Assembly: GCA_012270965.1 (NCBI GenBank)
Contig: JAAXHJ010000080.1
Span: 1 to 42,377 of the forward strand
DNA length: 42,377 bases
Source of the DNA: Candidatus Palauibacter poriticola
GTDB lineage: Bacteria; Gemmatimonadota; Gemmatimonadetes; Palauibacterales; Palauibacteraceae
Reading direction: 5' to 3'
Part shown: in pieces, positions 1 through 42,377 of the stretch
How the letters are laid out: every line of letters begins with the position of its first letter
How positions within the stretch are numbered: position 1 is the stretch's first letter
Position numbers and translations under genes: made by a program
Notes under the pieces: model-generated
What the model was told of the DNA's origin: nothing
Database searches by the model: none
What the model saw: the letters and a program-made list of their open reading frames with translations, nothing else

Positions 1-37
1 GACGCGGCGGGGGCGGGGTGAGCGCGGCGGGGGCGGA

Positions 38-1000
38 GTGAACGCGCCGCTCGTCGTGGGGGCTCGGCGGTCGCCCCTCTCCCGCGCGCAGGCGACCTGG
101 GTGGGGGGGCGGCTGCGCGAACGGTGGCCGGAGTTGCCCATCGAATACCGATTCATCTCCACCGCCGGAGACCGGGATCCCCGGACGCCGCTTCCGGAGA
201 TCGGGGGCAAGGGGTTGTTCACGGAAGACCTCGAACGCGCCCTCCGGGAGGGAGACATCGACGTCGCCGTGCATTCGCTGAAGGATCTGCCGGCGGATCT
301 CCCCGATGGATTGATGCTGGGGGCCGTCTCCTCCCGGGAAGATCCCCGCGACGTGCTCGTGGTCCGGGACTCGCTGGTTTCCGCGCCGCGGGAGGCGGAC
401 GGGCGCCGCCTCCTGCAACGTCTGCCCTTCGGCGCGCGCGTCGGCACGTCGTCGCTGCGCCGCGCCGCGCAGCTGCGCGCCTCCCGGGCCGACCTCGATC
501 CGCGTCCCATTCGCGGGAATGTCGACACGCGGCTCCGCAAGCTGGAGGACGGCGGCTTCGAAGCGCTCGTTCTGGCGGCGGCCGGTCTGCGGCGCCTCGG
601 TCTGCGGCCCCGGGGTGCGTACGTCTTGGACGGGCGCTGGCTCCCGGCCCCGGGCCAGGGTGCGCTCGGGCTCCAGTGTCGGGCCGGCGAGGATCCAATG
701 GCGACCCGCGTCCAAGCGCTCGACGATCCGACGGCCCGTCGGGAGGTGACGGCCGAACGGGCCCTCCTGGCGGCGCTCGAGGGGGGGTGCCGGGTTCCGA
801 TCGCGGCCCGGGCGTCGTTGCGGGGGGAGGAGCTGCGGCTGCGCGCGGCCGTCTACGACGTGGATGGCGGCCCGCCGGTCGAAGCCGCCGACACGGGGTC
901 CGGCTCTTCGGCCTTCCTACTCGGCCGGCGCCTGGCGGACCGCATGCTGGCAGCGGGAGCGTCCCGCCTCGTGGAGCGGGCGCGGCGGCTCAGCCCGTGA
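38..1000 (+). CDS. hemC: Hydroxymethylbilane synthase (porphobilinogen deaminase)
   Basis: Cytosolic enzyme that polymerises four porphobilinogens into hydroxymethylbilane, an early step of haem synthesis. At 320 aa it has the usual family length. Visible family motifs are VHSLKDLP (residues 78-85, with the catalytic Asp at D83), GTSSLRRAAQLR (136-147), LPAPGQGALGLQC (202-214) and the EGGCRVP loop (248-254), whose C251 is the expected attachment site of the dipyrromethane cofactor. The GTG start is embedded in a GTGA that probably also closes the upstream gene, of which only the last codons lie in the window. The 3' end overlaps the convergent HmuY-like gene by 11 bp. The haem theme returns with hemQ and ctaB further on. 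Confidence 0.97.
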   Translation: MNAPLVVGARRSPLSRAQATWVGGRLRERWPELPIEYRFISTAGDRDPRTPLPEIGGKGLFTEDLERALREGDIDVAVHSLKDLPADLPDGLMLGAVSSREDPRDVLVVRDSLVSAPREADGRRLLQRLPFGARVGTSSLRRAAQLRASRADLDPRPIRGNVDTRLRKLEDGGFEALVLAAAGLRRLGLRPRGAYVLDGRWLPAPGQGALGLQCRAGEDPMATRVQALDDPTARREVTAERALLAALEGGCRVPIAARASLRGEELRLRAAVYDVDGGPPVEAADTGSGSSAFLLGRRLADRMLAAGASRLVERARRLSP

Positions 1001-1619
1001 GGCGGCGCGAGCCGTCTCCTTGGTATCCGTACACGAGGGTCACGCATCCCGGCGTCGCCTGCGGGCAGTAGTAGCTCAGGATCCTCAGCTTCGCGTAGCG
1101 CCCTTCCGCCGTCCGGATCACGTACGTTTCGTCCTTCGGCTCGAGGAGGTGGGAGAAGAACCCGTACCGGTACCAGCGTTCAAGTCCGGGCGTCGCGGCG
1201 CCATCCTCCAAGGCACCCTCCGTCGTCGCGTAGCCGGACGCAGGGGCCTCCGTCACGGCCTCCCACGGCGCGCGGGTGGCGATCGCCCCGCCGGCCCCCG
1301 GGTATCCGGCCCCGCCGTTCACGACGACGTGGTATCGGTTGAGCGCGAGGTCCCAGCCCGCGAGCGGTCCATCGACCGCGCTTCCCTTGTCGAAGTCGAA
1401 GTGGACCCACCGCGAGCCGTCCCGCGCATCGATCGTCACGGTGTCCACCACGAACCCATCCGCCGGAGGCTGCGGGGCGGCCGGTGTGGGGATGAACGCC
1501 AGCGGATCGGGTCTCGCGAACGAGCCGGCGACGACGACGACGATGATGAACAGGAACACGGCCCCCGCGGCGTACAGCGCGACCGGCCGGCCTCCGCCCA
1601 CCCGCTCCTCGTCCCTCAC
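990..1619 (-). CDS. HmuY-family protein, membrane-anchored
   Basis: 209 aa from a GTG start that overlaps the stop of the upstream small membrane gene (GTGA). An N-terminal hydrophobic segment (about residues 13-34) is a membrane anchor or uncleaved signal. The rest looks like a HmuY-type beta-sandwich: a WVHFDF strand, WDLALNRYHVVVNGG, and near the end YVIRTAEGRYAKLRILSYYC followed by GCVTLVYGYQGDG. HmuY proteins of Bacteroidetes bind haem outside the cell, but distant members are not shown to do so, so haem binding here is inference. Translation could be extended to an upstream start near 1775, but that stretch overlaps the neighbouring gene and is Arg-rich shadow sequence. Confidence 0.85.
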   Translation of the reverse strand: MRDEERVGGGRPVALYAAGAVFLFIIVVVVAGSFARPDPLAFIPTPAAPQPPADGFVVDTVTIDARDGSRWVHFDFDKGSAVDGPLAGWDLALNRYHVVVNGGAGYPGAGGAIATRAPWEAVTEAPASGYATTEGALEDGAATPGLERWYRYGFFSHLLEPKDETYVIRTAEGRYAKLRILSYYCPQATPGCVTLVYGYQGDGSRRLTG

Positions 1620-1843
1620 CGCCCCCGGTGCGACGGAGAATCGCGCCACGTGCCGCTCAGGAAGCTGGCCAGGTTGGCCAGGTAGTAGGCCAGCGCCGCC
1701 GCCGCGAGCGCGAAGACCACGCCGAGGGCGAGCGCGCCGAGACTCCCGGCGCGCGCGAAGATCCGGAACTCCCACGCCGCGAACACGGCGCAGAAGACGA
1801 TGGCCGTTGCGATGAGGAAGCGGTGAAACCCGATGATCGACAT
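1616..1843 (-). CDS. Small two-helix membrane protein
   Basis: 75 aa starting with MSIIGFHRF. Two hydrophobic helices (about residues 8-25 and 33-62) separated by a short polar turn; the tail is short and basic. I do not recognise the family. Its stop overlaps the GTG start of the HmuY-like gene by four bases, so the two are translationally coupled and probably act together at the envelope. An upstream in-frame start (1966) is unlikely because the extension has no coding character and would run into the divergent Mrp gene. Confidence 0.7.
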   Translation of the reverse strand: MSIIGFHRFLIATAIVFCAVFAAWEFRIFARAGSLGALALGVVFALAAAALAYYLANLASFLSGTWRDSPSHRGR

Positions 1844-1971
1844 GGGATGTTCCGATTCACGGTGGACGCCGGTCCGTCTGACGGACATCGTACGAAGGCG
1901 GGACGCGCCCCGAAACGTCCACACCGTCCCCTGTTGACCCTCTACCGGCCCGGTGGGAGCTTCCACGCCCG
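1844..1971. promoter_or_regulatory. Divergent intergenic region with a 15-bp perfect dyad
   Basis: 128 bp between the minus-strand membrane/HmuY pair and the plus-strand Mrp operon. It holds a perfect inverted repeat at 1872-1886 (GTCCGTC, T, GACGGAC), the shape of a dimeric repressor site. A TTGACC hexamer at 1934-1939 could be a -35 element for the plus strand, but no good -10 follows at the right distance. Operator function is inference. Confidence 0.3.
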
Positions 1972-2862
1972 ATGAGTCCCGAATTCCGTACCTACCACGA
2001 AGTGGACGAAGTGCGCTCGGATCTCCCCGATCAGATCGCGGCCGGGGACGAGCGCGTGTCCGTGCGGCTCGCGTCCGTGGCGCGCGTCATCGCGGTGATG
2101 AGCGGCAAGGGCGGAGTGGGGAAGAGCCTCCTCTCCGCTCTTCTCGCGACCGCGCTTGCCCGGCGCGGGGATCGGGTCGGCCTCGTCGACGCGGACTTGA
2201 ACGGCCCCAGCCTGCCGCGTCTGCTCGGTGTCGCACCGGGGCTCCTCGCCGAATCCCGTGACGGTTTCGCGCCGCCCTCCTCGCGGGCCGGGGTCCGCCT
2301 CATGTCGATGGCGTTCCTCGTGGAGCCCGACCGCGCCCTCACGTGGCGCGAGCCCGCCGACGCCGGCTTCGTGTGGCGGGGGGCGCAGGAGCGGGGGGCC
2401 CTGCGTGAATTCCTGTCGGACGTCGCGTGGGGAGAGCTGGACGTGCTCCTCGTGGACCTGCCGCCGGGCACCCAGCGGCTCGCGGAACTCCACGCGCTCG
2501 TCCCGGGGCTGGCGGGCATCGTCGCGGTCACCATCCCGAGCGCGGCTTCCCGCGATGCCGTGGCCCGTTCGCTCGATCTCGTCCGGCGACGCGGCCTCCC
2601 CATCATGGGGATCGTGGAGAACTTGGCGGGCGTTCGCTGCGGTGCCTGCGGAGCGCTCGCTCCGCTGCACGCCGGAGACGCCGGGAGCGAGCTGGCGGGC
2701 CGCTTTCGGGCCCCCCTGCTGGGCCGCCTCCCCTTCAACGCGGCGTTGGGGGCCGCAGCCGATGAGGGACGGCTCGAAGCGTGGCTCTCCGGTCGGGAGA
2801 GCGCCGCCGAAGGCGTCCGGAAGATGGCCGACGCCCTTCGCGCCGGTGCCGGGACGCCATGA
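1972..2862 (+). CDS. mrp: Mrp/ApbC-type P-loop ATPase (Fe-S cluster carrier)
   Basis: 296 aa MinD/Mrp-superfamily ATPase that in known members carries and transfers [4Fe-4S] clusters. Deviant Walker A SGKGGVGKS at residues 44-52, LVDADLNGPSLPRLLG (71-86) and the VDLPPGT motif (161-167). A C-x2-C pair (C223, C226) sits after the IVENLAG segment, where Mrp proteins place their cluster-binding cysteines. The N-terminal DUF59-like domain of many Mrp proteins is missing; only about 35 residues precede the ATPase. The stop overlaps the next start (ATGA), linking it to a zinc-ribbon/PCP_red protein and a ferredoxin, so a role in Fe-S protein maturation is likely. Confidence 0.88.
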   Translation: MSPEFRTYHEVDEVRSDLPDQIAAGDERVSVRLASVARVIAVMSGKGGVGKSLLSALLATALARRGDRVGLVDADLNGPSLPRLLGVAPGLLAESRDGFAPPSSRAGVRLMSMAFLVEPDRALTWREPADAGFVWRGAQERGALREFLSDVAWGELDVLLVDLPPGTQRLAELHALVPGLAGIVAVTIPSAASRDAVARSLDLVRRRGLPIMGIVENLAGVRCGACGALAPLHAGDAGSELAGRFRAPLLGRLPFNAALGAAADEGRLEAWLSGRESAAEGVRKMADALRAGAGTP

Positions 2863-3302
2863 AGTTCCTCTGCGTGGACTGCGACCGGCAGATGGCCTTC
2901 GACGAGCGGGCCGTGCCCGGAGACGGCACGATGGCCGCCGTCTTCAGGTGTCCCGCCTGCGGGCGCAGGACGGCGATGCTCGCCAACCCGATGGAGACGC
3001 AACTCGTGAGTTCGCTCGGCGTGAAGGTGGGGGGGCGGACCGTTCCGAACGAGAACTTCGAGGGCATCCGCGCCGGCGTGGCGGAGGCGCGCGACGAAGC
3101 CTTGTCCGCGCCGCCGTTGACGAACCCCGGACCCGTGCGCTGGAGTGTGGATGCGGTCGAGCGACTCGGTCACGTACCCTCCTTCGTGCGGGGGATGGTG
3201 AAGAAGATCTACAACGAATACGCCCGGGAGCGCGGGATCGAGGAGATGACGCCCGCCATCATGGACCGCGCCCGCTCCGATCTCGGGCTGGAAGGCATGT
3301 AG
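2859..3302 (+). CDS. Zinc-ribbon protein with C-terminal PCP_red domain
   Basis: 147 aa. The N-terminus has two C-x2-C knuckles (C5/C8 and C31/C34), a rubredoxin/zinc-ribbon arrangement. The C-terminus (W95 to about residue 143) matches the PCP_red domain (Pfam PF08369), best known as the tail of the light-independent protochlorophyllide reductase B subunit: a leading Trp, an A-x2-RL segment, VPSFVRG, then a YARERG helix and a terminal helix opened by MTPAIMDRAR. No reductase catalytic part is present. The ATG overlaps the Mrp stop. The same domain recurs in the 9464 and 11758 proteins, so the module is shared between Fe-S and respiratory genes here. The function is unknown. Confidence 0.8.
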   Translation: MKFLCVDCDRQMAFDERAVPGDGTMAAVFRCPACGRRTAMLANPMETQLVSSLGVKVGGRTVPNENFEGIRAGVAEARDEALSAPPLTNPGPVRWSVDAVERLGHVPSFVRGMVKKIYNEYARERGIEEMTPAIMDRARSDLGLEGM

Positions 3303-3309
3303 CCGGGCC

Positions 3310-3600
3310 GTGACGGACGGTGGAGTACCGGTGAGAGATGCGGGCGACGAGCCGCGCCTTCCGGACCCGTCGGTGGAGCGGGAGGTCCACGGACTCCGCG
3401 CCGTCATCGACCGCGACCTCTGCGTCGGCTTCGGGGACTGCATCGAAGAGGCGCCGGAGGCCTTCGATCTCGACGAGGATGGGGTGGCGGTGTTCACCGG
3501 ACCGGAGCATGCCTCGCGGAGGCGTTTCGTCGAGGCGTGCGCCTCCTGTCCGGTCGATGCGATCACCGTCCTCGAGGACGGGATCGAGATCGTCCCGTGA
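3310..3600 (+). CDS. Small ferredoxin with an altered cluster motif
   Basis: 96 aa. After a roughly 30-residue polar N-terminus comes a compact ferredoxin fold: DRDLCVGFGDC, then EACASCPVDAI. In a standard single-cluster [4Fe-4S] ferredoxin the first motif reads C-x2-C-x2-C; here the middle Cys is Phe, as in [3Fe-4S] ferredoxins that serve cytochromes P450. An extra Cys lies three residues before the CP of the last motif and could act as a ligand. The cluster type is therefore open. The GTG start is seven bases after the previous gene; a second GTG at 3331 would shorten it. The stop overlaps the ABC ATPase start. Confidence 0.85.
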   Translation: MTDGGVPVRDAGDEPRLPDPSVEREVHGLRAVIDRDLCVGFGDCIEEAPEAFDLDEDGVAVFTGPEHASRRRFVEACASCPVDAITVLEDGIEIVP

Positions 3601-4646
3601 GCCGCGGCCGGTCCGCCCACGGCACGGATGGAGTCGCGGCGGCCCCGGCGACTCCCGGTGCGCACGCGGGGGGGACGCCGACCGTCCCCGGGGCGCGCGA
3701 GGAGGGGACGCCCACCGTCCCCGGGGCGCTGGTCGTCGCCGAGGGGCTGGCCTACACCTATCCCGATGGGAGTCCCGCGCTGCGCGGTCTGTCGCTGGAG
3801 GTGCGGGACGGAGAGCGGCTCGGACTGCTCGGCCCGAACGGATCGGGCAAGTCGACCCTCCTTCGGTTGCTCGCCGCGGACGTCGCGCCGGGCCTGGTCC
3901 GCTCGCCCGGCACCGACGGCCTCCGCGACCGGTGGCTCGCGCTCGACCGGCCGGTGTTTCGCCCGTGGCTGAGCGGAGTGGAGAACGCCGTCGCGCTGCT
4001 CGAGCTGCGGGGCGCCGCTCCCCCCGCCGCGCGTAGGGCCGCCGCGGCTTGGCTCACTCGCTTCGGACTCGCGGACGACGCGCACCGCCCGGCCGGGAGC
4101 TATTCGAGCGGGATGCGCCGACGCTTGGCGCTCGCGGTCGCCTTCGGGACGGACGCACGGCTGCTCCTTCTCGATGAACCGCTGGCCGGGCTGGATCCGA
4201 GCGGACGCGCGGTCCTAGCGGCCGCCCTCTCGGAACGCCGGGAGGAGGGCCGCACGACGGTGTTCTCCGCGCACGACCCCGGCTTCGCCGGGGCGCACTG
4301 CGACCGGGTCGCGTTCATCGTGGGCGGCCGTTGCGAGGTGGCGGACGCCCCGGCCCGGCTGCTGGACCGCGTCGGCGCCGGACCCCGCGTCGAGATCCGC
4401 TTCCCGGAGTCCCCGGCGCCGGACCGCGCCGCCATCGGCGATCCGCCGCATGGCGTTCGCTTCGCGGCGTGGAGCGGGCAAGCCGTAACGCTCGAAGTCG
4501 AAGACCCCCGCCGCACCCTCCCCGATGCCCTGGCGTGGATCCTGCGCGGGGGCGTCTCCGTGGAGTCGGTCGACGTGCGGCAGCCGACTTTGGCGGACGC
4601 ATTCCTCCTCCTCACCGGGCACGCGCTCGCGAAGCGGGGCGAATGA
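3597..4646 (+). CDS. ABC transporter ATP-binding protein
   Basis: 349 aa from a GTG overlapping the ferredoxin stop (GTGA). Walker A GPNGSGKST at residues 79-87, signature YSSGMRRR (169-176), Walker B LLLLDEP (189-195) and switch His H226. The Q-loop Gln appears replaced: the segment reads LALDRPVFRPW. Size and the coupled small permease recall CcmA-type haem exporters, but the sequence could equally be another ABC-2 exporter, so I do not assign ccmA. The first 45 residues are an unusual low-complexity extension coded by two near-identical 26-bp hairpin repeats (3671-3696 and 3704-3729). A start after the repeats is possible, but no convincing ribosome-binding site marks one. Confidence 0.88.
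   Translation: MSRGRSAHGTDGVAAAPATPGAHAGGTPTVPGAREEGTPTVPGALVVAEGLAYTYPDGSPALRGLSLEVRDGERLGLLGPNGSGKSTLLRLLAADVAPGLVRSPGTDGLRDRWLALDRPVFRPWLSGVENAVALLELRGAAPPAARRAAAAWLTRFGLADDAHRPAGSYSSGMRRRLALAVAFGTDARLLLLDEPLAGLDPSGRAVLAAALSERREEGRTTVFSAHDPGFAGAHCDRVAFIVGGRCEVADAPARLLDRVGAGPRVEIRFPESPAPDRAAIGDPPHGVRFAAWSGQAVTLEVEDPRRTLPDALAWILRGGVSVESVDVRQPTLADAFLLLTGHALAKRGE
3671..3729. repeat. Two 26-bp palindromic repeat copies inside a coding region
   Basis: Copies at 3671-3696 and 3704-3729 differ at one base. Each contains a perfect hairpin: a GGGGACG arm, a five-base loop (CCGAC or CCCAC), then a CGTCCCC arm, followed by GGGGCGC. The period is 33 bp (11 codons), so both are read in the same frame and give a GTPTVPGA peptide twice. 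The shape resembles REP-type elements, though none has been matched here. Confidence 0.6.
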
Positions 4647-5350
4647 CCATCTGGCGTCTCGCCTGGCGTTCGGCCCTGCGGCGGAGGCGGCTCCTCGTCT
4701 GGAACGTCGCCGTGCCGCTCCTCCTGCTCACCCCGGTCGCCCTCAGCGACGCGGCCGCCCCGCACCGGGTCGCCGTGTTCGGCGTCTTCCTCGTCTTCTT
4801 CGGCACCTTCGGTTCGACGATTCCGGCCGTCCGCGACGCCCGCGACGGCTGGCTCGACGAGGTGCTGCGCGCGGGATACCCCGCCCCGCGCTGGCTCCTC
4901 GAACGGACGCTGGCGGGCACGGCGATCGACGCGGTGCAGCTCCTTCCCGTCCTGGGCGTGCTGCTGTGGACATCCGGCGGTCTCCGGGCCGGTCCCGCCG
5001 TGCTCCTCGCCACCCTCATCGCGCTCTGGTTCGCGAACCTCGCCGGCCCCCTCGTCGCCGCCGCCGTGCGTTCCCTGGCCGAGGCCGCCCTCGCCTCCGC
5101 CGCGCTCTCGCTCCTCCTCCTGCATCTTGCGGGCTTCTTCCGGGCGCCCGCCCCCGGTTGGAGCGAGGTCGCGGCCGCCTGGAACCCGTATGCCCCCCTG
5201 TGGGATGCGCTCCGCGCGGGTGTCGGCGCACCCCCCGTCGACCTGCTGGCCTGGCCGCGCGGCCTCCTGCTCGTCCTTATCGTCACACTCGGAGCCGCCG
5301 CCTTCCCGTCCGTCTGGAGCCGCCGCCTGCGCTGGCCGCGCATCTCCTGA
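4643..5350 (+). CDS. ABC-2 type transporter permease
   Basis: 235 aa integral membrane protein with about six hydrophobic helices, starting at the ATG that overlaps the ATPase stop. Arg-rich N-terminus (SALRRRRLLVW), a first helix ending in LLLLTPVAL, then the cytoplasmic VRDARDGWLDEVL segment that ABC-2/CcmB-like permeases use to contact the ATPase. With the preceding gene it makes a complete exporter of the ABC-2 class. The substrate is unknown. The haem/Fe-S neighbours make a haem or Fe-S-related cargo plausible, but nothing in the sequence proves it. Confidence 0.8.
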   Translation: MTIWRLAWRSALRRRRLLVWNVAVPLLLLTPVALSDAAAPHRVAVFGVFLVFFGTFGSTIPAVRDARDGWLDEVLRAGYPAPRWLLERTLAGTAIDAVQLLPVLGVLLWTSGGLRAGPAVLLATLIALWFANLAGPLVAAAVRSLAEAALASAALSLLLLHLAGFFRAPAPGWSEVAAAWNPYAPLWDALRAGVGAPPVDLLAWPRGLLLVLIVTLGAAAFPSVWSRRLRWPRIS

Positions 5351-5398
5351 GCGGGACGAATCATTTCGGGAGACTGATGGCGGGGCGGGAGGAAGCGC

Positions 5399-5423
5399 GT
5401 CCGGCACCGCCTCCGTGCCGGAC
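5399..5423. terminator. Perfect 9-bp stem-loop after the ABC operon
   Basis: GTCCGGCAC, a seven-base loop, then GTGCCGGAC, 48 bp beyond the permease stop. There is no U-tract, so an intrinsic terminator is uncertain; it may also act as an mRNA 3'-end stabiliser. A weak promoter-like pair (TTGCAT at 5437-5442, TAGGAT at 5462-5467, 19-bp spacer) lies between it and the next gene. Confidence 0.4.
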
Positions 5424-5543
5424 AACCCCTTCGAACTTGCATGGGGGGGGGGCGGCGAGGATAGGATCTGCCTCCGCGACAGGTTCCGAAGGGCTTTTCG
5501 GCCCCCAAGGGTTCACGAAGCAACTCGAGAACGAAAGGAATGG

Positions 5544-5984
5544 ATGGTGAGCATTGCCAGAGGCTTGATGTGCGCAGTCGTGATCGGGGGATTCGCGTTG
5601 CTCCGACCGAACGTGATCGAAGCTCAGGGAGGCGTGAGCTGTCAGACGTGCGACAACTTCACCGGGATGTTAGGAGTGTACGATGATCACCCTGACGACC
5701 GATGCTATCAGGGGATCGACTGGGATGAGGGCAAGTTGTTCTGTGCCTCCTGGGGAAGCCTCTGGTGTGGCCCGGAAGTCCTGAGCCGAGCGGCTCCGGA
5801 CGGCACCCTCCCGGGACTGGCGCTGCTTGCCACGTCGCAGTCCGACGCCGACCAAGGCAAAAGCCGCAACGAGCGTTGGGTCCGCAGCGACGTTCGTGAT
5901 TGCCGAGGGTGGATCGTTGCCCGGTCGTACGGCAGGGAGGAGGCGGCGGAGCTGCGCCGGTCGACCCAACTGATCAGGATCTAG
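5544..5984 (+). CDS. Exported cysteine-rich protein, unknown family
   Basis: 146 aa. A signal peptide of about 28 residues (hydrophobic core CAVVIGGFALL, likely cleavage after EAQ) is followed by a mature part with six cysteines (C33, C36, C54, C67, C75, C120), enough for three disulfides. It is rich in Asp and Trp. I do not recognise the family. The start follows a GAAAGGA ribosome-binding site; the ATG four bases earlier (5540) is out of frame. It is followed after 18 bp by the exported propeller-like protein, so the three genes to 9188 probably form one envelope operon. GC content is lower than in the metabolic genes around it. Confidence 0.7.
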   Translation: MVSIARGLMCAVVIGGFALLRPNVIEAQGGVSCQTCDNFTGMLGVYDDHPDDRCYQGIDWDEGKLFCASWGSLWCGPEVLSRAAPDGTLPGLALLATSQSDADQGKSRNERWVRSDVRDCRGWIVARSYGREEAAELRRSTQLIRI

Positions 5985-6002
5985 CTCCGACGACAACAAC
6001 CA

Positions 6003-7283
6003 ATGATCGCGACGAAGGCCGACGGAGCAGCGCGGGGGACGATGCGGGCTGCCGCCAGGTTCGTGACCGCACCGCCCCGGTTCGGGCGTGTGCAACTCTC
6101 CGCTGGAACGCGTCTAATTGTTCTGTTCGCCTTTCTCCCGCTCGACGCGGCTATCGCGCAGAATACCGGCTCGCTTGTTCGAGCATCCCGCGTGCCCCTT
6201 CCCGACAGCGTACCGCTCACTCGCATCCAGCAGCTGGTTCCCCGGGCCGACGGTTCGTTCTTCTACATCGACGCACTGACCGAGGGCGTCCTTGCGTTCA
6301 ACCCCGGCGGAGGGTTGCGGCGAATCGGCGGCAGGGGCGAGGGTCCGGGTGAGCTGCTCACTCCATGGCGCCTCGGACTGCTGGGGCGAGACACGCTTTG
6401 GGTCGCCGACGCAGGCCGGCCGCGCATCAATCTGTACGATGCGGCGACCGGAGCCAGCCTAGCCGATTTCGGCCCATCGCTGTGGGCGGGTCTCGAAGTC
6501 GGTGGGATGCCACCGCGACCGTTTGCCGTCTTGTCCGACCGGAGCGTCGTCGCCTTGACGTGGGTGGAGCGGGATGTCGTCGCCGAAGCGCGGGTTTACC
6601 GCGTGATGGAACCTGGGGGTGATCGCGAGGGCCGGTTGCTTGCCACATTGGATCTGCGGGATCGAACAATCTCGGTTCCCTTGCCCGCCGGCGGTCGAGG
6701 GTTGCAGCTACGCAATCCGTTTTCGCATTCCGACATGCTGGCGGTTGGCCGCTCGGGAGAGTACGTCGCCGTAGTTCGCAGACCGGAGCCTGCGGATCCT
6801 GCGGCCTTCTTCTTCCTAGAGCGGCGCAAGACGTCTGGACGTCCAGTCGACTCGATTCGTGTCGAGTATGCGGCACGGGTTCTGACCGCCAGCCATGTTC
6901 GCTCGTGGGCGGCCGATCTGGGTGCCGTCCAGCGCATGGTGGAGCTGGGTGTGTTCCCGAGCCGAACCGCCGGCACCGAGGCGGTACTGGCCGCGTTGGA
7001 CGAGCCCGGATACTACCCACCGGTGCGGAATATCGGCGCCGGGATCGTTGAAGAGGCCATACTCATCGATCCGGGAGGTGCCATCTGGCTTCAAGCTCCG
7101 GATACGGACGGTCGGACCAACCGGTGGCTCATGGTCCGAGGCCCGAACGAAGTCTCGATGGTGACCGCGCCGCCCGGCGTCCGGTTATTGGCGGTTCGGA
7201 ACCTCCAGGCGTGGGGGGAGACGCGGGACGGTCTCGGTGCGCCGGTGATCGAGATGTTCCGCCTCCGGGAGGGGTATCCATGA
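6003..7283 (+). CDS. Exported 6-bladed beta-propeller-like protein
   Basis: 426 aa. A long basic N-terminus leads into a signal-type helix (LIVLFAFLPLDAAIAQ). The mature part has repeated propeller-like blades: a DGSFFYIDALTEGVLAFNPGG blade (shown in part: FFYIDALTEGVLAFN), GRGEGPGELLTPW, then DTLWVADAGRPRINLYD. The RIGGRGEGPGE motif is common in secreted six-bladed propeller proteins of soil and marine bacteria. No enzymatic residues can be assigned. An alternative ATG at 6042 has a G-rich stretch just before it and may be the true start. The stop overlaps the next gene (ATGA). Confidence 0.75.
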   Translation: MIATKADGAARGTMRAAARFVTAPPRFGRVQLSAGTRLIVLFAFLPLDAAIAQNTGSLVRASRVPLPDSVPLTRIQQLVPRADGSFFYIDALTEGVLAFNPGGGLRRIGGRGEGPGELLTPWRLGLLGRDTLWVADAGRPRINLYDAATGASLADFGPSLWAGLEVGGMPPRPFAVLSDRSVVALTWVERDVVAEARVYRVMEPGGDREGRLLATLDLRDRTISVPLPAGGRGLQLRNPFSHSDMLAVGRSGEYVAVVRRPEPADPAAFFFLERRKTSGRPVDSIRVEYAARVLTASHVRSWAADLGAVQRMVELGVFPSRTAGTEAVLAALDEPGYYPPVRNIGAGIVEEAILIDPGGAIWLQAPDTDGRTNRWLMVRGPNEVSMVTAPPGVRLLAVRNLQAWGETRDGLGAPVIEMFRLREGYP

Positions 7284-8803
7284 ACGTCCTTGGCGCCCTC
7301 CGTACACTGGTCTGGGCGGCGGGTCTCGCCGCGTCGGCGGCGGTCCAGCTCGCAGCCCAGGAGGGCGGCGGACTCCTTCGCGGAACGTTGGTGACGGAGG
7401 GGGACGGCACGCCCGTGACGTGGGGCCGCGTCGAGCTCCTCGACGGGCGCGGCGTCGCCATCGACGAAACGCTCTCGGACCAAGGGGGCGGCTTCAGCCT
7501 GCGCATCGCCACGCCGGGTGTCTATCGCGCCCGGGTGAGCCGGATCGGCTACGAATCCTGGGTCTCGGACACGCTGCACTTCGCAACGGCATCTCCGTCG
7601 CGGACGCTTCGCCTCGATGTGCCGGTGCGCCCCGTGCTCCTTCCGGACCTGTTGGCCTTGGCCGAGAGCGCGTGCCCGGCCCCCGTTGATGAGCTGAGGC
7701 GTGCCGCCGCCATGTACGAGTCCGTACGCCCCGCACTCGCCTCCGTGGGCTCCACGGCGGACCTCGGCGCCCTGCGCATGCGGATGGTGCGACCGACGAT
7801 CACCTGGAGGCGGGGGGCGCGCGGGTACGGGTACGACACTGCGATGGTCGTCGTCTCGCGTGCATACGAAAACGCATCTCCGTCGCACCTCGAGGCCTTG
7901 GGGTACGCGGAGGTCGTTGACACGCTCCCCACGTTCTATGCGCCCGACGGGGACGCGATGGCGTCGCCGGGCTTCCTCCCCACTCACTGCCTGTCCGTCG
8001 TGGAGGGGGACGACGATGGGACGACCGGACTGGCCTTCGAGCCGAAACCCGGCCGGGCGTCCCCCGAAAGCGTCGAACCGGTCGGCGTACGGGGCGTGCT
8101 GTGGATCGACACCCTCGCCATGGGACCCGTGTCGCTGGAGTTCGAGTACACATCCCTGCGCCCCTTCCTGCGGCGGCATCTGGTGCCCGGACTCCGGGAA
8201 CAGGTGCAGGCGCCCCTGCACCAGCGGGTTCAGTTCTCGCCGGTCAGGATCCGGGACGGGATCGGCGGAACGTTCGAGTTCGAACGCATCGCTCCCGCCC
8301 GGTGGATGATTCGCAAGTGGAGAATCGGTTCGCCGGCGCTCCTGCATCGGGGCTGGTTCGGCGTGGACGGGGCAGTCGGTCGAGCCCGTCGCTTTTCCGC
8401 GCTGGAGCAGCGGCGAGGTCCTGGAAATCATTCCAACAACCCGCCGGCACGGCACCCTCGTCCTGGCGGAATCCCGCCGGGATGCCCTTCCTGCGGGCGT
8501 CATCGTGCGTGGAGGGGCGCTTTCGCCCCATGGGGATGGGAGCGTGGTGTGGAGTCGCGATTCGGTATGGATCATGGCTCCGGGGGACTCGGGCATACAT
8601 CCCGCGTGTCCACACCTGGTGCGCGGGCCCGTGAGGGCCGGCTTCGGCGAGAGTGCGGGCGACGCGGACCGCCCGCCCGTCGAGATCATCGACCGGGGCG
8701 GGGACGGGGCGGGCCCGCGGCTCGTTCGTTGGGTGGACGGGGAGTGCGGCGAAACGGACTGGACGGATACGGTGCCGGGCGTCGCCGGAGACGCCTCGGA
8801 TGA
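7280..8803 (+). pseudogene. Exported carboxypeptidase-regulatory-like protein, N-terminal part of a frameshifted gene
   Basis: Signal peptide (about residues 1-27, ending in QLAAQ) followed by a carboxypeptidase-regulatory-like beta-sandwich (LRGTLVTEGDGTPVTWGRVE, then GVYRARVSRIGY). A longer domain of unknown type runs to about 8380. From there the frame degenerates into Arg/Gly/Pro-rich shadow sequence, while the next plus frame becomes clearly coding (VEPVAF onward). Removing one base between about 8370 and 8385 joins the two into a protein of about 635 residues ending at 9188; the span 7280-9188 is 3n+1 long. It is either a recent single-base insertion or a sequencing error. Start by ATGA overlap with the preceding gene. 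Confidence 0.65.
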
Positions 8804-9188
8804 CTGGGTGTCGATTTCGGAGAAGGGAACCCTCGTGTCGTCCCGCCGCTTCCCCTTCTCGTGGTCCCTGGGCGATGACGCCGGGAGCGGGGCCGCGGTC
8901 GCGGGCCGGATTCCCGCCGCCGACGCGGGGCTCTACGAGGGGGCCTGGCTTGGCGCGGGCGTGTTCGCGCTCGACGCCGGCTTCCTGCAGGTCCTCGCCG
9001 ATCTCGAATCCGACCGGCGGCATCTGATCCTCTACGACGCATCCGGCGCACGGGTTCGGCGCTACGAGATGGATGTTGCGTTCGGCATTCTGGCCACTTC
9101 GCCCGGTTCCCGGCGGCTGCTCGCCGTGCGTCGAACCGACCGGGTCGAGCTGGTCACCTACAGCTGGACGTGGGAGTTCTACCGCTAA
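8505..9188 (+). pseudogene. C-terminal part of the frameshifted exported protein
   Basis: Continuation of the 7280 gene in the next frame. The frame is open from 8310 (after a TGA at 8307-8309), but no ATG, GTG or TTG occurs before 8505, which argues against an independent gene. The sequence is natural in composition, with strands such as VEIIDRGGDGAGPRLVRWVD, WVSISEKGTLVSSRRF and a closing VELVTYSWTWEFYR, fitting the end of a beta-rich exported protein. The GTG at 8505 is simply the first possible start codon; as a free protein it would lack a signal peptide. Confidence 0.55.
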
Positions 9189-9463
9189 CAGGGACGCGAT
9201 AAGGGATCCCGCTCCCGGCCTGCGGTTGGCGGTCCGGCGCGGGCGCTCGCGCGTCGTTTGACTTTCCTGGTGGGCTCCCGCAACTTCTTGGCGCAAAAGC
9301 GGGGTACCGGACCTTCCGGCGGCCCCGACAACCTTGGACCAGCCTCGCCGAATTCCTCGTCCGTGGCCGATTCTCGCGGACTGCGCACATCCGGGGTTCG
9401 CACCCGGGGGAGGCGGGCGCAGGCAGCGTGAACCGGCCGCAGCACGCCGTCCAACGGAGCGCC

Positions 9464-11761
9464 ATGTATCGAGAGGTATTCGTCCCGGTCGACAATTCGC
9501 GCGAGTCGGACCTGGCCGTGGATCGCGCGATCGAGATCTGCGCCCGCTCTGAAGGCCGGATCACCGGCTCTCACGTCTACGCCGCGCGCCTCCACGACAT
9601 CCGCTTCCGCCAGCTCGAGATCGGGCTCCCGGCCCAGTTCCAGGAACCCGCCGAGATCCGGCGCCAGCGCAAGATCCACGACAAGCTGATCGAGAAGGGG
9701 CTGCAGCTCATCTCCGACAGCTTCCTGGACCAGCTCCATCGGCGCTGTGGCGACGCCGGCGTGACCATCACGCGGCAGCTCCTCGAGGGCATCAACTACG
9801 AGGAGATCATCAACGAGGCGAACCGCGGCGGCGGACGTCTCCCCAGCCTCATCGGCTTCGACCCCAACATCGCCCACAACTACGACGGCAGCGAGAAACA
9901 GCGCACGGACGTCAAGCTGGGCGAGAACGGCCGACTGATGGCCGAGGACGAGGAGCAGGAGGACAAGCTCGCCGGCACCTCCGGCCGCGACTACGACCTC
10001 GTCGCGATCGGGGCGCACGGCCTCGGGCGGCAGGAGCGGAGCCGCCTCGGCGGCGTCGTCGCGCGCGCGCTCCGCGGGATCGAGAAGGACGCGCTCATCG
10101 TCCGCGACGGCCGGCCCCTCGAAGGCGGGAAGTGGCTCGTCGGCGTGGACGGTTCCGCCTACGGCTACAAGGGGCTGCGGATCGCGCTCGACATGGCGCG
10201 GGAATACGGGGCGAAGCTCTACATCGGGAGCGCCTTCGACGTCCAGTACCACCACGTCGTGTTCCACAACATCAAGGACGTGCTATCGGTCCAGGCCTCG
10301 AAGGTGTTCAAGTTCGAAGAGCAGGAGGAGCTCCACAACAACATCATCGACAAGGGCCTCCTCCGCCTCTGTCAGGCGAACATCAAGCGGGCCGAGGTGA
10401 TGGCGAGCGAGTACCCCGAGGTCGAGGTCGAGACCCAGGTCCTCATCGGGAAGCCGTTCGATGTGCTCCTGAAGTGGGCCGAGGAGGTCGACCCCTCGCT
10501 TCTCATCTTCGCCCGCCACGGGTCGCACCGCATCGAGGGCACCGATCTCGGCTCGCAGGCCGACAACCTCGTCCAGTTGGCCGACACGAACATCCTCCTC
10601 ATCGGGACCGAAAACGTGCGCCCAGAGGAGATCCCGTGGATCGAGGAGGACGGGGAAGCCGGGCTCGAATGGGCGCCGGAGGCGGAGGTGAGGATCCTGC
10701 GCGTGCCGCCGTTCGCGCTCGGGATCGCGCGCAAGGCAGTCGAGGAGTTCGTCCTCGAACGCTACGGGCCCGGGAGCCGCTACGCGGCCGCCTTCGTCCC
10801 GAACCCGAGGGACGAGAAGGGATACCGGAATCGCGGAAACGAGCAGGCCCCCGTCGACGGAGCATCCGGCGGCAACGGGGGCGGCGGCACCGCGCACGTG
10901 GCCCGGGAGGCTCTCGCCAGCGGCGCGGCCCCTTCGATCGCCGAGGTGGGACAGGCCGCCAACGGGCGCGGGAACGCGAAGAAGACGGAACTCTGGAATC
11001 GCGACCAGTTGCCCGTCGTGACGAACGAACGGCTCGATGAGGCGATCAAGAAGCTCCTCCCGACCCACATGCAGCTCGTGATGGGGATCGGCGATGCGGA
11101 GGAACTCGCCCTCGCCGAGGTGAAGGCGGACGAGGCGATGAAGCGCACCGTCGTGGAGACGAGCGACGCCGATGCCTTCGAAGACCCACTTCCGGTGATG
11201 GCGAAGTGCCCCGTCACGGACAACCAGATCCCTCGCGACCGCACGGCGGCCGACCCGATCGTCTGGACGCACGAGGCGTTCAAGCGCCTGGGGCGCGTGC
11301 CGCTGATCGCGCGCCCCTTGGCCCGGAATACGGTGGAGCGCTTCGCCCGCGACCAGGGCATGTGGCGCGTGACCACGATCGTGATGGATGAGAACAAGGA
11401 CGCGATGATCGCGGCCGACGAGTTCGACCTCGACACGATGCTCGTGATGTTCAACGAGCTGAAGGCGAAGCAGGCCCGGGCCGAAGCCGCCGGCGTCGAC
11501 GGCATGAGCGAGGAGATGAAGCGCTTCATCGAGGAGGCGAAGGCCTCCGGCGTGACCCGCTGTCCGATCCGCGACATCGAGCAGCAGGCGGCGGACTGTC
11601 CCGTCGACTTCAAGCTGGTGTCGCCCGACGATGCCCGCGCCGCGGTCGAGAAGTTCGCGCGGAGCGAACTCGGAGGGGAATCGGGAGCGGAACAGGCGGC
11701 TGGGGAGGAAGCCGGGGCGAGGGCGGGTTCCGCTTCGGGACAGGGATCGCGCGCGAAGTGA
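9464..11761 (+). CDS. Double universal-stress-protein domain fused to two PCP_red-like domains
   Basis: 765 aa, predicted soluble. USP domain 1 spans about residues 1-213 (YREVFVPVDNS start, DLVAIGAHGLGR near its end, with a long insertion at 115-170). USP domain 2 spans 223-383 (WLVGVDGSAYGYKGL, then LLIFARHGSHR and ADTNILLIG). A first PCP_red-like segment begins at W403 (VRILRVPPFALG) and a complete second one at W601 (AFKRLGRVPLIARPL, then ERFARDQG). A Cys motif KCPVTDNQIP (581-590) and CPIRD/DCPVDF (C700, C712) surround it and could bind a metal or cluster. ATG 9464 has GGAG upstream; GTG 9428 is an alternative. The stop overlaps the radical SAM start, making this the first gene of the respiratory island. 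Confidence 0.82.
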   Translation: MYREVFVPVDNSRESDLAVDRAIEICARSEGRITGSHVYAARLHDIRFRQLEIGLPAQFQEPAEIRRQRKIHDKLIEKGLQLISDSFLDQLHRRCGDAGVTITRQLLEGINYEEIINEANRGGGRLPSLIGFDPNIAHNYDGSEKQRTDVKLGENGRLMAEDEEQEDKLAGTSGRDYDLVAIGAHGLGRQERSRLGGVVARALRGIEKDALIVRDGRPLEGGKWLVGVDGSAYGYKGLRIALDMAREYGAKLYIGSAFDVQYHHVVFHNIKDVLSVQASKVFKFEEQEELHNNIIDKGLLRLCQANIKRAEVMASEYPEVEVETQVLIGKPFDVLLKWAEEVDPSLLIFARHGSHRIEGTDLGSQADNLVQLADTNILLIGTENVRPEEIPWIEEDGEAGLEWAPEAEVRILRVPPFALGIARKAVEEFVLERYGPGSRYAAAFVPNPRDEKGYRNRGNEQAPVDGASGGNGGGGTAHVAREALASGAAPSIAEVGQAANGRGNAKKTELWNRDQLPVVTNERLDEAIKKLLPTHMQLVMGIGDAEELALAEVKADEAMKRTVVETSDADAFEDPLPVMAKCPVTDNQIPRDRTAADPIVWTHEAFKRLGRVPLIARPLARNTVERFARDQGMWRVTTIVMDENKDAMIAADEFDLDTMLVMFNELKAKQARAEAAGVDGMSEEMKRFIEEAKASGVTRCPIRDIEQQAADCPVDFKLVSPDDARAAVEKFARSELGGESGAEQAAGEEAGARAGSASGQGSRAK

Positions 11762-13170
11762 CCGGGGCCCCGCTGGCCGCGGAGGCCATCGCGCACCGGA
11801 GCCCCGCCGTGCCCGGTGCGCGCTGGGACGGGGCCCCCGCCGCCGCGTCTCCGCGCGCCGAACCCGATGCCGCCACTCCGCACGTCGTCGCCTGGAACCT
11901 GACGCGCCGCTGCAACCTCGCCTGCGCCCACTGCTACATCTCCGCCGGGTCGTGGCATGCGGCCGCGGACGAACTCGATACCGCAGCCTGCTTCCGGGTC
12001 ATCGACGAGATCGTCGAAGTGAGCCCGTCCCCCCTCCTCATCCTCAGCGGGGGGGAGCCGCTCGTGCGCTCCGATCTCGAGGAGATCGCGGCCTACGCCT
12101 CCGAGCGCGGCGCCACCGTGACCGTGGGCACGAACGGCACCGGCCTCACGGACGAGCGCATCGCCTCGCTGAAGGCCGGCGGCGTGCAAGGCGTGGCACT
12201 CAGCGTCGACTCCCTCAACCCGCGCTACCACGACCGCTTCCGGCACGGAGAGGGCGCACTCGAAGACACGCTCGCCGCGGTCGACCGGCTGGCGGAGCAC
12301 CGTCTCGACTTCCTCATCCAGTTTTCGGTCACGCGCGGGAACCGGGACGAACTCGATGCCGTTGCCGCGTGGGCGGACGCGAAGGGCGCGGTCTGCCTCA
12401 ACGTCTATTTCCTCGTCGAGACGGGCAGGGGAGAGGGGATGCGCGGCCTCCCCCCCGCGGAAAACGATGAGATCGTGGCCCGGCTGGCCGAACTCCAGCG
12501 CGACTACCGCGGGCGGCTAATGATCCGCTCCAAGTGCCAGCCGCAGCTCATGCGGCACGTGTACGAACGGGACCCGGACTCCCCGCTCCTCAACTACCGG
12601 ACGCGCTGCCCGTGCGGCGTCCAGTACTGCCGCATCACGCCCGAGGGGAAGGTGACGCCCTGCCCGTACATGCCCGAGGTGGCCGGCGACCTCTCCGACG
12701 CCTCCTTCGGCGAGATCTGGCGCGAGGCGACCGTCTTCCGCCTGCTGCGCGACGGCGAACCGGGCGGAAAGTGCGGACGCTGCGAGTACCGCGCGATTTG
12801 CGGTGGCTGCCGCGCCCGCGCCTACGCGGTCGACGGAGACCTGCTCGGGCCCGATCCCTCCTGCGCCTACGAGCCGCCACCGGGCGTCGCGGAGGCGATC
12901 GCGCCGCGCCAGCCGGTCACCTATGGATCCGCGGCTGAGCGGAGGCTCCCGTGGAGCGCGGCGGCCGATGCCCGGCTCAACGCGATCCCGAGCTTCGTCC
13001 GCGGCGTGGTGGCGGAACGGGTGGAGAAGTTCGCGCGCACGCGCGGGCACGCCGAAGTGACGATCGACGTGATGACCGAGGTCCGCCGGGCCATGCCGGT
13101 GGACTTCTCGAAACGGATGCCCTTCTTCGCCCGGAGCCGGCGGAGGGCGGGACGGGAGGGAAGGCGATGA
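11758..13170 (+). CDS. Radical SAM/SPASM protein with C-terminal PCP_red domain
   Basis: 470 aa, GTG start in a GTGA overlap. Radical SAM core with C52-x3-C56-x2-C59 (RRCNLACAHCY) for the [4Fe-4S]/SAM cluster and the SAM-binding GGEP (98-101). A Cys-rich SPASM/twitch region follows (C284, C286, C291, C302, C339, C342, C348, C351, C369) and would hold auxiliary clusters. The overall plan is that of the AhbD/NirJ/PqqE group, whose haem-related members modify porphyrin side chains; the exact reaction cannot be told. A PCP_red domain starts at W399 (ARLNAIPSFVRG, EKFARTRG). Coupled by ATGA to the CydA-like subunit, which suggests maturation of that subunit or its haem. Confidence 0.85.
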   Translation: MTGAPLAAEAIAHRSPAVPGARWDGAPAAASPRAEPDAATPHVVAWNLTRRCNLACAHCYISAGSWHAAADELDTAACFRVIDEIVEVSPSPLLILSGGEPLVRSDLEEIAAYASERGATVTVGTNGTGLTDERIASLKAGGVQGVALSVDSLNPRYHDRFRHGEGALEDTLAAVDRLAEHRLDFLIQFSVTRGNRDELDAVAAWADAKGAVCLNVYFLVETGRGEGMRGLPPAENDEIVARLAELQRDYRGRLMIRSKCQPQLMRHVYERDPDSPLLNYRTRCPCGVQYCRITPEGKVTPCPYMPEVAGDLSDASFGEIWREATVFRLLRDGEPGGKCGRCEYRAICGGCRARAYAVDGDLLGPDPSCAYEPPPGVAEAIAPRQPVTYGSAAERRLPWSAAADARLNAIPSFVRGVVAERVEKFARTRGHAEVTIDVMTEVRRAMPVDFSKRMPFFARSRRRAGREGRR

Positions 13171-14987
13171 AGCGCTGGGTGGCCCGTGGCGCCGCGACCC
13201 GCGGCGTACTGCTCGCCGCCCTCGCTCTGGCGGTCGCCCTCCCGCTCCTCGCGCAGGCGCCGGGGCCCGACTATGGAGAGTTCAACTTCCTCGGGCTCGA
13301 CCGTCGCGGCGCGGTGTGGATCGCGGCCCAGCTCCACCTTCTTTTCGCCGCCTTCGTGCTCGGCGTGCCCATGTTCGCCGTCGTCATCGAGGCGATCGGG
13401 ATGTTCGGCGGGGATGAGAAGTACGACAAACTGGCGAAGGAATTCACCCGCCTCCTGCTCGTGGCCTACAGCGCGACCGCGATCTGGGGCGCGATCCTCG
13501 TCTTCTTCCTCTCCACTCTCTACCCGCGCTTCTGGGCGTACCTGACGGCGATCTTCGCTCCGTCGATGTGGGTGTACGCGGGCCTCTTCTTCCTCGAATC
13601 GTTCACGCTCTACCTTTACTATTACGGGTGGGACGCGTGGAAGAAGGGCGCGGCGAAGAAGGTTCACTGGTGCCTGGGGATCATGCTCAACATCTGGGGC
13701 ACGATCGTCATGTTCATCGCGAACGGGTGGCTCACGTACATGATGAGTCCTCCGGAGGGCCTCACGGTGGACACGGCCCCGCAGACCGTCCAACTGTGGA
13801 GCGCGATCAACAACGCGACCTGGATGCCGATCAACATCCACCGGTTGTTGGCGAACGTGGTGTTCGGCGGCGCGGTGGTCGGCGCCTACGCGGCGTACCG
13901 CTTCCTCACGAGCCGCACCGACGAGGAGCGCGCGCACTACGACTGGATGGGTTATACGGGCAACCTGATCGCGATCGGCGCCCTCATCGTCCTCCCCTTC
14001 GCCGGCTACTGGCTCGGACGCGAGATTTACGAGTTCAGCCAGCAGATGGGCATCACGATGATGGGCGGCTTCATGAGCTGGCTGTGGATCATCCAAGCCT
14101 TCCTCATCGGCATCCTCTTCCTTGCGGGCAACTATTACCTGTGGATCGGGATGGGACGGATTCCGGGAGCGGAACGATTCCAGCCCTACATCAAGTGGAT
14201 GCTCCTCGTGCTCGTCTTGGGCGTCATCGTGTGGGCGACGCCGAACACGATGATCGCCGACCGGGACGAGATCGCGGCCATGGGAGGGATCCGGCACCCG
14301 TTCCTGCAGGTGCTCGGCGTGATGAGCGCGAAGAACACGGCCGTCAACCTGATGATCCTGACGACGTTCCTCTCCTTCCTCATGTACCGGAGGGCGAACA
14401 AGGATCCGGTCGTCCCGTGGGCCCGGGCGGGGACGATGCTGCAGGGGGCGGCCTTCGCGCTTTCCGCCGTCGTCGTCGTCTTCTACGGCGTGTACGGGTA
14501 CTTCGTGACGGCGATCGTGCGGATCGGCTTCTCGGTCTACCAGGTGCTCGCGGTCCTGGCGACGATCCTGTTCGTCATCGGGATCGACATGGCGATGCTG
14601 CGGGGCGCGAAGTCCAGGGGCGAGATCCGATGGGGGCGGATGCCGGACCGCTCCCAGTACGCGCTCCTCATCCTCGCCGTAACCTTCACGTGGCTCATGG
14701 GACTCATGGGCTTCGCCCGCAGCGGGATCCGGCAGCACTGGCACGTCTACGAGGTGATTCGGGACACGAGCGAGCAGGCGTTCACTCCGGCGCTCGGGCC
14801 GGCGGCGACGATCATCAGCATCTGCGTGCTCATCTTCTTCGGGCTCGTCGGCTTCATATTCTGGCTCGGCGGCCTGGCCGAGCGCTCCGTGTACCGGGAG
14901 GCCGAGGCGAAGGTGAGGGCCGGGCATGAGGGGCGCGCCCCGCTCGGAGATCCGCTGCCGGCTCCGTCCCTGGGCGACGTGGATTGA
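13167..14987 (+). CDS. CydA-like (cytochrome bd superfamily) membrane subunit
   Basis: 606 aa with an N-terminal hydrophobic segment and a cytochrome bd subunit I-type helix bundle. H57 (AAQLHLLFAAFVLG) aligns with the haem ligand H19 of E. coli CydA, H225 (PINIHRLLAN) with H186, and FFLESFTLYLYYYGWD with the FFLES/GWD helix, so E144 equals E107. By eye, E99 is replaced by V136 and the GRQPW motif is degraded to IRQHW with Ser (S519) at the E445 haem-ligand position. The Q-loop is not recognisable. No cydB lies nearby; three cytochromes c follow. It therefore belongs to a divergent, non-canonical branch of the superfamily and may be a quinol or cytochrome c oxidoreductase rather than a bd oxidase. 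Confidence 0.82.
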   Translation: MKRWVARGAATRGVLLAALALAVALPLLAQAPGPDYGEFNFLGLDRRGAVWIAAQLHLLFAAFVLGVPMFAVVIEAIGMFGGDEKYDKLAKEFTRLLLVAYSATAIWGAILVFFLSTLYPRFWAYLTAIFAPSMWVYAGLFFLESFTLYLYYYGWDAWKKGAAKKVHWCLGIMLNIWGTIVMFIANGWLTYMMSPPEGLTVDTAPQTVQLWSAINNATWMPINIHRLLANVVFGGAVVGAYAAYRFLTSRTDEERAHYDWMGYTGNLIAIGALIVLPFAGYWLGREIYEFSQQMGITMMGGFMSWLWIIQAFLIGILFLAGNYYLWIGMGRIPGAERFQPYIKWMLLVLVLGVIVWATPNTMIADRDEIAAMGGIRHPFLQVLGVMSAKNTAVNLMILTTFLSFLMYRRANKDPVVPWARAGTMLQGAAFALSAVVVVFYGVYGYFVTAIVRIGFSVYQVLAVLATILFVIGIDMAMLRGAKSRGEIRWGRMPDRSQYALLILAVTFTWLMGLMGFARSGIRQHWHVYEVIRDTSEQAFTPALGPAATIISICVLIFFGLVGFIFWLGGLAERSVYREAEAKVRAGHEGRAPLGDPLPAPSLGDVD

Positions 14988-15025
14988 GCGGGGTCTCGGA
15001 AGGGGATGACGCGAGGCGAGGATAG

Positions 15026-15895
15026 ATGACGAACCTTAAGATCCTGTTCACGGTCGTGGCGACGCTGGCGGTGTTCACCTTCGTGGCGAACGTGATCCCG
15101 CAGGTGCAGTCCGCGGTACCGCGGGAGGTCGTGCTCAGCGCGGACATGCCGCCCGAGGAACTGGCGGCGATCGGCGAGGAGATCTACGCGGGGGCGGGGG
15201 GGTGCACGGCGTGCCACGGCCTCGGCACCCGCGCCCCGGATCTCGTCGGCGTGGCGGGCAGCGTGTGCGCGACGCGCGTCCCCGGGCAGAGCTGCAAGGA
15301 TTATCTGTGGGAGTCGCTCGTCAACCCGACCGCCTACATCGTGGAGGGCTTCGAGCCCATCATGATCGACCAGAGCATCACTTCGTCGCAGGCCGAGCTG
15401 TGGACGCTCGTCGCCTACCTGGAGTCGCAGGGGGGCGAAATCACGGTGAATGCGGACGACTTCGCCGCGGCGCTGGCGGCCGACGACGCGGCTGCGTCCG
15501 CGCCGCCACCCCCCGCCGTCACCGACCCGAGCCAAGTCGACGCGGTCGCGCTCATCACGGCGCAGGGCTGCCTCGCCTGCCACATGCTCGGCGGCGAGGG
15601 CGGCATGGTCGCGCCGCCCTTCGAGGAACTGCGGGGACAGGATCCCGCCTTCGTCTTGGAGGGGATCGTGGATCCGATGGCGACGATCAACGAGGAATAC
15701 TCGGCCTTCGCCGGAACGATGCCGACGATCTTCGGCGATCTCATGTCTCCGGTGGAACTCGATGTGCTGGTGGATTTCTTCGTGGGCGGGTCGGGAGCCG
15801 GCGCGGAGGTCCCCGGCGGCGCGGCGGCCCCCGGCGACGCGGCGGCCCCCGACGACACGGCGACCCCGCCGGACAGCGCGGGAGGTAGCCGGTGA
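15026..15895 (+). CDS. Membrane-anchored diheme cytochrome c
   Basis: 289 aa. An N-terminal helix (about residues 5-24) anchors or exports the protein. Two cytochrome c domains follow, with haem sites C60-TA-CH64 and C182-LA-CH186 joined by a Pro/Ala-rich linker; M113 and M232 are plausible axial ligands. The tail (255-289) is low-complexity Gly/Ala/Pro. C81 and C90 are extra cysteines that could form a disulfide in the first domain. Position directly after the CydA-like gene and coupling to the next cytochrome (GTGA) make it a probable electron-transfer subunit of one complex, facing the periplasm. Confidence 0.88.
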   Translation: MTNLKILFTVVATLAVFTFVANVIPQVQSAVPREVVLSADMPPEELAAIGEEIYAGAGGCTACHGLGTRAPDLVGVAGSVCATRVPGQSCKDYLWESLVNPTAYIVEGFEPIMIDQSITSSQAELWTLVAYLESQGGEITVNADDFAAALAADDAAASAPPPPAVTDPSQVDAVALITAQGCLACHMLGGEGGMVAPPFEELRGQDPAFVLEGIVDPMATINEEYSAFAGTMPTIFGDLMSPVELDVLVDFFVGGSGAGAEVPGGAAAPGDAAAPDDTATPPDSAGGSR

Positions 15896-16689
15896 AACGC
15901 TACCTGTCCCACCCGTTCTGGCAGGGCGCGATCGTCGTCGTGGCATCCTACGTCGCCTTCGAGTACGTGATCGGGTACGCGCTCCCGGTGATCGGCGTGG
16001 CGAGCGCGCCGGTCCCGAGTTCCGTCATCCTGGAGTATATGCTCATCGTCCTCGTCGGCATCCTCCTCTACATGAGCGCGGACGAGGAACGCTGGCAGCG
16101 CTTCCGCGAACCGATCCGCGCCACGATGGTGCGGCGCGACCGCCGGACTCTGCGGGGTATTCTCATGGTGGCGATTCCGGTCGTCATCGGTTGGCTTGCC
16201 TACGAGCGGGTGAAGCCGAGCTACGCCGCGCCGGCCACGCTGCGCGCCGTACACCCCGCGCCGCCCAACCAACTCACCTTCCGCGGCGAGACGATCGAAC
16301 TGACGGGGCTCGAGAATCCGCTGCACGAGGAGGGTTCGATGGCGGAGCACCTGGCGGCCGGGAAACGGATCTACGTCCGCAACTGCGTGCCCTGCCACGG
16401 CGACCTGCTCGACGGACAGGGACACTACGCGCCGGCCTTCAACCCGGTGCCCGCCGACTTCACGAGTTCGGGCAACCTCCCGCAGCTCACGGAGAGCTAC
16501 GTGTTCTGGCGCATCGTCAAGGGCGGCCCGGGCCTCCCGCGCGAGGGGACGCCGTGGGACTCGGCCATGCCGGCGTGGGAGCAGGTCCTCGAGCAGAACG
16601 ACATATGGGCGGTCATCCTCTATCTCTACGACCAGACGGGGTTCACGCCGCGTACCTGGGAGGAGGAAGGGGAAGGGGGCCACGAATGA
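15892..16689 (+). CDS. Multi-helix membrane monoheme cytochrome c
   Basis: 265 aa with a GTG start overlapping the previous stop. Three predicted membrane helices (about 11-32, 45-62, 88-105) precede a periplasmic cytochrome c domain with C165-VP-CH169 and candidate axial M226 (SAMPAW). A conserved-looking motif GLENPLHEEGSM links the two parts. The helices could contact the CydA-like subunit, with the haem domain passing electrons to the other cytochromes. Its stop overlaps the next gene by ATGA, so the three cytochromes are translated as a block. Confidence 0.85.
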   Translation: MKRYLSHPFWQGAIVVVASYVAFEYVIGYALPVIGVASAPVPSSVILEYMLIVLVGILLYMSADEERWQRFREPIRATMVRRDRRTLRGILMVAIPVVIGWLAYERVKPSYAAPATLRAVHPAPPNQLTFRGETIELTGLENPLHEEGSMAEHLAAGKRIYVRNCVPCHGDLLDGQGHYAPAFNPVPADFTSSGNLPQLTESYVFWRIVKGGPGLPREGTPWDSAMPAWEQVLEQNDIWAVILYLYDQTGFTPRTWEEEGEGGHE

Positions 16690-18242
16690 GGGCGTTGCGC
16701 CGAATGGCGGTCGCGGTGCCGGCACTGGTCGCGGCGGTTGTGCCCGCGGTTGCGGGGCAGGAGGACGCGGCCGCCGCGGGCAGGGTCGTGTACGACCGCT
16801 GGTGCGCCGAATGCCACGGCGAAACCGGGCAGGGGGACGGCTCCGCCGCCGCCTCGATGCTGCCCAGGCCGCGCGACTTCACGCAGGCGCTCTACCAGAT
16901 CCGGACGACCGGGAGCGGACAGCTCCCGACGGATGCGGACATCCGGTTCGCGATCGAGAACGGGCTCCCCGGTACGACGATGCCGGGCTGGCCGAATCTC
17001 ACGGACCGGGAGATCGACGACGTCATCGTCTACCTGAAGAGCTTCTCGAGGTTCTTCGGCCAAGGTCCCGCCCCCGAGCCGCTGGACTTCGGCTCGGATC
17101 CGGGCGGCGGTCCCGCGGCGATCGAGGCCGGGGCCGCCGCGTATCTCACGATGCTGTGCGAGGAATGCCACGGCCTCTCGGGGCGGGGCGACGGAACCTC
17201 GGCGCCGACGCTGGAGGACTGGCGCGGCCTCCCCATCCGCGCGGCCGACCTCACGGAGGCGTGGGTCCTGAACGGCGGAAGTAGCGTCGAGGACATGCAC
17301 ACCCGGATGCTGACCGGCTTGGACGGCACTCCGATGCCGTCGGCGATCGACGCCATGAACTCGGGCGTCGTCTCGCCCGATGAGGTCTGGCAGCTGTCGC
17401 ACTACCTCGCCTCGATGGGGCCGCGCGAGATGCCGCCGCTGCGGGAGGTGATCCGGGTGGGGCGCGCCGAGGACGGGCTCCCGGCCGATGGCGCGGAGGA
17501 GGCCTGGGCGGGCGTCGAGGCCTTCTACTTTCCGATGTCGGGCCAGGTCGTCCAAGTGCCGCGCAACTTCGCGCCGACGGTCGACGGGCTCTGGGTTCAG
17601 GGGCTCCACGATGGAAGCGACATCGCGCTCCGCGTCCAGTGGAACGACCCATCGAACAGCCCGGACCCGAACTGGGACGAGTGGCAGGGCAAGATCACGG
17701 CCGCTCTCGACCTCGACGGCGCGGCGCCCATCGCCCTCGATAGCGCCGGCGCGCCCGCCGCGCGGCCCCCGGACGCGGTACTCCTCCAGTTCCCCTTCGA
17801 ACTGCCCGAGGGCACCGACCGGCCGTACTTCCTGATGGGGGACACCCGCGAGCCCGTCTATCTGTGGACGTGGGATTCGGAGAGCGGCGTCGGCGCGGGA
17901 CGCGGCCGCGGCCTGGGCTCGGTCGAACCGCTCGAGGATCCGGTAACCGGAGCGGCGACATGGGAGGAGGGACGCTGGACGCTCTACGTCCGCCGCCCGA
18001 TCGAAGTCGAAGGCGACGGCCTCGACTTCGCCGAGGGCACCCCGGCGCCCATTGCGTTCCAAGCGTGGGATGGGTCCAGCGCCGAGGCCGGAACCCGCAG
18101 CTCCGTGAGCACGTGGTATTACATTCTCCTCGAACCTCCGGCGTCCAGCACGGTCGTCGTGACGCCTCTGCTGGCGATGCTCTTGACGGGGGCCTTCGGT
18201 CTGGTTCTCGTGCGCCGGGCTCAGGACCGTCGGAGGGATTGA
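16686..18242 (+). CDS. Diheme cytochrome c fused to an ethylbenzene-dehydrogenase-like haem-b domain
   Basis: 518 aa. Signal peptide (about 1-23), cytochrome c domain 1 with C40-AE-CH44, domain 2 with C158-EE-CH162, then a beta-rich domain (about 220-475) that resembles the haem b-binding gamma subunit of ethylbenzene dehydrogenase (PF09459 type): AWAGVEAFYFPMSGQVVQVP, ALRVQWNDPSNS, RPYFLMGDTREPVYLWTW and a closing STWYYILLE strand. Met residues in the MSGQ and LMGD motifs are candidate haem ligands. One C-terminal helix (about 490-510) anchors it. The arrangement offers three haems in one chain. An unusual assembly, fitting a periplasmic electron relay. Confidence 0.82.
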   Translation: MRALRRMAVAVPALVAAVVPAVAGQEDAAAAGRVVYDRWCAECHGETGQGDGSAAASMLPRPRDFTQALYQIRTTGSGQLPTDADIRFAIENGLPGTTMPGWPNLTDREIDDVIVYLKSFSRFFGQGPAPEPLDFGSDPGGGPAAIEAGAAAYLTMLCEECHGLSGRGDGTSAPTLEDWRGLPIRAADLTEAWVLNGGSSVEDMHTRMLTGLDGTPMPSAIDAMNSGVVSPDEVWQLSHYLASMGPREMPPLREVIRVGRAEDGLPADGAEEAWAGVEAFYFPMSGQVVQVPRNFAPTVDGLWVQGLHDGSDIALRVQWNDPSNSPDPNWDEWQGKITAALDLDGAAPIALDSAGAPAARPPDAVLLQFPFELPEGTDRPYFLMGDTREPVYLWTWDSESGVGAGRGRGLGSVEPLEDPVTGAATWEEGRWTLYVRRPIEVEGDGLDFAEGTPAPIAFQAWDGSSAEAGTRSSVSTWYYILLEPPASSTVVVTPLLAMLLTGAFGLVLVRRAQDRRRD

Positions 18243-18272
18243 TCAAACAGCTTCTCGTACGGAGGTAAGTCA

Positions 18273-19136
18273 ATGCGATCGCATTTTTGGAACCGCTCGG
18301 CCGCCCTGCTGGCCGTCACGGCGATGGCCGCCTGCGGCGGCGGCGATGGCGGTTCGTCCGAAGCGGCGGATGAGGCGGGCGAAGCCGCACCGGCCGCCGC
18401 CCAAGTGGATCCGTCGACCGTCGGCACGATCTCGGGCATGGCCAACTTCGGCGGCATGGTGCCGGAGATGGCGGCCATCGACATGTCGGCCGAGGAGGAA
18501 TGCGCCGCCGGCTACGGCCCCGACGGCCCCACGGCCCAGAACGTCCTCGTGTCGGACGGCGGCGGCCTCGCCAACGTGTTCGTCTACCTGAGCGAGGGCG
18601 TCTCCGCCGCGCCGGCCGTCTCGGGCGCCGCGACGCTCGACCAGGTGAACTGCCGCTACACGCCGCACGTGCTCGGCGTACAGAGCGGTCAGGACATCGA
18701 GATCTCGAACAGCGACAACCTGCTCCACAACATCAACGCCACCCCGACGGAGAACCGCGGCTTCAACATCAGCCAGCCGCGGGCCGGGATCACGAGCACG
18801 CAGCGCTTCCAGGTCGCGGAGGTGATGGTGCCCGTACGCTGCGACGTGCACGGCTGGATGCAGGCGTACATCGGCGTCGTCGACCACCCGTACTTCGCGG
18901 TGACGGACGCCAACGGGAGCTACTCGATCGCCAACGTCCCCGCCGGCGACTACACGCTGACGGCGTGGCACGAGGAGTTCGGCACGATGACGGAGAGCGT
19001 GACCGTCACGGCGGGCGGGACGGCCGAAGCCTCGTTCGAGTACAGCGCCGAGATGACGGGTGCCGACGTCCCCATGGGCGACGCGCTCGTCCTCGAGCAC
19101 GGTACGAACCGCATCCGGGTGGAGCGCATCCAGTAG
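18273..19136 (+). CDS. Copper-binding cupredoxin-like lipoprotein
   Basis: 287 aa. A lipobox AMAAC with C21 as lipidation site gives an outer- or inner-membrane lipoprotein, followed by an acidic linker. The cupredoxin part has H152 (NLLHNINA) and C190-x2-H193-x2-M196 (RCDVHGWM), the ligand set of a type 1 copper site. A carboxypeptidase-regulatory-like segment (GSYSIANVPAGDYTLTAWH, about 215-233) ends the protein. A strong GGAGGT lies seven bases before the ATG. Between three cytochromes c and coxB, it is well placed as electron carrier to the CuA site of the oxidase; copper delivery is an alternative. Confidence 0.85.
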   Translation: MRSHFWNRSAALLAVTAMAACGGGDGGSSEAADEAGEAAPAAAQVDPSTVGTISGMANFGGMVPEMAAIDMSAEEECAAGYGPDGPTAQNVLVSDGGGLANVFVYLSEGVSAAPAVSGAATLDQVNCRYTPHVLGVQSGQDIEISNSDNLLHNINATPTENRGFNISQPRAGITSTQRFQVAEVMVPVRCDVHGWMQAYIGVVDHPYFAVTDANGSYSIANVPAGDYTLTAWHEEFGTMTESVTVTAGGTAEASFEYSAEMTGADVPMGDALVLEHGTNRIRVERIQ

Positions 19137-19143
19137 CTCCCGA

Positions 19144-19183
19144 GAGCGGGGCCCGGCGGCCCAAGCGCCGCCCGGTCCCGCTC
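19144..19183 (+). terminator. Large GC-rich hairpin between the copper protein and coxB
   Basis: Arms 19144-19160 and 19167-19183 pair over 17 positions with one mismatch and one G-U pair, around a six-base loop. No T-run follows, so it may be an attenuator or an RNA-processing/stability element that lets coxB be expressed at a different level from the genes upstream. Confidence 0.4.
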
Positions 19184-19227
19184 GCGTTCCCGTTCACCCG
19201 AAGGGCTCACCTGGAAGGAGATCGCTC

Positions 19228-19899
19228 GTGGATTGGGCGCTGCCCCCGAATTACTCGACCTTCGGCGTCGTGATCGACCAGCTGTTCTGGATCATCCTCG
19301 TCATCACCGGCATCGCGTTCCTCCTCGTGGAGGGCGGGATCCTCTGGTTCTGCATCAAGTACCGGGGACGCGAGGGCGCCAAGGCGCATTACACGCACGG
19401 ATCGAACCGGATGGAAATCATCTGGACGGTGATCCCCGCGATCATCATCGCGATTCTCGGGGCCTACTCCGCCCTCGTGTGGGACGACATCAAGGGAAGC
19501 TCCAACCGCCCCGCGGACGCGCTCGAGTTCCTCGTCGTCGGCAAGCAGTTCGAGTGGAACATCACCTACCCGGGCATGGACCGTACGCTGGGCACGGAGG
19601 ACGACTTCACGGTCCGCAACCAGTTCCATTTCCCGGTGAACGAGGACGTGACCATCCTGCTCGAGTCCGAGGATGTGATCCACTCCTTCTTCATCCCGGA
19701 ACTCCGCGTGAAGCAGGACGCGGTGCCGGGCATGACCATCCCGGTGTGGTTCGACGCGACCCAGACCGGGAACTTCGAGATCGCGTGCGCCGAACTGTGT
19801 GGCCTCGGCCACTACTACATGATGGCGAGCGTGACCGTGCACAGCGCGGCGGACTTCGACGCCTGGCAGGCCAGCCAGGCGCCGGCGGCCGCCCAGTGA
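19228..19899 (+). CDS. coxB: Cytochrome c oxidase subunit II
   Basis: 223 aa. Two N-terminal helices (about 14-44 and 62-84) and a periplasmic CuA cupredoxin domain. CuA ligands are visible: H152 (DVIHSFFIPEL), C187, E189 carbonyl, C191, H195 and M198 (CAELCGLGHYYMM). The aromatic FEWNITYPG segment near W110 fits the cytochrome c docking patch. No fused cytochrome c domain, so the enzyme is aa3-type rather than caa3. The GTG start at 19228 has a good GGAAGGAG upstream and yields the usual short N-terminus; upstream in-frame starts overlap the copper protein. Confidence 0.95.
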   Translation: MDWALPPNYSTFGVVIDQLFWIILVITGIAFLLVEGGILWFCIKYRGREGAKAHYTHGSNRMEIIWTVIPAIIIAILGAYSALVWDDIKGSSNRPADALEFLVVGKQFEWNITYPGMDRTLGTEDDFTVRNQFHFPVNEDVTILLESEDVIHSFFIPELRVKQDAVPGMTIPVWFDATQTGNFEIACAELCGLGHYYMMASVTVHSAADFDAWQASQAPAAAQ

Positions 19900-19914
19900 T
19901 CGAGAAAGGTTGAT

Positions 19915-21681
19915 ATGGCGACGATCGTAGCGGAGGCGACCGGGCAGGCGATCCTGCACGAGGAGCACGAGCAGTCCTTCCTGCGCAAGTACATCTTCTC
20001 GACGGACCACAAGGTCATCGCGATCCAGTTCCTGATCTACACGCTGTTCTTCCTCATGATTGGCGGATTGCTCGCGATGCTCATGCGATACCAGATCGCG
20101 TGGCCGGCGCGGGGCCAGCTGCCGCTGGGCGGGATCTTCCCCGAGAGCATGGTCGCAAGCGGGTACATCCTGCCCGAGTTCTACAACGCGCTCGTCACGA
20201 TGCACGGCTCGGTGATGGTGTTCCTCGCCATCATGCCGATGCTCGTGGGGGTGTGGGCGAACTACCTCATCCCGCTCCAGTTGGGGACGCACGACATGGC
20301 GTTCCCGCGGCTCAACATGCTCTCCTTCTGGCTCATGGTGCCGGCCGGGATCCTCACCCTCGCCAGCTTCTTCGTGATCGGCGGCGCGGCGGGGGCCGGC
20401 TGGACGCTGTACGCCCCGCTCAGCGCCCGTCCCGACCTGTCCGGGGTCGGCCTGGGCCAGATCATGTGGCTGGCGGCGCTCGTCTTCATCGGGCTCTCCT
20501 CGATCCTGGGCTCGGTGAACTACATCACGACGACGATCAACCTCCGCGCCCCGGGGATGACCTGGATGCGCATGCCGCTCACCATCTGGTCGCTGTTCAT
20601 CACGGCGATCCTCGCGCTCCTCGCCATGCCGGTGCTCTCGGCGGCCGGGATCATGCTCGTCTTCGACCAGACGATCGGGACGAGCTTCTTCCTCCCCGAA
20701 GGCGGCGGGCAGCCGCTCCTGTGGCAACACCTTTTCTGGTTCTTCGGCCACCCGGAGGTCTACATCCTGATTCTCCCGGCCATGGGCTTCACCTCGGAGA
20801 TCCTCTCCGCCGGGTCGCGCAAGCCGGTGTTCGGGTACAAGGCGATGGTCCTGGCGCTCGTCTCGATCGCCTTCCTTGGCTTCATCGTGTGGGGCCACCA
20901 CATGTTCCAGAGCGGGATGAACCCGATGCTGGGGCTCACCTTCACGGTCTCGACGCTCTTCATCGCCGTGCCCTCGGCGATCAAGACGTTCAACTGGATG
21001 GGGACGATGTGGCGCGGGAACCTCCAGCTCCACACGGCCATGCTGTTCGCGATCGGGTTCGTCGCGATGTTCGCGATCGGCGGCCTGTCCGGCGTCTTCA
21101 TGGCCTCGACGCCGGTCGACATCTACATCCACGACACGTACTTCATCGTGGCGCACATCCACTACGTGCTCTTCGGAGGAAGCCTGTTCGCGCTCTTCGG
21201 GGCGATCTACTTCTGGTATCCGAAGATGTTCGGCCGGATGATGGACGAGACGATGGGCAAGATCCATTTCTGGCTCACGTTCGTCTTCTTCAACCTGGTC
21301 TTCTTCCCGATGCACGGCGTGGGGATGGTGGGGATGATGCGGCGCATCTACGACTCCACCGGCTACGCGCACCTGCAGGGCATCGAGGACTCGAACGCGC
21401 TCATCACGTGGGCGGCGTTCGGACTCTTCGCCTCGGGCTTCCTGTTCGCGTTCAACTTCTTCTGGAGCCTGAAGAAGGGGAGGAAGGCCGAGGCGAATCC
21501 GTGGAACGCGACGACGCTGGAGTGGCAGACGCCCTCGCCGCCCAAGCACGGCAACTGGGAGGAGGTCCCGGTCGTCTACCACGGTCCGCACGAGTACAGC
21601 CACCCGGATGTGGAGGACAAGGACTGGCTGGCGCAGAACGAGCGGCCGGACGTCGTGAGTCCCGCCGCGGGCAGTCACTGA
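19915..21681 (+). CDS. coxA: Cytochrome c oxidase subunit I (aa3, A-family)
   Basis: 588 aa, the catalytic subunit reducing O2 and pumping protons. Low-spin haem ligands H97 and H416, high-spin haem ligand H414 (VAHIHYVL), CuB ligands H279, H328 and H329. HPEVY (279-283) carries the helix-VI Glu (E281) and the cross-linked Tyr (Y283) typical of A1-family oxidases. D127 and N134 (DMAFPRLN) match the D-channel entrance and K357 the K-channel Lys. All key residues are present, so it should be a working proton-pumping oxidase. The start follows GAGAAAGG and lies 16 bp after coxB. Confidence 0.97.
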   Translation: MATIVAEATGQAILHEEHEQSFLRKYIFSTDHKVIAIQFLIYTLFFLMIGGLLAMLMRYQIAWPARGQLPLGGIFPESMVASGYILPEFYNALVTMHGSVMVFLAIMPMLVGVWANYLIPLQLGTHDMAFPRLNMLSFWLMVPAGILTLASFFVIGGAAGAGWTLYAPLSARPDLSGVGLGQIMWLAALVFIGLSSILGSVNYITTTINLRAPGMTWMRMPLTIWSLFITAILALLAMPVLSAAGIMLVFDQTIGTSFFLPEGGGQPLLWQHLFWFFGHPEVYILILPAMGFTSEILSAGSRKPVFGYKAMVLALVSIAFLGFIVWGHHMFQSGMNPMLGLTFTVSTLFIAVPSAIKTFNWMGTMWRGNLQLHTAMLFAIGFVAMFAIGGLSGVFMASTPVDIYIHDTYFIVAHIHYVLFGGSLFALFGAIYFWYPKMFGRMMDETMGKIHFWLTFVFFNLVFFPMHGVGMVGMMRRIYDSTGYAHLQGIEDSNALITWAAFGLFASGFLFAFNFFWSLKKGRKAEANPWNATTLEWQTPSPPKHGNWEEVPVVYHGPHEYSHPDVEDKDWLAQNERPDVVSPAAGSH

Positions 21682-21725
21682 CCATCGATCGAGTCGAGAT
21701 CGGATAGGGAAGGGAAGAGAGAATA

Positions 21726-22340
21726 ATGGCATACGCCGCGACCGCGGGCCGGGTCCCCGAGAGGGGACTCGATGTCTACACCCAGAAGGTGGGAATGTGG
21801 GTGTTTCTGTGCTCGGAGGTGATGTTCTTCGCGGGCCTCATCGGCTCGTACGTCGTGCTCCGGTTCGGGGCCGCCGACACGTGGGCGGAACCCGGCGCCG
21901 TACTGAACGTCCGGGTGACGGCCTTCAACACCTTCCTCCTCATTTGCAGCTCGGTGACGATGGTGAAGGCGTTCGCGGCCGCGCAGGCGGGGGACCAGCG
22001 CGGGATCCAGATCTACCTGCTGGGGACGACGATCCTCGGGGCCACCTTCCTCGGCGTGCAGGTCTACGAGTACACCGAACTCGTGCTGCACCAGTCCTGG
22101 CAGGGGAGCCACGGGTTCACGCCCGCCGCCGGACTGTACGGGGCCACGTTCTTCACCATGACGGGCTTCCACGGCTTCCACGTCCTGCTCGGCGTAATCT
22201 GCCTCGCGTGGGCGACGATCCGCGCCTGGCGGGGGCACTGGGGGGCGGACAATACGCACGGGATCGAGGTGCTCGGCCTCTACTGGCACTTCGTCGACCT
22301 CGTGTGGATCATCCTGTTCACGATCGTATACCTGATCTAG
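21726..22340 (+). CDS. coxC: Cytochrome c oxidase subunit III
   Basis: 204 aa with five or more membrane helices, length typical of the short, five-helix subunit III of caa3/aa3 oxidases. Motifs include KVGMWVFLCSEVMFFAGL (helix I, with the conserved Glu), a GSHGFTPAAGLYGATFF-like loop and FHGFHVLLGV, and a final helix YWHFVDLVWIILF. It stabilises subunit I and supports proton uptake. The ATG follows a purine-rich AGGGAAGAGAG stretch. Confidence 0.95.
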   Translation: MAYAATAGRVPERGLDVYTQKVGMWVFLCSEVMFFAGLIGSYVVLRFGAADTWAEPGAVLNVRVTAFNTFLLICSSVTMVKAFAAAQAGDQRGIQIYLLGTTILGATFLGVQVYEYTELVLHQSWQGSHGFTPAAGLYGATFFTMTGFHGFHVLLGVICLAWATIRAWRGHWGADNTHGIEVLGLYWHFVDLVWIILFTIVYLI

Positions 22341-22383
22341 CCGCGCCGGGCCGGTTCGGCGCCGAGAGCTACGGAGCGAACGA

Positions 22384-22689
22384 ATGAGTGAAGCCGGAGG
22401 ACACGCGGCGAGCGCCGCGGACGACCATGCGCACGAGCATCCGAGGTACATGCTCATCTGGCTCTACCTGGCCATCCTCACGATTCTCGAGGTCCTGGTG
22501 GCGTTCCTGGCGATCCCGAAGTGGATGATCGTGGTGTCGCTGCTCATCATGGCCGTCTGGAAGGCGCTGCTGGTCGCGCTCTACTACATGCACCTGAAGT
22601 TCGAACCGAACCGCGTGCGGCTGGTGGCGCTGGCGCCGCTTCCGGCCGTGGCCATCATGATCATCGCGATCATGATGGAGTACGTGTAG
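22384..22689 (+). CDS. Cytochrome c oxidase subunit IV (CtaF/CoxD-like)
   Basis: 101 aa. A His-rich N-terminus (DDHAHEHPRY) precedes three helices: MLIWLYLAILTILEVLVAFL, WMIVVSLLIMAVWKALLVAL with the typical KALLVALYYMHLK ending, and a third near the C-terminus. This is the pattern of the prokaryotic subunit IV found beside subunit III in caa3-like oxidases. A small accessory subunit without cofactors, 43 bp after coxC. Confidence 0.9.
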   Translation: MSEAGGHAASAADDHAHEHPRYMLIWLYLAILTILEVLVAFLAIPKWMIVVSLLIMAVWKALLVALYYMHLKFEPNRVRLVALAPLPAVAIMIIAIMMEYV

Positions 22690-22702
22690 GCGCGACTTCG
22701 CC

Positions 22703-23626
22703 GTGGAGGCCGGGAGTCTTCTGAAGGCCCGCGGAATCCCGCTCGGCGGGATCTCGAGACGGGTCCACTCGATTCGCGGGACGCTGCCCGCGTACTTGGA
22801 ACTAACGAAGCCGCGCATCACGGCGCTCGTCGTCGCGAGCGCGGCTGCCGGTTTCCTCCTCGGCGCGGCGAGCTTCGACTTCGCCCTCTTCGCGCACGCC
22901 ATGGCCGGCGTGGCGCTCGTCGCCTCCGGGACGAGCGCGATGAACCAGGTGCTGGAGCGGGATGTGGACGCGCTCATGGGGCGGACGCGGGCGCGGCCCC
23001 TGCCCGCCGGCCGGATCGCGGTGCCTCCGGCGGCCATCGTCTCGGGGATCCTCGCGGCGGGGGGGATCGTCTGGTTGTGGGTCGCGGTCAATCCGATCAC
23101 CGCCGGCCTCGCGCTCGCCACCTTCATCTCCTACGACTTCGTCTACACGCCGCTCAAGCGCGTACACTCGCTCTCCACCATCGTGGGCGCGGTGCCCGGG
23201 GCCCTGCCGATCCTCGGCGGGTGGACCGCCGCCACCGGGCAGTTCGGTACCGGCGGCTGGGCGCTGTTCGCCATCCTCTTCCTCTGGCAGCTGCCGCACT
23301 TTCTCGCGCTGGCGTGGCTGCTCCGAGACGATTACGAGGCGGCGGGGCTTCGCATGCTCTCCGTCGGCGACTTCGAGGGCCGGCGGACGCGTCACCAAGC
23401 GCTGCTCTACGCCCTCACTCTGATCCCGGTGAGCCTGCTCCCGAGCGTCCTCGGCCTCACGGGCGTCGTGTACTTCGCGGTCGCGCTCGGTCTCGGGGTG
23501 TTTTTTCTGTGGACCGCGTTCCGGTTCGCCCGCTCCGCCACGCCCGCGAACGCCAGGGGCTTGTTTCGATCCTCGATCGTGTATCTTCCACTGCTGATGA
23601 CGGTGCTCGTCCTCGACAAGCTGTAG
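22703..23626 (+). CDS. ctaB: Protoheme IX farnesyltransferase (haem O synthase)
   Basis: 307 aa UbiA-family membrane prenyltransferase that adds a farnesyl group to haem B, needed for haem A of the aa3 oxidase. The first Asp-rich motif reads NQVLERDVDALMGRTRARPL (N81, D87, R94), and YDFVYTPLKR forms the second conserved region. About eight helices. GTG start 13 bp after subunit IV. No ctaA (haem A synthase), Sco or CtaG gene follows in the window, so haem A synthesis and copper insertion must be completed elsewhere or by the unknown genes downstream. Confidence 0.93.
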   Translation: MEAGSLLKARGIPLGGISRRVHSIRGTLPAYLELTKPRITALVVASAAAGFLLGAASFDFALFAHAMAGVALVASGTSAMNQVLERDVDALMGRTRARPLPAGRIAVPPAAIVSGILAAGGIVWLWVAVNPITAGLALATFISYDFVYTPLKRVHSLSTIVGAVPGALPILGGWTAATGQFGTGGWALFAILFLWQLPHFLALAWLLRDDYEAAGLRMLSVGDFEGRRTRHQALLYALTLIPVSLLPSVLGLTGVVYFAVALGLGVFFLWTAFRFARSATPANARGLFRSSIVYLPLLMTVLVLDKL

Positions 23627-23632
23627 ACAGCC

Positions 23633-23875
23633 GTGCCGAAACCTCTCGCCGTCCTCGCGGCGGCCCCGCAGATGCAGCACACGCCGGATGAACAGACGGG
23701 ATACGTCCTCATGTTCGTGTTCATGGCGGCGATGCCCTACCTGCTGCTCGTCGTGATCGGCGGCGGGATCTTCCGGGCGCGCCGCCGCCAACGCCGGCAG
23801 GAGGTCGAGAGGGCCTTGGAAGAGCAGCGCGAATGGGAGGCGGCCCGCGCCGCCGATGCGGACTCCGCGTGCTGA
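23633..23875 (+). CDS. Small single-helix membrane protein
   Basis: 80 aa. One membrane helix (about residues 24-47, YVLMFVFMAAMPYLLLVVIG) followed by a basic and then Glu-rich cytoplasmic tail predicted to be helical. A His/Gln-rich stretch precedes the helix. Not recognised. GTG start six bases after ctaB, and its end overlaps the next start, so it belongs to the oxidase operon. It may be a small oxidase accessory protein; that is inference from position only. Confidence 0.6.
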   Translation: MPKPLAVLAAAPQMQHTPDEQTGYVLMFVFMAAMPYLLLVVIGGGIFRARRRQRRQEVERALEEQREWEAARAADADSAC

Positions 23876-24831
23876 CGCTCGGGCGCAGGATCCGGGCCGG
23901 GCTCGCCGGAGGGCTGCTGGGGGGGTTCGTCCTCGCCGTGCTCTTCTACTTCTACGACCTCGGGCAGGGAACCCCGCTTCAGACTCCCGCCTTCCTCTGG
24001 GGGGCGATCATCAGCCGCGCCGAGGTCGAGGCATCGACCGGGATCATCGCGGGCTTCACCCTCATCCACTTCGCCACGTGGGCCGGGCTCGGGATGCTGG
24101 CCGCGGCGCTCGTTCAGTGGGCGGGCCTCCCGCGCAACGTGTTCATCGGCGCCCTGTACGGGCTCTTCGTGTGCTCGCTCGCCTTCTACATCGGACTCAT
24201 CCGGGCGCCTTCGGGACTCGTGATGTCCGCGCCGGGCTGGCCGGCCGTCTTCTTCGGGAACGCGCTCGCCGGGGTCGTGATGTTCACCCACATGCATTGG
24301 GTGAGTTCCGAACCCGGCATCGTGGGGATGATGAACTTCCTCCGCACGCACCGCGTGACGCGGCACGGCATCTACGCGGGGCTCCTCGGCGCCCTCGTCG
24401 TCGCGCTCTGGTTCCTCATCATCGACTCCATGCTCCGGCAGCCCTTCTATACGCCGGCGGCGCTGGCGACCGTCCTCTTCCGCGGCGCCCCCACCCCGGC
24501 CGCGGCCGAGATTTCTCTCGTGCCCGTCCTCGGGTACACACTCGCCCACTTCGCGTTCTTCATGCTGTTCGGCGTCGCGGTCTCCGGCCTCGCGAGACAG
24601 GTGTCCAAGTTCCCGCCCCTTGCCCTCGGCATCATCGTCTTGTTCGTCGTCTTCGAGGTCTTCTTCGTCGCCATGGTCGCGATGCTGGGCGGCTGGATCC
24701 TGGAGGAACTCGCCTGGTGGTCGATTCTGATCGGCAATATCCTCGCGGCGCTCGTCATGGGCGGATACCTGTGGAGGGTCTATCCGGAGTTCGCGGAGAG
24801 TCTCGCGGCGGAGAGTCTTTGGGCGGACTGA
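23869..24831 (+). CDS. 8-TM membrane protein with internal 4-TM duplication
   Basis: 320 aa of unknown family. Eight hydrophobic helices fall into two halves (about 8-141 and 168-301) that match each other by eye: GGLLGGFVLAVLF with GLLGALVVALWFL, PLQTPAFLW with PFYTPAALA, AGFTLIHF (62-68) with LGYTLAHF (221-228), and FFGNALAGVVM with LIGNILAALVM. The His in the second helix of each half (H67, H227) is conserved, a possible metal or haem ligand. Start GTG 23869 overlaps the previous stop; ATG 23833 is an alternative. Its place behind the cox genes suggests an oxidase or haem-related membrane role. Confidence 0.7.
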   Translation: MLTLGRRIRAGLAGGLLGGFVLAVLFYFYDLGQGTPLQTPAFLWGAIISRAEVEASTGIIAGFTLIHFATWAGLGMLAAALVQWAGLPRNVFIGALYGLFVCSLAFYIGLIRAPSGLVMSAPGWPAVFFGNALAGVVMFTHMHWVSSEPGIVGMMNFLRTHRVTRHGIYAGLLGALVVALWFLIIDSMLRQPFYTPAALATVLFRGAPTPAAAEISLVPVLGYTLAHFAFFMLFGVAVSGLARQVSKFPPLALGIIVLFVVFEVFFVAMVAMLGGWILEELAWWSILIGNILAALVMGGYLWRVYPEFAESLAAESLWAD

Positions 24832-25472
24832 ACCCGCCTCCGGTCCTCGTCGCCACGCGCAGCGCCCACAAACTCCGCGAAATCCGCGGCCTCCTCGCCG
24901 ACCTTCCCGTGCGGCTGCTCGGCCCGGCGGATCTCGGCCTGCCGGAGAAGGAGGAGGAGGGCGACCTTGAACCCTTCGACACCTTCGCGCGCAACGCACT
25001 GTCCAAGGCGAAGTACTTTCACCGCCGCTCCGGCCTCCCCGTGCTCGCGGACGATTCCGGCCTCTGCGTGGACGCCCTCGGGGGTGGCCCGGGCGTGCGG
25101 ACCCGGCGCTTCGCCCCGCCGGACCGGGTGGCGCGCTGGGGCCGGGACGAAGCGAACAACCGCTGGCTGCTCGAGCGGCTGGCCGGCGTGGGCGACGGTG
25201 CCCGGGGGGCGCACTACCGCTGCGCGGTCGCGCTCACCGACGATCTGCGCCACGAAGTCGTGGAGGGCATCGTGCGCGGCCGCATCGCGCGCCGGCCTCG
25301 GGGAAAAGGCGGGTTCGGCTACGATCCGCTCTTCGTTCCGGACGGCCACGACCGCACCTACGCGGAGCTTCCGCAGGCCGTGAAGGCCGCGACGAGCCAC
25401 CGATCCGCCGCGGTTCTGCGGGCGAGGGACTGGATCGAAACCCACGTCGTCCGCACCCGGACCGACGGGTGA
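24819..25472 (+). CDS. rdgB: XTP/dITP diphosphatase (RdgB/HAM1)
   Basis: 217 aa. Hydrolyses non-canonical purine nucleoside triphosphates to keep inosine and xanthosine out of DNA. Family motifs: LVATRSAHKLREI near the N-terminus (usual ATxNxxK region, with Ser-Ala-His instead of Gly-Asn), FARNALSKA, VLADDSGLCVDALGG (metal-binding acidic loop), GKGGFGYDPLF and the closing SHRSAA. The start is a TTG overlapping the previous gene by 13 bases; no ATG or GTG fits the normal N-terminus. Confidence 0.92.
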   Translation: MGGLNPPPVLVATRSAHKLREIRGLLADLPVRLLGPADLGLPEKEEEGDLEPFDTFARNALSKAKYFHRRSGLPVLADDSGLCVDALGGGPGVRTRRFAPPDRVARWGRDEANNRWLLERLAGVGDGARGAHYRCAVALTDDLRHEVVEGIVRGRIARRPRGKGGFGYDPLFVPDGHDRTYAELPQAVKAATSHRSAAVLRARDWIETHVVRTRTDG

Positions 25473-25637
25473 TCGCCGGAGAGGGATCTCGGCTGGACCT
25501 CGCCGCGCCATCGATGCATAGCTTCGGGGGCCGGACGCGATTTCCGCCCGCTTGCCAGCTCATCTCAGATCGACATATAGTCCCATATTGAGACCATAAA
25601 TACCTAAAGGCCAGCATGGACAGCAAGGAGGTATACG
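25473..25637 (+). promoter_or_regulatory. AT-rich leader with perfect Shine-Dalgarno before the GIY-YIG gene
   Basis: The last 75 bases are distinctly AT-richer than the surroundings (CATATAG, CATATTG, CATAAATACC around 25574-25603) and probably hold the promoter, though no consensus pair with normal spacing can be fixed. AAGGAGGT at 25625-25632, five bases before the ATG, is fully complementary to the 16S 3' end; most neighbours have weak sites or overlaps. Confidence 0.5.
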
Positions 25638-26468
25638 ATGGACCTTATGGGTGATTTGGTCATGGAACGATTTGGGGCAGCCGCCCTCCGCGAGCTTTGC
25701 CGGGAACCGGGCATCTTCGAGCCGGGGAAGCTGTATCGGCGCGTCGAGATCTCCCAGAGGCTTCGGGACGCGTTCGTCGCGTGTGGCGGGAGCGACGATA
25801 CGACGAAGCATGACGTGGCTATCGTACTGAAGAAGTGGCTGACGCGACCGGAAAGTCCGTTTCGGAGGGAAGCCCGGGGGCGATACCGGTTTCTCGGCCC
25901 CGAGGGCGAGGCCGAGCGACTCCGTGCGGCGCACGATCAAGGCAACTCCGGGGGCCGGGTATCGCACGGCGACCCGGCACCCGAGCGTGAGATCGGGGAG
26001 GGACGGCACGAAGTCTACGCGTGGTGCCTGCCGCAGTATCAAGTGACTGCGGGCCGGCGCTGGCCAATAAAGATTGGCAGGGCCGGTCCCGAGGGGTTCG
26101 CGCGAAGGTGGCGAGACTTTCGGGAGAACCTGCCGGAACGACCGCGCTATGTGCTCCGCCTCGCTTGCGCGGATGAAAGGGAGGCGCGGGACAGGGAGGC
26201 CCTCCTCCACGCATGGTTCAGAACGCGAGGCCGAAAGTTGAAGGATCTGCCGGGCCAAGAGTGGTTCCTGACCAATCCGGCTGAGATCGACGAGGCGATA
26301 CGGAACATTATCGGACCCGCCGATCTGGTGGGTGACCGATCCGCCGTCCGCATCGAGGACTTGATGGCGGAGGCGTTCAAGGATGTCAAGGAAGACGAAT
26401 GGACGCAGCTTCCCGGAGACCTCACCGACCGCCTCGACGATCACTTGTACGGGGACGTTGGCACGTGA
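25638..26468 (+). CDS. GIY-YIG superfamily (T5orf172-like) protein with N-terminal helical domain
   Basis: 276 aa. The N-terminal part (1-90) looks like a winged-helix/HTH unit (LYRRVEISQRL, then DVAIVLKKWL). The C-terminal part (125-222) matches the T5orf172/GIY-YIG nuclease fold: VYAW (126-129) for the first motif, IKIGRA (144-149) for the second, then RRWRDF, LLHAWFR with H191, and GQEWF with E208 as candidate metal ligand. It may bind or nick DNA. The stop overlaps the PIN gene by GTGA. The AT-rich leader and isolated position suggest horizontal transfer. As a unit with a PIN toxin it could be an antitoxin/regulator, or a nuclease in a two-gene defence system. Confidence 0.72.
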   Translation: MDLMGDLVMERFGAAALRELCREPGIFEPGKLYRRVEISQRLRDAFVACGGSDDTTKHDVAIVLKKWLTRPESPFRREARGRYRFLGPEGEAERLRAAHDQGNSGGRVSHGDPAPEREIGEGRHEVYAWCLPQYQVTAGRRWPIKIGRAGPEGFARRWRDFRENLPERPRYVLRLACADEREARDREALLHAWFRTRGRKLKDLPGQEWFLTNPAEIDEAIRNIIGPADLVGDRSAVRIEDLMAEAFKDVKEDEWTQLPGDLTDRLDDHLYGDVGT

Positions 26469-26905
26469 GGGCCGTGTTTGCCGACACGGCTTATTGGATC
26501 GCGTCGGTTCGTCCGCGCGACCAGTGGCGGGAGGCGGCCGTGGAGGCGCGGAGGCGACTGGGAGACGTCGAGATCGTGACCACCGACGAGGTCCTCACCG
26601 AATTCCTCGCGGCGCTCTCCAAAGGGGGGGTGCGGATTCGCCGGGCGGCGGCGCGCACCGTGCGGACGATGCTGTCCACGTCGGCGGTGCGCGTCATCCC
26701 GCAATCGCGGGCATCGTTCGAGCGCGCCATGGACCGTTACGAGGCACGCAACGACAAAGCGTACAGTCTCCAGGACTGCGTCTCCATGAACGTGATGGAG
26801 GCGGAGTCGATCAGGGAGATCCTGACCAATGACCGGCACTTCGAACAAGAAGGCTTCACGGTCCTCATGAGGAGGGATGGTGCCGGGGCGGAGCGCCGTC
26901 TTTAG
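26465..26905 (+). CDS. PIN-domain ribonuclease, VapC-like
   Basis: 146 aa from a GTG overlapping the previous stop. The four PIN acidic residues are in place: D7 (VFADTAYW), E46 (TDEVLTEFL), D104 (SLQDCVSM) and D123 (LTNDRHF). PIN proteins of this size are usually Mg-dependent RNases acting as type II toxins, cutting tRNA or rRNA. No VapB-like antitoxin is adjacent; the partner is the T5orf172-like protein. All active-site residues are intact, so it should be functional. Confidence 0.88.
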   Translation: MRAVFADTAYWIASVRPRDQWREAAVEARRRLGDVEIVTTDEVLTEFLAALSKGGVRIRRAAARTVRTMLSTSAVRVIPQSRASFERAMDRYEARNDKAYSLQDCVSMNVMEAESIREILTNDRHFEQEGFTVLMRRDGAGAERRL

Positions 26906-27421
26906 GCTCGAGGAGTCCACGCTGCCGGTTCCCGACTCTCGGAGCCTGATGCTTCCGGTGCCGCGGGCGCTGGCCGGTGGCAAGGTCACCGCCGTCCGTG
27001 AGGTGCGTGAACGCCATCTCAAGCACGCCCACCTGCGGGGAGTGCTGCAGCGCATCGAGCACCGGGACGCGAGCCCTTCGGCATGGCGGGGGACGGCTTT
27101 GCGCGTCTCAAGGAACTGCGCCACGACGAGTCGAGCAGGGCGTAGTTCGTCGGCGCGATGCCCGGACGGTTCCTCGCGATCCGCTCTGTTCTCGAGCCGG
27201 AGGATCCAACCGCAAGCCGCATCCGCCAATCAATATGCGCATCCGTCTGGGACGAGCGACTACGGGCGGGAGGATCGAAGGACTACCCGGCAGCCATGAC
27301 CACCACCGGTCTTGTGCCGCTGGCTCGGGAAGGTCCGCCAAGAGCACCGCGAGGCTGGCATTGGGTTCGCTTGGCAGACAGAATGGGCGACCATGAGACA
27401 CCCCAGGTCGCGCAGCTTCAA
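26906..27421. other. Non-coding or decayed region between the PIN gene and tRNA-Pro
   Basis: 516 bp in which no frame on either strand gives a protein I can recognise, and the open stretches have shadow-like composition. The only natural-looking fragment is a 20-codon tail at 27083-27145 on the plus strand (MAGDGFARLKELRHDESSRA, then TAG). It has no credible upstream coding sequence and may be the end of a decayed gene. Confidence 0.45.
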
Positions 27422-27495
27422 TCGGGGCGGCCGGATTTGAACCGGCGACCCCCTGCTCCCAAAGCAGGTGCGCTACCGGACTGCGCCACGCCCCG
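27422..27495 (-). tRNA. tRNA-Pro (anticodon TGG)
   Basis: Cloverleaf read on the minus strand: 7-bp acceptor stem (CGGGGCG with CGCCCCG, discriminator A), D-arm with GGTAGCGC, anticodon stem CCTGC/GCAGG enclosing TTTGGGA (anticodon TGG), T-arm GGTTCAAATCC. CCA is not encoded. It lies 57 bp from the divergent signalling operon, so both promoters must share that gap. It also borders the GIY-YIG/PIN island, as tRNA genes often do at insertion sites. Confidence 0.95.
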
Positions 27496-27552
27496 AAGTC
27501 CCGCAACATGGACCGTCCGGCGAGCCGAAGCCACCCCGGCTCGGGAGGGGAG

Positions 27553-30500
27553 GTGAACTTCCGCAGGGTCTTCGCGCCTAGGGCCGGGGCGGGGAAGCTG
27601 TTCGCCATGATGGGGCTGGCGGCGCTCGTCCTCTTCGTCATCGGCATCCTGCGTCCGCTGCGCAGCGCCTTCGCCCTCTCGGGCCTCGCCGCCGGCGACT
27701 TCTACCAGGTGTACTTCCTCAGCGCGGCGGTCGTCGTCGTCGCTCCGTTCTACAACTTCCTCTCGGACCGCATCTCGTGGCGTCGCCTCATCCCCCTGAC
27801 GGCGGCCTTCTTCGCCCTCAGCATGGTCGGCTTCCGCCTCCTCTACCAACCGGGGGAGGCGTGGTTCGGGCTTGTCTTCTACGGGTGGTACGACGTGTTG
27901 GCGGCCTCGCTCGTCACGCACTTCTACATCGCGACGCAGGTCTTCTACAACGCCCGCGATGCGAAGCGCGCCTATCCGGTCGTCATCGCCTCGGGTTCGG
28001 CCGGGGCCACGCTCGGAGCGCTCCTCACGACCGTCTTCACCTCGGGCGGGGGACCGTCGGAGAACCTGCTCTTCGTGGCCGGTGCCGCGCTTCTCCTGCT
28101 CGCAGGCGGCCTCGCACTCGTGTGGTCGCGCGAGCCGCCGGAGCCGCCGCCGGAGTACGCGCACGCGGAAGATCCCGACCTCGAGCGCAGCGACCTGCGG
28201 CGCATGGCCGCGCATCCGCAGGTGCGGCTCATCGCGGCCACCGTCCTGCTCACGATCGTCGTCAAGCAATTCATCGACTACCAGTACAACACGCTCACGC
28301 GCGAGGTCTTCACCGACTTGGGCGCGATCGCCGGCTTCCTGGCCTTCGTCGACGTCCTCACGCAATGGCTCCCGATCGTCGTCCTCCTGGCGCTGCGTCC
28401 GGTCCTGCGCCGCTGGGGCGCCGCAGTCGCCGTCATCATCTTCCCCGTGGCCGTGATCCTCGCGACCGGGGCCCTCGCCGCCGCCGTGTGGTTGTCGACC
28501 GCCGCCCTCGCCGTCGCCGTCGGGGCCCGGACGACGGAGAAGACCTTCCGCTATTCCGCCGAGCGCACGGGCCGCGAGATCCTCTATGTCCCCGTCCCGG
28601 AGGACATCAAACTCAAGGCGAAGTCGTACATCGATGTGGCGGTGGAGAAGGGGCTGGGGAAGGCGCTCTCCGGCGTGCTCATCGCGATCCCCTCGCTCGC
28701 TCTCGCCGGCGTTTCGATCACGGGCCGGCTCATCATCCTCGGGATCGCCGGCGTGGCGCTGGCGGGCGTCCTGCTGGTCGCCTTCCTCAGGGTGCGGAAG
28801 TCGTACGTCACGAGCCTCGCCCAATCCTTCGAGGGGCGCTTCGCGAGCCTGCGCGGAACGTTCGTGTCGATGGCGGACGCGGGGGCGCTGGGGTTCGCGC
28901 GGGACGCGCTGGGGGACGAGCGGCCGCTAAAGATCGCGTTCGCCTTCGACCTGCTGCGCGGCGCCACGCCGGAGGACATCGAGGCGCTCTCCCCGGAGCT
29001 ATACCGCCTCCTCGAGCACGAAAACCCCGGCCTGCGGGCGAAGGCGCTGCGATCGCTGTCCCGCGCGCCCGGCCTCTCGAACGAGGCGGCGGTGCGGGCC
29101 CGGCTCGAAGATCCGGATGCCGCCGTGCGCCGGGCCGCCGCCCGGCTCCTCGCCCTAAAGGCGGTGCCGCGCGCCCGCGATGTCCTCATCCCCCTCCTCG
29201 ACTCGGAGTCGGCGAACGCCCGCTCCGCCGCGCTCGACTGCCTCCTCGGCGACTTCGGCACCGCGCGGGCCGAACGCATCGCGACCCCGCGCTTCGAACA
29301 CCTGCTGCGGGAACATGAGAGGGGGGCGCTCGAAGGATCCCGCGCCCGCGAGTTGGCGTTGGCGGCGGGGCTCGTGCCGGGCCACCCCGCGGTGGAGGGT
29401 ATCCTCCTCGAACTCATCGCCCATCCCCGCGACGACGTGGCGGCGGCCGCCGTGCGGAGCGCGTCCCGGCTGCCGCAGCCGGCTCTCGCGCAGGCGGCCA
29501 TCTCGTCACTGGCGGTCCCGAGGACCCGCAGCGCCGCCCGCGACGGTTTGGCGGGGCGGGGCGAGGAGATCGTCACGCCGCTGCTTGCGGCGCTTGCGGA
29601 CCCCGGCGCCGACCCCTGGGTACGCCGGGGCGTGGCGAGCGTGCTCGGAGAGATCGCGACGCCCGCAGCGGTCGACGCCCTCGTCACGTCCTATCTGCTG
29701 CCCGAAACCGAACAGGCGCTCGACGACCAGGCCCTCGTGTCGCTCCACCGGCTGCGCACGCAGCACGATGATCTCGCCTTTCCGGCGGGGAGGGTGCTCG
29801 AAGCCGTGGAGCGGGAGGTCCAGGCGTCGCTGCGTTACGCCCGCGCCGCCACCGCGCTCGAGGGCGTACCGGCGTCGATGCCTCGAACGCTGCTCCTCCG
29901 AGCGCTCGACGAGGCGAGGCGGGATCGGCGGACGAGTGTGTTTCGGTGGCTTGGGCTCGTATACCCTGAACAGCCGATGCGGCGCAGCTACCTGGCCCTC
30001 CTGAGCGGACGGCCGCGCCGCCGCGCGAACGCCCTGGAATGGATCGAGACCACCGTCGGACACCGCACCTTCTCCGACCTCGGGCCGATGCTCGCGGAGG
30101 AGGAGCCGCCCGGGCCCTCGCGCGCGGCGGGCGAGCTTCTGCGGGAGCTGTGGGACGATGAGGATGCTTGGATCGCGCGCTGTGCGCTCTGGACTTCCTT
30201 CGAAACCGACCGCGACGCGACGCGAGAGGCCCTCGATGGCTTCGCGCACGCGGAACCGGCGCTCGCGCTGGCGGCCCGCCGGCTGGCGCGACGGGCGGAG
30301 ACCTACGCCGAACAGGCGGGGGACGAACGAGACGAGGAAGAGATGGAATTGATCGAAAAGGTGTTTCGACTGCAGAGCGTGGATCTCCTCTCGGGCGTGA
30401 AGAGCCGGCAACTCGCGCTCCTCGCCTCCATCGCGAGGGAGGTCGAGGTGCGGCCGGACGCCATCTTCATCCGCAGGGGGGAGCCGACGGACGCCCTCTA

Positions 30501-30756
30501 CCTCGTGATCCACGGCGAAGTGTCACTCGAGGGGGCGGGAGAGGGATCGATTTCCATCGCCGATGGAGAGGCGTTCGGGACGTGGGCGTTGATCGACGAA
30601 CACCCGAGTCTCGTCGAAGCGCGCGCCGTCGAGCCCACTCGCGTGCTGCGCATTACCCGGGAGGATTTCCGCGACCTTCTCATCGACCACCCCGAACTCG
30701 GCCTCGACCTGCTTCGCGGCCTCGCGAGTCGCGTTCGCGGCTTGGCGATGACATGA
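27553..30756 (+). CDS. Nucleotide-transporter-like membrane protein fused to HEAT repeats and a cNMP-binding domain
   Basis: 1067 aa in three parts. Residues 1 to about 430 form a 12-helix-like transporter of the MFS/ATP:ADP antiporter (Npt1/TlcA-like) type, with RPLRSAFALSG near the first helix. Residues about 450-830 are helical HEAT-type repeats (for example ALRSLSRAPG, DPDAAVRRAAARLLALKA, VRRGVASVLGEIATPAAV). Residues about 920-1067 form a cyclic-nucleotide-binding-like barrel (FIRRGEPTDALYLVIHGEVS, DGEAFGTWALIDEHP). The canonical PBC arginine is not evident, so the ligand is unknown. GTG 27553 follows GGGAGGGGAG; ATG 27508 lacks a site. A membrane sensor or regulated transporter heading the operon that continues with a response regulator. 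Confidence 0.82.
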   Translation: MNFRRVFAPRAGAGKLFAMMGLAALVLFVIGILRPLRSAFALSGLAAGDFYQVYFLSAAVVVVAPFYNFLSDRISWRRLIPLTAAFFALSMVGFRLLYQPGEAWFGLVFYGWYDVLAASLVTHFYIATQVFYNARDAKRAYPVVIASGSAGATLGALLTTVFTSGGGPSENLLFVAGAALLLLAGGLALVWSREPPEPPPEYAHAEDPDLERSDLRRMAAHPQVRLIAATVLLTIVVKQFIDYQYNTLTREVFTDLGAIAGFLAFVDVLTQWLPIVVLLALRPVLRRWGAAVAVIIFPVAVILATGALAAAVWLSTAALAVAVGARTTEKTFRYSAERTGREILYVPVPEDIKLKAKSYIDVAVEKGLGKALSGVLIAIPSLALAGVSITGRLIILGIAGVALAGVLLVAFLRVRKSYVTSLAQSFEGRFASLRGTFVSMADAGALGFARDALGDERPLKIAFAFDLLRGATPEDIEALSPELYRLLEHENPGLRAKALRSLSRAPGLSNEAAVRARLEDPDAAVRRAAARLLALKAVPRARDVLIPLLDSESANARSAALDCLLGDFGTARAERIATPRFEHLLREHERGALEGSRARELALAAGLVPGHPAVEGILLELIAHPRDDVAAAAVRSASRLPQPALAQAAISSLAVPRTRSAARDGLAGRGEEIVTPLLAALADPGADPWVRRGVASVLGEIATPAAVDALVTSYLLPETEQALDDQALVSLHRLRTQHDDLAFPAGRVLEAVEREVQASLRYARAATALEGVPASMPRTLLLRALDEARRDRRTSVFRWLGLVYPEQPMRRSYLALLSGRPRRRANALEWIETTVGHRTFSDLGPMLAEEEPPGPSRAAGELLRELWDDEDAWIARCALWTSFETDRDATREALDGFAHAEPALALAARRLARRAETYAEQAGDERDEEEMELIEKVFRLQSVDLLSGVKSRQLALLASIAREVEVRPDAIFIRRGEPTDALYLVIHGEVSLEGAGEGSISIADGEAFGTWALIDEHPSLVEARAVEPTRVLRITREDFRDLLIDHPELGLDLLRGLASRVRGLAMT

Positions 30757-30762
30757 TCCAAC

Positions 30763-31248
30763 ATGAGTGAGATCAGACCGGACGCCGGTACCGTGATGGT
30801 CGTCGACGACGAGGACATGGTCGTCGACGCCATCCAAGGGTTCCTCGAGCTGGAAACGGACCACGTGGTGCGTCCCTTCACGTCGGCGCGCGCCGCCCTC
30901 GCCCACCTGGAGCAGGAACCCGTGCACGCGATCGTGGCCGACCTCATGATGCCCGAACTCGACGGCGTGCAGTTCCTTACGCGAGCCCGCCGGAGGCGGC
31001 CGGAGGCGGCCCGGATCCTGCTCACGGGCTACGCAGACAAGGAAAACGCCATCTTGGCGATCAACGAGGCCGGGCTCTACCAATACCTTGAGAAGCCGTG
31101 GGACAACGACGCGCTCGCCTTCGCCATCCGCAACGGAGTCGAGCGAAGCCTCCTCTTCCGCGCGCTGACCGAGCGCATGGCCGAACTCGAGGCGGCCAAC
31201 GACGAACTCGCCGGCCTCCGGCAGCGCTGGATCCAAGCCTTCCTTTGA
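30763..31248 (+). CDS. Single-domain response regulator
   Basis: 161 aa. REC domain with acidic pocket D15/D16 (VMVVDDED), phospho-acceptor D60 (IVADLMMPELDG), T88 and K111 (YLEKPWDND). The sequence around LTGYADKENAILAINEAGLYQYLEKPW is typical of receivers paired with RpfG/HD-GYP-like or hybrid systems. After the REC domain there is only a helical, Glu/Leu-rich tail (about 128-157), which could be a coiled coil; no DNA-binding domain. It probably signals by protein contact. Six bases after the cNMP fusion, and overlapping the kinase start by TTGA. Confidence 0.93.
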   Translation: MSEIRPDAGTVMVVDDEDMVVDAIQGFLELETDHVVRPFTSARAALAHLEQEPVHAIVADLMMPELDGVQFLTRARRRRPEAARILLTGYADKENAILAINEAGLYQYLEKPWDNDALAFAIRNGVERSLLFRALTERMAELEAANDELAGLRQRWIQAFL

Positions 31249-32042
31249 GCGGCCAAGGGATCGGGGCGACGGCCCGGGAGATCACTCAGGCCCGGCTCGC
31301 GACGCTCGGCACGCTGGTCGCGGGGATCGCGCACGAACTCAACACTCCGCTGGGGGCGCTGAACAGCAATCACCACGTCATCGAGCGCGCACTTCTCAAG
31401 CTCGGAGCCATTCTCGAGGATGAGGTCGTCACGCCGGACGAACTCGATGAGGTCCGCCGCGTCGTGCGGGCCACTGAGTCGGTGCTGCGCACCAACGGCA
31501 TCGCGGTGGAACGGATGACGAACCTCGTACAGAATCTGCGGAACTTCGGCCGGCCCACGACCTCCGAGGCTCGCCCCGTGGACCTTCATGAAGGGATCGA
31601 GGGCACGCTGGCCCTTCTGGGGCACGAGCTGAGGGAGATCGAGGTCGTCCGGGACTTCGGGGAGCTGCCGCGCGTGGTGTGTCATCCGAACCGGATCAAC
31701 CAGGTGTTCATGAACCTCGTGCACAACGCGGCCCAGGCCATGAACGCTGGCGGCGTGCTAACGATCCGGACGCGCGCGGAAGGGGACCACGCGCGCGTCC
31801 GCGTCGCCGACACGGGCCGGGGCATCCCTTCCGACGTCATCGGCGAGATCTTCGAGCCCGGCTTCACGACCAAGGGCGAGCGGATCGGGATGGGGCTGGG
31901 CCTCGCGATCACGCTCCAGATCGTGCACCAGCACGGAGGAGACATCTCGGTCGAGAGCGAACCGGGACGCGGGACGACGTTCGACGTCTACCTGCCGCTT
32001 CGGCAGCCCACGGGTTCCGCGCGGAAGGAGGCTTCGGCATGA
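31245..32042 (+). CDS. Soluble sensor histidine kinase
   Basis: 265 aa from a TTG overlapping the regulator stop. HisKA box LVAGIAHELNTPLGAL with H30, N-box NLVHNAAQAM with N161, G1 box DTGRGIP (189-195), F-box EIFEPGFTTK and G2 box GMGLGLA (215-221). No membrane helix and no separate sensor domain: only about 10 residues precede the dimerisation helix, so its input must come from a partner, most simply the coupled regulator or the upstream cNMP/HEAT membrane protein. All catalytic motifs are intact. Confidence 0.93.
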   Translation: MSGQGIGATAREITQARLATLGTLVAGIAHELNTPLGALNSNHHVIERALLKLGAILEDEVVTPDELDEVRRVVRATESVLRTNGIAVERMTNLVQNLRNFGRPTTSEARPVDLHEGIEGTLALLGHELREIEVVRDFGELPRVVCHPNRINQVFMNLVHNAAQAMNAGGVLTIRTRAEGDHARVRVADTGRGIPSDVIGEIFEPGFTTKGERIGMGLGLAITLQIVHQHGGDISVESEPGRGTTFDVYLPLRQPTGSARKEASA

Positions 32043-33097
32043 TCCGATGCGGCGGGCCGTTTCGCCCCCCGGCAGCCCGTCGCGAAGCCGCGCCGCGTTC
32101 GAGCGGCGCTGCATCCCGCCACGGACTGCTAATCTTCCTCGCGGCGGTGGCCGCCGTTGCGGCGCCGGCCCCGGCGGCGGCCCAAGACGCCAACTTCCTC
32201 CTCCCCATCGCCGAGATCGAACGGATCCTCCGCGAGGGCGAGATCCAAGTCCTCGACGTACACCCGTCGCGCGGTCTTCCCGGCGAGCGCACCTATCGCG
32301 TGACGCTGCGATCCGGCGACCACGTGCTCCAAGTCAAGTACGCCCCCGCCGGCGAGGGGGCGGATGAGTTCAACAACCGGCCCCGTTACGAGTTGGCGGC
32401 CTACGGCGTCCAAGCGCTCTTCCTCGACGAGCGGGAATGGGTCGTCCCTCCCACCGCGATCCGAGCCTTCCCCCTCGATGTCGTCCGGGCCACGGTCGCC
32501 CGGACGGGAGACGCGGCCAGTCCGCCGGAACCGACGTTCGACGAGTGGCCGATGACCCTCGTCGCGCTCCAGTACTGGATGTTCAACGTCGACCTTCCCG
32601 AGGAGTTGCCCGACGACGACCGAATCGAGGAGGACGAAGTCTACGAGCGTCTCCTCGGGAACTTCAACCTCCTCACCTACATCATCCGCCACAGCGACTC
32701 GAACCGGGGGAACTTCGTGCAGTCGATGGATGAGACGTGGCCGCGCGTGTTCAGCGTCGACAACGGCGTGGCGTTCGCGAGCGAGGAGAGCGACCGCGGC
32801 ACGCGCTGGCGCGATCTGCGCCTCGGCCGCTATCCGGCCTCCGCCATCGACCGGCTTCGCGGCATCTCGCTCGAGGGGCTGCGGACGCGACTCGGGGTCC
32901 TCGTCCAGCTCGAGCTGCGGAACGGGAACTTCGTGGAGGTGGAGCCGACGGAGAATCTCGACCCCGGGCGCGGCGTTCGGCGCGATGCGGAGCGGATCCA
33001 GCTTGGCCTCACGGAGTCGGAGATCCGGGCCATGCACCGACGCATCGTCCGCCTGCTGGAGCGGATCGATGACGGCCGCTACGGGCTGATTCCCTGA
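32039..33097 (+). CDS. Exported FAM20/HipA-like putative kinase
   Basis: 352 aa, start overlapping the histidine kinase stop (ATGA). A signal peptide (hydrophobic core LLIFLAAVAAVAA, ending near residue 49) puts it in the periplasm or outside. The mature part has atypical-kinase landmarks of the FAM20/HipA/PI3K-related group: candidate ATP-binding Lys K100 (HVLQVKYAP), E118 in RYELAAYG, VPPTAIRAF (a frequent motif after the hinge), a catalytic-loop-like RHSDSNRGNF (H218, D220, N225) and VDNGVAF with D241 in the DFG position. FAM20C-type kinases have the closely similar LDNG motif. Substrate and activity are unknown; a degenerate pseudo-kinase cannot be excluded. Confidence 0.65.
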   Translation: MIRCGGPFRPPAARREAAPRSSGAASRHGLLIFLAAVAAVAAPAPAAAQDANFLLPIAEIERILREGEIQVLDVHPSRGLPGERTYRVTLRSGDHVLQVKYAPAGEGADEFNNRPRYELAAYGVQALFLDEREWVVPPTAIRAFPLDVVRATVARTGDAASPPEPTFDEWPMTLVALQYWMFNVDLPEELPDDDRIEEDEVYERLLGNFNLLTYIIRHSDSNRGNFVQSMDETWPRVFSVDNGVAFASEESDRGTRWRDLRLGRYPASAIDRLRGISLEGLRTRLGVLVQLELRNGNFVEVEPTENLDPGRGVRRDAERIQLGLTESEIRAMHRRIVRLLERIDDGRYGLIP

Positions 33098-33111
33098 GTC
33101 GGCGGCGGCGG

Positions 33112-34416
33112 ATGGGGGGTCCGCTGGGCTGTGCGGCCGCCCTCGCGGGGGTGGCGTGGACCGGCGTCTCCTTGCCCGCTTCCGGCGACGCCGCACCCCC
33201 GGCCGGGTCTCCTCCGCGAACGGGACAGCCCGGTTGGCACGTCGCGGGCGAGTACGGACTCTACGTCGCCTTCGCCCGCCCGGGCCTCGAAGTGCGCTGG
33301 CTGACGGAGGAAGAGCGGCCCGGCCTGGTGCGGGCGATCGTTAACGGCCGGGTGGTCGATGAGCGGAGGACGGACCCCGGATACGCGCACGCGGCCCGCC
33401 TCCGCGTACGGGCGCCCACGGTCACGCTCGAATACGGAGCGACACCCGCCGACGGCGCCGGCGGGGCCGCGGCTCTTCACCGAACCCGGATCTGGGCCGA
33501 GTCCCCCCCTCCGGATATCGAGCTCGCGGGCCACGACTCCGTGTTCGTGTTCGGAGATGTGCACGGCGAATTCGACCGCGTCGTCTCGCTGCTCGGCCTC
33601 GCCGGACTGATCGACGCGGACCTACGCTGGACGGGCGGGAGCGCCGCGGTCGCCTTCCTGGGAGACCTGTTCGACCGAGGGAATGACGTCACCCGTCTCC
33701 TTTGGTTCGTCTACCGCCTGGAACGGGAGGCCCTGGCGGCGGGCGGCCGGGTCGTCACGCTCCTCGGCAACCATGAAGCGATGGTTCTGTCGGGCGATCT
33801 CCGCTACGTGGCGCCGAAGGAACAGACGATCGGCGAGCTGCACGGCCTCTCCTACGAGACGCTGTTCGATCCGCGACGTTCCGTCCTCGGACGCTGGATC
33901 GCGGGTAAGCCGGGACTGGTGCGGCTGGAGGATCTGCTGTTCGCGCACGGGGGCGTGAGTCCCGCATACGTCGATTCCTCGCTGGAGGAGTTTCAGGACA
34001 CCTTGGAGACGTTCATCGCGGAGCCGCTGTTCAGGAGATGGCGGGACGAAGCGTTCCTGCGCGAATTTGCGCGCGAAACCCGGCTCGATAGCGCCCAGAT
34101 CTACCGCCGGTACGATTTCTTCTTCGGACCGGAGAGCGTGCTCTGGTATCGGGACCTCGTGCTCGCCGACACGCTCGGGAGACACCTCGATGCCGTCTTG
34201 GAGCGCTTCGAGGCCCGCCTTCACGTCGTCGGACACACGCCCGTGCCCACGATCCGGGAGAGCTACGGGGGAAGGCTCATCGCCGCGGACCTGCTCGACG
34301 CCGCGGCGGAGATGCTGCGCCTCACCCGCCGGCGCGACGGCGGCTGGAACCGTACGGTCATCAAGCTGGACGGCGGCACCGTCGCGCTCGACTCCGCGGC
34401 GCACCCCGGTGCCTGA
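33112..34416 (+). CDS. Exported Shewanella-like PPP-family phosphatase
   Basis: 434 aa. A probable signal peptide (1 to about 25) and a roughly 110-residue N-terminal extension precede a calcineurin-type phosphatase: FGDVHGEFD (D149, H151), LGDLFDRGND (D185), LLGNHEAM (N220, H221), AHGG (H279) and VGHTPVP near residue 363. The long GGRVVTLLGNHEAMVLSGDLRYV (quoted in part: LSGDLRYVAPKEQ) region is characteristic of Shewanella-like (Shelph) protein phosphatases, some of which remove phosphate from tyrosine. It starts 14 bp after the exported kinase-like gene. The pair suggests reversible phosphorylation of envelope proteins. Confidence 0.82.
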   Translation: MGGPLGCAAALAGVAWTGVSLPASGDAAPPAGSPPRTGQPGWHVAGEYGLYVAFARPGLEVRWLTEEERPGLVRAIVNGRVVDERRTDPGYAHAARLRVRAPTVTLEYGATPADGAGGAAALHRTRIWAESPPPDIELAGHDSVFVFGDVHGEFDRVVSLLGLAGLIDADLRWTGGSAAVAFLGDLFDRGNDVTRLLWFVYRLEREALAAGGRVVTLLGNHEAMVLSGDLRYVAPKEQTIGELHGLSYETLFDPRRSVLGRWIAGKPGLVRLEDLLFAHGGVSPAYVDSSLEEFQDTLETFIAEPLFRRWRDEAFLREFARETRLDSAQIYRRYDFFFGPESVLWYRDLVLADTLGRHLDAVLERFEARLHVVGHTPVPTIRESYGGRLIAADLLDAAAEMLRLTRRRDGGWNRTVIKLDGGTVALDSAAHPGA

Positions 34417-34506
34417 CATCGGGCACCGCACCACGCTTGCCCTCTACGGGCGGCGGGCCGGGCTTCCGTCCGGGCCCCGGCTGCCTGACCTCGGGCACGG
34501 CAGCCG
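34407..34506. terminator. Bidirectional terminator region with two related hairpins
   Basis: Between the convergent phosphatase and hutI genes. Hairpin 1 (34407-34428) has a 7-bp stem and an 8-base loop containing the phosphatase stop codon. Hairpin 2 (34478-34506) has an 8-bp stem and a 13-base loop and ends 10 bp before the hutI stop. Both carry the 17-bp sequence TGCCTGAC(A/C)TCGGGCAC (34410-34426 and 34482-34498), a single-mismatch direct repeat. T-runs are absent. Confidence 0.5.
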
Positions 34507-34516
34507 ATCCCTACGC

Positions 34517-35743
34517 CTACCGGAGGACTCCGTGCCGGATCTCGCCGCCCCTCGCCGCGGCGACGCACGCGTTGGGCCGCAGGTGGTAGAGCCAGTGCTC
34601 CACGTCCGGGGCATCGATGACCGCGAAATCCGCCGCGGATCCCGGCTCCAGCGACCCGACTTCGCCTTCGCGCCCGAGGGCTCGGGCCGCGTGGCGCGTC
34701 GCGCCTTTGAGCACTTCGGCGGGCGTCATGCGCTGCCGCGCGCACGCCAGCGTCATGGCGAAGGGAAGGTGATAGGACGGTGCCGTGCCGGGATTGAAGT
34801 CGCTCGCCACCGCCACCGCGACGCCCCCGTCGATGAGCGCCCGGGCCGGGGGCGGAGCTTGGTTCAGGTAGAGGCCGGCGAGGGGAAGCGTGACCCCGAC
34901 GACACCGGCTGCCGCGAGTGCCTCGATGCCGGCTTCCGACACGTACTCCAAGTGGTCCGCCGACACGGCCCCGAGAGAGGCCGCGAGTTCCGCCCCGCCA
35001 CCCCCGGAGAGCTGGTCCACGTGGAGTTTCGGCCGTAGCCCCAGCTCGCAGCCTCGTTCGCAGATCCGCCGCGCCTCGTCGGCCGAGAACGCGGAGTCCT
35101 CGACGAACACATCGCAGAAATCGGCCAAGCCCTCCTCCGCCACGGCCGGCAGGATCTCCTCCGTGACGAGCCTTACGTAGCCCTCCCGGTCCGCGGCCCA
35201 TTCCGGAGGGACGACGTGCGCGGCGAGGCAGGTCGCAACCATCCGGGTCGGTCCTACCTCGTCGAGTCGACGGTACACCCGCAGGAGCCGGAGTTCCGAC
35301 TCGAGATCCAGCCCGTACCCGCTCTTCGCCTCGACCGTCGTGATCCCGAGGGAACCCATCCCGGTCAGAAACCGCTTCGCGCGGTCGAAGAGAGCCTCTT
35401 CGTCGAGCGCGCGCGTGGCCCGTACGGTGGAGGCGATCCCGCCTCCCGCCTCGGCGATCTCCAGATAGTCGCGGCCCCGGAGCCGGTCGGAGAACTCGCC
35501 CGCCCGCCAGCCGCCGAAGGCGAGGTGCGTGTGCGCATCCACGAGTCCGGGAATGACGAGCCCTCCGGCGGCGTCCCAGGCGGGCTCCTCTTCGTACTCC
35601 GCCGGCAGCGCCTCGGCCGGCCCGGCCCAGCGGACCGTTCCGCCCCGCCACACGAGGGCCGCGTCCCGGATGAGCCCGATGTCGTCTTGGCCGGCGGGGT
35701 TCGCGCAGGTGGCGAGACAGCCGATGTTCGCGAGGCGCGGCAT
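34517..35743 (-). CDS. hutI: Imidazolonepropionase
   Basis: 408 aa amidohydrolase, third step of histidine degradation (4-imidazolone-5-propionate to N-formimino-glutamate). Metal-binding HTH at H71/H73 (LVDAHTHLAFGGWRAGEF), the substrate Tyr region KSGYGLDLESELRLL, KLHVDQLS with a metal His, and ASDFNPGT with the catalytic Asp. Normal family length. ATG 35743 is 17 bp after hutU and preceded by a G-rich site; it is the last gene of the minus-strand hut operon and runs into the convergent terminator. Confidence 0.96.
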   Translation of the reverse strand: MPRLANIGCLATCANPAGQDDIGLIRDAALVWRGGTVRWAGPAEALPAEYEEEPAWDAAGGLVIPGLVDAHTHLAFGGWRAGEFSDRLRGRDYLEIAEAGGGIASTVRATRALDEEALFDRAKRFLTGMGSLGITTVEAKSGYGLDLESELRLLRVYRRLDEVGPTRMVATCLAAHVVPPEWAADREGYVRLVTEEILPAVAEEGLADFCDVFVEDSAFSADEARRICERGCELGLRPKLHVDQLSGGGGAELAASLGAVSADHLEYVSEAGIEALAAAGVVGVTLPLAGLYLNQAPPPARALIDGGVAVAVASDFNPGTAPSYHLPFAMTLACARQRMTPAEVLKGATRHAARALGREGEVGSLEPGSAADFAVIDAPDVEHWLYHLRPNACVAAARGGEIRHGVLR

Positions 35744-35760
35744 GACGGGGAGCGGGCGGC

Positions 35761-37419
35761 TTACGCGAGCATGGGAAGGTCGACCCCGCGCTCGCGGGCG
35801 GTGCGGATCGCCTCCGGATACCCCGCGTCGGCGTGCCGCATGACCCCGGTCCCCGGATCCGCCGTGAGCACGCGCTCCAGCCGCCGGCTGCCGGCTGCCG
35901 TCCCGTCGGCGACGCACACCATGCCCGCGTGCGTGGAATACCCGACGCCCACGCCGCCCCCGTTGTGGATCGAGACCCAGCTTGCCCCGCAGGCGGTGTT
36001 GAGCATCGCGTTGAGCAGCGGCCAGTCGGCGATCGCGTCGGAACCGTCCCGCATCCCCTCCGTCTCCCGATTCGGCGAAGCTACGGAGCCGGCGTCGAGG
36101 TGGTCGCGTCCGATCACGATGGGCGCCCGCACGCGTCCCGTCTTCACGAGCCAGTTGAAGCGCTCGCCCATCTCCGCCCGCTCTCCGTATTCGAGCCAGC
36201 AGATGCGGGAGGGGAGACCCTGGAAGCGCACCCGCCTGCGCGCCTGGCGGATCCAGCGGCCCAGCGCCTCCTTCTCGGGAAATGTCTCAAGGACGGCGGC
36301 GTCCGTCGCCGCGATGTCACCGGGGTCGCCGGAGACGGCGGCCCACCGGAAGGGTCCCGCGCCCCGGCAGAAGAGGGGTCGGATGAAGGCCGGCACGAAA
36401 CCCGGGATGTCGAAGGCCTCCGCCATCCCGCGCAGGTCGGCCACCTGGCCGCGGAGGTTGTTCCCGTAATCGAACGCGATCGTCCCCCGCGCCTTGAGGG
36501 CGAGCATGGCCGACACGTGCGCCACCATCGAATCGAGTACGCGCTCGACGTAGGCGTCCGGGTCGGAGACGCTCAACGCCTCGGCCTCCTGCACGGACAG
36601 GCCCGCGGGGATGTAGCCGAGCCGGAGGTCGTGCGCCGAGGTCTGATCCGTGAGCACGTCGGGCACGACGCCGCGCTCCGCGAGCGCCGGCAGGACTTCG
36701 GCGATGTTCCCGAGCAGGGCCACCGAGAGCGCCTCCCGCCGGTCCAGGGCGGCCGAGAGCCACTGCAGCGCCTCGTCGAGGTCGGTGGCCATGCGGTCGC
36801 AGTAGCCCGTATCGAGGCGGCGGCGAATGCGGTCCTCGCGGACCTCGACCCCCAGGAAAACCGCCCCGTTCATCGTCGCGGCCAGCGGCTGGGCACCCCC
36901 CATCCCCCCCAGCCCGGCGGTCACCACGAGCCGTCCCGCGAGGGAGCCCCCGAAGTGCTGCCGGGCGAGTTCGGCGAACGTTTCGTACGTCCCCTGGAGA
37001 ATCCCCTGGGTGCCGATGTAGATCCACGAACCCGCGGTCATCTGCCCGTACATCGTTAGCCCCAGCGCATCGAGACGCCGAAACTCGTCGATATCTCCCC
37101 AGCGGGGGACGAGGTGGGCATTCGCGATGAGGACGCGCGGCGCTTCGCCGTGGGTGCGGAACACGCCGACCGGCTTTCCGCTTTGCACGAGAAGGGTCTC
37201 GTCGTTCTCCAGCCGGCGGAGCGTCTCCACGATCTTGGCGTACGCCGACCAGTCGCGCGCCGCCTTGCCCGCGCCCCCGTATACGATGAGGTCCCCCGGA
37301 CGCTCCGCCACGTCCGGGTCGAGGTTGTTCATCAGCATCCGGAGGGCCGCCTCCTGGTGCCATCCCCTGCAGGAGAGCGTCGTTCCCCTCGGTGCCCGGA
37401 TCGGTCCGGCCGGTTTCAT
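35761..37419 (-). CDS. hutU: Urocanate hydratase
   Basis: 552 aa, normal length. Second step of histidine degradation: urocanate to imidazolonepropionate with a tightly bound NAD+ as electrophile. Motifs: [20 protein letters not shown] near the start, [11 protein letters not shown], the NAD-binding [12 protein letters not shown] and the GPFRWAA(V)SGD region, with [18 protein letters not shown] near the C-terminus. The ATG overlaps the formiminotransferase stop (ATGA), giving translational coupling. Confidence 0.97.
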
Positions 37420-38324
37420 GCCTCTCCTCCCTCTCCGGTCTCCGGCAACTCCAATACCTGGTCCGGCGCGAGGTCCGCGTCCAGCAGCGCAAGGTCGAGG
37501 CCGCGAAGGGCCTTGGCGGGCACCGGACCAATGAACTCGCATCCCGCGAGCGCCACTCCCTCCGCCCGCGCTCCTTCGGCGACATGCTCGTACACGGTTT
37601 CGATCCCGGTCACCGCGTAGCGGACCAGGTTCATCGATACCTGCGTCAGCCCCCGCCGCCGGAGCGGGATGCCGAGCGCCCGGACGTGGGGGATCCCGCC
37701 GTCCGACTCCCGGATCGCCGCCGCGATGCGCCGCGCCGGTCCCGGATCCGCCGCGTCCAAGTTCACGTTGAAACGTACGAGCGGCTCCCGCACGCCGACG
37801 GCGACGGCGCCCAGCGCCGGATGGGGCGCCGCAGGACCGAGATCCGGCCGCCACTCGCGGCGCGACAACTTCGCGGCCAGACCCTCGAACTGCCCGGACC
37901 GGACACGGGGGAGGGAAGCCCGCCCCGGGGTCGTCGCCGCCCGCTCGTAGAAGAAGACCGGAACGCCGCGCCGCGCGGTCCACACGCCGAAGGAGCGGGA
38001 TGCCCGGAGCGCATCAGCCTCGGGACAGCCCGGGCCGCGCACGAAGGGAACGACGTCCAGAGCGCCGATCCGGGGATGCCGTCCCCGGTGCCGCCGAAGA
38101 TCGACCTCCGCGTACACCGCCGCCGCGAGCGCCGACGTCGCGCGGACGACCGCCGCCGGGGCGCCCCGGAAGGCGAGCACCATGCGATGGTGGTCCGGGT
38201 CGGCCGACGTGTGTAGCAGTTCCACGCCGCGAGCCTCCTCGACCGCGGCCGCGAAGCGAGCCATCCGGCGTGGATCCCGCCCCTCGCTCACGTTCGGCTC
38301 GCAGAGGAGCCACCCGCGGCTCAG
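37416..38324 (-). CDS. ftcD: Glutamate formimidoyltransferase
   Basis: 302 aa, matching the formiminotransferase half of FTCD (about 300 aa); the cyclodeaminase half is absent. It moves the formimino group of N-formiminoglutamate to tetrahydrofolate, ending histidine degradation in glutamate. Clear motifs: [10 protein letters not shown] at the N-terminus, [49 protein letters not shown] and QVSMNLVRY. No ATG, GTG or TTG precedes CEPNVSEG within about 30 codons. The only start giving the normal N-terminus is CTG 38324, which overlaps the hutH stop as CTGA in the same way as the other junctions of this operon. Confidence 0.92.
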
Positions 38325-39997
38325 AGCGGCGCGCGGGGCCAGAGATCGCCCAACGCGTCCGCAGCTGCCCGTTCCAGCCTCCCATCGTCGATCGCCGCCT
38401 CCAGGCGCGCGACGTCCGCCGCCAGGGAGCGGTCTTCGATGACGGGCGGCACGCACTCGCGCACGGTCTCGTACACGGCCCGCGTGCCCGCCCCCAATCG
38501 GTCCCGGCCCCCGGGGCGGAGGTAGACGGCTTGGGCGGCGCCGAGCAGTTCGATCGCGAGCACCGTACGCGTGTTGTCGAGGATCTCTCGCGTATGCCGG
38601 GCCGCGTTGGCTCCCATGCTCACGTGGTCCTCCTGGTTCGCGCTCGTCGGAATCGAGTCGACGGAGTCCGGGTGCGAGAGCGTCTTGTTGTCGGACACGA
38701 GCGCCGCCCCCGTGTACTGGACCGACATCAAGCCGCCGTGCAACCCCGGAGACTCCACGAGCATGGCGGGAAGCCCGGCGGAGAGTTCCGGCGTCAGCAT
38801 GCGGAACACGCGCCGGTCCGACAGGCTCGCCACATCGGTGAGCGCGATCCCCAGCGCGTCGAGCCACAAGGCCGGCCCCGCGCCGTGGAAGTTGCCGCCC
38901 GACACAACGGCGCCCGGATCCCGTTCCTTGGCGGGAAAGACCAACGGATTGTCCGACACCGCGTTGAGCGATGCCTCCACCCGCCCCCACAGGAAGGCGA
39001 CCATGTCGTGAACCGGGCCGATGACCTGGGGCGTGCAGCGCAGGCTGTAGGCATCCTGTACCCGCTCCGCGTCCGCATCGAGGAGCGCGCTCCCGGAGAG
39101 GATCGACCGAAGCCTCGCTGCGGTTCCGATCTGCCCCGGCTGGTTGTTCGCCTCGTGCAGCGCCGGGTTCAGCGCGGCCGAACGTGCCAGCAGCCCCTCG
39201 AAGCTCAGCGCCGCCGCCAGCTCCGCGTGAAGGAGCAGACGTCGGGCGTCGTGGAGCTGGAGCGCCGCGCCCGCGACCATCATCGTCGTCCCGTTCGTCA
39301 GCGCCAGCCCCTCCTTGGCCTCCAAGCCCGGGCGGGAGATGCCGGCCGCGGCCATCGCGCTCGCCCCGTCCATGCGCCGGCCCTCGAACCACGCCTCGCC
39401 GCTGAATGCCGCCGATTCCTCGCCGGGGTCGCCGGCCGGATCCGCAGCGGAGGAACGGGTCGCGACCGCCGCCATGTGCGCGAGCGGGGCGAGGTCGCCG
39501 CTCGCCCCGAGCGAACCCTTCCCCGGAACCACGGGCGTGACCCCCCGGTTCAGCATCCGGACCAGCGTGTCGATGATCACCGGGCGCACGCCCGAAGCGC
39601 CCAGGGCGAGCGAGTTCGCCCGCACGAGCAGCATCGCCCGCACCCAGTCCTCGGGCAGCGGGGGACCCGTCCCCGTCGCGCACTTGAGGATGAGGTTCCA
39701 CGACAGCCGGGCCGCGTCCGGTGCCGCGATGCGGGCGTCGGCGAGCGCTCCGTAGCCCGTGGTGATTCCATAGATCCGGGCCCCGGGTCGCGCGAGCGCC
39801 TCCACCACGGTGTCCCGGCTCGCCTCCACCCGCTCGCGCGCGTCCCCTTCCAGCTCGCTCACGGGCGAAGCTCCACGCGCCACGGCGATGACGTCGGGAA
39901 TCGAGAGCTTCCGCGACAGCGCTACGGGAGAAGGGGGGCCCGATCCGGCCCCGTCACGGCCCGGAGCGCCCACGGTCCCCCCCATCCCGGCGCTCAT
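38321..39997 (-). CDS. hutH: Histidine ammonia-lyase
   Basis: 558 aa, first step of histidine degradation (histidine to urocanate and ammonia). The MIO-forming Ala-Ser-Gly lies in GSLGASGDLAPLAH. Also visible: YGITTGYGALAD (catalytic Tyr), GLALTNGT, NPLVF and QEDHVSMGA. About 50 residues longer than typical HutH because of an N-terminal extension and a short Ala/Asp/Glu-rich insert after the ASG region (SSAADPAGDPGEESAAF). The ATG overlaps the hemQ stop (ATGA). Confidence 0.96.
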   Translation of the reverse strand: MSAGMGGTVGAPGRDGAGSGPPSPVALSRKLSIPDVIAVARGASPVSELEGDARERVEASRDTVVEALARPGARIYGITTGYGALADARIAAPDAARLSWNLILKCATGTGPPLPEDWVRAMLLVRANSLALGASGVRPVIIDTLVRMLNRGVTPVVPGKGSLGASGDLAPLAHMAAVATRSSAADPAGDPGEESAAFSGEAWFEGRRMDGASAMAAAGISRPGLEAKEGLALTNGTTMMVAGAALQLHDARRLLLHAELAAALSFEGLLARSAALNPALHEANNQPGQIGTAARLRSILSGSALLDADAERVQDAYSLRCTPQVIGPVHDMVAFLWGRVEASLNAVSDNPLVFPAKERDPGAVVSGGNFHGAGPALWLDALGIALTDVASLSDRRVFRMLTPELSAGLPAMLVESPGLHGGLMSVQYTGAALVSDNKTLSHPDSVDSIPTSANQEDHVSMGANAARHTREILDNTRTVLAIELLGAAQAVYLRPGGRDRLGAGTRAVYETVRECVPPVIEDRSLAADVARLEAAIDDGRLERAAADALGDLWPRAPL

Positions 39998-40839
39998 GGC
40001 GCCGCCACGGACGGGAGCAGACCCTCGAACTCGGCCCCGGCCATCCGCTTGCCGACCACGAAGGGACCGAACTCCGCGTACTCCGCGCTCGCCGCGTCGT
40101 AGCGCATCTCGCTGATAATCGCCTTGAACTCCAGTGGATCCTCCGCCCACAGCGTCACGGCCCATTCCCAGTCGTCGAGGCCCATCGACCCGCTGATCAC
40201 CTGAACCACGCGGCCCGCGAAGCGCCGCCCCAACCGGCCGTGCGCGGCTATCAGCCCCGCCCGCTCCTCCAGCGAGAGCGCGTACCAGTTCTGCCCCGGG
40301 TTGCGCCGCTTGTCCATCGGGTAATGGCACACGTATGGCATGTGCTCCGGCTGCCTCGGCTCGAGCCGGCGCCGCACATATCCCTTGCGCCGCTCCTCCG
40401 CGAGGGCCTCCGCCAGGGCGGCGTCCCACGCCTCGCGGTCTCCCGGATCGATCCGCCCGGAAAGTTCCCGAGTCAGGGCGTAGAGACCCAACTCCACCAC
40501 GGACAGGTACTCGTCGCGGACGAGGGCGTGGTCGCCGAAGGCGGAGAGCTTCAGTTCGCGCACCGCTTCGATGAGGCGGTCGAACGTGTCCCGGAAATGG
40601 AGGACGAGAAAGTCGATCCCGCCACCCGCGACGCGGTAGACCCCGGACCAGCCCGGCTCCGACGCGGCGGACCACCTCTCCGCCAGCGCGGCCAAGCTCC
40701 TCAGCGCCTCCCGGGCCTCCACCGGATCCGCGCCCTTGAGGCCGGCCCAGTCGAGTTCGACCGATTGATGGAGGACATACCACCCCTCGAGGGAAGCGGG
40801 CGGGAGTTCGGAGGAATGCGGGAGGGGACGGCTCGTCAC
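39994..40839 (-). CDS. hemQ: Coproheme decarboxylase (HemQ, chlorite-dismutase-like)
   Basis: 281 aa. Converts coproheme III to haem b in the coproporphyrin-dependent haem pathway. The Cld-fold core holds HYPMDKRR (Y173 is the expected catalytic Tyr), NWYAL and LIAAHGRLGRRF (H200 as proximal haem ligand), followed by SGSMGLDDWEWAVTLW. It lacks the distal Arg pattern of chlorite dismutases as far as I can see, so HemQ is more likely. The GTG start overlaps the upstream TM2 gene and its stop overlaps hutH, an unexpected partner. It fits with hemC at the left end of the window. Confidence 0.93.
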   Translation of the reverse strand: MTSRPLPHSSELPPASLEGWYVLHQSVELDWAGLKGADPVEAREALRSLAALAERWSAASEPGWSGVYRVAGGGIDFLVLHFRDTFDRLIEAVRELKLSAFGDHALVRDEYLSVVELGLYALTRELSGRIDPGDREAWDAALAEALAEERRKGYVRRRLEPRQPEHMPYVCHYPMDKRRNPGQNWYALSLEERAGLIAAHGRLGRRFAGRVVQVISGSMGLDDWEWAVTLWAEDPLEFKAIISEMRYDAASAEYAEFGPFVVGKRMAGAEFEGLLPSVAAP

Positions 40840-41438
40840 TTGAAGGGGCCGGCCAAGCCCGGAAAACGGTACACGATCACGCCGCTGTCGGCCGCGTTGT
40901 CCACGTCCACGTGCCCCTTTACGACCATTTCCCGCAGGGCCTCCTCCACCTCGTCGAAGCCCAGTCCCGAGGCGAGGACGCCCTGCGTCACGGTCAGCAT
41001 TCCGCCGTTCGCCTGCGCCGCCTTGAGCAGGATCTGCTGCCTGGTGTCCGCCGGAGCGAGCTGCCGCGACGGGGCGGAGGGTTCGGCGGCCTTGGCGAGA
41101 CGCGGGTGGGGAAGGTACCCGTCGCGGATGTTCGCCGTCCGCACGAGCCGCTTCATGCGGAAGAGGTCGAAGAACTGGCCGATGCCGAAAAGACCCAGCG
41201 TGAGCAGCCAGAGGATGCCCGTGAAATACATCCCCAGATAGAACCGGTGGATTCCGCACGCACCGACGAGGGCGCAACACCAGAGGGCGAAGCCGACCCC
41301 GTTCGTGTACCGGTCGCCGGTATCGGGCGGCTGTTCGGCCGGCGGCTGGGGCGGAGCCGCGACGAGCGGCACGACGGCGTACGGCGGTACCGGGCCCTCG
41401 GGGCCGCCGCGGCCGGGTTCGTTCGGCTGTTCGGTCAT
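40836..41438 (-). CDS. TM2-domain protein with C-terminal winged-helix-like domain
   Basis: 200 aa from the ATG of MTEQPNEPG. A Pro-rich N-terminus is followed by a TM2 domain: two helices around GIHRFYLGMYFTGILWLLTLG and a FFDLFRM end, and then a cytoplasmic domain (about 120-200) with TRQQILLKAAQANGGMLTV and LGFDEVEEALREMVVKGHV, which looks like a winged helix. In frame upstream, a GTG at 41540 would add about 34 residues including CLSCGEE, a possible half zinc ribbon; both starts are possible. First gene of the hemQ-hut operon; a regulatory role is a guess. Confidence 0.75.
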   Translation of the reverse strand: MTEQPNEPGRGGPEGPVPPYAVVPLVAAPPQPPAEQPPDTGDRYTNGVGFALWCCALVGACGIHRFYLGMYFTGILWLLTLGLFGIGQFFDLFRMKRLVRTANIRDGYLPHPRLAKAAEPSAPSRQLAPADTRQQILLKAAQANGGMLTVTQGVLASGLGFDEVEEALREMVVKGHVDVDNAADSGVIVYRFPGLAGPFK

Positions 41439-41630
41439 CGCTCGCTCGTACGCGCCGGTCACTCCCGTGGTTTCCTCGCCACAAGAGAGGCACGTTACCA
41501 CGGAGACCGCGCCGCCGCACCCTGCCGAAGCCCAGCCCACTCACCGCCCGTCCCCGGGCGACTCGCAAGAAACGCGCCCTCCCTCTAGATTGTCGCGCTC
41601 GCCGCCCCGCGACGGGGCGCGAACGACGTG

Positions 41631-41704
41631 GTGGGCGTAGCTCAGGTGGTCAGAGCGCCAGGTTGTGGCCCTGGAGGTCGCGGGTTCAAATCCCGTCGCT
41701 CACC
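41631..41704 (+). tRNA. tRNA-His (anticodon GTG)
   Basis: Acceptor GTGGGCG/CGCTCAC with discriminator C at 41704 and the tRNA-His-specific extra G at 41630; D-arm AGCTCAGGTGGTCAGAGC; anticodon stem CCAGG/CCTGG around TTGTGGC (anticodon GTG); T-arm GGGTTCAAATCCC. CCA not encoded. It lies about 315 bp before the 16S gene on the same strand and could be read from its own promoter or act as a leader of the rRNA region. A TAGATT at 41586-41591 is a possible -10 element. Confidence 0.96.
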
Positions 41705-41742
41705 CCTCCGCATCTCCGTCGTCTCGCGAGGCGAACTTCGCA

Positions 41743-41786
41743 CCGTCGCGACGGACGTTGACAAGCTGCCCGCGGTTCGGTAGCCT
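41743..41786 (+). promoter_or_regulatory. rRNA operon promoter with adjacent 12-bp palindrome
   Basis: TTGACA at 41758-41763, a 17-bp spacer, and TAGCCT at 41781-41786, giving a start about 225 bases before the 16S 5' end. Directly upstream of the -35 lies the perfect palindrome CCGTCGCGACGG (41743-41754), a possible protein-binding site. Confidence 0.6.
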
Positions 41787-41819
41787 TGGGATCCTCGCGG
41801 GAGGAGCGTCCTTCCGCGA

Positions 41820-41832
41820 TGCTTTTTGACAA
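41820..41832 (+). promoter_or_regulatory. boxA-like antitermination signal of the rRNA leader
   Basis: TGCTTTTTGACAA agrees at 11 of 13 positions with the E. coli rRNA boxA TGCTCTTTAACAA. On the leader RNA it would recruit NusB/S10 to prevent Rho-dependent termination. The rest of the 41705-42018 leader has no gene. Confidence 0.6.
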
Positions 41833-42018
41833 GAAGGTGTGAGTGACTTGTGGGCCCGATCGAGAGCCGCGGGCATCACTTCTCGTGGCTCGATGGGAAA
41901 CCAAAGTGATTTCCGAACGTGACCCCCGACGGTCTCCCGACCGGACGGGGCGCTCTGCGTTCAACCAGGTACCGAGCGCCGGCCCGGCTTCGGCCGCGGC
42001 GCGCTCAACCCAAATTCT

Positions 42019-42377
<359 letters not shown>

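Follow-up and report, generated by a model that had tools for sequence, protein, structure and literature searches.

In the endoplasmic reticulum and Golgi apparatus, lumenal kinases are supplied by nucleotide exchangers in the membrane. Outside the bacterial cytoplasm ATP is normally lacking, and to our knowledge ATP-dependent chemistry there is usually discounted for this reason. CotH, a kinase with which bacteria assemble the spore coat, is described as a relative of FAM20C in the part of the source considered here (PMC12189002). Carriers in which an NTT domain is joined to HEAT repeats and a cyclic-nucleotide-binding domain (NTT-HEAT-cNBD) have been reported also from free-living bacteria (Major et al. 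2017, PMC5381601). In the sections of that survey drawn on here, their role is left unsettled, and cAMP-tuned uptake, intercellular ATP exchange and thylakoid transfer are weighed. According to the same sections, the NTTs characterised so far are importers and their substrates vary, PamNTT4 taking NAD. Here we describe an operon from a member of the phylum Gemmatimonadota that encodes such a carrier together with an exported kinase-like protein and an exported phosphatase.

Gene order of the locus

The window, i.e. the whole stretch of 42,377 nucleotides that was analysed, contains the operon on the forward (+) strand. It opens with the gene for an NTT-HEAT-cNBD protein of 1082 aa (27508..30756), assigned by Pfam, by a profile search against the PDB and by Foldseek. 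A response-regulator receiver protein of 161 aa (RR, 30763..31248; Pfam Response_reg, 79.6 bits) starts 6 bp past the NTT stop. The following histidine kinase (HK, 31098..32042; Pfam HATPase_c 97 bits, HisKA 27.6 bits) overlaps the RR gene if its start is set mechanically, and its real start probably lies further inside the ORF. Next come an exported PI3/4K-type kinase-like protein of 352 aa (32039..33097), recognised by its motifs and predicted fold and called kin here, which overlaps the HK gene by 4 bp, and an exported Shewanella-like PPP phosphatase of 434 aa (Shelph, 33112..34416; Pfam Metallophos, 46.8 bits).

A sequence-only reading of this DNA had proposed kin and Shelph, within 32039-34416, as a pair spaced by 14 bp. 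The coordinates were confirmed, with kin from ATG 32039 to the stop at 33097 and Shelph from ATG 33112 to 34416. The pairing stands, but it is incomplete, as the three upstream genes of the operon, including that of the NTT, had been overlooked. The pair belongs to a larger module, of which the ATP/ADP-translocase-type carrier is the most telling member. Downstream hut genes were also considered as members; among the loci of the genus 12 of 14 have them, but all 7 others lack them, and they were therefore excluded.

The exported kinase-like protein

K100, E118, H218-S-D220-S-N-R-G224-N225-F and V240-D241-N-G are located in kin as originally claimed. In an alignment of 70 homologs D220, G224, N225, D241 and N242 are invariant (70/70), while K100 and E118 are each found in 65 and G243 in 61. 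Since the motifs are conserved across these homologs, they are not a chance occurrence. Thus, the K, the E, the catalytic D and N and the metal-binding D of the active protein-kinase-like superfamily are conserved in kin. Loss of K100, D220 or D241 among homologs, which would have spoken against a kinase, did not occur, although K100 is replaced in 4 of the 70 (2 His, 1 Gln, 1 Leu; a fifth sequence has a gap). Alignment A2 omits three of 40 rows as near-identical (L046, L047, L050).

The signal peptide of kin comprises approximately residues 1-48. For homologs we used a crude test of our own (a hydrophobic stretch followed by a small-x-small site) rather than SignalP. Of the kin homologs 37 of 38 passed it, as did 15 of 16 homologs of the phosphatase; none of the control ORFs from the window did, but these are few, numbering three. 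The export signals ascribed to both proteins are therefore upheld at the level of this test. A lipobox is present in 4 of the 38 kin homologs (L078, L079, L081, L082).

The predicted structure of kin (pLDDT 88.9) has a protein-kinase-like fold of the PI3/4K type; the fold unrelated to kinases that would have overturned the earlier proposal did not appear. In the model K100 lies in a strand and E118 in the following helix, D220 and N225 are placed between helix 200-215 and strand 226-229, and D241 follows strand 237-239. A Foldseek search with this model returned PI4K-II (alpha or beta) in all of the first ten positions (E 1e-7 to 8e-5, probability 1.00), with TM-scores of just 0.33-0.46 that indicate a partial match; PI3K follows, and CtkA ranks 15th. 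Neither FAM20 nor HipA nor CotH is among the best 50 of 1451 matches.

The window kin matches no Pfam family at E <= 1 and does not reach the gathering score of PI3_PI4_kinase (PF00454; 27.1 bits). This family is nonetheless the commonest weak Pfam match among the kin relatives (24 of 38, best E 1.8e-5); two relatives scanned singly scored 18.8 and 17.2 bits. Fam20C was matched by 2 of the 38 (best E 0.04); all in all the 38 gave matches to 13 Pfam families, which include neither HipA nor CotH. Searches of the PDB with single kin proteins (phmmer) gave nothing or an irrelevant match, and a kin profile retrieved tyrosyl-tRNA synthetases, the 434 repressor and, from PI3K, a single short stretch (E 0.13 to 0.71). 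TIGR03843 (SCO1664 family) was rejected as well, since its score of 11.7 bits (E 0.12) falls short of the cut-off, which is 172.4.

Hence, the kinase fold expected from sequence was recovered in the model, while a specific resemblance to FAM20C, HipA or CotH was not, and these were discarded as the family of kin on the Pfam results and the best 50 of 1451 Foldseek matches. By its predicted fold kin is closest to PI4K-II and PI3K, not to FAM20 or HipA.

The exported phosphatase

Shelph keeps the PPP metal motifs GDVHG, GDLFDRG, GNHE, HGG and GHT, and the residues D149, H151, D185, N220, H221, H279 and H375 do not vary across 17 sequences, in agreement with the full set of metal motifs first noticed. 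In phmmer it matches the phosphatase structures 2z72, 2zbm and 1v73, which we take to be Shewanella phosphatases, with E 4.3e-37 to 6.1e-37. By motifs and similarity alike it is a Shewanella-like PPP phosphatase. Its solved relatives carry the name protein-tyrosine-phosphatase.

The nucleotide carrier

The NTT protein consists of an ATP/ADP-translocase-type transporter domain (approximately residues 16-440), HEAT repeats and a C-terminal cyclic-nucleotide-binding domain, the three parts lying in one chain. The second and third of these score above the Pfam cut-off (HEAT_2 with 59.2 bits, cNMP_binding with 50.9 bits). The transporter domain, with 19.5 bits for Pfam TLC, is 1.5 bits short of the cut-off of 21, which is passed by three relatives that adjoin kin (L067 40.5, L076 43.5, L054 21.5 bits). 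An NTT profile found the ADP,ATP carrier 9j3n (1.9e-27) and AtNTT1 (9j3j, 4.5e-25) in the PDB. The model of the domain (pLDDT 87.2) is predicted to have the NTT fold: the best four Foldseek matches are AtNTT1 and C. pneumoniae NTT1, with TM-scores of 0.62-0.83 by query length.

The carrier next to kin is not always of this size. In nine loci (L067, L072, L076, L267, L268, L270, L271, L278, L286; Pfam check on L067 and L076) the NTT ORF comprises 481-616 aa, which leaves no room for the HEAT/cNBD part.

Association of the genes in Gemmatimonadota and gene order in kin loci

At the level of the class, NTT adjoins kin in 12 of 12 Gemmatimonadota loci. Shelph is present in 7 of these, and in 2 of the 5 remaining the contig ends just behind kin. 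Co-distribution was analysed in 395 Gemmatimonadota genomes, 33 with kin and 362 without. The NTT clade is found in 30 of the 33 against 2 of the 362 if truncated genes are counted on both sides (Fisher p 2.8e-39), and in 28 against 1 without them (p 1.1e-36); the Shelph clade is found in 28 against 4 (p 1.3e-33). Counted by genus, the values are 14/15 versus 1/123 for NTT (p 4e-17) and 11/15 versus 1/123 for Shelph (p 3e-12); all these p values overstate the evidence because genomes are related. MAGs with short contigs are frequent among these genomes. The truncated NTTs of G185 and G308 were put in the clade because they lie on a kin contig, kin in one genome (G028) was counted from a 34-residue fragment, and shorter NTT fragments in kin-less genomes would escape the count. 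The tie of the NTT to kin is thus no weaker than that of the phosphatase.

Across the kin loci, partners are kept despite rearranged gene order: kin and Shelph are convergent in L063, L070 and L125, and in L054 the NTT sits between them. Four loci (L114, L119, L122, L058) have kin adjacent to NTT with no RR/HK alongside. Conversely, the NTT ortholog is kept far from kin in G037 (~376 kb), G038 (~73 kb) and G040 (~1,024 kb). A clade NTT was found without kin in G041 (86% complete, with an NTT-RR-HK locus) and G157 (where the gene is truncated and its contig 5.9 kb long). HK accompanies the NTT in G037, G038, G040 and G041, where kin is distant or was not found, and RR does so in three of the four. 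Shelph occurs without kin in four genomes, near none of which Shelph genes kin was seen. Any NTT is present in 33 of 33 kin genomes and 203 of the 362 sampled kin-less ones; NTTs therefore have other uses.

Association in other phyla

Other NTT lineages adjoin kin in Gammaproteobacteria, a Myxococcota-type class and the KSB1 phylum, and every further kin genome checked contains some NTT (19/19 and 24/24). After the NTT profile had been built, 31 further kin regions were obtained, leaving out fragments and loci already seen. NTT is near kin in 10 and Shelph in 5 of them, against a chance expectation for NTT of about 1% (53 NTT matches in 24 genomes of ~5 Mb). Neither partner is nearby in 17 of the 31, including both new Calditrichota loci, nor in 11 of the 40 named loci, which overlap in genomes with the other sets of kin loci analysed. 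In 14 of 18 loci without NTT and Shelph no shared extra neighbour was recognised by eye (L269, L273, L274 and L284 are unlisted).

Of 18 kin genomes searched for Shelph, 10 had no match, including all six of Deltaproteobacteria/Myxococcota, and two others had just a match that is short and generic; Myxococcota-type loci combine kin and NTT without Shelph. A lack of any conserved linkage of kinase and phosphatase, which would have spoken against the original proposal, did not occur: the linkage is conserved in many lineages and missing in others.

As the NTT profile was built from kin-adjoining NTTs, these score highest by construction. This circularity is answered by the scores of the full-length matches, which jump from 538 to 357 bits, and by phylogenetic trees, in which kin-adjoining NTTs form several separate, well supported lineages. 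The trees contain about a dozen hand-chosen rows from kin-less genomes, none of them of Myxococcota type; row L194 comes from a kin genome (G032). From the later tree L201 and L216 were left out for their long branches, and L270 and L271, at region ends, were not added.

Proposed mechanism and alternatives

The computations show export-signal-like N-termini, a kinase fold, an NTT fold, intact sites, an operon and an association that recurs with different NTT lineages; export, fold and association are well supported. On balance we favour the view that the operon encodes reversible phosphorylation outside the cytoplasm with an ATP supply of its own. The NTT would reside in the inner membrane and export cytoplasmic ATP in exchange for ADP. 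Exported kin would spend this ATP on a target, be it protein, lipid or glycan, that lies in the periplasm or further out, and the ADP formed would be reimported by the NTT, which would keep the adenylate pool from running down. Exported Shelph would strip the phosphate from the product of kin. Gating or switching of the carrier may fall to its HEAT and cNMP-binding domains and to the RR/HK pair, all presumably cytoplasmic. We infer the activities, the substrates of carrier and kin, the action of Shelph on the product of kin and the two-component role. The direction of transport is an assumption, since characterised NTTs are described as importers in the sections of the survey drawn on here (PMC5381601).

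Extracytoplasmic reversible phosphorylation had already been suggested by the sequence-only reading. Fold, catalytic residues, export and linkage agree with it; the tie to FAM20/HipA had to be given up, as Foldseek puts PI4K-II first and PI3K next and Fam20C reaches a best E of 0.04, and the system was incomplete without the carrier. With the carrier in the module, the objection that ATP is lacking outside the cytoplasm would be answered. That dedicated ATP/ADP exchangers, recruited repeatedly from different NTT lineages, power exported kinases as a general bacterial solution is a more tentative idea, which we put forward with slightly more doubt than belief.

The PI3/4K superfamily comprises protein kinases as well as lipid kinases. 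That kin is an exported PI4K-II-type lipid kinase acting on a membrane lipid head group, with Shelph as a lipid or broad phosphatase, seems unlikely: PI4K-II alpha and beta are the top fold matches and the weak Pfam matches fall most often on PF00454, whereas the protein kinases of the superfamily and the protein-tyrosine-phosphatase name of Shelph's solved relatives argue against it. As regards ATP supply, it is a sub-case of the main explanation.

We give little credence to nucleotide salvage, in which the exported enzymes would process extracellular nucleotides or phospho-compounds, the NTT would import the product and kin would be a small-molecule kinase or nucleotide sensor. In its favour, near relatives include Candidatus Palauibacter, which we presume to be sponge-associated. 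Nucleotide uptake by characterised NTTs (PMC5381601) and a possible broad specificity of bacterial PPP phosphatases (PMC535813), as described in the parts of these sources considered, would suit such a route. However, an ATP-consuming kinase makes little sense on it, isolate names suggest soil (L058) and sediment (L063, L083), where external ATP should be scarce, and the Myxococcota-type loci lack Shelph.

Equally improbable in our view is that kin phosphorylates outside the cytoplasm with ATP from elsewhere, the NTT being used otherwise (e.g. for NAD) and linked to kin through shared RR/HK regulation. NTT substrates do differ, as for PamNTT4 in the sections of the survey drawn on here (PMC5381601), and HK, with RR in three of four cases, stays with the NTT where kin is distant or was not found. 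Against this, adjacency of kin and NTT holds in the four loci without RR/HK and also with NTTs too short for HEAT/cNBD. Kinase-fold enzymes with other activities exist (SelO, SidJ), and the replacement of K100 in a few homologs and the PI4K-II TM-scores of 0.33-0.46 would allow kin to catalyse something else, such as AMPylation or a different nucleotide-dependent transfer, or nothing at all, as an ATP-sensing pseudokinase, but we regard this as very improbable with D220, N225 and D241 invariant in 70 homologs and a phosphatase as the second most common partner of kin.

Comparison with known systems

A module of carrier, exported kinase and phosphatase was not found in the literature searched. 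Its presence in one operon makes periplasmic reversible phosphorylation directly testable. If dedicated exchangers do power exported kinases in bacteria generally, the NTT fusions of free-living bacteria gain a function and ATP-dependent reversible phosphorylation is established as a periplasmic process.

With the PI4K-II and PI3K catalytic domains (PF00454) kin shares the predicted fold and, presumably in the case of PI4K-II, the succession of the K, E, catalytic D/N and D-N-G motifs. In contrast to them it is bacterial and exported, Pfam yields nothing for the window kin at E 1, and a lipid substrate is putative. With FAM20C and CotH it would share phosphorylation away from the cytosol; these differ in that their Pfam matches are marginal (FAM20C) or nil (CotH) in 38 kin relatives and that both are absent from the best 50 of 1451 Foldseek matches. 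The window phosphatase resembles known Shelphs in its PPP metal motifs and its similarity to solved phosphatases (E 4e-37), and differs by its export-signal-like N-terminus and by being genetically linked with a carrier and a kinase. The carrier has the domain architecture of the NTT-HEAT-cNBD proteins of Major et al. 2017 (PMC5381601), in the considered sections of which a kinase or phosphatase partner goes unmentioned; the module offers a concrete role for these proteins, which those sections leave open. Phosphorylation in the endoplasmic reticulum and Golgi apparatus is alike in that a kinase is fed by an exchanger, and differs in that it takes place in eukaryotic organelles and employs unrelated proteins.

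Gene cluster of the window

The sequence-only reading had placed an exported kinase-like protein next to an exported Shewanella-like PPP phosphatase (Shelph), and both genes are borne out, at window 32039-33097 (+; 352 aa) and 33112-34416 (+; 434 aa). The kinase-like gene shares 4 bp with the histidine kinase gene before it (31098-32042) and is followed after 14 bp by the phosphatase gene, so that a tight single-strand cluster results, which also includes a receiver gene (30763-31248). From this arrangement we infer an operon. Its first gene (27508-30756, +) encodes an ATP/ADP-translocase-type transporter (NTT), an NTT-HEAT-cNBD protein of 1082 aa. A tRNA-Pro (tgg) gene at 27421-27496 (-) lies immediately upstream, 11 bp from the called NTT start. 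Behind the module, convergent genes at 34517-40783 (-) look like histidine degradation and are presumably HutI, HutU and HutH; the first of them, which we take to be HutI, matches amidohydrolase. Of 21 loci of relatives, 14 belong to the genus, and such genes flank the module at 12 of these; at the other 7 loci none were seen.

A family of putative exported kinases

The kinase-like protein has a single match in its own genome (3.56 Mb, 99 contigs). Of 60 relatives, 21 have a homolog (own genome counted). Within the phylum 33 genomes out of 395 have one, in one case identified by a 34-residue fragment, and a collection of named genomes contains 40 homologous loci, many of them Gemmatimonadota. 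The near relatives with names comprise Candidatus Palauibacter and further MAGs of the Gemmatimonadales; record titles also include KSB1, Calditrichaeota, Bacteroidota, Gammaproteobacteria, and Deltaproteobacteria or Myxococcales. A signal-peptide-like N-terminus was seen in 37 of 38 kinase homologs and 15 of 16 phosphatase homologs by a crude test for a hydrophobic stretch plus a small-x-small site. Four Deltaproteobacteria/Myxococcales members carry a lipobox.

For the window protein neither Pfam nor a sequence search of solved structures gave a match at E 1. Its 38 aligned family members touch PI3_PI4_kinase (24), ABC1 (7) and Fam20C (2). The AlphaFold2 model (mean pLDDT 88.9, pTM 0.83) has PI4K-II alpha/beta at the head of the best 50 of 1451 Foldseek matches, then PI3K, then CtkA and PINK1. 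K100 lies in a strand and E118 in the helix after it; D220 and N225 are located in the loop from a long helix to a strand, and D241 lies behind the next strand. These positions correspond to the kinase order, and D220, N225 and D241 are invariant in 70 homologs. The ATP-binding lysine is replaced by His or Gln in the homologs at L063, L070 and L069, and in L063 and L070 the VDNG glycine is additionally replaced by D. The three might be altered or inactive kinases; NTT and Shelph genes adjoin them.

The transporter domain

By profile, the transporter domain of the upstream protein matches the solved ADP,ATP carriers 9j3n (1.9e-27) and 9j3j from Arabidopsis (4.5e-25). The four best Foldseek matches of its model (pLDDT 87.2) are ATP/ADP translocators from Arabidopsis or C. 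pneumoniae, with a TM-score of up to 0.83 against ATP-bound AtNTT1.

Association within the Gemmatimonadota

At the 21 loci of relatives, Shelph follows the kinase gene in 18, with gaps of 5-46 bp as measured from gene starts chosen by rule; 15 of the loci have NTT. At class level NTT adjoins the kinase gene in 12 of 12 loci and Shelph in 7 of 12. Loci L114, L119 and L122 keep NTT and kinase together without the receiver/histidine kinase pair.

The orthologous NTT clade occurs in 30 of 33 kinase-bearing genomes (absent from G021, G028 and G032) versus 2 of 362 genomes in which the kinase was not found (G041 and, with a truncated gene, G157). For the Shelph clade the counts are 28 of 33 (absent from G021, G038, G074, G335 and G352) versus 4 of 362. 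In three genomes (G037, G038, G040) NTT is located 73 kb to 1 Mb from the kinase gene, and thus its presence is not mere hitch-hiking; a histidine kinase adjoins all three of these distant NTTs and a receiver two. The truncated gene of G157 (L298, 4395-5378) lies about 0.5 kb from the contig end, and both other sampled members of that genus have the kinase. The orthologous Shelph genes in genomes with no kinase found are those of L184, L185, L186 and L187.

Association outside the phylum

Among the 40 loci from named genomes, Gemmatimonadota included, 24 have NTT, 23 a Shelph-type phosphatase and 11 neither. Locus L054 has the order kinase-NTT-Shelph. The records of L054 and L065 (genome G404) are titled Bacteroidota; since G404 falls among genomes of the phylum of KSB1 genome G408, this title is probably outdated or incorrect. 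The gammaproteobacterial loci L067 and L072 combine the kinase, an NTT without the long C-terminal part and a larger, divergent PPP phosphatase (L067 6964-8934, 657 aa; L072 2982-5231, 750 aa; both as called), whose own long C-terminal part, following the PPP domain, gave no Pfam match at E 0.1. In L076 (Deltaproteobacteria by title) kinase and NTT stand back to back.

Among 31 further kinase regions NTT was found in 10, Shelph in 5 and neither in 17. NTT is present in 2 of 2 regions from Gammaproteobacteria, 7 of 18 from a Myxococcota-type class, 1 of 9 from the KSB1 phylum and 0 of 2 from the Calditrichota phylum; outside this count, genome G582 has a kinase fragment 70 bp from NTT. Somewhere in the genome, NTT was found in 24 of 24 kinase-bearing genomes of one search and 19 of 19 of another. 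The phosphatase is not a constant part of the module, with no match in any of the six Deltaproteobacteria/Myxococcota-type kinase-bearing genomes searched. Tandem NTT pairs (a short ORF plus one of 936-961 aa) recur in KSB1-phylum kinase-bearing genomes (L203 3220-7420 of G408; G685:C683; G666:C113; G628:C163).

Phylogeny of the transporters

In the second of two trees, with 59 NTT rows, the kinase-associated NTTs of Gemmatimonadota fall into a single clade (100/100), whose 21 rows come from kinase-bearing genomes apart from that of G041. Further groups, each at 100/100, are the KSB1 pair L054 and L287; a gammaproteobacterial group of kinase-adjoining NTTs plus one from a genome with no kinase found; a Myxococcota-type group, the rows of this class coming from kinase-bearing genomes only; and the long ORFs of L272 and L280. 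The NTTs of L278 and L279 and the second of L280 are placed elsewhere, weakly or on a long branch. Hence different NTT lineages adjoin one kinase family in about five groups, each of which may reflect an independent event or an old linkage that was partly lost.

Proposed function and comparison with known systems

Plainly read, the carrier would supply what an exported kinase lacks. An ATP/ADP antiporter would suit a kinase, since ATP would leave and ADP return with no net loss of adenylate. Shelph may close the phosphorylation cycle, while HEAT, cNBD, receiver and histidine kinase could control the carrier from inside. Direction of transport, substrates and regulation are presumptive in this model, and the strongest single doubt is that characterised NTTs are importers.

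By title and abstract, no paper joining NTT with an exported kinase was found in the open-access journal literature. Shelphs are covered by PMC535813, the Legionella kinome by PMC9758233, and CotH and FAM20C by PMC12189002; the main text of PMC10469786 on Palauibacterales contains neither 'kinase' nor 'phosphatase'. Major et al. (PMC5381601) describe the NTT-HEAT-cNBD architecture as widespread in bacteria and call its function unknown; the upstream protein of the window shares the architecture of the proteins described there.
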